This document shows, in pieces, positions 1 through 64,000 of a DNA stretch of 64,000 bases. The translations under genes and the position numbers were made by a program. The stretch is from positions 82,706-146,705 of the forward strand of contig WFMF01000041.1 in assembly GCA_011033025.1 (NCBI GenBank), in the 5' to 3' direction. The stretch comes from Beroe forskalii. Lineage: Eukaryota > Ctenophora > Nuda > Beroida > Beroidae. Each line of letters begins with the position of its first letter. Within the stretch, counting starts at the first letter, position 1. The notes beneath the pieces are model-generated. The model worked only from the letters and a program-made list of their open reading frames with translations, was not told the DNA's origin and did no database searches.

Positions 1-648
1 ATTAAAGAATCCCAAATTTCGATCGGATCCATTACCAGCATTATAAATGTAACGATTACCAAGTTTTTGCGCATTTTTGACCTGTGGCGCCAAATTCGCC
101 CCTCCTTATTTCTTGTTTCTCGGAGATCCGCTAACTCATACTAAGTTGTTCACTTTGGTAGCGTCGAAAATTTTTTTCTTGTTTTGGAAAATTTTAACTG
201 CCGCCATTTTCTGGCGGCATTTAGACAATTTCTGCCGAAAAAGAGAATTTTTTCTCCTAAAGCTGACTTTCATGGCGGAAAACACCAGGTCGATTTTTTG
301 ATTTGGCGCACGGAAAATCAAGTAGCAATAGAAAATACTGCTTATAGGAAAATCATGTACTAATAGAGTCTCTTAACACATGATATTCCGCAATTTTTGA
401 ATTAAAATTGATCAAAACAGGATTAATTTAAAGTTCTAAAATTTTCACTTTTCAATATACCGATTATGTTTCTTATTTCCCCATCGAGCTGTAGTTTTTG
501 ATTTATTTATAGCCTTTTTTAAAACGAACTTATACCAAAAAAACGTTATTCGGGTCTTAAACAGGAAAATCACGTGAGGATAGAAAAGGTCGATTTTGGC
601 TAGTGGCCAGCATTTAAGCAAATCAAAACAACGGAAAATCATGTAGGG
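1..648. other. AT-rich sequence, no gene recognised
   Basis: Two segments (about 285-365 and 560-650) share the motifs GGTCGATTTT and GGAAAATCATGTA in the same order, so this may be an old diverged duplication. The short open frames on both strands have no recognisable motif. Confidence 0.5.
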
Positions 649-1772
649 ATGGCTCTCTCTCTCTCCTGAAGCTCTCTCTCTCCTGAAGCTCTCTCTCCTG
701 AAGCTCTCTCTCCTGAAGCTCTCTCTCCTGAAGCTCTCTCTCCTGAAGCTCTATCTCCTGAAGCTCTATCTCCTGAAGCTCTCTCTCCTGAAGCTCTCTC
801 TCCTGAAGCTCTCTCTCCTGAAGCTATATCTCCTGAAGCTCTCTCTCCTGAAGCTCTCTCTTCTGAAGCTCTATCTCCTGAAGCTCTCTCTCCTGAAGCT
901 CTATCTCCTGAAGCTCTCTCCTGAAGCTCTCTCTCCTGAAGCTCTCTCTCCTGAAGCTCTCTCTCCTGAAGCTCTCTCTTCTGAAGCTCTATCTCCTGAA
1001 GCTCTCTCTCCTGAAGCTCTCTCTCTCTCCTGAAGCTCTCTCTCCTGAAGCTCTCTCTCCTGAAGCTCTCTCTCCTGAAGCTCTATCTCCTGAAGCTCTA
1101 TCTCCTGAAGCTTTCTCTCCTGAAGCTCTCTCTCTCCTGAAGCTCTATCTTCTGAAGCTCTATCTCCTGAAGCTCTCTCTCCTGAAGCTCTATCTCCTGA
1201 AGCTCTATCTCCTGAAGCTCTCTCTCCTGAAGCTCTCTCTCTCCTGAAGCCTTCTCCTGAAGCTCTCTCTCCTGAAGCTCTATCTCCTGAAGCTCTATCT
1301 CCTGAAGCTTTCTCTCCTGAAGCTCTCTCTCTCCTGAAGCTCTCTCTCCTGAAGCTCTCTCTCCTGAAGCTCTATCTCCTGAAGCTCTCTCTCTCCTGAA
1401 GCTCTATCTTCTGAAGCTCTATCTCCTGAAGCTCTCTCTCCTGAAGCTCTATCTCCTGAAGCTCTATCTCCTGAAGCTCTCTCTCCTGAAGCTCTCTCCT
1501 GAAGCTCTCTCTCCTGAAGCTCTCTCTCCTGAAGCTCTATCTCCTGAAGCTCTATCTCCTGAAGCTTTCTCTCCTGAAGCTCTCTCTCTCCTGAAGCTTT
1601 CTCTCCTGAAGCTCTATCTCCTGAAGCTCTATCTCCTGAAGCTCTCTCTCTCTCTCTCTTGAAGCTCTATCTCCTGAAGCTCTCTCTCTCTCTCTTGAAG
1701 CTCTATCTCCTGAAGCTCTCTCTCTCTCTCTTGAAGCTCTATCTCCTGAAGCTCTCTCCTGAAGCTCTCTTC
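649..1772. repeat. 15-bp minisatellite (CTCTCTCTCCTGAAG)n
   Basis: About 70 copies of a 15-base unit, with variants CTATCTCCTGAAG and CTCTCTTCTGAAG and extra CT dinucleotides that shift the phase. Longer higher-order blocks recur: the order of CTAT and CTCT variants is partly repeated around 1080-1230 and 1365-1500. The unit is a multiple of three, which leaves spurious open frames of Leu-Gln-Glu-Arg repeats on the minus strand (1552-1884). Confidence 0.97.
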
Positions 1773-1981
1773 CAGGAAACCCCGAATATTTCCCTGAATA
1801 TATGTACAAATATTTGCATAAATTATGTGCGCTGTTGTGAAGGCCACGGCTCTTATATATACTCTTATAGTGCCGACTGTACATTATATTACTGTGTATA
1901 ATCCACCTATTATACCTACACTACTTCACTCTTTTATTATTGCTTTCGTGCGTGATATCTTACTGTACATAGAATAGAGTT

Positions 1982-2030
1982 ATTTTAATCTACAGTTCAG
2001 AAATGCTGTGATTTGTCTTGGTCATATTAT
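1982..2030 (+). repeat. Dispersed motif family, copy 1
   Basis: TTTTAATCTACAGTTCAG followed by AAATGCTGTGATTTGTC. The same ~40-base core recurs near 20245 (minus), 25750 (minus), 27985, 45970 and 47110. It looks like the conserved end or core of a decayed dispersed element of unknown class. Confidence 0.5.
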
Positions 2031-2872
2031 CTCGGTGTTACAAATGGTAATATCAAAATATACATGCATAGACAATGTGATTATGTAAGGTCATTCCGCA
2101 ATCCACTTGTGACTATTTATGTTTTTCTGCTTCTTCCAACTGTCTTTGTTTCATTTCGTTTCCGTGATTGTTACACCTAGTGTTACGATGTCATAAGGTT
2201 TTGCTTGTCTACAGGGTTTCAGGGATTTAACAAGCGTTCCAGCTGTAAATGCAAAATGCCATTCAATGACTGTCCGAATCGGTTGATTCTAATATTTCCT
2301 TATAAGCAAACTGTGACGATTGAAACCCGAATCACAGCTTACTGTACAATGTAAAAGCATTTAAAACGTATTTGTTCTTGGCAGGGCTCGACCGGGGCCA
2401 CCGCCAAAATCACTGTCCCTTGCCCCGGCCTAATGTCGTGATTTTGCAAGGGATTCTATTTACGGGATTTCAGTTCAAGGTGGCCGCCACGAATTTGGGG
2501 GCAAATGTGATAATAATGCGAAATAATGTGAAAGTAATGTTTCCATGTCATTAAAACGTCTGGCTCGTTGGGATGCCACCCGTCCCAGACCCCTGTATAT
2601 AACCCTCTGAATGCCCCGGCTGGAATCCTGCCCCCGCCCAGCACTGTTTATTGGCCTTGTATTGTTAACTATGCAGCGAAATTGCGAAAGTCGAAAGTAC
2701 GACTGTTTAGCATGTATTGAATAGACCGGAAATGAATATCTGTCAGCTCATATAGCGTCAGGGAGGGGTTTCAAACTGCTGGCGAGTGAGGAGAGAGGTC
2801 TGGGCTTTACTTACTTGGCCAAAAATTCCAAGGTTTTCTTTTCAAGTATGTATTATTATGTCACTAAGAAAT

Positions 2873-3004
2873 ACAGTTACAGTTCGAACTGCAGTTTTGT
2901 GCGCGTGGCGTAAGTTTGCGGGCCAACAGGCATGCTATGTATATGTCTTTGCTCTCTGCAAACTTACAACCCGCACATGAATTTTCTGTTCGAACTGTCA
3001 CTGT
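2873..3004. repeat. Imperfect inverted repeat, ~49-bp arms
   Basis: Arms 2873-2921 and 2957-3004 both begin ACAGT.ACAGTTCGAAC and end at GTAAGTTTGC, with a ~35-base loop. This is a possible small foldback element. No target duplication was recognised. Confidence 0.6.
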
Positions 3005-3384
3005 TAGGACGTAAATACTACAGATTACTTTTGAGAGTTGGATTCCTTCTTCCTTGGAGTTTTTCAATTCATTGTTCTAATGGAAACAAAAGACCCAATA
3101 ATAAGCAATATAATGAACCTTAATAACGAGATCGTTTTGACCTAGGGTTTGGCTTATGCTGACTTCTGTAGTCAGTGAAGCTGTCTGCCAGCAGTGGAGA
3201 GGGAGGACATGGTTTAGAAATTATTGATATAAAATGTGACAGCTCACTAAGTGGCTACCTGGAAACTAGTCGGCTGTTTCATAATAATTCTTATGAAAGC
3301 CTGAGGCCCTGTTTTAAAGGCCTTTAGGTGGATCACATGTCTGTCATGTCTTGTCTTCATGGATGGAAATCCTCATACAGTCTA

Positions 3385-3463
3385 CTAAGGATTGAAAGTC
3401 TTGGTACTAAGGATTGAAAGTCTTGGTACTAAGGATTAAAAGTCTTCCTAAGGATTAAAAGTT
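3385..3463. repeat. 22-bp short tandem repeat
   Basis: Between three and four copies of a unit beginning CTAAGGATTGAAAGTCTTGG. The last copies are shortened and carry AAAAG in place of GAAAG. Confidence 0.85.
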
Positions 3464-3767
3464 TTGAAAAAGTGCGCAATTCTAGGAGGTCTATCTTCAC
3501 GGAATGCTGCCTCCTATAGAATGATATCCACCAGAGTCATACTCCCTTGATGACGTGTCTCTCAAACTCAAGTCATCTGTGATTTGGTTTTGAGCTCTAA
3601 TGACTAACTACACAGGTAGTTAGTGCAGCCAGTTTAATGATTCCACGCATAGCTTAACATATACAAATCAAGGCACAATTAAATGGAATTACTAATTTCG
3701 CTGCAGGGTATAATTAGGAACAATATAAATTACAGTTTCCCTGTTTATTATTCCCCGGGTAAGCCAA

Positions 3768-3996
3768 TAGGGTGCACCAAAAAAATTAAATTTTTGGTGC
3801 TCAACCCCTGAGCGATAGATCTCGGTGAGACAAGACCGAGGATATCCGGTTTTTTGAAATTGGACCCCGGGAACCCCTGGAGCGTTGACGATTTGTATCG
3901 GCCATACTTGTATGGAAGGCGCGGTATGGCGTGACCATCCGCGGATTCTACGCGCGCGCTTATATCCGCGCGCGCAAGATTCTGCTGCAGTTCCGC
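3768..3996 (+). repeat. Left terminal inverted repeat
   Basis: It pairs with 6624-6851. It starts TAGGGTGCACCAAAAAAATT and contains its own small inverted repeat, AAATTTTTGGTGC against GCACCAAAAAAATT. The inner ~35 bp (GCGCGC tracts) are the most diverged. Just inside it, GAAGTAGGGTGTACTTGACC occurs twice (about 4012 and 4042). Confidence 0.9.
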
Positions 3997-4852
3997 GAGA
4001 TATAGATCGAAGTAGGGTGTACTTGACCGATATTTGCCAAATCGAAGTAGGGTGTACTTGACCGTTATTTCAAGGGTACCAAATATAGTTTACAACAAAG
4101 GCGGAAGGCCGTGTTTATTGAAATATCACACGTGACTAGCTCCCAATATTAATGAGGGTGAAGTGGTGATGATGCTGAGCATTTGATAAACTGATCGACA
4201 TAGTATGGCCTATTGGGGTGGGATGAAGCAAATGACAGGACCAGTATGATATACTGCTGTGCATGTAGAACGACAGGGGACAATCCTGCTCACTAGGGGA
4301 CAATGTACATTGTACTCCCGTGTGTAGTGTCGGTGTGTAACTGTAGACTTGTGTAGGTCGGATGTAATCAGAAAATTTATAGATTTATCGCAAGCACAGT
4401 TTGCTGTCAGGGTGAAGGAGGCTGTACATCACTTCTTCTTCTTCAAACAGCGGAAGAGCACTGCACTGTTCTGTTCTGGTTCTTCCTGAACTAGTGGAAG
4501 GAAGCGTCATCAATGCTCAACTTCGTCTTACCCATAGAAGTTTGAAGACGGGTGAAGGCGCGGGTTAATGGTCAGTACGTCATCGGAGGTGAAGGGCAGG
4601 CCGTTACTGACAGGATGATGGGGGAGGAACCTCGAGGTAACCATAGGCAGAACTTAAGTGCTCGTTACTGACAGGATGAAATGTGATCTGAGAGCTTATT
4701 CAGGCTTAGAACTTCAGGTATGTCAGCGGCACTAACAGGGTTCGGATATCCTACATGATATGGAACAGATCATATTGCGTATTTTGCCCATGTTGTGCTG
4801 AAATTAAATTTTCTTACCACTCTTTTAATTTTCTTTCGCTCATTACTCAGAA

Positions 4853-6365
4853 AATAAACCTCGCGCTGAACTAAGCGTAAGAGAACTACCGATTTGCGTT
4901 GCTTTCACTCACGCTTTATCCATCAACCCATACACTGATCACGCTACATCCATCTACCCATACACTCACGCTACACACATCTACCCATACACTCACGCTA
5001 CATCCATCTACCCATACACTCACGCTACATCCATCTTCCCATACACTCACGCTACACTCATCTACCCATACACTGATCACGCTACACTCATCTACCCATA
5101 CACTCACGCTACACTCATCTACCCATACACTGATCACGCTACACTCATCTACCCATACACTCACGCTACACTCATCTACCCATACGCTGATCACGCTACA
5201 CTCATCTACCCATACACTCACGCTACATCCATCTTCCCATACACTCACGCTACACTCATCTACCCATACACTGATCGCGCTACATCCATCTACCCATACA
5301 CTCACGCTACACTCATCTACCCATACACCCATATTACTCCCGTACCTACCTCATAGCTCCATAGGTTCTCCCGCGTGGTACTGCCGCATATATAGGACCC
5401 CAGGGACTTCTGCAATAATTCGCTCAAAGGACGGTAAAATGACGGTTTAAAACAAATATACTGGGGTTGGGGGATAAAAATTTGAATACCAGCCGCATCA
5501 GAAGCCGATATTGCTAATAATCTCATCTGAGTCAAATTATATCTTGGATGAACTTGTAGCTATACGTTATCCAATGACGGGGGTGACACTGTCTGCGATG
5601 TCTAGTATCCACTAAGCTCTAACAGAGCCTGCTGAGCTTACATATATACTTCTATAGAAATAGCATTGCAATTGGGTCACACTTAAGCAATAGTCGATTC
5701 ACACTACTTGATTAATCTATAACTCGATTAAATCTGTATCGATGCTTGATTCATCATATATTTAAATTGAATCATCCCGTTCACAAGAAGGGGACAATCT
5801 CCGAGGATGGGGACAATTACTGAGTGAGCCGAGAGAGCGTGAGAACTCCCACGTTCTGGGCGATCGATTGTCCCCACTTTTGTCCCCACCTTTGTCCCTC
5901 ATTCTGGGAAAACAGCGGCTACAAAGTATCCTTTGGAGTGAGAATGTTGAGAGACTCATTATAATGAGCTATCATAGATAATGTCAATAGAGCTATTGAT
6001 AATATCAATAGAACTATCAGTATCAGTCACCACTCAGTTGCACTCAAATCCGTTTAATTCAGGTAAATGTTGCGTCCTTTTGTGCTTTACACTCTCGAAA
6101 TACATTTTGAGAGTCTATAGCGCAAACGGACGCAACATTTACGTGTTCTCAACGGATTTGAGTACAACTAGTGGAGACTGAGCAAATTTCGCTCAGTTAG
6201 TCAGATAATGAACCTCGCGCTGAACTAAGCGTAAAGAGAACTACCGATTTGCGTTGCTTTCAATCACGCTTTATCCATCTACCCATACACCCACGCTGCA
6301 ACCACGCGCAAAAGGACGCAAAATTTACGTGTTATAAACGGATTTGAGTACAACTGAGTGGGACT
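4853..6365. repeat. Internal duplicated modules of the foldback element
   Basis: A ~78-base module beginning AACCTCGCGCTGAACTAAGC occurs at 4855-4930 and again at 6210-6285, each time leading into the CATCTACCCATACAC repeats. A second module, GGACGCAACATTTACGTG followed by AACGGATTTGAGTAC, occurs at about 6127-6170 and 6313-6356, and inverted at about 6030-6080. The element has therefore grown by internal duplication. Confidence 0.75.
4908..5333. repeat. 27/30-bp minisatellite inside the foldback element
   Basis: About 15 copies of a unit built on CATCTACCCATACACT and CACGCTACACT. Some copies carry a 3-base GAT insertion (GATCACGC), giving 30-bp units that alternate with 27-bp ones. Copies of the same sequence in opposite orientation occur at about 6370-6530, for example TATGGGTAGATG. 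Both unit sizes are multiples of three, which explains long open frames on both strands that are unlikely to be genes. Confidence 0.95.
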
Positions 6366-6623
6366 GGTGTATGGGTTGCGTGTGTTGCGTGAGTATGGGT
6401 AGATAGTGTAGCGTCGGTGAAAGGGTAAATGGATGTAGCGTGAGGTGTATGGGTAGATGAGTGTAGTGCGAGTGTATGGTTAGATGGATGTGGCATTGAG
6501 GTGTAGGTGGAATGGATGAAGCGTGGGGTGGCAGGCTGAATAACTGTAATTCTTATGGGTAGATATATACTCAAGATGGTCTTTGTCAGTACACCTTCTT
6601 CACGGTCTATCTCTTTCCTTGAA

Positions 6624-6851
6624 CTGCAGCCCGGAGTCTTGCGGCGCGGATATAAGCAACGGCGCGGCCAGAATCCGCGGATGGTCACGCCATACCGCGC
6701 CTTCCATACAAGTATGGCCGATACAAATCGTCAACGCTCCAGGGGTTCCCGGGGCCCAATTTCAAAAAACCGGATATCCTTGGTCTTGTCTCACCGAGAT
6801 CTATCGCTCAGGGGTTGAGCACCAAAAATTTAATTTTTTTGGTGCACCCTA
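6624..6851 (-). repeat. Right terminal inverted repeat
   Basis: This is the reverse complement of the left TIR, ending GGTGCACCCTA. It is directly followed by the second copy of the 9-bp duplication GTAAGCCAA. Confidence 0.9.
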
Positions 6852-6860
6852 GTAAGCCAA

Positions 6861-7507
6861 GTAAATTGCGGGGAAGGAGGGCTCGCAGAACCTCCGACAT
6901 TACGACTAACCTCCCGCTCACTAACTCTACTGGAGATCTCCTCCACTAGTAGGCGAGTTAGATGACGTCATTGTCATAGTGCAGAATGAGCTGCTAGTGA
7001 CGCTCAGTCTCTATACTCCGCTTACTTGCAGACTTTCCCTTATTGGCCGTCTGAGCTCCTTCATAATGTTATATATATAATATATATAAGATGCGGAATA
7101 CCCGTATATTATATACTGCAATTAGCTTTTCCTCTGTTTCATAGACGTTTGATTTGCGACAGTAACTTGGTCCTCTAATGTTGCAGCTCCTTTACCTCCT
7201 CCCTGCTTCATGTATATCCCTATGGTAAAATATAGAGATGTTTCAAGTTACTGAACTGCCTCTTGCTTGCTCTAGCTCTCTTCCCTTTATATATCTTATG
7301 AAGCATTTTAGGATTTATTTTTAAATGGGTTGGGAAAGGTGGTCTTTTCAGTGGTTTAGCTAGTTGTTTGTGGGAAGATAGTGTTGTAGGTGGAGTGAAT
7401 TATAAACCTTCATCGTGACGTCATGCATTATAGTGCAACCAATAGCAGGGCTTTCCTAATTCCCATATATATCCCTGTTTATCATCCAGCACCACAGTTG
7501 TATGTCT
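6861..7507. other. Unique spacer, no gene recognised
   Basis: Between the foldback element and the 39-bp array. It contains a short TA-rich stretch (about 7069-7090). No coding signal was recognised. Confidence 0.5.
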
Positions 7508-9272
7508 CCTAGCAGGGTTCAGCCTGGGTATCTCTTCTTTTGGAACATTTCCCTAGCAGAGCCTGGGTATCTCTTCTTTTGGAACATTTCCCTAGCAGAG
7601 CCTGGGTATCTCTTCTTTTGGAACATTTCCCTAGCAGAGCCTGGGTATCTCTTCTTTTGGAACATTTCCCTAGCAGAACCTGGGTATCTCTTCTTTTGGA
7701 ACATTTCCCTAGCAGAGCTTGGGTATCTCTTCTTTTGGAACATTTCCCTAGCAGGGTTCAGCCTGGGTATCTCTTCTTTTGGAACATTTCCCTAGCAGAG
7801 CCTGGGTATCTCTTCTTTTGGAACATTTCCCTAGCAGAGCTTGGGTATCTCTTCTTTTGGAACATTTCCTAGCAGAGCCTGGGTATCTCTTCTTTGGAAC
7901 ATTTCCCTAGCAGAGCCTGGGTATCTCTTCTTTTGGAACATTTCCCTAGCAGAGCCTGGGTATCTCTTCTTTTGGAACATTTCCCTAGCAGAGCCTGGGT
8001 ATCTCTTCTTTTGGAACATTTCCCTAGCAGAGCCTGGGTATCTCTTCTTTTGGAACACTTCCCTAGCAGAGCCTGGGTATCTCTTCTTTGGAACATTTCC
8101 CTAGCAGAGCCTGGGTATCTCTTCTTTTGGAACATTTCCTAGCAGAGCCTGGGTATCTCTTCTTTTGGAACATTTCCCTAGCAGAGCCTGGGTATCTCTT
8201 CTTTTGGAACATTTCCCTAGCAGAGCCTGGGTATCTCTTCTTTTGGAACACTTCCCTAGCAGAGCCTGGGTATCTCTTCTTTTGGAACATTTCCCTAGCA
8301 AAGCCTGGGTATCTCTCCTTTTGGAACATTTCCCTAGCAGAGCCTGGGTATCTCTTCTTTTGGAACATTTCCCTAGCAGAGCCTGGGTATCTCTTCTTTT
8401 GGAACATTTCCCTAGCAGAGCCTGGGTATCTCTTCTTTTGGAACACTTCCCTAGCAAAGCCTGGGTATCTCTTCTTTTGGAACATTTCCCTAGCAGAGCC
8501 TGGGTATCTCTTCTTTTGGAACATTTCCCTAGCAGAGCCTGGGTATCTCTGCTTTTGGAACATTTCCCTAGCAAAGCCTGGGTATCTCTTCTTTTGGAAC
8601 ATTTCCCTAGCAGAGCCTGGGTATCTCTTATTTTGGAACATTTCCCTAGCAGAGCCTGGGTATCTCTTCTTTTGGAACATTTCCCTAGCAGAGCCTGGGT
8701 ATCTCTTCTTTTGGAACATTTCCCTAGCAAAGCCTGGGTATCTCTCCTTTTGGAACATTTCCCTCGCAGAGCCTGGGTATCCCTTCTTTTGGAACATTTC
8801 CCTAGCAAAGCCTGGGTATCTCTTCTTTTGGAACATTTCCCTAGCAGAGCCTGGGTATCTCTTCTTTTGGAACATTTCCCTAGCAGAGCCTGGGTATCTC
8901 TTCTTTTGGAACATTTCCCTAGCAGAGCCTGGGTATCTCTTCTTTTGGAACATTTCCCTAGCAGAGCCTGGGTATCTCTTCTTTTGGAACATTTCCTAGC
9001 AGAGCCTGGGTATCTCTTCTTTTGGAACATTTCCCTAGCAGAGCCTGGGTATCTCTTCTTTTTGGAACATTTCCCTAGCAGAGCCTGGGTATCTCTTCTT
9101 TTGGAACATTTCCCTAGCAGAGCCTGGGTATCTCTTCTTTTGGAACATTTCCCTAGCAGAGCCTGGGTATCTCTTCTTTTGGAACATTTCCCTAGCAGAG
9201 CCTGGGTATCTCTTCTTTTGGAACATTTCCCTAGCAGAGCCTGGGTATCTCTTCTTTTGGAACATTTCCCTA
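7508..9272. repeat. 39-bp minisatellite, left block (~45 copies)
   Basis: The unit contains GGAACATTTCCCTAGCAGAG and GGGTATCTCTTCTTTT. Copies are very uniform, with scattered single-base variants (AAAGCC, CACTTCC, CTCCTTTT) and a few 1-base deletions. The period is 13 codons and no frame gains a stop, so frames of over 300 residues run on both strands. The array ends in mid-unit at CCCTA, where the LINE begins, and resumes at 16862. Confidence 0.97.
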
Positions 9273-9435
9273 TTTTTATTTTTTTTATTTAAAATCACAA
9301 ATAGGATACACAACAAATTATACATTGTCACTTGCCCTATATAAAATAATTCATGAAACATGAGGATGCCCCAACCAAAAGAATTGAATAATCATAGTTG
9401 TATAAAAATAAACATAGTAGAGTCTAACTTGTTGC

Positions 9436-9864
9436 CAGGCCCGTAGACAGAGGGGGGGCTAGGGGGGCTGCAGCCCCCCTCGGAAGAAAAGGTACCATTT
9501 CAAAAAATAGTTAGAATGAAAGTTTTTTGACTGATAGTCATAATTATATACTTTGGCTTGGTTAAATAGTGGCAGTTTACTAGTTTAATCTTATTCTTAC
9601 TGTTATAGCTTGTTTATATTTGATTGTATACTTTTTCGAAGCTCTAATTTTGACAAATACCGTCCTGTACATTTCCTGTACATTTCTTTAGTGTAAAATT
9701 CATCCTGCAGCACCCCAATTTCCCTAAAATCGTTCGGGGGCTCCGCCCCCAAACCCCCTGGCAGGGGCTCGCCCCTGCACCCCGCTGGGGGCACGGCCCC
9801 AGACCCCTGCCGCAGCTTGCTTGAGTGGGGCGCAAGGGCCCCTCCGGAACTGGCTACGGGCCTG
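9436..9864. mobile_element. hAT-like MITE nested in the LINE 3' region
   Basis: 429 bp with termini CAGGCCCGTAG and CTACGGGCCTG, flanked by a perfect 8-bp duplication CTTGTTGC (9428-9435 and 9865-9872). An 8-bp target duplication and a CAG-starting TIR are typical of the hAT superfamily. The interior has G/C palindromes such as GGGGCTCCGCCCC near 9738-9750. It has no transposase. It entered the LINE after the LINE entered the minisatellite, which gives a relative chronology. Confidence 0.93.
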
Positions 9865-10263
9865 CTTGTTGCATATGCTATGAGTGGGGCACGTGCAGAG
9901 TAGTCGAAACTACTCTATGCTGCACAATTACGCCCTCAAAAATCTTAAATCACACAGATTGGTTAGTTACATAGTTGGTAAAATTGCATTAAAAGTAGAT
10001 GGTAAAAATTTATCTTTAAAATATAATAAAATAATGATAAATTACTTTTATTACTCTGAGTGCTTGAGTGATATAAATCACTGAAATATTCAAAAAAGAT
10101 GTATGTGATGTGGGTGGTGAACCTGAACCTGGTGATCCCTATGAACATGATATAAATCCCTTGTATACCTTTTCCCTTTCTTCATGTTCCTCACCTATCT
10201 TCCTGTCCCTTACCCTTATCATAGGAAAGCACATGTTTAGGGATATTAACATATTAACCAAAA

Positions 10264-13200
10264 TTAGTCAAATTCACTGTCCGCTTTCATCCAGAGATAT
10301 TCCTTGAGTTTAGTCTTAAAGGTTGTTAAGCAATTTTCAGATCTTATATTCAATGGAACTTCATTCCAAAGTAAATGTGTACGGTAGAAGTATGAATTTT
10401 TAAAAACATCTATTCTAAGTTTTATGGAGCATTCTAATTGAAGTTCATCAGATGATGACATACTCCTAGTATATCGAGTTAATTTTGGATCAGGGAGGTG
10501 CTTCTTCCTAAGATATTCAGGGATACTTGAAAATGGGCTAGGATGATTAAACATCTTATAGAACAAGACTAAGTCGTTATAATCAAACTTGTATTTCATT
10601 GGCAGGACATCTAGATTCTTTAATTTAAGGTGGTATTCTGATTTGGTATAGCTGCAAAAATCTTCACTGAAAACCCACTTAACGGCTCTTTTCTGCATGG
10701 CTTCAAACTTATCAATGTTTGTTTTGTGCACTGGCCTCCAAATTTGTGAACAGTGCTCAAACTGTGACCGAATTATAGCTAAAAATAAAATTTTACGTTG
10801 ATTTGTGTTTCTATTGAAGGAGCAATTTCTTCTAAGAAGGCCAATTTTTGACTGGCCTTATTTAGTAATTTTTGTGCTGGGCATTCCATTTTAGAGACGG
10901 GACAACTTGCACTCCTAAATCTTTTCGTTATCCGTGTAGTCAAGTTTCGTATCATAGAGATAGTATTCGAAATTACTGCTTGCCTTATTACTTAATTTAC
11001 AATTGAGAACTTTACATTTATCAAGGTGGAAGCGCATTTTATTACGTTCAGCCCACTTTTGGAGAGAGCTGATATCTTGTTGCAAGATTACACGATCGTG
11101 TTCATTGTTAATTTGCCTAAAGATTTTCATATCATCAGCATAAAGAAGAATCTTGGTTGAGATGTCGATAACCTCAGTTATATCGTTAATAAACAATACA
11201 AAGAGCAATGGACCTAAAATAGATCCTTGGGGTACCCCAGACAGAACTGGGGACATGCCTGAGAGAGAACCATCAATGGATACGCACTGTTGCCTTCCTT
11301 TAAGATATTCTTTAATGAATCTCAGTAGGTACCCATCAATGCCATAAGAAAATTTCAGTTTCTCTAAAATTATGTCATGATTTACACTATCAAATGCTTT
11401 TGCAAAATCGAAATATATAACATCCGTGGAGATTTTGCCATTTAGATTTAACGTAAGGGTGTCAACGTAATTTATCATTTGTGTTGTGCATGAGCGATTT
11501 GGCAAAAATCCGTGCTGTAGGGTAGAAATTTTGTACTTGCATTTTTCATGGAGGATATTGTGCAAACTTTTTTCAAATATTTTCATTACTAAGCTAGTGA
11601 GAGAAATGGGCCTGTAATTTTCAACGTCATCCTTCCTTCCTTTTTTATGAATAGGTACTACGTTAGCATTTTTCCAATCCTGTGGCAGCTCTCCAAGCTG
11701 GTAAGATTTATTAAAGAGTAGTGCAAGTGGTAAGCACAGAGAGCCGGCACAGTTTTTCAAAATGTACCCACTAATTCCGTCCGGTCCTGGGGCTTTGCTA
11801 GGCTTGACATTTTTGAGATAGCTAAAAATTTCCGCAGGAGAGAATTCCTCAGGGGCAAGGAAGTCTTGTAAGTTAATATCATATTTGCTTGCCTGGGAAA
11901 ATTGATCACAGAAAAATTTGTTAAAAATATCGCATTGGTCCTGGGTTTCAGAACGGTATCTGCCTTTATATTGTACAGATTCAGGAATGCGTCCACATTT
12001 TGTGCTAGATTTGATGAATGACCAAAATTTTTGTTGACCTGGTTGCTACCTACATGTTCAGAATTACACGGATCAGCTAAAATAAAATCACTTTTCTTTT
12101 CAAGGACTCGATTTTTGAATTTGATTTTAAATTCATCAAGTGCTTCTTTATCACTATCTAATCCAGATTTTTTATAAATTTTTCTAAGCTTATGTTTCTT
12201 TTTAGACATCATAAAAATTTCGGAGTCGAACCACGGTGGCTTTATGCGAAATTTAACGGACTTCATCGGAATATGGTTCCTCATAGCAATGTCCAATTTA
12301 GATTTAAAAAGGTTCCATGCTTGTGAGATTCCTAGGGTTCTAAACATGCTTGACCAGTCGTAGGCATAAAGTTCATTTTCAAGTTCAGGCCAATTCGCTT
12401 CATTATAGTTAAACACTCTACGCTTCTTAACTTTCCTCCTATTAACGTTTTTCTTTATTTTGAATTTAATAGAGTAATGATCTGAAGGGCAAATTAGATC
12501 AGGGGTAATGCAAATATCTTTAATGAGACCAGGCTGGTTCGTAAGTAGTAAGTCTAGGGTATTTCCATCTTTATGAGTAGGTTCGTTTATAAGGTTTTGA
12601 AATCCTAACTCAAAGAAAAGTTTGATATAATCGTTGTGAAGCTCATTAGTAGAGATAGGGCAGGACCAGTCCTTAACCGAGCTTAAGTTAAGATCACCTA
12701 TGATGACAATTTTAGAGTACTTCTTACATAATTCCCTATAATATATTTCAATGGAGTCTTAAGTGTCCTTTTTAGAGTAGTCGTATCTATAAAATGTACT
12801 GACACATAATTTGGAAGAATCATTAAATTTTATCTCAATCGAAAGAACAGGTAAGCCATCTGGATTTTTGACATTAACTTCCTTAGTTTCGATATCGAGT
12901 CCTTGTTTAGCAAGAATAAAAACGCCACCTCCCCCCACCTTGTTATACTTTTTCTTATCTATCTTAGATCTATCATTTCGCCACATTTTATAAAATTCTT
13001 CTTCGATAATTTCGTTGTTATGTATATGCTCATTAATCCATGATTCATTGACAATAACAATATCTGGTTTATTCATGTGCAAAAAATTTTGGAAGTCAAG
13101 TAATTTATGAGTCTGGAAGATTGGTTGCTTTCCGCGCATGCTAGACATCAATATAAAGCCCTGTGCATTGCAGTATGCAACAGACAGGTCTTTACTCATT

Positions 13201-13823
13201 GGGCCAGGATTAAGTATACTTGGATTTACAACTACTATCAAGGCCAAGTTGAGGAGCGTCAGATAATACGAGCATGTGTTAATGAAATATGATGAAATAT
13301 TCAAATTCTTCGACCTAAGTTTCACACGCATCAGACGAAGTCGATATAACAGTGGATACTGGTATATATTCAGGTAGTAGGACGACGATTTGTTAACTAG
13401 AAACGGCAGTAAATTACAAAATAGTCTATTTGATAGAACAGTCATTAAGACAGCCCAGTTCACCAGGATCCTAGTTTTCGAATTAAGAAGATATAGTTGA
13501 CTATCGACCGCTTTAAACGCAACTTGTTTGATAAATCGGTTTGGGCAATCGCTGGTATTGACTGTTAGTATGGTAAAGCTAAGTAGGAGTAAAAATAGAC
13601 TCAAGAATAAAGAAACACCTCCCGAGATCAAATCTTTTCTAAGAAAATTTTCTTGCTGTTCATTATTTTCCATGAGCCTAAAAATTGCAGAGAGGCTAAT
13701 AAATTGCAAAATTGTAGAGTAAGATAAGAAAGTACTTACAGGATCGTTTGTTTTCCTCCTTTGGCCTGTCCCTCCTCCGAATAAACCTGTCACCTGCCTG
13801 TGATGTTGTGCTGAAACTCCCAT
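10264..13823 (-). pseudogene. LINE ORF2: endonuclease-reverse transcriptase, broken
   Basis: This polyprotein would nick target DNA and copy the element RNA onto the nick (target-primed reverse transcription). Residues 1-200 of the first open segment are hydrophobic and end in an NPGP motif. An APE-type endonuclease follows, with the Glu of VNESW, GDLN (about 12685-12700) and SDH (about 12475-12485). The reverse transcriptase has YFDFAKAFD, GVPQGSILGP and YADD (about 11130-11142). The C-terminal part has the usual SQIW, MQKRAVKW and LWNEVP blocks. Damage seen: an in-frame TAA at 12759-12761, a frameshift near 12040, and at least two shifts between about 10855 and 10925. Everything else is readable, so decay is recent. 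The copy is not autonomous. Confidence 0.95.
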
Positions 13824-13980
13824 GATGGTTGAGCCAGTTGATAATGAAGGGGCAGGATTACCTGAGTATTAAAAGCAATTTAGTTCATTTTAAGATTTCT
13901 CCTCCAAACTTCCAAAGATAGTGGCCTAGCCCGAAAACACCCCACCTACATCATAGATCAAAGAGAAAAATGTTAATAAT

Positions 13981-15576
13981 TTAATGCCCATTTAGAAATG
14001 GTCTATATCCACAGGGTTCTGCCTGATGCCTACTTATGTGTTCCTTCATCAGTTTCTTACCACGCTCATTCATGTGCAACCCGTCTCTAACGAAGAAACC
14101 TAAATCAATGAAGCCATTAGGCTGCAGATACTGGTAAAAGACATTAATCAACTTTACCCTTTGAAAAGAAATTTCTAAATCAAACAGAAAGTTATTGAAG
14201 GACTTAATTCTGACTAGGTGATTGAACCTGTGGCAAATTCTAGGGGGAACATTGAATATCATGACGCGTGCATTAGGAAACAATTTTAAAAGCTCATTAA
14301 TAAGTCTATCATATTGGTTCATGATCTTAAGCTGTGATAGGTTTAGGTCACTGAGGTCATTGGTACCTACACATACCGTCACCGACTTAATTCGCTCGTA
14401 CTCTGAGACAGGCAGCTCGTCCCGATTGTCCTGGAGCATCGGGATGATGTCAGGTATCTCTCCTCCTCCTCTGGTGATGGTGAGGCAGTTGGCGATGTTG
14501 ATGCCGCGAGTCAGGGAATCCCCAATGACCAGGTGCTCGGGGACCTCTGACATCGAAACCACCTGGCTCCTGCCATTAGTCCTGGAGAAGGCAGGGACGA
14601 TGGCCCGTCTGGCTACTGGTGGGGGTATCCTACTGGGGTCTGCTAGGCTGTCACCTTGCGGGGCTGGTGTGGCAATAGGTGGCTCCTGCTGCTGCTCGCC
14701 ACTAACCTGGGGTTCCTCTGGGTCAGATGCCGCAAGCCTCCTGAAAGAGAGACACCACCTGGTAGCCCCCGCTGAACCTGTGTCTGTTCTAGACACCCCG
14801 TGTCTCAGGTTTCTCTGGCACCCGGGAGACATGACCAGCAGTGATCTGTGCTTCAGCTCCTGTGTGATGATTGGAGCACTGCTAGTGAGATCGTAGAAAT
14901 CTATGGATCTCGAAGCACCCAGTGAAACATTGCAGATTGGGTGCTGCTGATCAATGACCCTTTCATTGTCCTGGTGCGGTTTGACCTGAGCACCTCCTCC
15001 CTGATAGCAGGACACAAGACAACAGTCCAGGCTAGTTTCCATGGTCCTGTTAAGTGTCCTCATCAGCATATCTATCTGGGGGTATGAGGTGATGGGGGAG
15101 GCTTGATGCTGGGTGCCTCCAAACTTATAGGGCTGATCTGACCTGGCTAACCACTTGTAGCCCAGCTGCCCATTGTCACAGCCAACGAAGAGACCCATCA
15201 CTTCATTGAGCAGTTCTTCCTCAAGGTCCCCACTAATCCAGTCCAGGCTCTCTGAAAACTGGACGAAGTCATGCAGCTGTCTCATCTGAGGGGGTGACAC
15301 GTCCTGGCACGGTAGTTCCTCAGACTCGGACTCAGTGATCTGACCGTCTGAGTAGTCCTCCTCGTCAGTCCCAGGGTTGGAAAGATGCTCAACCCTGTCT
15401 TCCATGACCTTAATCAATTTAATGAGCAAATCGATGTCTTGAGTCTCCTTAATTAAGTTCTCGTAAGTTTCTATGTTTGTTACTTCCATGATTGATGTTG
15501 ACAGGGTGAGTCCGGATTGGGATGCACCAGGGGCAGTCAGAGGGATGGGTCTCATGGGGCGCAGGGATGTGCACAT
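13981..15576 (-). CDS. LINE ORF1: AlkB-like dioxygenase fused to SGNH hydrolase
   Basis: Intact, 531 residues. Residues 30-65 are acidic and helical. Residues ~110-282 match an AlkB-type 2-oxoglutarate/Fe(II) dioxygenase: iron ligands H201-x-D203 and H259, and the 2-oxoglutarate signature RWCLSFR (R273, R279), which parallels R-x-N-x-T-F-R of AlkB with the same spacing. YKFGG and SPGCQ fit the nucleotide-lid and late-strand positions. A Pro/Gln-rich linker follows (~283-345). Residues ~347-515 form an SGNH hydrolase: GDSL with S354, GTND (404-407) and DGLH (D498, H501). SGNH esterase domains are known in ORF1 of CR1-like LINEs. AlkB enzymes remove N-methyl lesions from nucleic acids, and some plant RNA viruses carry one. 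A role in demethylating element RNA is inference. The start could also be M30 (15489). Confidence 0.9.
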   Translation of the reverse strand: MCTSLRPMRPIPLTAPGASQSGLTLSTSIMEVTNIETYENLIKETQDIDLLIKLIKVMEDRVEHLSNPGTDEEDYSDGQITESESEELPCQDVSPPQMRQLHDFVQFSESLDWISGDLEEELLNEVMGLFVGCDNGQLGYKWLARSDQPYKFGGTQHQASPITSYPQIDMLMRTLNRTMETSLDCCLVSCYQGGGAQVKPHQDNERVIDQQHPICNVSLGASRSIDFYDLTSSAPIITQELKHRSLLVMSPGCQRNLRHGVSRTDTGSAGATRWCLSFRRLAASDPEEPQVSGEQQQEPPIATPAPQGDSLADPSRIPPPVARRAIVPAFSRTNGRSQVVSMSEVPEHLVIGDSLTRGINIANCLTITRGGGEIPDIIPMLQDNRDELPVSEYERIKSVTVCVGTNDLSDLNLSQLKIMNQYDRLINELLKLFPNARVMIFNVPPRICHRFNHLVRIKSFNNFLFDLEISFQRVKLINVFYQYLQPNGFIDLGFFVRDGLHMNERGKKLMKEHISRHQAEPCGYRPFLNGH

Positions 15577-16861
15577 CGGAGGGATGGACGAGATTAGCAG
15601 AGGGAGCCGCCTCCCAGGCAGTCAGCACACAGCGGCAGCGTGCGGGGTGTAGCCACCAGCAGTCACCTGTCAGGAAAAGAAGAAGGCAGTCGAAACTAAA
15701 ACCAAAATCGATGAAGGGAGAAATAATTTGTCAGCTAATCAAGGCTTGAATAATTTTCACTGTCAGGGGTAAATTTGCTTATCGTCATAATTATTTAAAA
15801 TTGGATACATACATACAGACACCTACACATACACATTGAACACTGATTACAGAGAATGAATAAGTGTGTCACATGCTGCGTAGCATCAAGTATAGGTATT
15901 AGTGGCATTAGACAATGGCTAGTGGTCATGACTAAATGAGGTGAATAATGAAGGGGGGTGGGGGGAAGGGCAGGGAAAAGTTACTGTAACTCAAAATAAG
16001 ATCATAAAAATAATATCAGCAAATAAATAATTCATATAAAATCCTAGCAAGTCACAAATTTGCCATCTTTATGATGGGGATTAGTAGATTGTGCCCTATT
16101 GGCAGCCGAGTTTCTAAACCCTACGTACTATATCCTTATATCTTCAGGCAGTTTGATCAAAAACTTTCCAGAAAAGTTACTAATCTTTAAAAATTTTCAA
16201 AGCCGAAACAGTAAAATACAAGTTATCTGAATATATTCAAATAGTAATTGTTGTTAATTTTGTATGATATATAACTGGTGACACACATTCTGCAGGTCAG
16301 GCCACTGAGGGTAAACGAAGTTCCCTCAGAGGGTTAGCTGACCTGCGAAGGTTGTCACCCACTTGCGGCAGAGAAACATGCGTTTAAGGCCACGTTTTGG
16401 CTGGGCTGATTTGCAATTAACCTACTAGCCTAGACAACACTTTATACTTTCATACCATTACCAAATTTGAGGATGATCAACTTTTTGGTTAAGGGAAGGA
16501 GCCATGTGTGTGTAGGTTGAGTGTTAATGATTTGTGAGTATGTCTATACAAAGGACAATGACAATACACAACAAAACATCAAGATACTTAACTTATGAAG
16601 GAGGTCAGTTGCCAGGCTTCTGATGAGGCACCCCGCACGCCACCGCTGCACGCCTCTCACCTAGGGAGGCCGGCAACCCACCGCACACACGTCCATCCTC
16701 CTCCGAGCACCCCCCACGCACCAGGAACCAGAGCCCACGTCATGCCCCCAAGGAAACACTAGCCCGCCCCTTCATCATTGCCCCGACGTAACCGTTTAGT
16801 TCTCCATCCGTTAATTTACATTGCTCATCCTCAAATTTGATTGTATAAAGTAGTGTTGTAA
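15577..16861 (-). other. LINE 5' region
   Basis: This lies upstream of ORF1 on the minus strand. The outermost ~250 bases (16600-16800) are strongly G-rich on the sense strand, as in many LINE promoters. A multi-step hairpin (16277-16359) lies within it. A strong 3' splice-site-like sequence, TTCTTTTCCTGACAG, ends at 15667 on the sense strand, 90 bases before the ORF1 start. No open frame of note is present. Confidence 0.55.
16277..16359. repeat. Three-step hairpin in the LINE 5' region
   Basis: Nested pairing: GGTGACA (16277-16283) with TGTCACC (16353-16359); GCAGGTCAG (16292-16300) with CTGACCTGC (16338-16346); CTGAGGG (16305-16311) with CCCTCAG (16323-16329). All three stems are perfect and coaxial, so an RNA structure is plausible. 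The function is unknown. Confidence 0.8.
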
Positions 16862-17138
16862 AGCAGAGCCTGGGTATCTCTTCTTTTGGAACATTTCCCT
16901 AGCAGAGCCTGGGTATCTCTTCTTTTGGAACATTTCCCTAGCAGAGCCTGGGTATCTCTTCTTTTGGAACATTTCCCTAGCAGAGCCTGGGTATCTCTTC
17001 TTTTAGGGAACATTTCCCTAGCAGAGCCTGGGTATCTCTTCTTTTGGAACATTTCCCTAGCAGAGCCTGGGTATCTCTTCTTTTGGAACATTTCCCTAGC
17101 AGAGCCTGGGTATCTCTTCTTTTGGAACATTTCCCTCG
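16862..17138. repeat. 39-bp minisatellite, right block (~7 copies)
   Basis: Same unit and orientation as the left block at 7508-9272, starting in register at AGCAGAGCC. One copy carries a 4-5-base insertion (TTTTAGGGAACATTTCC near 17000-17015). It is followed by unique sequence from CGTTATTATATGC. Confidence 0.97.
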
Positions 17139-17301
17139 TTATTATATGCAATATAATATGATGAGGATGCCAATTACTTTTAAATGATTCGGTCGAGAAA
17201 GAAAAGCGAGATAAGGTTTTTGATTCGTAAGTTAATGTTGTTTCACATCGGAGGTCGTGTAAAAGCATACTAATGACCCACTGCTGAATCGCTACTGAAG
17301 G

Positions 17302-17412
17302 GTTTAGTAACGAGTAAAAGTTACTAAACGTAATATTACACACGAAGGCCGGAGGCCCGAGTGTGTAATATGGCATTGAAAAACCGAGGCCGAAGGCCGA
17401 GGTTTTTTAATG
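17302..17412. repeat. Cluster of three adjacent hairpins
   Basis: Stem 1: GTTTAGTAAC (17302-17311) with GTTACTAAAC (17320-17329). Stem 2: ATATTACACAC (17333-17343) with GTGTGTAATAT (17361-17371), capped by GGCCGGAGGCC. Stem 3: CATTGAAAAACC (17374-17385) with GGTTTTTTAATG (17401-17412), capped by GGCCGAAGGCC. Stems 2 and 3 share the same architecture, an AT-rich stem with a GGCC-xxx-GGCC cap, which suggests duplication or a common function. Confidence 0.8.
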
Positions 17413-18059
17413 CTGAGTTTAGCAACTTTACGAGTTATTAAACTGAATTATGCACCGTAATTACTCGAAAAAATGACAATATTTTCAAACACACAAGGAA
17501 ATGTTTTAAATCAAGATTTGAAGGTACTGTTTGCTCAACTGTGTGAAATAAATTGTTACGCACTGTTCTACTGCACCACAATAAATTATTATGACCTACA
17601 GTGCGTAATAAATTCAGATATCGGGCTTTTACAGTGCGCAATAATTTATTGCACACGGTACCCTGGTGCCTATAGGGTTTTTGAAGACATAGCATAAACA
17701 CGCTTGGAAGGTGCATAATGCCCCTCTGGTGAACCCATTGTTCGGGCACTTATCATGTCACTCATTGAATTTTTAAAAGCACTTTTATTTTAATCTTAAT
17801 TAACACACCTCGCAAAATGCAACTAAACGTACCTTTGGCGCCCTTCACTGCGCTTCGTACAGTTAATCAAGTTAGCAGAGTAAAATTAAAAGGGGGTCAC
17901 CACTCACCAGGGGGTAAGCAGGGGTCATTGTTATTCTTTGATACGACCCCATCGAATCTTTCGTCGATGATTCCTTGTTACCGTGCATAGCTTCAATATA
18001 TGCGCAGTTTTGTAACATGGCAAATGGTACTTACTGCCATATTTCCTTATCTACTTAAA
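17413..18059. other. AT-rich sequence, no gene recognised
   Basis: GCACTGT and ACAGTGC occur several times between 17555 and 17650 in mixed orientation, next to AATAAATTATT tracts, so small inverted repeats are possible. No coding signal was seen. Confidence 0.45.
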
Positions 18060-18690
18060 TAGTTAAATTAATCATTGAAAAGTTAAAATGAGCTATTGAA
18101 ATGATTTAACATCAAACATTGGAATGGTTCAAGATGAACTATTGAAATGATTCAATATGAACCATTGAAATGATTCAATAACCAATATGAACCATTTCAT
18201 TTGAAATGATTCAACATTCAGAACTTTTGAAATGATTCAGCATGAACCATTCAAATCCAATGTCTTATCTATAGAGGTGTATGGGTAAACTACAAACATA
18301 ACAAAATACTGCATATCGATTTTCTAATTCAAGGATTGACATGAGAGGTGGAAGAGACTAAACTGTGAATCATCAGCAGTTACCCTACAGTTGTAAGGTT
18401 TCCCTGCCATCTGCGATGTAGGTGTCCCATCAGCAGGTGACAAAGGGAAACGGAGGGGTTTCGGCCCACGTACCCCTCACAGCTTAAAACTGCAAGGCTG
18501 GGCCACCCAGGACTCCGGATTCCTGAGCAGCACAGTTTAGAGGGAAGGGGGAGGAACTTTTAAATCGTTCATCATGAACCATTGAAATGATTCATGACGA
18601 AGCATTGTAGTTATTCGATATTATGAACCATTGAAATAATTCGACATCAACCATTGAAATGATTCAACTTGAACCATTGCCGTCGAATCA
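18060..18690. repeat. Diverged ~21-bp tandem repeat split by a SINE-like insert
   Basis: Degenerate copies of TGAACCATTGAAATGATTCA occur at about 18075-18250 and again at 18565-18680. The ~300 bases between are the SINE-like repeat listed next. This is another case in which an interspersed element sits inside a tandem array. Confidence 0.75.
18253..18560 (-). mobile_element. SINE-like repeat, copy 1
   Basis: On the minus strand this matches 32078-32378 (plus) over ~300 bases with roughly 85-90% identity by eye. Near its 5' end, TGGCCCAGCCTTG resembles a pol III A box. About 45 bases on, GGGCCGAAACC (GGGTCGAAACC in copy 2) resembles a B box. A tRNA-derived SINE is therefore likely. A truncated third copy lies at 61068-61215. 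A clear target duplication was not found. Confidence 0.65.
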
Positions 18691-18821
18691 AATGTATCAT
18701 GTATGGATCTTTAACTCTTGCATCTTTACATATTTTTATTTTGAAGGTTTTACTTCTATTCCAACAGCTGTTACAGCCAATGACAGGAATCGAAGGATTC
18801 AAGTGTAATCAAGCCAGTGAC

Positions 18822-19030
18822 GGTTAAGGAAGTGTAATCCATACTTTATTCACCGAGACTTCGCTGCAATGGGCAGCTCCTCATTTAACCCTCCCGCACA
18901 GTTTACTGTACGTGTGGCTGCTTGGGTGGGAGTTCTTACCCTTAGCACGATAGGCAAAGCCGGGAATCGAACGATCAACCTTTCGATTGAAAAAATTATG
19001 CCTTAACCTCTGCGCTACCTAGCCACACAC
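18822..19030 (-). mobile_element. tRNA-derived SINE
   Basis: On the minus strand a 72-base tRNA-like head (19024-18953) starts GGCTAGGTAGCGCAGAGG (A box) and contains GTTCGATTCCCGG (B box), ending TTTGCC, which pairs partly with the 5' GGCTAGG. A non-tRNA body follows (GAGGAGCTGCCCATTGCAGC) and ends near GTGAATAAAGTATGG. The anticodon arm is degenerate, so this is not a functional tRNA gene. Confidence 0.75.
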
Positions 19031-19367
19031 ATTCAGCTCAGGGTGTTCCAAATTAATGTTTTTCGCACTGTTGAAATTATTGAAAGTTTCCCATGTTCAC
19101 TGTTTTCACTTTTCATAGTCAAGCAGTAATAGGGATTATGATTCTTCTAAAGTTCTAAGAACGTTTACCTTTGAATTTCATACTTATTAAACTAAAATGT
19201 CAACTCAATGCTCGTGACCTCAATGCTCGCCATGAAATTTCAACATCTAGGCGAAGAAAATTTCGATTCTTTACACTCTATATTACATTATTACAAAATA
19301 ACATTATTAGATCTGTTAGCAGAGATTGATGATTTGCTTCAACAAGCCTCAAGTCTGCTGTGATATG
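19031..19367. other. Unique spacer, nothing recognised
   Basis: Ordinary AT-rich sequence between the tRNA SINE and the dimeric foldback element. Confidence 0.5.
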
Positions 19368-20239
19368 AGGGGTTATTCATAAGAATGAGACTGAGACTTA
19401 AGCCAGAGACTCAAATCCGAGACTCAAAAAAGTAAGTCAAACATTTTGTATTCATAAACACGATCCAAGCCGTGAGTCTCTGGCTCATGGCTTGGATTAA
19501 AGGAGTCTCGGATCATTGGCTTAAAAATAATGGGTCGTTGGTCTAGTCCTTCGGATCACCGACTTAGGTACCGGATTACTGATTATGAGTCTCGGCTTGC
19601 CGCATTGAGTTTGGATTACGGGAATTTGAGTCTCGACTCAGTGGATTGCACATTTTTGGCTTCTTTTTTAAGTCTGCGAAGCTGGAACTCAATTTTTTGG
19701 ATCATTCGGCGGTACGGCTCAGTGTCGGCTCACTAAAAGTAACAATAAACTAATAAGCCTGCTGGATAACTGCATGACCGAAACAAATAAATTGACAAGT
19801 CTTATATCACCTATCATAATTTCGTAAAAGCTAAAATACTAAAATGTGACATCATCATCGTGTAAAAGTAAATCCAACAAATAAATTCAAAAGAACGACG
19901 ATCAAATGTAAAGTTGAGGTCTAAATAGTACGGATGGAGCAAACATAGATCACTTCAACGATTAAGTTGCACGGGTGTCCTGGACTCAAATGTCTATGAA
20001 AGTTTGATACTGTCGAAAACACGCTACTACCAAGCATTTGATAAACAACTGACACAAGAGCTCAAATCACATACTATGAAAACTGCCATTCGATCGCTTA
20101 ATCAGAAATAAACCAGGACACAAAACAAACATGGTAACACACGGATGGAGTAATCAACCACGTCTGAGTGGCCTTGCATAGTTATTAGTTACGTTATCTA
20201 TGTTTGCACATTATGTTGCCTTTCTAACCCTGAGATATG

Positions 20240-20290
20240 CACAGTCCAAACTACAGCACTTCTGTACTGTAGTTTGTATATTAAAATACC
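20240..20290 (-). repeat. Dispersed motif family, minus-strand copy
   Basis: On the minus strand, ATATACAAACTACAGTACAG is followed by AAGTGCTGTAGTTTGG. It lies inside the first foldback copy only; the second copy lacks it, so it inserted or was lost after duplication. Confidence 0.5.
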
Positions 20291-20456
20291 ATAGTGTTCC
20301 TTATCTCTATTTTACCTTGTGTTATCGTATATACTATATACCGTTTATATACCGTAGATAGAATGTGCGAAAACAATCGTGATTGAAACGAACGTGATGG
20401 AAAGTGGAAACGAAGATAAACTACGGTTACTTGTTTCAATTATCTCCTTCTCTGCT

Positions 20457-20491
20457 ATTGGTTCAGCGCAGTCACGTGACGCGCGCACGTG
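20457..20491 (-). promoter_or_regulatory. CCAAT plus paired E-box module, copy 1
   Basis: On the minus strand, GGTCACGTGC and GTCACGTGAC (two CACGTG E-boxes, 13 bp apart) are followed by CCAAT at 20457-20461. The layout resembles a bHLH/NF-Y promoter block. It is conserved in the second element copy although flanking bases differ. Activity is inference. Confidence 0.35.
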
Positions 20492-22451
20492 ACCACTGAC
20501 CTTCAATGAAAATTCGTTGAGGCTCACAAGTCTATGATCGAAAACATACGGTGGAGTTTACAAACAGAGATAAGGAATTTATAAACGGTTGGGTGTTTCA
20601 TTGCACTGTCACCATATTTCACTATGCGTTTTGATTGTACGTCCAGACTCTTCATAGTGTGTATAACTATTTGAGTGTTTGAAGCGTTGCCGTTAGGACA
20701 ATAATATAGATGAAATGTGCATAAATTGTGTTTTATGTATTTGTGAAACACGAATTTCAACTGTTTAATGAATAGAATTTTCTGCCTGAACGCTAAATTT
20801 ACCATTTCATCGATTATTTTACGGTACTTGAGATTCATGACACCATTTTTCTGCTATTTTTACGTTAATTTGCATCAATAATCCATGGGTAATCCAAAAA
20901 ATCCTGGCACTACCCGTGGGCTCTGAATATTGAGAATATGCTCACTTTATGAATAACTACGTTTTGAGTCTGAGCCGCTCGTAATCCAGTGTTATCCGAT
21001 GATCCGAGACTCATAAGTCAAATCGAGACTCAGATCCAGTGATCAAAGTTTTGAGCCGGTGATCCATGATTCTAAGCCAGTAATCCAGAACTGTGAGCCA
21101 CTGATCCGAAAATTGAAGCCAAAATTGATGGTAAGTCAAAACTCACGAGTCAAGACTACGGCCGTCTCAGACTGATTTACCGGTTTTATGAAACTACACA
21201 CCAGGTTTCATTAGGTATATATACTCACCGGATTACTTTTATGAATAACCCTGACTTAAGGCAGAAACTACACACTGAGGTTTCAGGTTCAAGTCAAAAA
21301 TTCTAAAAAATAGATCTGAATTTTTGCCAGAGACTCAAATCGGACTCAAGCCGTAAGTCAAAATTTTGTATTCATGCGATCAAGCCGTGAGTCTCTGGCT
21401 CATGGCTTGGACAACATCTCGGATCATTGGCTTAAAATACCGGTCTGCCGCTCATTGTCCTTTGGATCACCGACGAAGTACCGGATTACTGATTATGAGT
21501 CTCGGCTTGCCGCGCATTGAGTCTCGGCTTGCCGCGCATTGAGTTTCGGATTACGGAATTTGAGTCTTGACTCCGTGGATTACACATTTTGGCTCCTTTT
21601 TTAAGTCTGGGAAGCTGGGGACTCAATTTTTTGGATCATTTGCGGTACGGCTCAGTGCCGGCTCACTAAAATAGCAATAAACTAATAAGCCTGTTAGATA
21701 ACTGCATGATCGAAACGAGTAATTCCGTAAAAGCTAAAATACTAAAATGTGACATCATCATCGTGTAAAGGTCAATCCAACAAATAAATTCAGAAGTAAG
21801 ATGATCAAATGTGAAAGTTGAGGTCTAAATAGTACGGATGGAGCAAACATAGATCACTTCAACGGGTATGCAGGACTCAAATATCTATGAAAGTTTGATA
21901 CTGTCGAAAACAAAAACGAAGCACGCTACTACCAAGCATTTGCTAAACAACTGACACAAAAGCTCAAATTATATTAATACGAACACTGCCATGTACTATG
22001 CAAGGGACTCTTTCAGGGTATGCAATGCATAGTCTGCATAACCTCTGGCCGCTACGTCACTGACGGAAATCTAAGCGGGAATTATGGTGCCGCAAGATTT
22101 CGGTAATATGCTTCTATGCACTTAATCCCGATCTTAATTCTTAAATTAGAACTACCGAAAGATAAACAAGGTTGCAAAAGAAATGAAACACATATTTCGA
22201 TCGCTAAATCAGAAATAAACCATGACACAAAGTAAACACTAAACATGGTAACACGGATGGAGTAATCAACTGCGTCTGGGTGGCACCACTTATATACGAT
22301 AAGTGTTCCTTATCTCTATTTTACCTTGTGTAACCGTATATACCGTTTATGTACCGTATATAAAAACTGCGAAAACAATGGTGATTGAAACGAACGTGAT
22401 GGAAACGAAGATAAACTACGGTTACTTGTTTGAATTATCTCCTTCTCTGCT

Positions 22452-22485
22452 ATTGGTTCAAGCGCAGTCACGTGACGCACACGTG
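22452..22485 (-). promoter_or_regulatory. CCAAT plus paired E-box module, copy 2
   Basis: Same arrangement as at 20457-20491: CACGTG at 22469-22474 and 22480-22485, with CCAAT (minus strand) at 22452-22456. The spacer between E-boxes has lost two bases (GACGCA for GACGCGCG), but all three sites remain. Confidence 0.35.
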
Positions 22486-23264
22486 ACCACTGACCTACTA
22501 TGTAAATTCGTTGAGGCACACAAGTCTATGATCGAATACATGCGGTGGAGTTAAGAAACAGAGATAAGGAATTTATATACGGTTGGGTGTTTCATTGCGC
22601 TGTTACCATGTTTCACTATGCGTTTTGATTTTACTTCCAGACCTTTTATAGTGTGTTTAACTGTTTGAGCGTTTGAAGCGTTGTCGTAAGGACAATGATA
22701 TATAGATGAAATGTGCATAAATTGTGTTTTATGTCTTTGTAAAATACGAATTTCAACTGTTTAATGAATAGAGTTTTCTACCTGAGCGCTAAATTTACCA
22801 TTTCAGCAATTATCTTACGGTAATTGTGATTCATGAAACCTTTTTTCTGCTATTTTTACGTTAATTTGTATCGGTAATCCATAAGTAATCCAAAAAATCC
22901 TGGCACTACCCGTCGGCTCAGAATTTGGAGAATATGCTCACTTTATGAATAACTCCGTTTTGAGTCTGAGCCGCTAGTGATCCAGTGTTATCCGATGATC
23001 CGAGACTCATAAGTCAGAAATCCGAGACTCAGATCCAGTGATCCGACATTTTGAGCCAGTGATCCATGAGTTTTAGCCAATAATCCAGATCCGTGAGCCA
23101 CTGATCCGGAAAATGAAGCCAAAATTGATCGTAAGTCAAAACTCACGAGTCAAGACTCACGGCCGTCTCAGACTTACGGATTACCTGTTTTATGAATGAG
23201 AAAACCGGATTTTGGCTTAGAAATTGAGTATATACTCAACGGATTACTTTTATGAATAACCCCT

Positions 23265-25230
23265 TATGCCAGGTTTCGGGTTTAATGGCCGGCTTAGGGT
23301 CCAGGGCCTAAGGTAGATGTTCCAGGTAGGGCCCTGCACAGCGAGCAAGCTACAGCAGGGGTCTGCCGTTTTTTGAAAAATAGAGTGTTCTGGATAAAAA
23401 AAATGAACAGGAAGCAAGATGGTATTGAAATATATCATGAACTCACTATTTCACTGTCAAGCCAGATTTATATTTATTATCAGTCAAACTACCATGAGTC
23501 GAAATAAAGCCAGGCTCCCTGTTCACGGTCCTGGATCACTGTATAGGGACTAAGGTTCCTTTAGGGTCCAGTCGCATTTATTAGTATATTGAATTTTTCA
23601 ACTTCCCCTTGCCAAATCATCCTCCCTGAATTTTCAAAATCCTCAATCCCGACACACCACCCCTGAATTTCAAAAATTCGACCACCGATGATTTTATGTT
23701 ATTTTGTAAATCCAAGCATAGACTTCAGTCGATCTACTGTGATTACACTGACCAAATGGAAATGTTTGTCATGGTATGACAAGCATTTAAGTCATTCTGA
23801 TGTCTTTTTTACTTTTGATGTAACTTTTCATCTGATTTTCCAACTTCCTGCTTTTCAGCCTCAACGCTGTCACTCGTTCCGAAAAGCAATATTTTTTCGA
23901 CTTTCACAACGTATGTTGATATTTCTACAATTCAGACTACAGCAATAAACTAATACTAAATTGTTATACTGAGCACAGACTTACAGAACTTACAGAACTG
24001 CCAATCCATGGCGCAACTCACCCCTTAGAATGTCTGAGAGTATGAAGAAATTTTGGAAAATGGCACGGACGGAAGGACATCGGCCACCATTTTCGCGACT
24101 GATATTATGAAGAAGCAATCCGGGTACTTTCCTGAAATAACAGTTTTTCTATTGCCAATCTGGAACTGATATACACATTATCTCTCACCTTCCCAACCAC
24201 GATATCTGATAACCCTAACTAACTTGGTAGTTAGTTAGTAATAACCCTAACTACCTAACCCTCTATAATGACTTTTTGTTAAAAGAAAAAGGCGATTGGT
24301 GAGGTAAAAATTGCTATTTTTTCCACTTTTTCGGCACAATAATAATTGCACGAGAAGGAGCCGAGTGCATTTATTTCCATCAAGGTATAACTTTTCCATC
24401 GTTGATGACTTTTCGTCGTTAATTTATTCCTAGTTTGTAACTACGTTTGGTAAATGCTTGAAAATCATGGCACTCCATATAAGTAGCTGAAAATGTTATG
24501 ATAACATTTACCTTACACCCCTGCCCTTGATCGATAGAATGCAAGTGAAACTTGCATTTCTCTGTTCAGCTGACGACGATAATCACATGATTTTCGGAAG
24601 CTCCTGATTTAAAAGTTTATCGTTTCATTTAACGTTTTAAACTTGCTCCCCAAACTCTCTGTTCAGATTATTTTTCTCAGAAACCTGTAGTGACGTATCC
24701 GCTTGCTTGTGTTGAACAACTGACGCGCTTCAAGTTTTGTTGAGGACTGATCGGTAATCTTCGTGACAACTTTAAGTCCGAACATCTTCTGAGCTCACTG
24801 AGAAGGTGTTCTAGCGTTTTTGTCATAAAAGTGTCAGGATTTTACAGGATTTTACAAGAGGTTCCTCTCCATTCTTGTCATGGATTTTACGGAATTTCCG
24901 TCAATTAAAGTATCAACAAAGAGTTCCCTGTGGCTTTGCGGCTTGCAATATGTCTGCTCGTGGTCACGTTCTATGTTTTAGGCGATTCGGCTGACGTAAT
25001 TTTAATTGAGCAGAGTGGACGCTTGATTACGCCCAATTATCTACTAGCTTGAATGAAACCATGTCCGTATCATGATATCGATTACAGATATTCTTAGAAA
25101 TTCGTAGGAGCTTGTTCGTGTCCAGCTACGGAACGCGCCGCATGCTCTGTCGAGGATCAATAGGTACAACTCCTGTAAAATCATGACATTTTTGGGCTAG
25201 AACATCTACTGAGCTCACTTGTTTTTAAGT
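23265..25230. other. Unique sequence, no gene recognised
   Basis: About 2 kb with only short open frames. A small imperfect inverted/direct repeat of ATAACCCTAACTA (24210-24262) is the one visible structure. Open frame 23688-23948 (86 codons) has no recognisable motif. Confidence 0.5.
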
Positions 25231-25338
25231 CATTTAGTGCACGCGCGAAGTTTTTAACTTTATGAAAACTTCACTTTTACGCGCGGCTTAAGTAATTATC
25301 AGCCATGCGCTGCGCGCGCTACCCGCGCGCGTTCACTA
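25231..25338. repeat. Small foldback with GCGCGC-rich ends
   Basis: TTTAGTGCACGCGCG near the left end pairs with CGCGCGCGTTCACTAA at the right end. An inner stem is GAAGTTTT / AAAACTTC. This is a possible MITE of about 108 bp. No certain target duplication. Confidence 0.45.
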
Positions 25339-26845
25339 ATTACCTTATTTCATGAAATTAAGGCATCACTTGAGGTGATTGAGTCGACTTTCGCCTTAAT
25401 TATTAAGCGCTCGAATTTTTTTTCCAACCTTGTTTTAATGTAGGATGCCGAAAAATCGTGTGTAGTACATTTTTTGCTGCATAAGCACCCTCGCTCAACT
25501 AATGCAGATTGATGACCCATTTGAGCCCGTGAGCACGTTTTCATCTTTCAGGCCTTAAATTATCATTATCTCAACTATAATTTCTAGGGATCTATATGGT
25601 GTGCTTTAATTTTCATGATTGCATTTCTAGGAATCCTATTCTTTATTTTGTATACCTTTTTTCATGGGATGGAGTTTGCACCTTATTACTACGTAACTTG
25701 AGTTTTATTTCTACTTACTATTAATAGAGACATTGTTCATCATATTACAGCAACTCTGTACTGTAGTATTACGAGTATGTAGATTAAAAGTTACACAAAA
25801 GTTAAGTAACCTTAATTTTGAAAACAATATGTCCGACTGGGGAAAACTACCTGAATAATTTGGTAGTGTACGTTTCCCGCCCTGGCCAGGGCGGTAACCC
25901 CCCGCGGTAAAAAGAAAACTGGCCAGGGGTATAAGTTAGAGATTTGAGTGTCACAGGGTGTTAATATATAATAATATATATCATGATAATTGGGAGCAAA
26001 TTTGGAAAGCCGAGATCTCAAGAACGGGAAATGGTAGAGCCATGATCGAGGTCAGGTTTTGTTGATCTAAGATGGGAAAATGTTATAGGCTATAAGAGAA
26101 GTTCTGGTGACGTCATTTTCACGTCACTATGACGTCATCAACTTCGCGAAATTTTATTGCATTTTTAGCGAAAATAGGCCATTTTCGAGCGTATTTTTCA
26201 CCAAGAAGGAAAGGAGATAGCTCTCTGATTTTTCAGAATGATTTTTAGCAAATTTAAAGAGCTTTCTGAAAATCATATGGATTATTGGGCTATCTCGATT
26301 TTTCATCGAGATATACGCGATTTTCTAAGGTACGGTGAAAAATCGATTTCCAAATTATAGGACAAAACTTAAACGAGTGAGATGTCAAAAACTGCGACTT
26401 ATCTTGAGATGAGACCGGCCAAAGTATGTTGTGCTAAGGTGGAATTGTGGCTGAGGCTATATGGGAAGTTGGCTTGAGCCTATTTTGCTGCTGTAATGAC
26501 GTCATCAAAATCGCGTAAAACCACTAAAATAGCGTATTTTGCGATAGAATGCAATTTTGCGCTACTTTGGACATCTCCGACTCAAAGATTTTTCATCGGA
26601 TTATGTTTTACTTTGATATGATGCTTTAAGACCTTAAGATTTAGCTATAAAACGAGTTTCAGGGTAATCGGTCGAAGATTGTTGTCGTGAGAGGCTTCTA
26701 AAAATTGAACTGCAAATTGAATGAAATTACGTTTATGACGAAAAATTGTACTGTAATCCTATTCTGTGATACGATGGTCTACTGATAATGGTTTTTCTAT
26801 GTCTCACAGTGAATAAGGATGGGAAATATACGATGAACTAGTGGA
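25339..26845. other. Non-coding sequence with two related CRE-bearing segments
   Basis: No gene recognised. Segments of ~340 bases at about 26025-26330 and 26350-26700 look distantly related: each begins with purine-rich sequence and carries TGACGTCATCAA followed by TCGCG and ATTTTAGCG-type motifs. CRE-like TGACGTCA sites are at about 26108, 26129 and 26497. Confidence 0.45.
25745..25800 (-). repeat. Dispersed motif family, minus-strand copy
   Basis: Minus strand: CTTTTAATCTACATACTC, then TACTACAGTACAGAGTTGCTGTAA in two parts. More diverged than the other copies. Confidence 0.45.
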
Positions 26846-27180
26846 GCACGTGAGTTCACGCGGACGTTTTGTAGAAATTAAGAGATTTAAAGAAATTGAT
26901 ATTTACTCGGGATTTTCGACTTGATTACGTTGAAATGAGTTCAAATACGACTAATGCACATGAAATAAGATGCATGTGCTATACTTCAGCACGTGAGTAC
27001 ACACGGACGTTTTGTAGAAATTAGGGGATTTAAAGAAATTGATGTTTACACGGGATTTTCGACTTGATTATGTTGAAATGAACTCAAATACGACTTATGC
27101 ACGTGAAATTAGATCTGGTTGCTATATTTAAGCACGTGAGTTCACGTGGATGATTTGTAGAAATTAAGAAATATATCAAT
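26846..27180 (+). repeat. 143-bp tandem repeat (2.3 copies)
   Basis: Copies begin GCACGTGAGT at 26846, 26989 and 27132, and share GGACGTTTTGTAGAAATTA and GGGATTTTCGACTTGATTA. Each start carries a CACGTG E-box. The third copy breaks off after ~50 bases. Confidence 0.9.
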
Positions 27181-27358
27181 TCTACTAATTCCAAGTTAGA
27201 ATATCGTAGTTTTGGACTTCTTCAGGGTGAGTTATGTGGGTTCGACTTGCGTGTGGGCTAGTTACGTGGATTCGGACTACGTGAGGGCAAGTGACGTGGG
27301 TCCAAACTGCCTTAGGGCAATTAACATGGGTTCAAACTACATACATCTGTCAAGATAT

Positions 27359-27503
27359 CACCACCAAAACTGTTGGACGGTTGGTCTAGTAACCCCCCGC
27401 GGGTTTGGATGTGACAACGGAACCTGAAAAGAGACAAAATGGGCTGATCACATCCAAACCAGCGGGGGGTTACTAGACCAACCGTCCAACGGTTTTGGTG
27501 GTG
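27359..27503. repeat. 145-bp hairpin element
   Basis: Arms of ~57 bp run from CACCACCAAAAC (27359) and to GTTTTGGTGGTG (ending 27503), meeting around TTTGGATGTGA / TCACATCCAAA. Arms are almost identical, with a ~30-base loop. The strength of pairing suggests a recent MITE or a structured RNA. No clear target duplication beyond a few T/A bases. Confidence 0.85.
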
Positions 27504-30000
27504 TATAATACTAAGGTTATCATGAGGTCTTACCAATTGTTTCCCGTCATAATGCTAAGGTTATCATGAAATCTTAATAATTGTTTCCCGTCTGTACGCG
27601 ATAGAAAGAGAGTTGTTTAAAATTGTTTATTTAAATGGACGGAGGGGGGCTTGCAGTTTGAGAATGCCACAGCAAAAACTGGGAAAACCAAAATTAACAT
27701 TTCTAAAATTTTGTATTGATCACTTAATTATTAGAGAGCAGATTAGAAATGTAAGGTTACATAAAATTAAGGTGCTGGTGATTAAGTTCACCTTTATTTG
27801 GTACTTGTAAATAATGTGTTATCTAAGTCACTTAGACAACCTTAATTTCATATAATAAGGTAATGTGATAAATTAAACATGTTTATGTTTCTTGTTTGTT
27901 TCCCTTGCATTAATTATTTCCACATTGGAGAGTTTACGCACATGAAGCAGTTTGGCGTCTGTTAGCTTCCGACCTATTAAGCTGTATTTTAATCTACAAA
28001 ACACAGTACAAAGTTGCCGCGATTCTATCAACTCATGTCTCTGTATTGAGTTCAACTCATGTCTCTGTATTGAGTCCAGTATACTCAGTATACTGTAGGC
28101 ACTGAAAATTCAGTGACCTCCTCAGATAATTTGAATTTTCTCCATCGCTGATTTTATTTCAGGGCTTTCTCAATAAGCCAGTCTGTAACATGATGAATGA
28201 TCTGTAATCTACTTCAGTGCCATGTTCTCATGAAGCTCCAAATGTTCTGAGATTTTCTGCAACAGCTCGTCTTTTTGTAAGGTACGAATTGTAAAAGCGC
28301 ATTAAGATTTTAATCAATAATCATTTACATGATTTTTATGTTAAGGGTAATGGTTAACCAAAAAATACACCTCGTGGGCGAATTTTTCCTCTTCCAATCG
28401 CCTGATTTGGTTTACAAGAAAGCATTGAGGAAGGGTTAGCAGAGTTGTTGGTCTATGGGTGGTCTGGGGCGGTATTGCGTACTATCTGAAACTCGCCAAC
28501 AAGTGTCTGTCACTGCAGTACCTTCGTGAGAGCATGTCACGTTCCCCACTTCAATCACGTGTGTTGAGCGCGGTAATACCAACAATCACGTACCGCAGTA
28601 GGTACTCACCCTCAAGTAGTGATTTCCTCGATTGCTCTTTCCCGTGATACAAATTCTTAACTATTCGTTAGAAACCTCTGACACCTACATCCAATCTGTT
28701 GGAACCACCAGGTTGCAATTCTAGAATAAATAATAATTTGTGAGCGGCTAAGTAGTTCCTGGGTTTCGTACTGACCTGATCCTGCGTTACTGTTCCAATG
28801 GACTCACACAGCTGAGCACCATTTACTCATTTAGTTTGAGCAACGCAGAGTTACCGTTAAATGGTTCTATGCTGAGCCATCTCCATGCATTATCAGGTCG
28901 CTAAAACCTGCTTTCACTCGTCAACCTACCTATAGTGGTTACAACTTTTTAATGGTTGATCTATTTTGGAAACTTTGTCTCTTTTCCCGGCCCTGGTTCT
29001 TGAAGCCCAATACTGGCTCAGGGATTTAAGGATATAATACTGTCACGATATTCCGAGATTATTTTTTACCGTTTTTTTTCAAAGAGTACGTTTTCTTACA
29101 TATAGCCAAGATGAAAATGAAGCAAAGCAACAAACCGACGTATCATCGCAGAGTCAATAGAATAACCCTACTTATTATAAGTTTAATGATGCGATGAAGT
29201 GTTTGTATTCGAAGTGTGTTTGCTCTGTCAGTCACTCATTTACTGTCAGAAGTCGGATATACAATTCCCTGGTCACGGGAATGCTTGTTTCCGCAAGTGC
29301 TAACTTTGAGGATTTCTTAGGTTCTGGTTAACTTTCCTGTCGACCTGGGGTTTGGCCAGAAGAAACCATTAGGAAACAAGTTATCTGTTGTTTGATGTTT
29401 CCTGAATCGTGCTACCAACATTTGGGTTGTTACGCATATTATTTGGCAGATTGCTCGATAGATGTAGATTGTAGAGGTTGACAAAGACGCGCAAATTTAC
29501 TGTTGGCACATCAACCTTCGAAAAACGATCTATCAGAAATAGATCGAAATTGCGCGTCTTTTTCCTGCTCTCCATCCATCGATCACGCACATGTGATACT
29601 GTATGACGTGTACTTATCAGTCTAAATCATCTTGTAAAAAGGGACAGTGACTCACAACTTCAGACAGTTCTTCAGACACACTGCTTGGAGTGTTCTGACG
29701 AATCCAAGACTCTCCAGAGCATCTTACTCCCACTCACATAAAGCACTATATTCTCTTAGTGTCGCAGTTTACCTTTCGGTGTGTGTATTGTACACTGAAC
29801 ATTCAACCTGGGGGGACCCCGGGTGGATTTACAACATTTGTAAAGGGTTTAATTTTTCAGGGTTTATGGGGGCTGTAACTCCATTCTTGTTAGAAAACTC
29901 TCAGTCTCTAAGGTTTCCAATTAAACGCCTTTTTATCGGTCTTCAGTCTAGAAGTGATAAAAATATAGGGGTTATCAAGGTTAATAATCATACAACCTAA
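27504..30000. other. Unique sequence, no gene recognised
   Basis: A perfect 24-bp tandem duplication (28028-28075, starting TCAACTCATGTCTCTG) and one dispersed-motif copy (27984-28025) are the only structures noted. An inverted pair of AATTTCGATCTATTTC-like sequence occurs near 29475-29560. Open frame 29647-30000 (117 codons) has no motif. Confidence 0.5.
27984..28025 (+). repeat. Dispersed motif family, plus-strand copy
   Basis: ATTTTAATCTACAAAACACA followed by GTACAAAGTTGCCGCGATTC, aligning with the copies at 1982 and 47108. Confidence 0.5.
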
Positions 30001-30140
30001 TATGTCACTTTTTTTTAATTTTTTTAATTTATTTTTTTTTAATTTATTTTTTTTAATTTATTTTTTTAATTTATTTTTTTTAATTTATTTTTTAATTTAA
30101 TTTCTAATTTTTTAATTTTTAATTGTTATTTTTTTTTATT
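30001..30140. repeat. T-rich low-complexity tract
   Basis: Runs of TTTTTTAATTTA repeated about ten times, directly left of the long inverted-repeat structure. It could be a degenerate poly(A) tail of an element read on the minus strand, but no such element was recognised. Confidence 0.8.
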
Positions 30141-31338
30141 TTGCCACCAACAATGAACAAAATTAAACCCTTTAGAAAGCCGCAAGGTGGTTTAGTCAGG
30201 GATGAATTGGTCAAATATCAAAATCCGTTGGCTTTGGATGTTAAAAACGATTTAGCAACTGGATGTGCTATTTTAGACCTTGATGAAATGAACTGGCCCT
30301 GTTGGCAATTTTGTATCGGCCGACCACGCCCTTTTTTGGCCACGCCCATTTTTGCTGTTTTGCGCATGGTAAAAATGCCCCTATTTCGGCCCCCTTTGGA
30401 GTTGGGAGCAATCCAACCACCTTAAAATGGCCGCAATGGGCACATTATGTCGGGCGGATGATGGTTCCAAGGCCACCAGGCCGTTCGTTTTTGAGTTATG
30501 GCTCAAAAATGGAAATTTCATCACCCGCTTGGCCATCGGTCTGAGAAAAATGTAACTTTGGTTCCTTTTGGAGTTGGGAGTGAACCAACCACATTAAAAT
30601 AACCGCAATCAGCACATTAGTGGGGGTAGGCCACGGTTTTGAAGCCCCTCGACCATTATTTTTCGACTTATTGCCCAAAAACCAAAATTTCGAGGACTCA
30701 CATTGTACAGAAGAGGTAGCCTCAGCTCCATTTTCAAGCCCAGAACAAACTAACTCTATATCAGTTACACCGCATTAAGATCAACAATGGTATATCATTG
30801 TATCACAAGCTCCCAGCTAGGTTACTGAGATATTCTTGAAAACGCTACATAAAACCTTTAGTCTCTTCAAATTCTCATACAAGTCAAATATTTTTTGGCA
30901 TTGTGGCTTATTGACACAAGTATATCTTGTGGATGGCAAAAACCGGTAAATTTGCCAGTAAATCATGGAAATCTTAGGTAATAGGTATGTACAACTCACA
31001 AGATGTATATTGTACAAGCCTTATCATTGATTAGAATAGCAGTTAGCAGTGATTCATCCAGGCGAGCTTATTAAATGCTTTTAACTGGGATATTTCAAGC
31101 TAAAAAGCCGATTGCAATGCAAGTTCAACTATCTTATTCTAATTACATAAGGGTATTTTGCAATTACTTTCAGTGTTTGGGGTTAAGTTTATGCTATTAT
31201 CTTAACAAGCTCTTAATTAGTAAGAGTTTGAGATCTTAAACTGATTGAAAGAGGATACAGTATTATAGTAATTCCAATCTTGTAGACATTATTAAACGTT
31301 GCCTTAATTAGAATAGCTTTCCTAGTTTTTCAAAAATA

Positions 31339-31782
31339 CCTTATTGGCCCTTATTTAACCGGCCCTTAAGGACCAAAATGACTTTGAGATTTTTGTCCAA
31401 AGGGCCGGTTAAAACATGCCCGGTTAAAATGGGGCCAATTAAATTAAAGGCCAGTTAACTTGGGCCAAATAAAACTTTTATTACTTGACCTTTGCACTGT
31501 AATTCATTTAACCGTCATTATATAATCTGTGGTTGTGTTGAGATAATAACCTACATCACGATAATAGACCGGGATTTAGGTTTTTTTATGCAATTTTCTG
31601 AGTATATTATATTGGTTTTCATGGCTCTTTTTGAGCAGAAATTTTTCGTTTTGGCTACAGCCTAAGAAATTTTTGTACAAGGGACCGGTTAAAATGATTC
31701 AAAAATGGTTCAATTTTTGTCCATAGGGCCGGTTAAAAAAGGGCCGGTTAAAGAAAGGCCGGCTAAATAAAGGCCAATAAGG
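31339..31782. mobile_element. 444-bp mariner-like MITE
   Basis: Ends CCTTATTGGCCCTTATTTA and TAAATAAAGGCCAATAAGG, flanked by TA (31337-31338 and 31783-31784), which fits the TA duplication of Tc1/mariner elements. The inner TIR zones repeat GGGCCGGTTAAA several times. No transposase. The same end sequence (CCTTATCGGCCCTTATAAA) starts the 29-bp array at 62345. Confidence 0.82.
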
Positions 31783-32077
31783 TATGCCATTTTAGATAGC
31801 AGTACAATTTTACTATTTTAGATCAATTTGTTTAGGTATTGGTGCGCGAGGTTCTTCACATTCTGTACAGCTTGTTATGCAGCTTGTTGCTGACCTCGAG
31901 CAACTTACTGTATAATTAGCCTGGAACTGAATGTGTGGCTGAACAGGCGGGCAGATGCCTGCAACCTCCCATTCATTTTAACTTCCACTTTTAGGTTTTA
32001 ATTGTGTAAAATTTAGATATTTCACATGATCTTAACACTCATTGATCTTTCATCTCTACTGAACTCTTTCTCTTTCC

Positions 32078-32378
32078 TCTCCTTTCCCTGTGTTGCTCAG
32101 AAATCCGGAGTTCTGGGTGGCCCAGCCTTGCAGTTGTAAGCTGTGAGGGGTACGTGGGTCGAAACCCCTCTGTATCCCTGCCACCTGCTGATGGGACACC
32201 TACATTGCAGATGGCAGGGAAACCTTACAACTGTAGGGTAACCGCTGATGATTCACTGTTTGGTCTCTTCTGCCTCTTTTGTCAATCCCTAAATTAGAAA
32301 ATCAATTGCAGTATTTTTGTTATGATTGTAGTATACCCATACACCTCTATTGGTAAGACCTTGGATTGTAAAGTTTCC
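32078..32378 (+). mobile_element. SINE-like repeat, copy 2
   Basis: Plus-strand partner of 18253-18560. TGGCCCAGCCTTG (A-box-like, ~32119) and GGGTCGAAACC (B-box-like, ~32157) are better preserved here. The body includes CTGCTGATGGGACACCTAC and ends CACCTCTATTGGTAAGACC. Confidence 0.65.
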
Positions 32379-32650
32379 ATTTTTCCATCAAGTAGAATAT
32401 AAGTGTTATAATTCCAATCTTTTTTTTTCACCGAACTCAATTTAACTCATTATGGAAGTTCTAGTAGCTCATATTCTCCCTAGGAAATTGCAGTTTGAAA
32501 ACAGTAAGGTAGTTTTTTTGTTCTCGAAAAGGAATATGAGCAGAAAACTGAATTGATCTCAGAAATATATTAATTATAAGCAGAAAATAATAGTGAGAGT
32601 TTTGTAAAAGTTAAAGAAGTGTTACTTATAATTTATTTCCCCACTGCAAT

Positions 32651-32827
32651 CAGGGGCGTAGCCAGATTTCTGAAAAGGGGGCGGCGAGGTACATTCAAAA
32701 CCTGTTCAATGTTTTATTTTGTTGACTCAAAGCTCTCATTTTGTCAAAATGAACAAAATTTTCATATCACCTGTCCAAAAAGGGGGAGGCGGCCGCCTGT
32801 GTCGCCTCCCCCCTGGCTACGCCCCTG
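32651..32827. mobile_element. 177-bp hAT-like MITE
   Basis: Ends CAGGGGCGTAGCCAG and CTGGCTACGCCCCTG are perfect inverted repeats. They are flanked by a perfect 8-bp duplication ACTGCAAT (32643-32650 and 32828-32835). The interior is partly palindromic (GGGGGCGGCG / GGCGGCCGCC). No coding capacity. Confidence 0.95.
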
Positions 32828-33664
32828 ACTGCAATGAGCATGTTTTCGTTGCTCCAACAGCCCTCTTCTCCGGAATAAAAGCAGCTGAGTGAACTTTGTG
32901 ACTGTGGACTGCATATTTTCTTGTTCCCAAATTTCTAAATTTGGCTCAATGGAACTTCATGGCCAATACATCAATTTACGACCACTGTATCTGTCGTGGT
33001 GACTTAATTGTGCATCGATTGGTGCCACGAGCATTCACCTAGCTGGGAGCTTGTGATACAATGATATAGGTACCATTGTTGATCTTAATGCGGTGTAACT
33101 GATATAGAGTTAGTTTGTTCTGGGCTTGAAAATGGAGCTGAGGCTACCTCTTCTGTGCAATGTGAGTCCTCGAAATTTTGGTTTTTGGGCAATAAGTCGA
33201 AAAATGATGGTCGAGGGGCTTCAAAACCGTGGCCTACCCCCACTAATGTGCTGATTGCGGTTATTTTAATGTGGTTGGTTCACTCCCAACTCCAAAAGGA
33301 ACCAAAGTTACATTTTTCCCAGAGCGATGGCCAAGCGGGTGATGAAATTTCCATTTTTGAGCCATAACTCAAAAACGAACGGCCTGGTGGCCTTGGAACC
33401 ATCATCCGCCCGACATAATGTGCCCATTGCGGCCATTTTAAGGTGGTTGGATTGCTCCTAACTCCTAAGGGGGCCGAAATAAGGGCATTTTTACCATGCG
33501 CAAAACAGCAAAAATGGGCGTGACCAAAAAAGGGCGTGGTCGGCCGATACAAAATTGCCAACAGGGCCAGTCCGTTTCCTCAAGGTCTAAAGTAGCACAT
33601 CCAGTTGCTAAATCGTTTTTAACATCCAAAGCCAACGGATTTCCAATTCACCCCTGACTAGTTG

Positions 33665-34766
33665 TTAAAAGGGCGAAAGGGGTATTATCTTCGGCGTCCC
33701 CCCCCCCCGCATACTTATCTTCGGGGTTTCTCCCCCCCCCCACGTACGGCATCCATTAAATTAGAATATTCAGAAAGACCATTTCCCCTGAGTGTCTACT
33801 GCTGCTGTGCTGACTTTCATAGTGGCGTCACTAGTTGCATTAGTTAATTGGTGACGTCATCTTGGTGAAGTCATTTAGATTTATCTAGTTCCTTTATCTA
33901 AGTCATATTCATTTATCTAAGTCCTATACGACTTGGAGAATTTTTTTTGTCATTCTGTGGAACGGATCTGAAATTTGGACAAGCTAAATTCATTGTTATC
34001 ATATTTATTCAAATAAAGCCCTTTTTAAATACTGTATACACTATACAGTGAGAAATGCTGCGATTTTGAAGCTCCTGCTCCCCTAACGACTACCTAGGAT
34101 AAAGCAGGATTATGCCACATGGAATTGGTCCGGCTATCCGTCAAATGGTGAATGTATAATGAGTGCTTCCAGTAAACACAGTGGATTTTAGGATTATGTG
34201 CCGCATCAGAGTCTGCCGTCATATTGTTACCGGGGGTGAACTCGGAATAGTAGTCATATTAGTGATTTATTAGTAGTCATATTAGTGATAATATTACTGA
34301 TAATAGCACCGTGTTCGAGATTCTATGTTAACTCAAGGTTACGTTAATTTATTAGCTCGAGTAATGTTAACTTGAGGCATGATAATTTCTTAATTAGAGC
34401 CATATCAAATTGAGGCACGTTGAAAACATATTTTGAATAAGTAATGTTTCAACATGGTGCCTAAATCTTATCCCACTTTGATTTCACAAAGCGGGTGGAA
34501 TGGGGCTTTTCTCAGCCTAAAGCTCTAAAGCTATGAGATATGTACTAAAATACTCAACCTCCTAAAATGGTTTAAGGCGATATCCACCAGCCATCTCTAT
34601 CCTACTTAAAAAGAGATCACGCTTCTGTAATTTGGATTAGTGAGGTTTAACAGCTTCCCATTACAAGCAGGTTACCCTAATGAAGGATATGATCCTTATC
34701 TTGTTTCTTTTCCGTACTTGCGGACAGGGTACATATCTGTCAATGACTTGAGGTTGCACCATTTGC
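33665..34766. other. Unique sequence with C-runs, no gene recognised
   Basis: Two runs of 10-11 C (about 33699-33745), both preceded by CTTATCTTCGG-like sequence, then ordinary sequence. A ~24-base duplication of GTAGTCATATTAGTGAT occurs at about 34250-34290. Confidence 0.5.
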
Positions 34767-35980
34767 TGAGATGAGAATGTGCTATTTGCTGACATGAGAA
34801 TGTGCCATTTGCTGACATGAGAATGTGCCATTTCCTGACATGAGAATGTGCCATTTGCTGACATGAGAGTGTGCCATTTGCTGACATGAGAACGTGCCAT
34901 TTGCTGACTTGAGAATGTGCCATTTGCTGAGATGAGAATGTGCCATTTGCTGACATGAGAATGTGCCATTTGCTGACATGAGAATGTGCCATTTGCTGAC
35001 ATGAGAATGGTCCATTTGCTGACATGAGAATGTGCCATTAGCTGACATGAGAATGTGCCATTTGCTGACATGAGAATGTGCCATTTACTGACATGAGAAT
35101 GTGCCATTTGCTGACATGAGAATGTGCCTTTTCTGACATGAGAATGTGTCATTTGCTGACATGAGAATGTGCCATTTTCTGACATGAGTTTGTGCCATTT
35201 GCTGACATGAGAATGTGCCATTTGCTGATGAGACATGATTTGCTGACATGAGAATGTGCCATTTGCTGACATGAGAATGTGCCATTTGACATGAGAATGT
35301 ACCATTTGCTGACATGAGAATGTGCCATTTGCTGACATGAGAATGTGCCATTTTCTGACATGAGAATGTGCCATTTGCTGACATGAGAATTTGCCATTTG
35401 CTGACATGAGAATGTGTCATTTGCTGACATGAGAATGCGCCATTAGCTGACATGAGAATGTGCCATTTTCTGACATGAGAATGTGCCTTTTCTGACATGA
35501 GAATGTGTCATTTGCTGACATTAGAATGTGCAATTTTCTGACATGAGAATGTGCCATTTGCTGACATGAGAATGTGCCATTTGCTGACATGAGAATGTGC
35601 CATTTGCTGACATGAGAATGTGCCATTTGCTGACATGGGAATGTGCCATTTGCTGACATGAGAATGTGCCATTTGCTGAGATGAGAATGTGCCATTTGCT
35701 GACATGAGAATGTGCCATTTGCTGACATGAGAATGTACCATTTGCTGACATGAGAATGTGCCATTTGCTGACATGAGAATGTGCCATTTGCTGACATGAG
35801 ACTGTGCCATTTGCTGACATGGGAATGTGCCATTTGCTGACATGAGAATGTGCCATTTGCTGACATGAGAATGTGCCATTTGCTGACATGAGAATGTGCC
35901 ATTTTCTGACATGAGAATGTGCCATTTGCTGACATGAGTTTGTGCCATTTTCTGACATGAGAATGTGCCATTTGCTGCAT
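34767..35980. repeat. 23-bp minisatellite (~52 copies)
   Basis: The unit contains TGACATGAGAATGTGCCATT. The period is not a multiple of three, yet no frame of the minus strand has a stop in the consensus, so three unit types in a row read as a 23-residue protein repeat. This gives overlapping open frames of up to 248 codons on the minus strand that I do not regard as genes. A few copies have 1-9-base deletions (near 35112, 35232 and 35288). Confidence 0.97.
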
Positions 35981-38495
35981 GAAGTTTCTGAAAAAATGAG
36001 AAGGCGTGCTTTAAAAAGTTTCTTTTTGAAGTTTTGAAAATATTCTCTGTCAGTGTGTCAGCTGCAGTGTCTGTTCACATGAAACGATAATAGTCAACCA
36101 AGACTAAAAGGGCTTTTGTTTCCCAAATACACTTGACCCTCTCTTGCAGATAAAAGTGCATCTGACGTATAGAAAGTACCAGTTCGTGCTATACCGTTAG
36201 GACAAATAGATTTTATCCATGACTTCCACGAGATCCCACTATCCCTGACGAAATTCGCATGTTTGCGAGAACCTGGTTTCTTGAGACATGCGAAAAAGGC
36301 TGTGATTGCATAAAGTCCGGTTTATGCAGGCATATGCAATTGAAAGTGAATATTACAGTTCTGAATATTAGGAAGTGACGACATGATCAGGTGTTCAGGT
36401 GCTCTAACTCCCCTCCCTATAGCACTATATGATCAGGTGTTCTAACCCTGTAGTGACTGCAGGGTGTAGTCCTCCCTAATGTTAATTCTCTCTGTTCTCT
36501 CTCTGTTCTCTAAGTATGGGGGATCCCCTAATTCAGCCGTACTTGTCACAAAGTAGTTGCTGATAACGGGGAGGATCCTTCGCCTAACGAGCTCCATCTT
36601 CTAAAGATTAAAGAATCTCTTGGATCCCACCTTATCAAGGGTGTTTTGTCGCTCGGGGAATCCTTCCTGTTCGAGAAGAAAGACCTTCCTTGTGCTGTGT
36701 TATATGTTCCTCCTGATATCTAACTGTAGATCGAAATTTCTAAGCCTTCACGCACTTATCACGATATGAAATATGCAGGTTTAAAATGAGCAGGTTTGAA
36801 ATACGCAGGTTTGTCACAGAGTTCTATCGAAATGGTTATTGTTTCAAGCTGCTGACTGTGTTTTGTAACATTTCTGAGATGATGCTCCGTCGGAGTGTGA
36901 CGTCACAGAATGGTGTTTTGATCACGCACAGTGCAGATCGGAACAGTTACTCAGTTAGAACGTGATGGTAGTACTCTGTAGCTTTAATATGGTCCGAGAT
37001 TTTGTATCATATCTTACTCATGCCTCATGACTCAGAACGTTAAAACTTTCAAACCTAAAATCCATCGATTTTCGAAAGGCTCATTCCTTGTGAAATGTCC
37101 TACGCGGTATCTTGCCAGTCTTTGCTCCCCTGCATACCTGTTATATGGCAATTAACAAAGTATCTAATTCGAATATAATTGTAGCTAATACTACATCATT
37201 GTTTCTAATGCGAACCAATGACCAAATAGCCTTTAACATTGAACAATGGAACAATGGACAAGAGCGCCGCAATTTGACTGCTTCCTCTTTTACAATCCAT
37301 TCTCAATTGGCAGAACAAGGACCATGAAAACGGGGGATTAAAGGGTCCCAGTCGCTCGTGCCATTCCCAAGCTTTTCAGTTCTCACTTCTTTAATTCTAG
37401 TTGCCTCAGGAAGTGAGTACCGTGCGTGAGCTGTAAGAATTTGTTGTAAGGTCAACTTTTAATGAAGGTAGGTAACGCTGGCGTATCTGAAGAAGAATAA
37501 GGTGGATGATAACTTGAGTTTTAGAAAGTGTGATGGGGGTAGGGGGAGCTTTACATGCAAATCAATTGGTGTCTTCTTTAGCTTTTGAATCGACCTATTT
37601 TCTGACTATTACATTCAAATAGTTGCAGTGAGTGGACCGGCTATTAGGTGGTTCAGCAATTGGTGAATTAAAATCCTACCCTAGTTTCCTGCAGTTATAG
37701 AGCAATGGAGATTGGTCAATTGATTGTGGCGTCCTTACTGCTGGGTTTATTATGGAGACTGGTCAATTGATAGCCTGGTTTTACTCGTGATTGGTGAATT
37801 GACGCCGTTCTTAGTAAAGATGCTATCAATTCACGAACCCCCATTATAAACCAGGGAAGGAATCCTCGCTCTGTTTGAAACCTGTGATTCGTGTGCCACT
37901 GTGCCACTGGTTAAGCAGTCAGTATCTCGCTATTTAGCACTTTATTAATTGTGGGAGCTTGCCTCAGCAAACTCATTATTCAGTATCAACTCCACCAAAT
38001 TCAGTGGAAATTTCTTCTGAGTCGTCGTATGGAGTGGTTGGATCATGATCTTTAGTGTCCCCTTTTCTCTGTGTTTACTATTACCCTTATAAATCTTCAT
38101 GACATATTTTCCTGTTTATCGGAATAGATAACACCTGTAGATTCATTTCCACCGATCAAAATATGGCCATTAATATTAAAAATTATTTTCTTCGCTCTCC
38201 CCTCTCTCTGTTGCCGTGTAATAATATGTAATATGTTTTCTGAATCGTAATTATGCATGCAAGCTTCGTCAATTCACTGCGGTAACAGTTTCAAGTACTG
38301 CGTGCTGTGCGCGGACAGTGGACGCTCTGTCGTCATCAACGCCCCCTCCTAAGTCTAGACAGTGAGGTCATGTGGTGCGCGTAGTCAGCACTTTCAAGTA
38401 CTAAAGTTAACGGAATATCAAGCAACGTGTGCGCACCACTCAGAAAGAGCGCACACTGTTTAAGATGAATTGACAACGCAACTGGTGGAGAATCC
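35981..38495. other. Unique sequence, no gene recognised
   Basis: About 2.5 kb. GATCAGGTGTTC occurs twice (36382 and 36430). A perfect CRE, GTGACGTCAC, is at about 36898. Near 37700-37800, ATTGGTCAATTGAT-type motifs repeat three times. Open frames stay below 72 codons. Confidence 0.5.
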
Positions 38496-38552
38496 CACGT
38501 GACTCGTGCGTTACAAATGTCACGTGGTGTGGTCACGTGGTTAGGTCACGTG
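38496..38552. promoter_or_regulatory. Cluster of four CACGTG E-boxes
   Basis: CACGTG at 38496, 38521, 38534 and 38547. The last three are exactly 13 bp apart and share GTCACGTGGT. A CATGTG variant follows at 38569. Such clusters bind bHLH factors of the USF/MITF/TFEB/Myc type. No downstream gene is recognised, so function is unproven. Confidence 0.4.
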
Positions 38553-38689
38553 GTGCTCTGACTCAGGTCATGTGATTACTTACTTCAGAGTGTAGATGAG
38601 TGGTGGACGCCGAGTATAATAATAATAATAGCGATGGGTGGAAGAGGTAGAAAGTCATGTTTTTTCTTGAATGATATTCCAAAATGAGA

Positions 38690-40020
38690 AGGCAACACTC
38701 ACCTCCTCCTTCCCCCTCCCTCCCCTCACACACCCCCTTCCCCTCTCCCCCTCCTTCGCCTCCCTCACTCCTCCCTCCCCTCTCCCACCGCTCCTTGCCT
38801 CTCACACCCTCCCTCCCCTCACCCCCTTCCTCCCCTCACACCCCTCCCTCTCCCACCCTCCTTCCCTCCCCTCCTTCCCTCCCTCACTCCTCCCTTCCTC
38901 TCACACCCCTCCCTCCTCCTCCTTCTCTCTCACCCCTCCCTCTCACCCCTCCCATCTCACAGGCTTCTTCTTCCCCTCTCAGCCCTCTTTTTCCCTTCTC
39001 ACACCCCCTCCCTCCCACACCTCTCCCTACCCCCTCCCTCCCTCCCCTCCCTCCCCTACCACACCTCCCCCCTCCCTCCCCTCCCATCACCTCCCTCCCT
39101 CACACCTCCCCTCTCACACCCCTCACCTCTCACACCTCTCCTTCCCTCCCACCCCTCCCCTCCCACACCTCTCCTTTTCCACTTCCCACCCCTCTCCCCT
39201 CCCTCCCTCTCTCCTCCCACCTTCCCCTCCCCCTCCCTCCCTCCACCTCTTCTTTCCCCACTTCCCATCCCCTGTTCTCTTCCCCCTGCCTGTGGGAGTT
39301 AAACCTCCCTGAACAACTCCAGCGGAACCTCCCTCCCCTCCCCTCCCCTTCCATCCCCCTCCCTCCTCACTCCTCCCTCCTTCCCTCCCTCCTCCCCTCC
39401 CTCCTTCCCTCCCTCCCCTCCCATCACCTCCCCGTCCCTCCTTCCCTCCCCCCTCCCTCCTTCCCTCCCTCCCCTCTCACCCCTACTCCCATCCACTTCC
39501 CACCCCCTCTTTGTTCTCTCCCCATTACCCAGGTATACGCTGCCTGTGGGAGTTAAACCTCCCTGAACAACTCCAGCGGAACCCCTCCCTCCCCTCCCTC
39601 CCCTTCCATCCCCCTCCCTCCCTCACTCCTCCCCTCCTTCCCCTCCCTCCCTCCCTCCCCTCCTTCCCCTCTCACACCCCTTCCCTTCCTCCCTCTCCTC
39701 TCCAACTTCCTCCCCACTTCCCATCCCCTCTTTGTTCTCTCCCCCCATTACCCAGGTATACGCTGCCTGTGGAGTGTGGGAGTTAAACCTCCCTGAACTA
39801 CTTCAGCGGAACCCCTCCCTCCCCTCCCTCCCCTCCCTCCTCCCCTCCTCCCTCCCTCCCTCCTCCCCCTCCCTCCCACCCCTCTCACCCCTCCCTCCTC
39901 CTCCTTACCCTCCCACACCTCTCCTTCCCCCCACTTCCCACCCCCTCTTTGTTCTCTCCCCCATTACCCAGGTATACGCTGCCTGTGGGAGTTCACCCTC
40001 CCTGAACTACTCCAGCGCTC
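38690..40020 (+). repeat. 1.3-kb polypyrimidine tract with four exon-like cassettes
   Basis: The plus strand is almost pure C/T (CCTCCCTCCCCTCC variants). Inside it a ~65-75-base non-pyrimidine cassette occurs at 39273-39330, 39511-39584, 39731-39814 and 39948-40020, about 220-240 bp apart. The last three begin CCATTACCCAGGTATACGCT and all contain CTGTGGGAGTT then CCTCCCTGAAC. A long pyrimidine run plus ACCCAG|G is an ideal 3' splice site, so a real exon end may have been amplified with its intron tract. In the fourth cassette the frame stays open to 40097. The strand asymmetry predicts triplex (H-DNA) formation. Confidence 0.85.
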
Positions 40021-41394
40021 TTAATACGGAGACCCCGCATTCGCCATGTACTGCCCATGAAATAACCACTCTCTGTGCCATTTACCTCATCTTACAATAG
40101 TTACCCCACGAAACATTGGCTGCATAATTTTCTGAAAATACTTAAAGCCGGCCATTACAGCATTATGCCCATATGTAATGCATACATACCGTATAATACG
40201 GGTATATATATATATATACACATATCTCCCTTCCCGGTATTCGACAGCTCTCCCTCTTTCCGACCAGCGGCTACCCCATTTGCCAGCCTACTACCGTCGT
40301 CTGCGGGAAGTTGCCGCCCATTTCCGGAGGTGGGTGCCCGGTATTTCCCCCTTCATGGCAAATGCCCGGGAGACAAAGGCTCTGACTTCCGTGTGTGCTG
40401 TGCGTGTCACGAGTCAAACGTTCTGTGTGTTTCTCTACATGTTTTGTTAGAAACCCTTCTCCCTGCCAATAAAAGGACTACTAACTTATCTTTAACTCTT
40501 TAAGTGGTGTTTGGAAAGACAATGGTTTCAGCTGTTAATCCATGCGGTTGAAAGGTAATTCAATGTGACAATGATATTTAATGATAAATTTGATTTGAAC
40601 TTATTACTGTAAGGGGGTTATTCAGTTTTTTCTGTCTACAGAAGTACAGAAAAAAGTTGAAAGACATGTGATGAGACATGTGATGGATATTAGTGTTACA
40701 GGTTTTGTTCAAGAACTGGAATAAGGGCAAGGATTGGTATTTTCACACTAGCTGATATCAGTGCATATTCCGATATTTCATTTCATTACATTGCTATCCC
40801 ACCACTCAGATCACCAAGTGGTGTTACTGAACTATAGATGTGAAATAGCGCATTATCTGGGAATCACGCATGATAATCCAGAACTTTGGGCTGCACACAC
40901 TCCAGTTATTCGCTAAAACTCAAAGCATGAGATGGACTCAAAATATAAGCGGAAACTCAAGATAAGAGCGGAAACCCAAATTATGCACTGAAACTCAAAC
41001 TGTGAGCTTACAGTCGAGATATGAAGCTTTGAGTTGGAATGGCCAGGATTAAGATTTCTCGTCCCAACTTGGGACCCTGCACTTGGGACCCAAGTGCAGC
41101 TCCCAGAGTCCACGAGGAAAAATATTTCTAATGGAAATAGAATTGTCATCTAAAATATGCCCGATGCCAATCCCCAGCTCAATTTTTTCATTCCCCCATT
41201 TTCCTCAAATCTTTCCAGAAATCAGAAGCCTTGAATTTTCGGCACCCCACCTATTACCTGCTCAGAAACAAAAACATTCTTTTCCAGGGGTATGGTGGTG
41301 AAGCTATGTCGTCCCTCTCACTTTCTTGTCAAGATTATTATCATTGCTTCATTGCCAAGATGATGATGCACTCGGCAGTGCCTAAAACTTGATA
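40021..41394. other. Unique sequence, no gene recognised
   Basis: Contains a short (TA)n run (40202-40216). At 40915-41030, AAACTCAAA-type motifs recur every ~30 bases (AAACTCAAAGCATGAG, AAACTCAAGATAAGAG, AAACTCAAACTGTGAG), a weak tandem repeat. Confidence 0.5.
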
Positions 41395-42803
41395 GTTTGT
41401 CACTATTCGTTAGTATTTGTCACTATTCGGTCACCACTCCGACACTGCTCATCTCGCTAGTTTGTCACTATTCGTTAGTTTGTCACTATTCGGTCACCAC
41501 TCCGACACTGCTCATCTCGCTAGTTTGTCACTATTCGTTAGTTTGTCACTATTCGGTCACCACTCCGACACTGCTCATCTCGCTAGTTTGTCACTATTCG
41601 GTCACCACTCCGACACTGCTCATCTCGCTTGTCACTATTCGGTCACCACTGACTGCTCATCTCGCTAGTTTGTCACTATTCGTTAGTTTGTCACTATTCG
41701 GTCACCACTCCGACACTGCTCATCTCGCTAGTTTGTCACTATTCGGTCACCACTCCGACACTGCTCATCTCGCTAGTTTGTCACTATTCGTTAGTTTGTC
41801 ACTATTCGGTCACCACTCCGACACTGCTCATCTCGCTAGTTTGTCACTATTCGTTAGTTTGTCACTATTCGGTCACCACTCCGACACTGCTCATCTCGCT
41901 AGTTTGTCACTATTCGGTCACTCCGACACTGCTCATCTCGCTGGTTTGTCACTATTCGTCCGACACTGCTCATCTCCGAGTTTGTCACTATTGCTCATCT
42001 CATCTCGCTAGTTTGTCACTATTCGTTGGTTTGTCACTATTCGGTCACCACTCCGACACTGCTCATCTCGCTAGTTTGTCACTATTCGGTCTCCGACACT
42101 GCTCATCTCGCTAGTTTGTCACTATTCGTTGTTTGTCACTATTCGGTCACCACTCGACACTGCTCATCTCGCTAGTTTGTCACTATTCGGTCACTATTCC
42201 ACTCCGACACTGCTCATCTCGCTAGTTTGTCACTATTCGTTAGTTTGTCACTATTCGGTCACCACTCCGACACTGCTCATCTCGCTAGTTTGTCACTATT
42301 CGTTAGTATTTGTCACTATTCGGTCACCACTCCGACACTGCTCATCTCGCTAGTTTGTCACTATTCGGTCACCACTCCGACACTGCTCATCTCGCTAGTT
42401 TGTCACTATTCGGTCACCACTCCGACACTGCTCATCTCGCTAGTTTGTCACTATTCGGTCTATTCGGTCACCACTCCGACACTGCTCATCTCGCTAGTTT
42501 GTCACTATTCGGTCACCACTCCGACACTGCTCATCTCGCTAGTTTGTCACTATTCGGTCACCACTCCGACACTGCTCATCTCGCTAGTTTGTCACTATTC
42601 GGTCACCACTCCGACACTGCTCATCTCGCTAGTTTGTCACTATTCGGTCACCACTCCGACACTGCTCATCTCGCTAGTTTGTCACTATTCGGTCACCGCT
42701 TCGACACTGCTCATCTCGCTAGTTTGTCACTATTCGGTCACCGCTTCGACACTGCTCATCTGGCTAGTTTGTCACTATTCGGTCACCACTCCGACACTGC
42801 TCG
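41395..42803. repeat. 45-bp minisatellite with an 18-bp sub-unit
   Basis: The main unit contains TTTGTCACTATTCGGTCACC and ACTCCGACACTGCTCATCTC. A shorter 18-base unit (TAGTTTGTCACTATTCGT) is interspersed in the left two thirds and absent after about 42310. The left part therefore has a compound pattern, and the right part is nearly pure. 45 and 18 are both multiples of three, giving open frames of ~200 codons. Confidence 0.96.
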
Positions 42804-43121
42804 CACGTGTGGCATGTGTGTACAGTGTTATCATGTATACGACACCTTCCAAGTTCCACACTTAATATTATTATGTTACATTATTTCTTGATATGTTATC
42901 CCTTAATTTCCTCTAATATGCCATTTATTAGAATTCCGTAATATTTAGTAATTTCTAGGGAATTGTGAGAGAGTGTGCGCGCCCTCCGCAGCTAATGACA
43001 TCTGGATTCGCCACTCCTCACTGACCTTTGTCTTTTGTCCTTAGTATGTGTGGTTGTTCAGGTGCTCCCTCGCCAGTGTGTTTTGCAGAGTTTCTGGGTT
43101 TTGTTTTTCAGCTGTACGGTG

Positions 43122-44266
43122 CAGAGGCGTGCCGTGGAGGGACTAGTCAGCATATTTGGGGTGTACGGTACCGACTGACTCAGGGGGTTTGGGGGGCAGG
43201 CCCCCCAACCGCCGGAGGCTATGCGCCGCAGGCGAAACCTCTGGAAAATAGCTGAAAAAAGCACTCAAAAAGTGCCTAAAACAAGTCGCTTTTTACAAAG
43301 TATACTATGTTTCAAAAGTTGTATTTTTTGCAAAATTTTAAATGCTCATATCATGTTGATGTATGAAATTCATTATTCAAAGCGTAAACAGGAACGTTAA
43401 ATCATAAGATCGCGAATACAGGAACGTAGGTATAGCACTTCTACACAAGATCATTGGACACATTTACATCGGATCACTAGATCGAGAACACTGGAACGTC
43501 ACAACACAAGATTATGGGACACAGGTACATCGGATCACTAGATCGAGAACACTGGAACATCAAAACACTAGATCATGGGACACAGGCACATCAGATCATT
43601 AGATCGAGAACACTGGAACATTAGAGCACTACATCTTGGGTCACAGGTACATCGGATCATTAGATCAAGAACACTGGAACATCAGAACACAGGTACGTCG
43701 GAATGTCGGATCATTAGATCGAGAAAACGGGAAAAATCAACAATTAATACGTTAACTAAAACTTATTTGTCACCTATTTGTCCGTCTTGAATCTTAGAAA
43801 TCCGTCATAAGAAAGAAAAAATCAGTCGCAAAACATTCGAGACGAGTAAAAAGTGACCGCGAAATCTAAAAGACTATGTTTGAAATGGTACGTGTCCACT
43901 GAAAACTGAATGCGCGAAACTGAAAATCGGGGGTGTCACGGGCACCCCCGCGCAATTAAAATACAGTAGGCACCCCGATTTCACGGCACGCCTAGGGAGA
44001 TTGCAATTTTACAGTAGTACGGGGTGTATGAGAGTTTTACGCCGCGCAGCGCGCGCAACAATTGCGCGCGCTAGTTTTGCGGAGGAGAAATCGGTAAGAT
44101 AAATGACAAAATGCGCGGCGCGACGTTGGCTAGACGGGGCATTCAGCGCTGGACGCAAGAGCAATGATTGCGCGCGCGATCACGGAAATGATAAAAAGAA
44201 AATTTGATTTTCTTAATTTTAGTGGGGTGTACATGGACACCCCAACACCCCCACGGCACGCCTCTG
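43122..44266. mobile_element. 1.1-kb hAT-like non-autonomous element
   Basis: Ends CAGAGGCGTGCCGTGG and CCACGGCACGCCTCTG. Flanks GTACGGTG (43114-43121) and CTACGGTG (44267-44274) match at 7 of 8 positions, fitting an 8-bp duplication. An extra end-like motif, CACGGCACGCCT, at 43983-43994 suggests a nested or recombined copy. Inside, a ~64-bp tandem repeat (43430-43730) is built on GGATCACTAGATCGAGAACA. GGGGGGCAGGCCCCCC near the left end resembles palindromes in the MITE at 9436. No transposase. Confidence 0.82.
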
Positions 44267-44274
44267 CTACGGTG

Positions 44275-45134
44275 CATGTATTGTACATTTTATAAGTGTA
44301 TATAAATACAATTCTTGCGTGCAGTACACATGCTCTACTGAATGTGCCCACTTCTGTTTGGGGTGAATGTGCCCACTACCCTTGTACCCAACAAAACACT
44401 TTGCTGGTGATGCAGCAGAGGTGATGTTTGTTTAGTATTTACTTATTCACAGACTTGCTTATGGACCTTTTATATTTTGAAGGCAGGACAACTTGCTCTC
44501 AAAATTTATCATATTTTCATAGAAATATGTTATAATATGTTATAGTCCATTATTTCATAGCATCTGGTGTTCAGCGCAATGTAACCGTTTCAGTTCTGTG
44601 CTAGGAAAGCTGTTAAATAGCTAGAATTTTTTTCAACTTCGTTCACTTGAAAATCGAAATGCTAAAAACGACATTAAATCGAGATGCTGGAAAATATCTT
44701 AGGATGAAAATCGCCATAAATGCTTGAAAAGTTTGGCAGTGCTTGATAAAAAGTAAAGGTGAAAATCAGACTTGATAATTGAAAATTTAATGAATTTTAA
44801 GTCAGAAAATCATAACTCCCGCACAAAAATTGATTTTAACAAAAGGATTCACGATTGCATGAAAATAAGAAAATGTGTCACTTCCATCGTTTACAATTGT
44901 CATCAATATTCTAAAACACTAATTCAAAGGACACCCGGATTCATTGCCGGCCACAGAGTACAATCATTCCACCTCTTACATCTTAGGCTTACCTCCGTCG
45001 ATAGTTTCAATTAATTTTCCCATTCATACGAACAATCGTACTTTCATTGCATCAAAAAATCAGTCAAAACGACAGTTAGGAGTTACATATTCAAAACAGC
45101 ACAACTATTTATGATCAGTGACCATAGATTTTTT
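44275..45134. other. Unique sequence, no gene recognised
   Basis: ATCGAAATGCT, ATCGAGATGCT and related motifs recur between 44650 and 44790, a weak ~35-base periodicity. No coding signal. Confidence 0.45.
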
Positions 45135-45860
45135 CCTTAGTCAAGGCAACGCGCGCGCATAAAGAAAATGTCATGCTGCAGAAAAGGAAATTTGTTAGAG
45201 CTGCACGTGCATTAACTGCACATGACGTGCAGTTAATGCACGTGCAATCAATTTACGCGCATGACACTTGACAGGCAGTTCCAATCTACTTTTTTTTATT
45301 TAGCTCAATTTCTGCAAACTTTTGTACTGAATGGAGTTTGCCATGCACGGTTAAATGGGATTGTTGGACCGGGACAAATGATGAGAAAGAGGCCTAAAGC
45401 TGGGCCTCATTTAGATGGGTATACTATTCTAGTATTCTCTTATTAATATCGTGTCTTTCGTGTTTCTTTTTCTTAGTGAAGGCAACGCGCGCGCTTAAAG
45501 AAAACGTCATCCTGCAGAAATGGTAATTTGTTAAAGCTGAACGTGCAGGTTCAATATTGTGCGCGCAGCATGTCATTTCTTGAGATGCCTTTCTATTTGC
45601 TTGTCTCATGACACTTTTGGTTGATATCTTTTGATGCACTAAAAAATTGGTCCGTCATAACATGGAAATGTCGACAGATCAGGTAACAGAAGTAATCTGT
45701 AGGCTGTGTCAGCTCTGAGAATATTCTATTTTCTGTCTCGTGTCAAGCAACGCGCACACTGAAATATACACGATGCACGTGCAGATAACGTACGCGTAAT
45801 ATGCATTTCCAATGTTGCTGTTTCAGTTTCGTTATGTACAAAAGTTTTTGCTGCGGTTAA
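45135..45860. repeat. Three diverged copies of a CACGTGCA / GCGCGC module
   Basis: Copies at about 45138-45360, 45470-45620 and 45735-45870 share CAAGCAACGCGC or GAAGGCAACGCGCGCG, then AAAGAAAA, then GCACGTGCA, and (first and third) GTTAAATGG. A related pair lies at 50188-50402. This is a decayed dispersed family of unknown class. Confidence 0.6.
45202..45246. repeat. Perfect 20-bp palindromic stem
   Basis: TGCACGTGCATTAACTGCAC (45202-45221) pairs perfectly with 45227-45246 across the 5-base loop ATGAC. It contains two CACGTG E-boxes. It would extrude as a cruciform or fold as a hairpin RNA. Confidence 0.9.
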
Positions 45861-45969
45861 ATGGAATTTCCAAAAAAATGTTCCTTGAAAGCTTTGATTT
45901 CATCCAACAAGGTAAGGGAGTGGCAAGTGTTTTTGCCTGCTCTGTTGGTGTGCTAGTAATAGCAATTGG

Positions 45970-46015
45970 TATTTTTATCTACAAACTATGGTACAGAAGT
46001 GCTGTAATCTGTTTA
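45970..46015 (+). repeat. Dispersed motif family, plus-strand copy
   Basis: TTTTTATCTACAAACTATGG followed by TACAGAAGTGCTGTAATCTG, ending near CCAAGTC. Confidence 0.5.
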
Positions 46016-46033
46016 CCAAGTCTTTATAGTTAG

Positions 46034-46820
46034 TAAGAAAAAATAATAAAAGGAGTACCCGGCACTCCAGGACTCCCTCCCACTTCCACCAAACTTCTAT
46101 TGAGAAGTGGTGGAAACGCTGGAAATACTGTCCTTCCATCCCCTCCAGATCATTGACCCTCAAAGATATTAAAGAGAGGTCTAAATCTTATCCGGAGATC
46201 CGTTCCGATAGCCAGAGACTGCGTGCAGTGTCCACGCCACGTGACGTCATAGAAACTGCAGTGCGGGTAGTGATAGTGACGTGTACTGAAGAGTCTACCT
46301 CGACTGAGGGAGCAATATATAATATGTAAAGAGTTCGAGAGATGGTGGATAAAGAGCGATTGTATATTATCTTTCCTAAACAAGGGCTACTTTAGTCTAT
46401 TATCTGCCATTCTTTTTCTTTGTTTACAACATATTAGAATATGTTAAGCACGAGTTTTAGTATATATAATATTCCCTCCCTATATATACTATATATTTTA
46501 TCTATATATCTATATATATATACACCATATCATACAGAACGTATGTGATATAGGGAGTAGTTTGCCTGCTCTAAATGTAGTGAAAATCTAATGATTTCTC
46601 CTATTACTTACCTTTTGCCTGCTCTAAACTCCCAGAATCAATTATAAAACGCCTGAGTAGCTCGTGAAGTTCGTGTAATTGTGCCTAACTTCCTCTTATT
46701 TTTTATGTAATCTCATTTTCATATGAACACAGCCGTAGTTAGCCTGCTATCTTAGCCCCTCTTCCCTCCACACGCAATACTCAGTGTTTTCTCTATGCTA
46801 ATCCCTCAATAATGTGATCC
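46034..46820. other. Unique sequence, no gene recognised
   Basis: Contains a TA-rich microsatellite (about 46455-46525) and a CACGTGACGTCA composite of an E-box and a CRE near 46237. No open frame with a recognisable motif. Confidence 0.5.
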
Positions 46821-46965
46821 ATTCCTGTGGGTCACATGACACATTCCTGTGGGTCACATGACACATTCCTGTGGGTCACATGACACATTTCTGTGGGTCA
46901 CATGACACATTTCTGTGGTCCACTTGACACATTTCTGTGGGTCATATGACACAATTCTGTCTCAC
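46821..46965. repeat. 22-bp tandem repeat (~6 copies)
   Basis: The unit contains ATTCCTGTGGGTCACATGAC. The last two copies are diverged (ATTTCTGTGGTCCACTTGAC). Confidence 0.93.
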
Positions 46966-47261
46966 TCTTAATGTCTTGTCCCAATTGCAGATACCTGGCA
47001 AATAGTGATTAGTGAGTGTAAAGATTTTTCTGGAAATAGAACCTAAACCTGCGTGATCTGATTTCCTTGTCTAGCAGCAGCAGTCGCTTTCTGTGCCTTT
47101 GTCTATGGTTTTAGTCAATCTACAAACCACAGAACAGAAGTGCCGTGATTTGACCAGATCATATCAGCTGTGGAATGTCGGGTTGTAGAGATCAGGTCTA
47201 TTGATTTGTATGACGTAAATACCAGTGGTTCATATTCTGTGTTTTCCGTGTCGCCAAAGTG
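46966..47261. other. Short spacer with one dispersed-motif copy
   Basis: The motif TAGTCAATCTACAAACCACA followed by GAACAGAAGTGCCGTGATTTG lies at 47112-47153. Nothing else recognised. Confidence 0.5.
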
Positions 47262-49735
47262 CTACTCCTCCCCCTCCAAATTACTACCCCCTCCAAATTA
47301 CTACCCCCTCCAAATTACTACCCCCTTCAAATTACTGCCCCCTTCAAATTACTACTACCCTCCAAATTTCTACTACCCCTCCAAATTACACCCCTCCAAA
47401 TTACTACCCCTCCAAATTACTACCCTCCAAATTACTACCCCCTCCAAACACCCCTCCAAATTACTACCCCTCCAAATTACCCCTCCAAATTACACCCCTC
47501 CAAATTACTACCCCCTCCAAATTACTACCCTCCAACACAAATTACTACCCCTCCAAATTACTACCCTCCAAATTACTACCCCTCCAAATTACTACCCCCT
47601 CCAAATTACTACCCCCTCCAAATTACTACCCCTCCAAATTACTACCCCTCCAAATTACTACCCTCCAAATTACTGTGGGTCAAATTACTACTCAACCCCT
47701 CCAAATTACTACCCCTCCAAATTACGCCACCTCAAATTACTTTACCCTCCAAATTACTACCCCCTTCAAATTACTACCCCCTCCAAATTACTACCCTCCA
47801 AATTACTACCCCTCCAAATTCTGCCCCTCCAAATTACTACCCCTCCAAATTACCCCTCCAAATTACTACCCCTCCAAATTACCCTTTCCTGGGTTCCAAA
47901 TTACTACCCCTCCAAATTCTACCCCTCCAAATTTACCCCCCTCCAAATTACTACCCTCCAAATTACTGCTACCCCCTCCAAATGACACCCATTCCAAATG
48001 GGTACCTGACAAATTTCTACCCCCTCAAATCCAAATTACTACCCCCTCCAAATTACTACCCCTCCAAATTACTACCCCTCCAAATTACTACCCCTCAAAT
48101 TACTACCCCTCCAAATTACTACCCCTCCAAATTACTACCCCCTCCAAATTACTACCCCCTCAAATTACTACCCTTTCAAATTACCCCCTCCAAATACATT
48201 TCAAATTACTACCCCCCTTCCAAATTACTACCCCTTTCAAATTACACCCCCTCCAAATTACTTGGTCACATTACCCCCTCCAAAACCCTCCAAAACCCTA
48301 CCCCTTCCAAATTACTACCATTTCAAATTACTACCCCTCAAATTACTACATGACACATTACTACCCCCTTCCAAATTGCTACCCCTCCAAATTACTACCC
48401 CTCCAAATTACGCCCCCTGTGGTGCTACCCAAATTACTACCCCTTTCAAATTACTACGTTCCAAATTACTACCCCTCCAAATTACTGTCTCAACTCTACT
48501 GCCTTTTCCAAATTACTACCCCTCCAAAACCTCCAAATTACTACCCCTCCAAATTACTACCCCCTCCAAATTACTACCCCTCCAAATTGCTACCCCTCCA
48601 AATTTACACCCCTCCAAATTACTACCCCTCCAAATTACTACCCCCTTTCAAATTACTACCCCCTCCAAATTACTACCCCCTCCAAATTACTACCCCCTTC
48701 CAAATTACTACCACCTTCAAATTACTACCCCCTTCCAAATTACTACCCCCTCCAAATTACTACCCTCCAAATTACCAAAATTACTACCCCTCCAAATTAC
48801 TACCCCTCCAAATTACTACCCCTCAAATTCTACCCCTCAAATTACTACCCCTCCAAATTACTACCCCCTCCAAATTACTACCCCCTCCAAATTACTACCC
48901 CCTTCAAATTACTACCCCCCTACCCCTCCAAATTACTACCCCTCCAAATTGTACCTCCAAATTACCCCCTCAAATTACTAGCCTCCAAATTACTACCCCT
49001 CCAAATTACTCCAAATTACTACCCCTCCAAATTACTACCCCTCCAAATTACTACCCCTCCAAATTACTACCCCCTCCAAATTACTACCCCTCCAAATTGC
49101 CTCCAAATTACCCCCTCCAAATTACTACCCCCTCCAAATTACTACCCCTCCAAATTACTACCCCCTCCAAATTACTACCCCTCCAAATTACTACCCCTTC
49201 AAATTACTACCCCTCCAAATTACTACCCCTCCAAATTACTACACCTCCAAATTACTACCTCCAAACTACCCCTCCAAATTACTACCCCCCAAATTATTAC
49301 CCCTCCAAATTACTACCCCTCCAAATTACTAACCCTTCAAATTACTTCCCCTCCAAATTACTACCTCCAAATTACTACCCCTCAAATTACTACCCCTCCA
49401 AATTACTTTCACCCCCTCCAAATTACTACCCCTCCAAATTACTACCCCTTCAAATTACTACCCCTCAAATTACTACCCTCCAAATTACTACCCCCTTCAA
49501 ATTACTACCCCCCTCCAAATTACCGCTACCCCCTCCAAATTACTACCCCCTCCAAATTACTACCCCTCCAAATTACTACCCCCTCCAAATTACTACCCCC
49601 TCCAAATTACTACCCCCTCCAAATTACTACCCCCTCCAAATTACTACCCCCTCCAAATTACTACCCCTCCAAATTACTACCCCCTCCAAATTACTACCCC
49701 CTCCAAATTACTACCCCCTCCAAATTACTACCCAG
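47262..49735. repeat. 2.5-kb irregular 14-16-bp minisatellite (~155 copies)
   Basis: The unit is CCCCTCCAAATTACTA with variable C-run length, so period and frame drift. The array contains inserted scraps that match neighbouring sequence, such as GTGGGTCAAATTACT (~47677), TTGGTCACATTA (~48261) and CATGACACATTA (~48348). These resemble the GTGGGTCACATGACACATT repeat just to the left (46821-46965). The unit lacks stops in the plus frames, which yields an artefactual Pro/Lys/Leu/Tyr frame of 843 codons. Confidence 0.97.
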
Positions 49736-50300
49736 CCCCTCCTCCCCTGTAGTTAAATAGGAAACTTATTGTCTAATTATAATTCCTTTCTTGTCCCCGG
49801 GGTTTTCTGCCTAACTCAATTTAGGGTCAGTGTTTTCCGTTGTTGGCAACAGTGCCCGTTCATCTGAAGTCTATATTCATTGCTAATAATTATCTCTTCA
49901 TATTATAGCATTATGCGTTGTGACATTCTATTGTTATGAGAGGTTTATTGTAATTCATTTCAATTCCAACTGAAATGAAGGACTTGTACATATATTCGAT
50001 TACTTATCCACGTACCCATCCAAAGTTTGTTAAAGCCGAATAGTTTTTGGAAATCTGGCCAATCATCGGCTTTGAAACTGTAGACTGCAGGGGTCCTGTA
50101 AATTTCAATTGAATTTCAATTAAAATTGTTCAAATAAATGTTTCAAAATCCGCCTCAAAATGGCTATTCGTGCATCTGTACATATAAATTGCACGTGCAG
50201 GTTTTGGAGTGCGCGCTCCACTTCTTAGGATGCCCTTTTGATAAGGTCACTTATATAATGACTGTTGTGTGGCGAACAGTGCAATGCTCCCTGAAATGCT
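49736..50300. other. Unique sequence, no gene recognised
   Basis: At 50188-50250 lies a fragment related to the CACGTGCA/GCGCGC modules at 45135-45860. Nothing else recognised. Confidence 0.45.
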
Positions 50301-50402
50301 GCTAGTGCGCGCCTGATTATGGTTGATATGAGTCTGCAGTCTGCACGTGCAGCTAGTGCGCGCCTGCTTATGGTTGATATGAGTCTGCAGTCTGCACGTG
50401 CA
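50301..50402. repeat. 51-bp tandem duplication
   Basis: Two copies starting GCTAGTGCGCGCCTG and ending CTGCACGTGCA, differing at one base (GATTATGG against GCTTATGG). It joins a GCGCGC and a CACGTG motif as in the 45-kb module. Confidence 0.93.
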
Positions 50403-53400
50403 GATCTGTAAATTTAGTAGTATTCGCACATTTGTTACTTGTTATTTGAATACGTTGTGTCTTTTGCAATTTGAAACTGATTCAAGGGAAACAATTTTAC
50501 TGAAATTACGATGGTGCCCCTTTTTAATTAAAGCATTCGCTATGAAGATAAAGAATTTCAATAGAAGAAGTGCTTTCAATTTATCTTCCTTTGTTTACTC
50601 AATAGTCATGAGTATAACATTCTTAAGGTCTGATACATATCAAAGCAGGTTTTTGTTGAATATCATAATAGCGCTAATAACCTCATCAATTATTGAAATA
50701 AAATCAGCATCTACTGTATATCTTGAACCTTACGAATTTCTTTCCATTCAAGTTCTTATATTAGTGGCTCTAGCTGCTACTTTTGGTTACCTTAACCGCT
50801 TATAGGGGCTTCTCATCAATTCTTTGTCTTTGAATTCTCGAGCGTTTTGCCACGGATAGCGCTAGTAGGATACGGCTAAACTTCTCGAAAATTTCTCGAA
50901 AATTTCTCGAAAAATTGCGCTATAATCACCCAAGAATTCTGTTCTTCCCTCTCGAGTAAATTGAGATCTCAGTTATTCTCACCACTGTACGTGTGCTAAA
51001 TCTCAAGTGACCCACCTCTTAGACTCTGCATGCGAAGTTCATGTTAAAAAGCCTTCAGTTAACTACAGAGCTGCACTGCTGAGCTGTAAATACAATAAAA
51101 TTTAAGGGCGCTACGTTACCGGGCGTCACCATTCAGGTTCAGTTCACATCATTGTAACAAGAGTGTCTTCCAATCTGACTATTGAATTGGGATAATTTCT
51201 AAATCTGTTGGCTTTGAATGCTGAAAACGATTCAGCAACTTGTTACTCTGGAACTAACAGGACTTGCTGATTTTTTATTAGCCCCTTGAATGGATTCCAA
51301 GGGAGTAAACGAGGTTAACTCTTATACAATAAGTAAGAGCTGATAGGGTGAGGGTGGGGTGAGGGTTTGGTTAGATGTTTGGGTGATAGGAAGAGAGTGA
51401 TGTTGAGGACACTTCAACCAATACCGGCTCTAGTTGAGAGGGCTATGTCAACCTGTCCATATCTTATAGTTGAGAAGGCTAGTCAAACCTGTCCATATCT
51501 TCCTCCTTTTCTTGTCTTCTGACTCCGGGCTTCTTGGAGTGCCATTTCATTCAGCTACATCCACTTAATTACATGGGGCAGTGATACAGTAACGGTTTCT
51601 GCCAAAATGAGATGGTGGTTAACTTATCACTTGCTTAGCTTTCTGGATTTTTAGCCTGCTGGGTTAGCATCTTCGTTTGTTCGTTATCCTATGATACAAC
51701 ATATCCAAACACGATATATATATCCATGAGGGATATGCTATCCCTCGCAGTGCATTATTTCTAGAAGTGATTAAGCTTTGTCCGAGAGACATTTAACTGT
51801 TTAAATATCATGAATATCTCTCATATGACGACATGATATCCACAATAGGATATGTAGAATATGAAGAGATATGTTTCGAGAAGACGAACCTTGAGGCACT
51901 TCCCTCTTCCCTTCCACTCATTATATCCAGCAGAGCTCTGGTTATATGAGGGATATGTGGGTAGGATATGTGTACTGCCAACTTCCCCTACTCTCACTGG
52001 ATACTCGGTCTTTATATCCCGAGTGTCCGACTCTCGGGAGACTCCAAGGTACACCTCCTCTCGCCATTGGAAAGGGAAACTTTCCCATTTTCTGGGAAAT
52101 ATGAAAAGGCGTGGGTTTAGTGTTATTATTTGGGCTATTTATGTGTTTATACTTCATATGTTATCCATGAGAAGGATATTCCTTCCACCTTCATATTATG
52201 TTCTCTATTTTACTCCTCATATATCTGCCGGTAGTAGCAGTCCTAGGAGAGGAAAATGCTTTTTCAGACCAATTTTTCATTAATTTTTCTGAAAAGCAAG
52301 CTTATTTCATCAAATATTCCAAAGTATTGAAGCCCACAATTTTTGCCTATTTCCAACAAGAGTCGCAGGGCAAGTCTCCTGTGATATATACTGATGCAAT
52401 ATGCATATTCATTCTCATTTCTATTCAATGTGTTACACTTCAAGCCTCCAACATATTATTGTTATGTTGTATGACTTTCAAGGCATAATTGATTATTCAG
52501 AAAATAACAAGAAAAAGATAGCGCCCTTCACCGAGAAAGGCCCGTGACGGGAGAGCTATTCTCTCTTATTCAGCTGTGAGTCCCCGTGGACCAGTGAGTA
52601 GTTCAAGGCACGCTCCATGGATGACATAATATCGCGCAGCCGGGTGCAAGTTGCAGGATCCGTTCCCTCATCAAATGCACTGTTTTGATTTCAGAAGTTA
52701 CTTGCAGGTAGACGGTTATTTGCGCGCGCTGCAGAGTTTTTTCTCTGTCTGTTAGGGGTCATTCACATAATACTATTACGTAATCAGCCGAGGGGGGGGG
52801 GCGCAGGGGGTTTCAAATAATCACGTTTGCAAAATGATGACATTTGATTCATTTCTTTCTGTTTTCGTTTCTACTCTGTATGTTTGCTTTGTACGTGTGC
52901 TCATTTCTTCTTCTAGATTCACGGATGTGACTCCAAACTGACTGTGCAGCAACATTGCTCTGCGATAGCCTCGAAAGTGGCTATGGGCATCAATTTTCGC
53001 ATCACGAATTATCATAAGATGTCTTTGATTCTGCTATCAATATTATATTCACATTTCACGCATATTGTTGTAGTTTTGTACGTTTCCTTTTAATCCCAAT
53101 ACTTTAGTCAAAATATTCTCGTAATTATTGCAATCATTGAAATGTTATTCACAGAGGGTCTTTGCATCATTATACCTTCAAGCCTACTAGACCACTATAA
53201 GTGTTAATCCCATGAGCCTTCAAACATGATATCATATCCCTCCAATGATAGAACATCTTTTGTAATTTTTCAAAATATTTTGAGACTTGCCAATCAATTT
53301 GGCAGCTACATGATAAGTCTCTCAACAGGCGATGAAGGGACCAGGATTCCGCCAGGATGGTAACATTGGTCGTTGGTACGCATATTTTGTGACTTTCAGG

Positions 53401-54180
53401 TATCATAGTGGTCTCACGACCGGTATAGAGCGACTTCAAACTATTATAGCAATACTATTATAGCAATACTTACTGTAACTTACAATAATACCGACATCAT
53501 AGTGCAGAACTTTTTTACTGTGGTATGTAAGTATGTCGATACTCTCACTGTTGTTGCGATGGTCTGGAGTTTGTAGACGAGATATACTATACATCTAGCT
53601 ATTGTGTCAAATGTTGGTATTATACACAAAGTGTGTTTCTCAACACAACCCCAGATTAGTCAGTTTTCACTGGTATCACTGTGGTAAGTGTTTGGCTAGC
53701 CATTGCCTAAAACATGTCATTAAATTAGACAAAAAGTGTAAAAGTGTAAACAATCAATGCTAAATGCTTGAAAATGTTGAGTCGACGCTCTCTATAATGG
53801 CAGTAATGATAATGGTTGGCCTAAATTATAGTCTAAATTAGAATTTTGACTGAATGTAAGATGTAAAAACAAGGCCAACTTTAGCTAGAGCAGTTTAGTT
53901 AACACGTAAGTGCAGGGCAGTGGTTCTTTTTCTACCAAAGTACCCATTATTTTACGTAGCAGTACCCGTTATTTCCTGTTCAGAATATTTCAACATAATT
54001 AGCGTGGTACCCAGGTAAACTTATGTTAACTGGGTAAACTAATGGTTTTAAACGGTCCTCGGGAACTCTAACCCCCTGCCCCACTACAGACTACACTTCC
54101 TCAATGTGGAGGGTATGAAAATGGTAGAACCCTTGCAGGGCTCCCGCTCTTAACATGGGCTGTTAGAAATCATCAGTCCG
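50403..54180. other. Unique sequence, no gene recognised
   Basis: A 135-codon open frame starts at 50398 and shows two hydrophobic segments but no family motif. At 50885-50915, TCTCGAAAATT repeats three times. 51198-51246 matches the arm of the 30-33-kb inverted structure. At 51700-52160, GGGATATG, GAAGGATATT and related motifs in both orientations suggest a small decayed foldback. At 52755-52815, AGGGGTCATTCACATAATAC and a run of ten G look like one end of a DNA element; the other end was not found. Confidence 0.45.
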
Positions 54181-54400
54181 CCATTCTAAACCATGATAAT
54201 GACGTCATCAACTCACCATTTTAAACCATGATAATGTCGTCATTAAATCCCCATTCTCAGCCATGATAATGATGTCATCAACTCACCATTCTTAACCATA
54301 ATTATGAAATCACCAATCCACCATTCTAAACCATAATTATGACATTACCAATTCACCATTCTAAACCATGATAATGTCGTCATCAAATGACCCTTCTCAA
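54181..54400. repeat. 35-bp diverged tandem repeat with CRE half-sites
   Basis: About six copies of a unit starting CCATTCTAAACCATGATAAT and continuing GACGTCATCAACTCA. Only the first copy keeps a full TGACGTCA. Others read TGTCGTCA, TGATGTCA or TGACATTA. Confidence 0.85.
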
Positions 54401-54425
54401 TCCTGACTGATGGTAGGTAACCGGG

Positions 54426-54783
54426 TCAGGGGTTGATATGCCCAGGTCTGGGGTTGATATGCCCAGGTTTGGGGTTGATATGCCCAGGTTTGGGGTTGAT
54501 ATGCCCAGGTTTGGGGTTGATATGCCCAGGTTTGGGGTTGATATGCCCAGGTTTGGGGTTGATATGCCCAGGTTTGGGGTTGATATACCCAGGTTTGGGG
54601 TTGATATGCCCAGGTTTGGGGTTGATATGCCCAGGTTTGGGGTTGATATGCCCAGGTTTGGGGTTGATATGCCCAGGTTTGGGGTTGATATGCCCAGGTT
54701 TGGGGTTGATATGCCCAGGTCAGGGGTTGATATGCCCAGGTTTGGGGTTGATATACCCAGGTTTGGGGTTGATATGCCCGGAG
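54426..54783. repeat. 21-bp minisatellite (~17 copies)
   Basis: The unit contains GGTTTGGGGTTGATATGCCC. First and fifteenth copies read GGTCTGGGG or GGTCAGGGG. Copies are nearly identical, indicating recent expansion. Seven-residue protein frames are open on the plus strand as a by-product. Confidence 0.96.
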
Positions 54784-55186
54784 GTTACTAACACCTGAAG
54801 TTACCTGGCATAACGTGAGCTATATAATATTCATCACTATAATATTCATATATACTCTTAGGTCATGTCTCTAGGTAGGGTGTCAACAGGCAATACAAGG
54901 AATGTCGCCGTTAACTCATGTTATATGTTATGTGAGTTATACAGCTAGCCGCCCTCTCTGACGGGGTTACCAGGGGTTACAGCGGTGTGCTGATGACGTC
55001 ACTCCCTCCACTGCTGGAGCACGGCCCGTGTTATGTTCTAAATATATATTATCCTGAATATTATATGTATATATGTGCTGAATACCCTGAGATATTATTC
55101 AAGTGCTATTTCAACCTTTTACCACTTGGCCTTTGCTGGTTTCCATGAAAATATGTTACATCTGTGTGTCCGGAGTGTTGTGTGAT
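54784..55186. other. Unique spacer, no gene recognised
   Basis: AT-rich with ATATATAT stretches near 55040-55075 and one GATGACGTCACTC site near 54991. Confidence 0.5.
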
Positions 55187-55945
55187 CGAGTGTGTGTACC
55201 GTCCTTTAACCGTCTCTCTTCTCACTGCTGTGTACCGTCCTATAACCGTCTCTCTTCTTCTCACTGCTGTGTACCGTCCTATAACCGTCTCTCTTCTCAC
55301 TGCTGTGTACCGTCCTATAACCGTCTCTCTTCTCACTGCTGTGTACCGTCCTATAACCGTCTCTCTTCTTCTCACTGCTGTGTACCGTCCTATAACCGTC
55401 TCTATTCTTCTCACTGCTGTGTACCGTCCTATAACCGTCTCTCTTCTTCTCACTGCTGTGTACCGTCCTATAACCGTCTCTCTTCTTCTCTCTGCTGTGT
55501 ACCGTCCTATAACCGTCTCTCTTCTCACTGCTGTGTACCGTCCTATAACCGTCTCTCTTCTTCTCACTGCTGTGTACCGTCCTATAACCGTCTCTATTCT
55601 TCTCACTGCTGTGTACCGTCCTATAACCGTCTCTCTTCTTCTCACTGCTGTGTACCGTCCTATAACCGTCTCTCTTCTTCTCTCTGCTGTGTACCGTCCT
55701 ATAACCGTCTCTCTTCTTCTCACTGCTGTGTACCGTCCTATAACCGTCTCTCTTCTTCTCTCTGCTGTGTACCGTCCTATAACCGTCTCTCTTCTTCTCT
55801 CTGCTGTGTACCGTCCTATAACCGTCTCTCTGCTTTGTACCGTCCTATAACCGTCTCTTCTTCTCACTGCTGTGTACCGTCCTTTAACCGCCTCTCTTCT
55901 TCTCACTGCTGTGTACCGTCCTATAACCGTCTCTCTTCTTCTCAT
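55187..55945. repeat. 36/39-bp minisatellite (~20 copies)
   Basis: The unit contains CTGCTGTGTACCGTCCTATA and ACCGTCTCTCTTCTTCTCA. Some copies lack one TTC, giving 36 bp. The order of the variants (CTATTCTTC, CTCTCTGCTG) between about 55400-55500 and 55590-55690 repeats, which shows a block duplication of roughly 190 bp. Both unit sizes are multiples of three, so ~285-300-codon frames run on both strands. Confidence 0.96.
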
Positions 55946-56370
55946 GATCCTTTGGCCTAACAAACCCCTGACAAACCTTATCAACCCCTTCAATCCCCGG
56001 AAAAACCCCATCGACCACATGACAAACCCTTTCTACCCACACAAACCTCATCACCCCTGAAACCAATCATGAACTACCTATTCTCAGTACTCCTTCTCCA
56101 CATTCAAACACTGTTCTCACACAGTTCCCTGATGTTGACAGTGAGGCATATGACTTGCTAGTTAAATTATATGCTGAAAATCCAATTCCCCTCCTGTCCC
56201 CTGAGCTAGCCCGTCGTTAGCCTTTCACCGATAATCCTATATAAATCTGCTATTTCTGTCGTGGTTGCCGTGGGTTTTATTACATTGTTGATTGGATTTA
56301 CGGGGATTGGTGTGGTACAATTCAAGTTCTAATAGTCCGTTGTGATCGTTACCCCCTCCCAGGGGCCTGT

Positions 56371-56482
56371 ATCAGGTGCTTTATTCAATACGTGACCTTA
56401 TTCACTGCAGACCTAAGAAGTGAAATCAGGTGTTTTATTCAATACGTGCTCACTGCAGACCTGGAAGTGAAATCACCTGACA
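56371..56482. repeat. 54-bp imperfect tandem duplication
   Basis: Both copies carry TTTATTCAATACGTG, TCACTGCAGACCT and GAAGTGAAATCA, starting at ATCAGGTG. The second has lost six bases after CGTG. Confidence 0.85.
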
Positions 56483-57777
56483 CTGTGTCGGAAGCAGTCC
56501 ATGCAATCCCAGTTAAACTTATCCTTTTATAGCTCGTAGATTAATTCAGCTCTTATCACAATCCTGATCATGGCTGAAGCCTCTTATTTGACAGAAGTCC
56601 TTGTATTTGACAACAGATCAACTGACAAGACTGTACAGTCACTGTTCAAAAAGAAAAGTGATTTCGCTTTTTTGGCTCTTTTTACCGCGGTAAATTTCAA
56701 CTTTGAGCGATCACTGTGTGGAACTGAAAAATAGCAGCACCTTGATTGTTTCTGATATCATTAGACTCATCATTGCTCTGTGTAACAGTAAAAAAATTTC
56801 TTAAATTTGCCTTGATATAAGCGAGTTAGGTCCATTTTAAGGTGGGTACTTGAAATTTCCAGGTTGAGTTACAGAAAATGCGATATCTTCTACAATTTTC
56901 AATATTTTTCGGTAATTCAAACTGCATTTGAAAGCTCATAGATGTGGCTTGATGCTGCCACAATCTCAGGGGAATTGCTCGAGAAATGAAAATGTTGCAG
57001 TCCTGCAACTTCAGAAATTTTTAAGAAAATTTTGAGAAAAATGGAATTACCTGTAAAACGCCTTACTCCTTCATAAATCTTGCATTTCAAAAACACATAC
57101 CCAACTTTGACGTTTGAATACTTTTTATGTTTTTTGACCGGTGTAAAATAATCCATATCACTTAAAAATTCAGACTTTCTCGGTTCTAATGCTATTTGAT
57201 TTTTTGGAATCGACCAATCCTATCAAAAGTTATGAGCATTTGAACGATTGAAATTTTACAGTAGTTTCAGCTGAAATTCGCAAAATCACTTTTCTTTTTG
57301 GACATTGTCTGTATACTGTAATTCAGAAACACCCATTTTGATTGCAGAGCATCATATTAGCTGCAAAATGGTTCTTCTCGTGAACCCTTAGCAAGAAATA
57401 GAGAATGGAAATTGTAGGCATAGTAGAATGTTACTGAATACTCATCTTTTCAAAAATTTGTGAAGTTCCGGTTGTTGGCAATTCTTTAGAATCGCATCAA
57501 TAAACACGTGCAGACTGACTGACGAACTGCATAGTAATAATTAACTGGAACGTAGTGCGAATTCATTACAAGGATCGATCAGCCAATGAAATGTATAAGT
57601 TTGTCCATTTCCTCAACATAGCTATAGCTGTCCTGAACCATAGGAAAAATCCACCAAATATTGAACCTGAATTTATTTCACATCACTTCATATTATCATG
57701 ATTGGGTAATTTCTTTATCTATCATAATTTACTACCAGTTTTACATAGTAAGTCGAAAGCATTGGTTTTGAGCAAGT

Positions 57778-57814
57778 GCAAACAATCAATCACTATTGGT
57801 GATTGATTGTTTGC
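57778..57814. repeat. Perfect 16-bp hairpin
   Basis: GCAAACAATCAATCAC pairs with GTGATTGATTGTTTGC around the loop TATTG. No T-run follows on either strand, so a terminator reading is not supported. Confidence 0.9.
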
Positions 57815-58114
57815 GTTTGCCACATAGCAATGCTTATGGGTTTGTTTGTCTAAGTGTTACGGTCTACGGAATTCCTTTTCGCTTTCGCTTTCGTTTTCAC
57901 TCTAATCTACACTCACTCACTACACAGAGGCACACACTGAGACACAAATGCTGTGAACTTTTCGATCACATTAGTATATAGATTGTGTACACACTACACC
58001 GAAACCTTACCGTATAGCTGAGGTGGATATATTATGCTCTTATTGTCTTGTGTGGCTATTATTCACTTCATATTACAATACACGTAAATATGTATGCCGC
58101 TGCGATGGTTTGTT

Positions 58115-58280
58115 GCTTCATTTGTTTGTCCGTTCGTTTATTCGTTTGTTTGTCCAGTTGTTTATTCGTTCATTTGTTTGTCTGTTCGTTTATTCGTTCA
58201 CTTGTTTGTTTTTCTGCAGTTCCTCAAGTAATATAAAGCGTTTTATCATTGTACTCACACACACACGCACACACACACAT
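58115..58280. repeat. Degenerate TTTGTTTGTCCGTTCG repeat and CA microsatellite
   Basis: 58115-58215 is a 4-base-register repeat of GTTTGTTTGTCC / GTTTATTCGTTC. 58252-58280 is mainly (AC)n with one G interruption. Confidence 0.85.
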
Positions 58281-58523
58281 ATACACACATATTCCAACAT
58301 ATTCTGAGTGAAGAGCACCTCCACTCTCTCCTATAGCAGCAATACAGCAGCACCGCGCTGAGCTGGGCTGATGACGTCATCACTACACCTTAACATGGTG
58401 TGTTAGTGACGTCACCCCGCCCTCTCCCAGCTCAGGGGGGCAGCAGGTGGTTCACTGACTGATATACCGGACTAACGACTCTTTACACTTCGCTATTCAT
58501 CTCCACATATATTACTCCCGGTA

Positions 58524-60394
58524 TATGACTTCTGAGGGCATTGAGCAGGGACTTCTGAGGGTAGCAGGGACTTCTGAGGGTATTGAGCAGGGACTTCTGG
58601 GGGTATAGAGCAGGGACTTCTGAGGGTATAGAGCAGGGACTTCTGAGGGTATAGAGCAGGGACTTCTGAGGGTATAGAGCAGGGACTTCTGAGGGTATTG
58701 AGCAGGGACTTCTGAGGGTATAGAGCAGGGACTTCTGAGGGTATAGAGCAGGGACTTCTGAGGGTATAGAGCAGGGACTTCTGAGGGTATAGAGCAGGGA
58801 CTTCTGAGGGCAGCAGGGACTTCTGAGGGCAGCAGGGACTTCTGAGGGTATTGAGCAGGGACTTCTGAGGGTATAGAGCAGGGACTTCTGAGGGTATAGA
58901 GCAGGGACTTCTGAGGGTATAGAGCAGGGACTTCTGAGGGTATAGAGCAGGGACTTCTGAGGGTATAGAGCAGGGACTTCTGAGGGTATAGAGCAGGGAC
59001 TTCTGAGGGTATAGAACAGGGACTTCTGGGGGTATAGAGCAGGGACTTCTGAGGGTATAGAGCAGGGACTTCTGAGGGTATAGAGCAGGGACTTCTGAGG
59101 GTATAGAGCAGGGACTTCTGAGGGTATAGAGCAGGGACTTCTGAGGGTATAGAGCAGGGACTTCTGAGGGTATAGAGCAGGGACTTCTGAGGGTATAGAG
59201 CAGGGACTTCTGAGGGTATAGAGCAGGGACTTCTGAGGGTATAGAGCAGGGACTTCTGAGGGTATAGAGCAGGGACTTCTGAGGGTATAGAGCAGGGACT
59301 TCTGAGGGTATAGAGCAGGGACTTCTGAGGGTATAGAGCAGGGACTTCTAGAGAGGGTATAGAGCAGGGACTTCTGAGGGCATAGAGCAGGGACTTCTGA
59401 GGGTATGAGCAGGGACTTCTGAGGGGTATGAGCAGGGACTTCTGAGGGTATAGAGCAGGGACTTCTGAGGGTATAGAGTAGGGACTTCTGAGGGTATAGA
59501 GCAGGGACTTCTGAGGGTATAGAGTAGGGACTTCTGAGGGTATAGAGCAGGGACTTCTGAGGGTATAGAGTAGGGACTTCTGATAGCAGGGACTTCTGAG
59601 GGTATAGAGCAGGGACTTCTGGGGGTATAGAGCAGGGACTTCTGAGGGTATAGAGCAGGGACTTCTGAGGGTATAGAGCAGGGACTTCTGAGGGCAGCAG
59701 GGACTTCTGAGGGTATAGAGCAGGGACTTCTGGGGGTATAGAGCAGGGACTTCTGAGGGTATAGAGCAGGGACTTCTGAGGGTATAGAGCAGGGACTTCT
59801 GAGGGTATAGAGCAGGGACTTCTGAGGGTATAGAGCAGGGACTTCTGAGGGTATAGAGCAGGGACTTCTGAGGGTATAGAGCAGGGACTTCTGAGGGTAT
59901 AGAGCAGGGACTTCTGAGGGTATAGAGCAGGGACTTCTGAGGGTATAGAGCAGGGACTTCTGAGGGTATAGAGCAGGGACTTCTGAGGGTATAGAGCAGG
60001 GACTTCTGAGGGTATAGAGCAGGGACTTCTGAGGGTATAGAGTAGGGACTTCTGAGGGTATAGAGCAGGGACTTCTGAGGGTATAGAGTAGGGACTTCTG
60101 AGGGTATAGAGCAGGGACTTCTGAGGGTATAGAGCAGGGACTTCTGATGGCAGGGACTTCTGAGGGTATAGAGCAGGGACTTCTGAGGGTATAGAGCAGG
60201 GACTTCTGAGGGTATAGAGCAGGGACTTCTGAAGGTATAGAGCAGGGACTTCTGAGGGTATTGAGCAGGGACTTCTGAGGGTATTGAGCAGGGACTTCTG
60301 AGGGTATTGAGCAGGGACTTCTGAGGTTATAGAGCAGGGACTTCTGAGGGTATAGAGCAGGGACTTCTGAGGGCAGCAGGGACTTCTGAGGGTA
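58524..60394. repeat. 23-bp minisatellite, main block (~80 copies)
   Basis: The unit contains GAGCAGGGACTTCTGAGGGT. Variants are TTGAGC for TAGAGC, GGGGGT, and a shorter GGGCAGCAGGG unit seen singly or paired (58810, 59696, 60374). The consensus has no stop on the minus strand in any frame. That yields a 646-codon Ser/Leu/Pro frame which I regard as artefact. The same unit reappears at 63766. Confidence 0.97.
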
Positions 60395-62344
60395 AGGACT
60401 TCATCCAATGCTCCTTCCTTCACACGCTCTTCGAGGGCGCCATCTATTGCTATTTCAGTTGCTTTATTGGGGTTGTTTTTAATCCAAGTATGTTTATCAT
60501 GGATGCACTTGACATGGCGCCACTCTTACTAGCTTACTAGGATTTGGGCCATGTCAAGCGTCACTCCTGGCCTACTAGGATTGGCGCCATGTCTCCTACT
60601 CTATTATTGATATTCTGTTGAATTATAGATATGGTTCAAGTCGGACCATTCTCCAATAGCAGGAGGTAATGAACCCCCTTACAATGCACTTTGCGCGAGT
60701 ATGATAAAGTGATGAGTTGACATTGACTTTGCACTCCTCCGGGATTCTCTGTATTTCTCAGGCTCAATCTGCTCTTGCAGGGCCTCAGTTGACTCTTCTT
60801 CTTACTATTCACGCTATGTATGTAGATGTCCTTCGTTGCTTCCCGGTATTATCTTTAAGTCTTTACTAGAGATTTGTGCGAATTTCCTCACTACTATGAT
60901 TAAATCTATTTCCTTTTTATTCGTGAAAAGTGCTTCCGTGATAAAAAAAAAAATTTCTGCACTATCATTGATTGATTGAAAACCCCTGAGGGACACCACT
61001 AAGGGCTTAGAAACTTGATTACAATTAATGTCTTAACAATGTCTTAATTAATAGTAAATGGAAGAGGCAAAGGTAACCGCTGATGATTCACAGTTTAGTC
61101 TCCTCGCTGATCATCGTATTAATCGATATTCATTATTCGAATATTGTGTTTAGATATTCACTATTTAGTGTCTAATTTATGTTTGCCATGTATCTATAAG
61201 CCTTTATAGATAAGACTTTAAATTAGATAATGGACGAGGCGTGCAAACTGCTGAGTTCCCTATAGAAGGTATACGATCACAGCTGAGATCATGGAACTGC
61301 ATTATATCCTGACCAGTGAGAACTGACTTTACTCTTACCAAACTATAGTACTTCCTTGTTTTTCCTTCCCCTAGAGTTTGGAGACCCTCGTCTGAAATCA
61401 ATGCCTTTATGGACTTATAGATTTTAGAACTGGTTCTTCTGCACTGTGACTTGGTGGTATACCGCGACATAAACGGTTGCTAAACCGAGCCCGGGAGAGG
61501 TATAGAGATTGTACAGTTCATATTGTATGTGTATAATTATTGATTGTTTTGAGCGTCTAGAAACAACAATAACATTCATTCTGGTGCACTTGACCAGTCT
61601 AGATGGAACTTTATTATATAATAAGCACATTACTGTGAATATAATATCTAAATATCTGCTAAGATATTTCGTCCCTCCTTCGACACACACTTCCAGGGGG
61701 AGCATTAACTCCCTTGTTTTGCAGCAGCTAACCCTTCAAATCATCGCTATGATTTGACAAGGGAAACTACCCACAATTTCATTGTTAAATTGTTTCAAAG
61801 TTTCAACTTCTTGTTGACCAAAGTTAACAAAATAATGAAATATGTGTTTTTGAAGAAAATGCAACTGTTTTAAATTTCTTGCATTAAATATTAGAATATT
61901 ATGTCACTGTCAATTGCCAGGTTCCACAACACTTTAATGAGACACACGAGCTCATTGTTAAAATAGCAAAGTACTTTCAGAACATCTTCAGTGCTACAAT
62001 CATATTTGAGGCCCCCATTACCTCAGTTAGTTAATTCAATATGTGTTGTGTTGTACGTTTAAAATATGAGAACATCAATCTATTACATAATGAATTATAA
62101 ATTCCTCAAATTTGATATCATTTTGGAAATCCTGAAGAAGTTGTAGTATTTCCCATGTTGTGATATCGTTATGAAACAATCTAACCCCGTTTATTTTCAC
62201 TAGGTTAAAGGTTTATGTTGTGATGTGGCATATGACGGAGAAATGGTGAGTTGATCTGTTACCATTGAATCAAGACCATCAGACCATCCAAATCGAAGCT
62301 TCACTCATTAGAACAGCAAAACCGAAATTTGGATACCTTATCGG
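60395..62344. other. Unique sequence between two blocks of the 23-bp array
   Basis: A ~45-base imperfect duplication carries GGCGCCATGTC near 60515 and 60590. A fragment of the SINE-like family lies at 61068-61215. The minus-strand frame 61204-61470 (88 codons) has no recognised motif. Nothing else recognised. Confidence 0.5.
61068..61215 (+). mobile_element. SINE-like repeat, truncated copy 3
   Basis: GTAACCGCTGATGATTCACA matches the 3' half of the repeats at 18253 and 32078, and TATAGATAAGACTTTAAATT matches their 3' end. The middle is diverged, and the pol III boxes are missing. Confidence 0.55.
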
Positions 62345-63765
62345 CCCTTATAAACCGATTTTTAAATCCGCCTCAAGACCGGTGAATTAGGACCGGTTAG
62401 GTAAAAGGCTGATTTGTAAGGTTAGGACCGGTAACGGCTGATTTGTAAGGTTAGGACCGGTAACGGCTGATTTGTAAGGTTAGGACCGGTAACGGCTGAT
62501 TTGTAAGGTTAGGACCGCAACGGCTGATTTGTAAGGTTAGGACCGGTAACGGCTGATTTGTAAAGGTTAGGACCGGTAACGGCTGATTTGTAAGGTTAGG
62601 ACCGGTAACGGCTGATTTGTAAGGTTAGGACCGGTAACGGCTGATTTGTAAGGTTAGGACCGGTAACGGCTGATTTGTAGGTTAGGACCGGTAACGGCTG
62701 ATTTGTAAGGTTAGGACCGGTAACTGCTGATTTTGTAAGGTTAGGACCGGTAACGGCTGATTTGTAAGGTTAGGACCGGTAACGGCTGATTTGTAAGGTT
62801 AGGACCGGTAACGGCTGATTTGTAAGGTTAGGACCGTAACGGCTGATTTGTAAGGTTAGGACCGGTAACGGCTGACGAAGGCGGAACCGCAACGCTGAGT
62901 CGGTAACGGCGATTTGTGTTAGACCGGTAACGGCTGATAAGGCGTTAGGGACCGGCAACGGCTGATTTGTAAGCGTTGTAACCGGTAACGCCGATTTGTA
63001 AGGTTAGACCGGTAACGGCTGATTTGTAAGGTTAGACCGGCAACGGCTGATTTGTAAGGTTAGGACCGGTAACGGCTGATTTAAGGTTAGGACCGGTAAC
63101 GGCTGATTTGTGGGGTTGTGACCGGTAACGGCTGATTTGTAAGGTTAGGACGGTAACGGCTGATTTGTGTTAGACCGGTAACGGCTGATTTGTAAGGTTA
63201 GACCGGCAACGGCTGATTTGTAAGGTTAGAATCGGCAACGGCTGATTTGTGGTTAGGACCGGTAACGGCTGATTTGTAAGGTTAGACCGGTAACGGCTGA
63301 TTTGTAAGGTTAGACCGGTAACGGCTGATTTGTAAGGTTAGACCGGTAACGGCTGATTTGTAAGGTTAGAACCGCAACGGCTGATTTGTAAGGTTAGAAC
63401 CGGTAACGGCTGATTTGTAAGGTTAGTGAATAACGGCTGATTTGTAAGGTTTGGACCGGTAACCGCCGATTTGTAAGGTTAGACCGGTAACGGCTGATTT
63501 GTAAGATTAGGACCGGTAACGGCTGATTTGTGCGTTAGGACCGGTAACGGCTGATTTGTAAGGTTAGACCGGTAACGGCTGATTTGTAAGGTTAGACCGG
63601 CAACGGCTGATTTGTAAGGTTAGACCGGTAACGGCTGATTTGTAAGGTTAGGACCGGTAACGGCTGATTTGTAAGGTTAGGACCGGTAACGGCTGATTTG
63701 TAAGGTTAGAATCAACGGCTGATTTGTAAGGTTAGGACCGGTAACGGCTGATTTGTAAGGTTAGG
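62345..63765. repeat. 29-bp minisatellite (~47 copies), seeded by a mariner-like TIR
   Basis: The unit contains GGACCGGTAACGGCTGATTT and GTAAGGTTA. The array is preceded by CCTTATCGGCCCTTATAAAC (62336-62360), which closely matches the left end of the MITE at 31339, and passes through intermediate forms (ACCGGTGAATTAGGACCGG) into the regular unit. Many units between 62870 and 63450 lack one to six bases or are scrambled. Confidence 0.94.
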
Positions 63766-64000
63766 CAGGGACTTCTGAGGGTATAGAGCAGGGACTTCTG
63801 AGGGTATAGAGCAGGGACTTCTGAGGGTATAGAGCAGGGACTTCTGAGGGTATAGAGCAGGGTATAGAGGGACTGAGGGTTTCCTGAGGGTATAGAGCAG
63901 GGACTTCTGAGGGTATAGAGCAGGGACTTCTGAGGGTATAGAGCAGGGACTTCTGAGGGTATAGAGCAGGGACTTCTGAGGGTATAGAGCAGGGACTTCT
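63766..64000. repeat. 23-bp minisatellite, second block, runs off the window
   Basis: Same unit and orientation as 58524-60394. It starts directly against the last 29-bp unit (TTAGG|CAGGGACTTCTG). One stretch (63858-63890) is scrambled. Confidence 0.96.

Follow-up and report, generated by a model that had tools for sequence, protein, structure and literature searches.

In the ctenophore Beroe forskalii, the first open reading frame (ORF1) of a CR1/L2-like LINE encodes a predicted AlkB dioxygenase, similar to ALKBH2 and ALKBH3, joined to a predicted SGNH esterase. We propose, at a probability of roughly 45%, that the AlkB part clears m1A and m3C from the RNA and the single-stranded DNA of the element during copying. 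The DNA analysed, here called the window, is a stretch of 64,000 nucleotides (contig WFMF01000041.1, positions 82,706 to 146,705 of the forward strand), and all coordinates below are positions in the window.

The element and its sister copies

The element lies on the minus strand inside a minisatellite, with an identical 39-bp unit in the arrays on both flanks, and its parts are as follows.

9273..16861, minus strand: whole LINE copy inside the 39-bp minisatellite array, its limits being set by the arrays at 7521-9272 and 16862-17136
13981..15489, minus strand: ORF1, 502 amino acids from the methionine common to the sister copies; pooled pN/pS 0.17 (15 pairs, 6 copies); frame open to 15621
14740..15162, minus strand: AlkB-type 2OG-Fe(II) dioxygenase domain, residues 154-294; PF13532 E 2.9e-17
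14560..14727, minus strand: linker between the AlkB and SGNH domains, residues 299-354; pN/pS 0.68
14032..14538, minus strand: SGNH hydrolase domain, about residues 362-530 (limits set by us); PF13472 5.9e-7, PF00657 1.1e-5; GDSL, GTND and DGLH
10264..13868, minus strand: ORF2 (endonuclease and reverse transcriptase), interrupted, in four pieces (13868-12759, 12758-11757, 12045-10915 and 10857-10264)
9436..9864, strand not assigned: insertion of about 430 bp near the 3' end, absent from the sister copy L010 (homology gap between window 9865 and 9435)

All features of a LINE are present, namely ORF1 followed by an APE endonuclease and a reverse transcriptase (RT), an A-rich 3' end, and repeated copies. 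The element is a non-LTR retrotransposon, and the clade label CR1/L2-like is given by layout. A preliminary description of the locus had reported an intact frame of 531 residues upstream of an endonuclease-RT on the same strand, and this was borne out. The minus-strand frame 13984-15621 is open over 546 codons (stop at 13981-13983) and contains 531 residues when counted from its first ATG, and the ORF2 frames on the same strand match the Pfam profiles Exo_endo_phos_2 (E 1.8e-6) and RVT_1 (E 2.2e-32). Since the first methionine of the corresponding frames in the sister copies L009-L013 (518-519 codons) aligns to window residue 45, the ORF1 protein of the window is probably 502 amino acids long, with its start at 15489.

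Homology to L010 extends from about 16827 to the A-rich tail at about 9287-9273, with 97.9% identity over 6 kb. In six copies (the window and L009-L013) ORF1 is open over the whole protein, 89-100% identical to that of the window, and both the AlkB and the SGNH domain are retained in all six full-length copies. ORF2 is intact in L010 and L013, as a single frame of 1202 codons, which in L010 matches PF03372 and RVT_1. The window copy is a recent, damaged member of a family with intact members, and its decayed ORF2 carries no special meaning, because two sister copies have an intact one. The earlier suggestion that ORF1 acts in trans beside a decayed ORF2 was consequently dropped.

The repeated copies also bear on whether the frame might be artefactual, with an ALKBH gene of the host (or a pseudogene) having come to lie beside a LINE by chance. 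Separate ALKBH2- and ALKBH3-like genes do exist in the genome, but six near-identical copies, each at a different place, agree both in the ORF1 frame and in the flanking sequence, and the distance from AlkB to RT is nearly constant at 22 places (see below). We regard an artefact as extremely improbable, and the repeated copies rule out that a host ALKBH gene merely lies nearby by chance.

Domains of ORF1

The profile 2OG-FeII_Oxy_2 (PF13532) scored 63.9 bits on ORF1 (cut-off 31.2), and the best single-sequence match of the protein in the PDB was an ALKBH2 chain (E 1.7e-4). The preliminary description had called the AlkB domain complete, which holds for the predicted catalytic core with its five cofactor residues, whereas the N-terminal part is outside the Pfam match: the alignment covers the profile only from position 47 of 194 onwards, and the preceding region, in which a nucleotide-recognition lid would lie, is unmatched.

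The SGNH assignment was likewise confirmed through its motifs, given here in the numbering of the 546-codon frame that is used throughout for residues. GDSL occurs twice, at 323 within the linker and at 367, the latter likely being SGNH block I, and is joined by GTND at 419 and DGLH at 513. The Pfam result expected for the two domains was obtained in part, with PF13532 and PF00657 (26.1 bits, cut-off 23.6) over threshold and PF13472 just under it (30.6 bits, cut-off 32.9); the GDSL lipase profiles match within residues 405-529. Among the 12 ORF1s inspected with a loose pattern, blocks I and III are found in all and block V in 11, the exception being L020, the frame of which stops before block V. 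The Pfam search of the window ORF1 gave no RRM match. Taken as sequence, the frame is confirmed as a real ORF1 of a LINE combining AlkB and SGNH domains.

Cofactor residues and selection

The residues predicted to bind the cofactors, listed below, were compared over 54 AlkB domains. In the shorter 531-residue frame they are H201, D203, H259, R273 and R279, respectively.

14974..14976, minus strand: H216, predicted iron ligand; H in 54/54 domains
14968..14970, minus strand: D218, predicted iron ligand; D in 54/54 domains
14800..14802, minus strand: H274, predicted iron ligand; H in 54/54 domains
14758..14760, minus strand: R288, predicted 2-oxoglutarate contact; R in 54/54 domains
14740..14742, minus strand: R294, second arginine of the AlkB signature; R in 54/54 domains

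The set consists of 35 domains plus 19 further ones, and the 50 that remain when four host-like rows are set aside share a mean identity of about 32%. The domains were picked by hand (loci at hand, RT-adjacent places, strong Pfam matches and host-like places) and not drawn at random from the 150 AlkB places described below, so that decayed places are under-represented and element membership is established for only some. Within this set, the iron triad HxD...H and the R-x5-R pair are present in every domain, as is a glutamate two residues after the aspartate, while neighbouring columns are variable. The sign of neutral decay at the iron and 2-oxoglutarate residues that could have been raised against the preliminary description was thus not seen among these picked domains.

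Pooled over the six copies by the Nei-Gojobori method (15 pairs, which are drawn from six sequences and hence not independent), pN/pS was 0.17 for ORF1 as a whole and 0.19 for its N-terminal part. It was 0.14 for the AlkB region (residues 150-298) and 0.11 for the SGNH region (residues 355-546), compared with the 0.68 of the linker listed above. Five more divergent pairs gave dN/dS values of 0.12-0.29, with dS saturated in two. The earlier proposal that ORF1 has been kept by selection is supported by these ratios, which argue that purifying selection holds both the AlkB domain, including its cofactor residues, and the SGNH domain of the LINE ORF1 intact. Because selection has kept the dioxygenase and the esterase intact, the sequences suggest that the LINEs of this family come with a tool of their own to clean the nucleic acid they copy.

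A different use of the fold would be to bind single-stranded nucleic acid in place of the missing RRM, with catalysis being secondary. In line with this, none of the esterase-type ORF1 proteins in RepBase (2013) has an RRM or another known RNA-binding domain, according to PMC3905857. However, pure binding would need none of the five cofactor residues, and these are invariant in 54/54 domains while their neighbours vary, which makes a binding role quite unlikely as the main one.

AlkB domains across the LINEs of the genome

Searches of the Beroe genome covered 216 Mb in 1134 contigs. The single COX1 match (C1134:40-1344), in a stretch with 20% GC, uses TGA for Trp, shows AGA where other animals have Arg, and looks strongly derived, which together with the genome size suggests a ctenophore. 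The window protein matched in 83 rows, several of which are fragments of a single place, and PF13532 exceeded its cut-off at no fewer than 150 places (150 of 189 candidates scored), in 140 of which the matched stretch is stop-free. For RVT_1, 150 of 2862 candidate places were scored, and the counts of neighbouring RTs are therefore lower bounds. At least 28 of the 150 AlkB places are followed within 6 kb by a scored RVT_1 place in the same orientation, as against 0/150 with one downstream on the opposite strand; within 6 kb upstream there were two on the same strand and one on the opposite strand. In 22 of the 28 same-strand downstream cases the distance is 2.5-2.76 kb. When the 150 AlkB places were pooled with nine others from the protein search, judged by eye to be additional, and two further ORF2 searches were included (52 of 71 and 37 of 47 rows, those dropped being mostly short or repeated pieces), at least 39 of 159 places were followed on their own strand by an RT no more than 6 kb away. 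The corresponding numbers for other positions were 0 downstream on the opposite strand, 2 upstream on the same strand and 2 upstream on the opposite strand, all these counts speaking to LINE membership only for AlkB places with a listed RT. The AlkB domain is therefore no peculiarity of the single copy in the window. A GDSL place (57 were listed) is found within 1.5 kb on the same strand in 22 of the 150 AlkB places, 19 downstream and 3 upstream.

An ORF1 with AlkB and SGNH domains accompanied by an endonuclease-RT, whole or broken, is found in the window family and in L016, L018, L022 and L023. In L021 it is followed by an ORF2 with a weak finger match at its start (C1_1, 16.5 bits, under the cut-off). 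In L024 a PHD-like match of 21.6 bits, under the cut-off, precedes AlkB and SGNH in ORF1, and the next frame has a PHD match over the cut-off (28.3 bits). The AlkB ORF1 of L028 precedes an endonuclease frame (PF03372, 3.1e-9), and on contig C558 AlkB, GDSL and RVT_1 places occur in succession, the stretch L050 comprising an SGNH-like end and an endonuclease-RT frame. The stretches L024 and L026 are cut off by the ends of their contigs. The ORF1s of L016-L018 stay below PF13532 reporting at E 0.01, and for these AlkB is called from 37-39% identity to the window domain. With the ORF2 queries used, no same-strand ORF2 match was found beside the ORF1s of L017, L019 and L020.

Identity between RT domains is 53% for L010 and L022 and 42% for L021 and L050, compared with 35-37% between the two groups, which places the predicted AlkB ORF1 in at least two RT lineages. 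The domain is not a constant companion in all of them. Copies lacking AlkB would have told against the preliminary description; the window family keeps the domain in 6/6 copies, but in the LINE family of L021 an AlkB place lies within 6 kb upstream of only 4 of the 11 ORF2 rows that reach the N-terminus. The other 7 of the 11 have no listed AlkB place within that distance, where weak AlkBs of the L016-L018 type would be missed. Related LINEs of the same genome thus seem to do without AlkB. The eleventh row of this family is on C1047, where neither the protein search nor the PF13532 search lists an AlkB place.

Relationship to ALKBH2 and ALKBH3

A profile of 14 domains (the window and 13 other hand-picked places) was searched against PDB chains. 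The best matches were ALKBH2 (2e-27) and ALKBH3 (9.5e-26), followed by E. coli-type AlkB (6e-10), and considerably weaker ones were the chain P8A3.02c (2.6e-5), which we take to be from fission yeast, ALKBH8 (4e-5), a DNA N6-methyl adenine (6mA) demethylase (3e-4), ALKBH5 (0.009) and ALKBH1 (0.02). No chain named FTO appeared up to E 0.1. By this profile, the LINE AlkB domains are nearest to ALKBH2/ALKBH3 among solved structures and distant from ALKBH5.

The four strongest PF13532 places in the genome (L029-L032) have no listed RT within 6 kb downstream. L031 matches ALKBH2 (9e-53) and L029 matches ALKBH3 (2.7e-31), and L030 and L032 are termed host-like because they group with L029 in the tree (97/97); from their sequences all four look like host genes. 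In a tree of 35 domains, the other 31 rows stand apart from these four host-like ALKBH2/3 rows with a support of 92/91, just below the mark for strong support, and the deeper order among the 31 is in part weakly supported. At that support, the element AlkBs are to be read as kin of the host ALKBH2/3-like genes and not as their orthologs. This picture would be compatible with a single ancient capture of an ALKBH2/3-like gene, or with a small number of captures, and subsequent spread.

The subfamily bears on what the enzyme might act on. The preliminary description had listed m6A among the candidate substrates, and the AlkB domain could in principle strip the element RNA of m6A, or of a comparable regulatory mark, thus hiding it from the RNA surveillance of the host, an idea put forward for orchid Gypsy elements. 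An AlkB domain in an orchid Ty3/Gypsy element does demethylate RNA in vitro, but that domain is nested among AlkBH5 homologs, as stated in PMC9289625, whereas the LINE domains match ALKBH2/3 at down to 2e-27 and ALKBH5 at 0.009 only. m6A has accordingly become the less likely guess for a substrate, erasure of such a mark appears unlikely, and from the sequence comparisons removal of m1A/m3C-type lesions is favoured over it.

Another conceivable substrate is 5mC or 6mA in the DNA of the element or of its target, where the enzyme would counter transcriptional silencing. This reading receives some support from the oxidation of 5mC of which ALKBH2 and ALKBH3 are capable (PMC7968990), and from a Helitron, a DNA element, that has an AlkB domain too (see below). 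On the other hand, the chains named as 6mA demethylases match the profile at just 3e-4. Furthermore, 5mC oxidation is a side activity of ALKBH2/ALKBH3. Altogether we give an action on DNA methylation a low probability.

A Helitron with both domains

Both domains also occur in one Helitron. At L027 (contig C847), a single frame of 2026 codons contains SGNH (11-170), AlkB (246-376), DUF6570 and Helitron_like_N (PF14214, 7.2e-24, residues 1752-1952), the order of SGNH and AlkB being the reverse of that in the LINEs. The neighbouring frame of 396 codons, which runs to the end of the stretch, gave no Pfam match at 0.01. L025 has the same SGNH-AlkB order, and the two pair in the tree (support 100/99), the place of the pair among the other rows being weakly supported (35/10). 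Three LINE ORF2s and a Helitron frame, used as tblastn queries, detected no transposon protein in the 9.9 kb of L025, and its contig is absent from the list of Helitron_like_N places. Helitron_like_N was matched at 20 places in the genome. Only one of these has an AlkB place no more than 8 kb away, and at two others a GDSL place lies upstream on the same strand within 15 kb.

The Helitron AlkB was met only once, and a single capture could account for it. Alternatively, AlkB plus SGNH may form a mobile accessory module common to at least two LINE lineages and one Helitron, which would repair alkylated bases on exposed single-stranded nucleic acid, the intermediate that these elements share; we consider this possible rather than probable. 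A Helitron moves as DNA, and single-stranded DNA is common to the Helitron and LINE routes. If the Helitron case were general, it would speak against a role confined to RNA, for instance the erasure of m6A, precisely because a Helitron moves as DNA. Were the module real, the transposons of this animal would bring their own DNA/RNA repair enzyme.

Proposed function

Returning to the clearance of m1A and m3C by the LINE ORF1, we envisage that the ORF1 protein would coat or accompany the element RNA in a ribonucleoprotein particle, which the esterase part might tether or shape at membranes, a role already suggested for other ORF1 proteins of the esterase type. The AlkB part would oxidatively remove methyl groups from the Watson-Crick face (m1A, m3C) of the element RNA, and would act likewise on the single-stranded DNA (cDNA) made during copying. 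Because such methyl groups block reverse transcription, their clearance would raise the number of full-length copies of the element.

AlkB is described to remove m1A and m3C, and such modifications to stop reverse transcription (PMC7968990), and the SGNH domain of the ZfL2-1 ORF1 protein to bind phospholipids and liposomes (PMC3905857). The likeness to a subfamily does not fix the substrate, since ALKBH2/3 also oxidise 5mC (PMC7968990). Three points count against the proposed role: in a HeLa assay ZfL2-1 could retrotranspose without its ORF1 (PMC3905857), related LINEs of the Beroe genome seem to lack AlkB, and the host owns ALKBH2/3-like genes.

Retrotransposons are usually thought to depend on the host for nucleic-acid repair. 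The present elements would make it testable whether transposition is limited by methylation of, or chemical damage to, the RNA or cDNA of an element, and the genome supplies dozens of natural AlkB variants.

Comparison with known systems

Like the window element, the LINEs with an esterase-type (type IV) ORF1 in the CR1, L2 and RTEX groups (zebrafish ZfL2-1) have an SGNH ORF1 upstream of the endonuclease-RT, but the window ORF1 carries an AlkB dioxygenase ahead of the esterase. The word "oxygenase" has 0 occurrences in two papers on LINE ORF1 proteins (PMC3905857 and PMC4120745). The preliminary description did not recognise the pairing of AlkB and SGNH as a standard LINE architecture, and in agreement with this, searches of an open-access library brought up no AlkB-bearing LINE, the orchid Gypsy being the sole AlkB-bearing transposon among the papers listed; an earlier report may exist in subscription journals or Repbase entries, which are outside this scope. 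What would be new here is the AlkB enzyme added to a known esterase-type LINE ORF1.

Joint use of one enzyme domain by unrelated element classes has precedents. Bdelloid rotifers have accessory enzyme ORFs (GDSL, DEDDy) common to several retroelement classes (PMC5408684), and fish Helitrons carry the Texim SGNH (PMC4021074). The situation in Beroe is alike in this respect, but AlkB is not part of the rotifer and fish cases ("AlkB" occurring 0 times in PMC5408684, and "dioxygenase" 0 times in PMC4021074), whereas here AlkB and SGNH occur together, both in LINEs and in one Helitron. Two further papers concern host genes (PMC11294593 and PMC6327408). Among host enzymes, ALKBH2/ALKBH3 share with the window domain the residues for iron and 2-oxoglutarate as well as the H-x-D-[DN]-E stretch, although the host and element domains are on the separate branches described above.

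As to other selfish elements with an AlkB of their own, plant RNA viruses of the Alpha- and Betaflexiviridae and the Closteroviridae are one case (PMC9289625). The preliminary description considered that the strategy may be borrowed from RNA viruses or convergent with them; the closest solved relatives are ALKBH2/ALKBH3. In a search of viral contigs with the window protein, 8 stretches fitted a pattern and none encodes a relative. The orchid Ty3/Gypsy element Gypsy_Pa_2799 is, like the window element, a retrotransposon with an AlkB-family dioxygenase, but it is a plant LTR element with an additional ORF and an ALKBH5-like domain (PMC9289625), whereas the present domain belongs to a LINE ORF1, is ALKBH2/3-like and is joined to SGNH. 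With a selected ALKBH2/3-like enzyme in several families, the LINEs of Beroe would be an animal counterpart of the AlkBs of plant RNA viruses and of the orchid Gypsy.

SGNH and AlkB domains at Helitron loci

Both domains were also found in a Helitron, at locus L027 (contig C847, 363000-372900) elsewhere in the genome, where they form the N-terminal end of one long frame and are connected to its Helitron part by long proline-rich repeats.

L027, 2677-8754, Helitron frame with SGNH and AlkB, 2026 codons

Two further Helitron_like_N places are preceded, at a distance of approximately 7-8 kb, by a GDSL/SGNH place in the same orientation, and no AlkB place was among the matches listed for either contig in the genome-wide AlkB search (150 of 189 candidates scored).

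C1099, 6245-14261, same strand, Helitron_like_N with GDSL/SGNH
C432, 166483-174568, same strand, Helitron_like_N with GDSL/SGNH

Additional frames at AlkB-LINE loci

In the L012 copy of the window family (contig C581) ORF1 is retained and ORF2 is reduced to its start. Approximately 1 kb downstream of this copy lies a second AlkB frame, which is a different one (32% identity).

L012, 4231-5160, minus strand, second AlkB frame

At L022 (contig C193), an AlkB-SGNH LINE outside that family, a further retroelement piece on the opposite strand to the LINE separates its endonuclease parts, thus suggesting a nested insertion.

L022, 4981-6519, minus strand, retroelement piece with RT match

The frame antisense to ORF1, of equal open length in the window and in L009, L010, L011, L012, L013 and L014, is probably a by-product of codon use on the ORF1 sense strand.

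Window 14222-14896, plus strand, open frame, 224 codons

Minisatellites and a COX1 stretch

Minisatellites are very abundant over the whole window, for which Tandem Repeats Finder gives 105 rows, counting those that overlap; they include long arrays.

Window 7521-9272, long minisatellite array
Window 47271-49733, long minisatellite array
Window 58527-60394, long minisatellite array

Locus L049 (contig C1134) carries, within an AT-rich stretch (20% GC), a highly derived COX1 in which TGA encodes Trp; we take this stretch to suggest a ctenophore mitochondrial genome.
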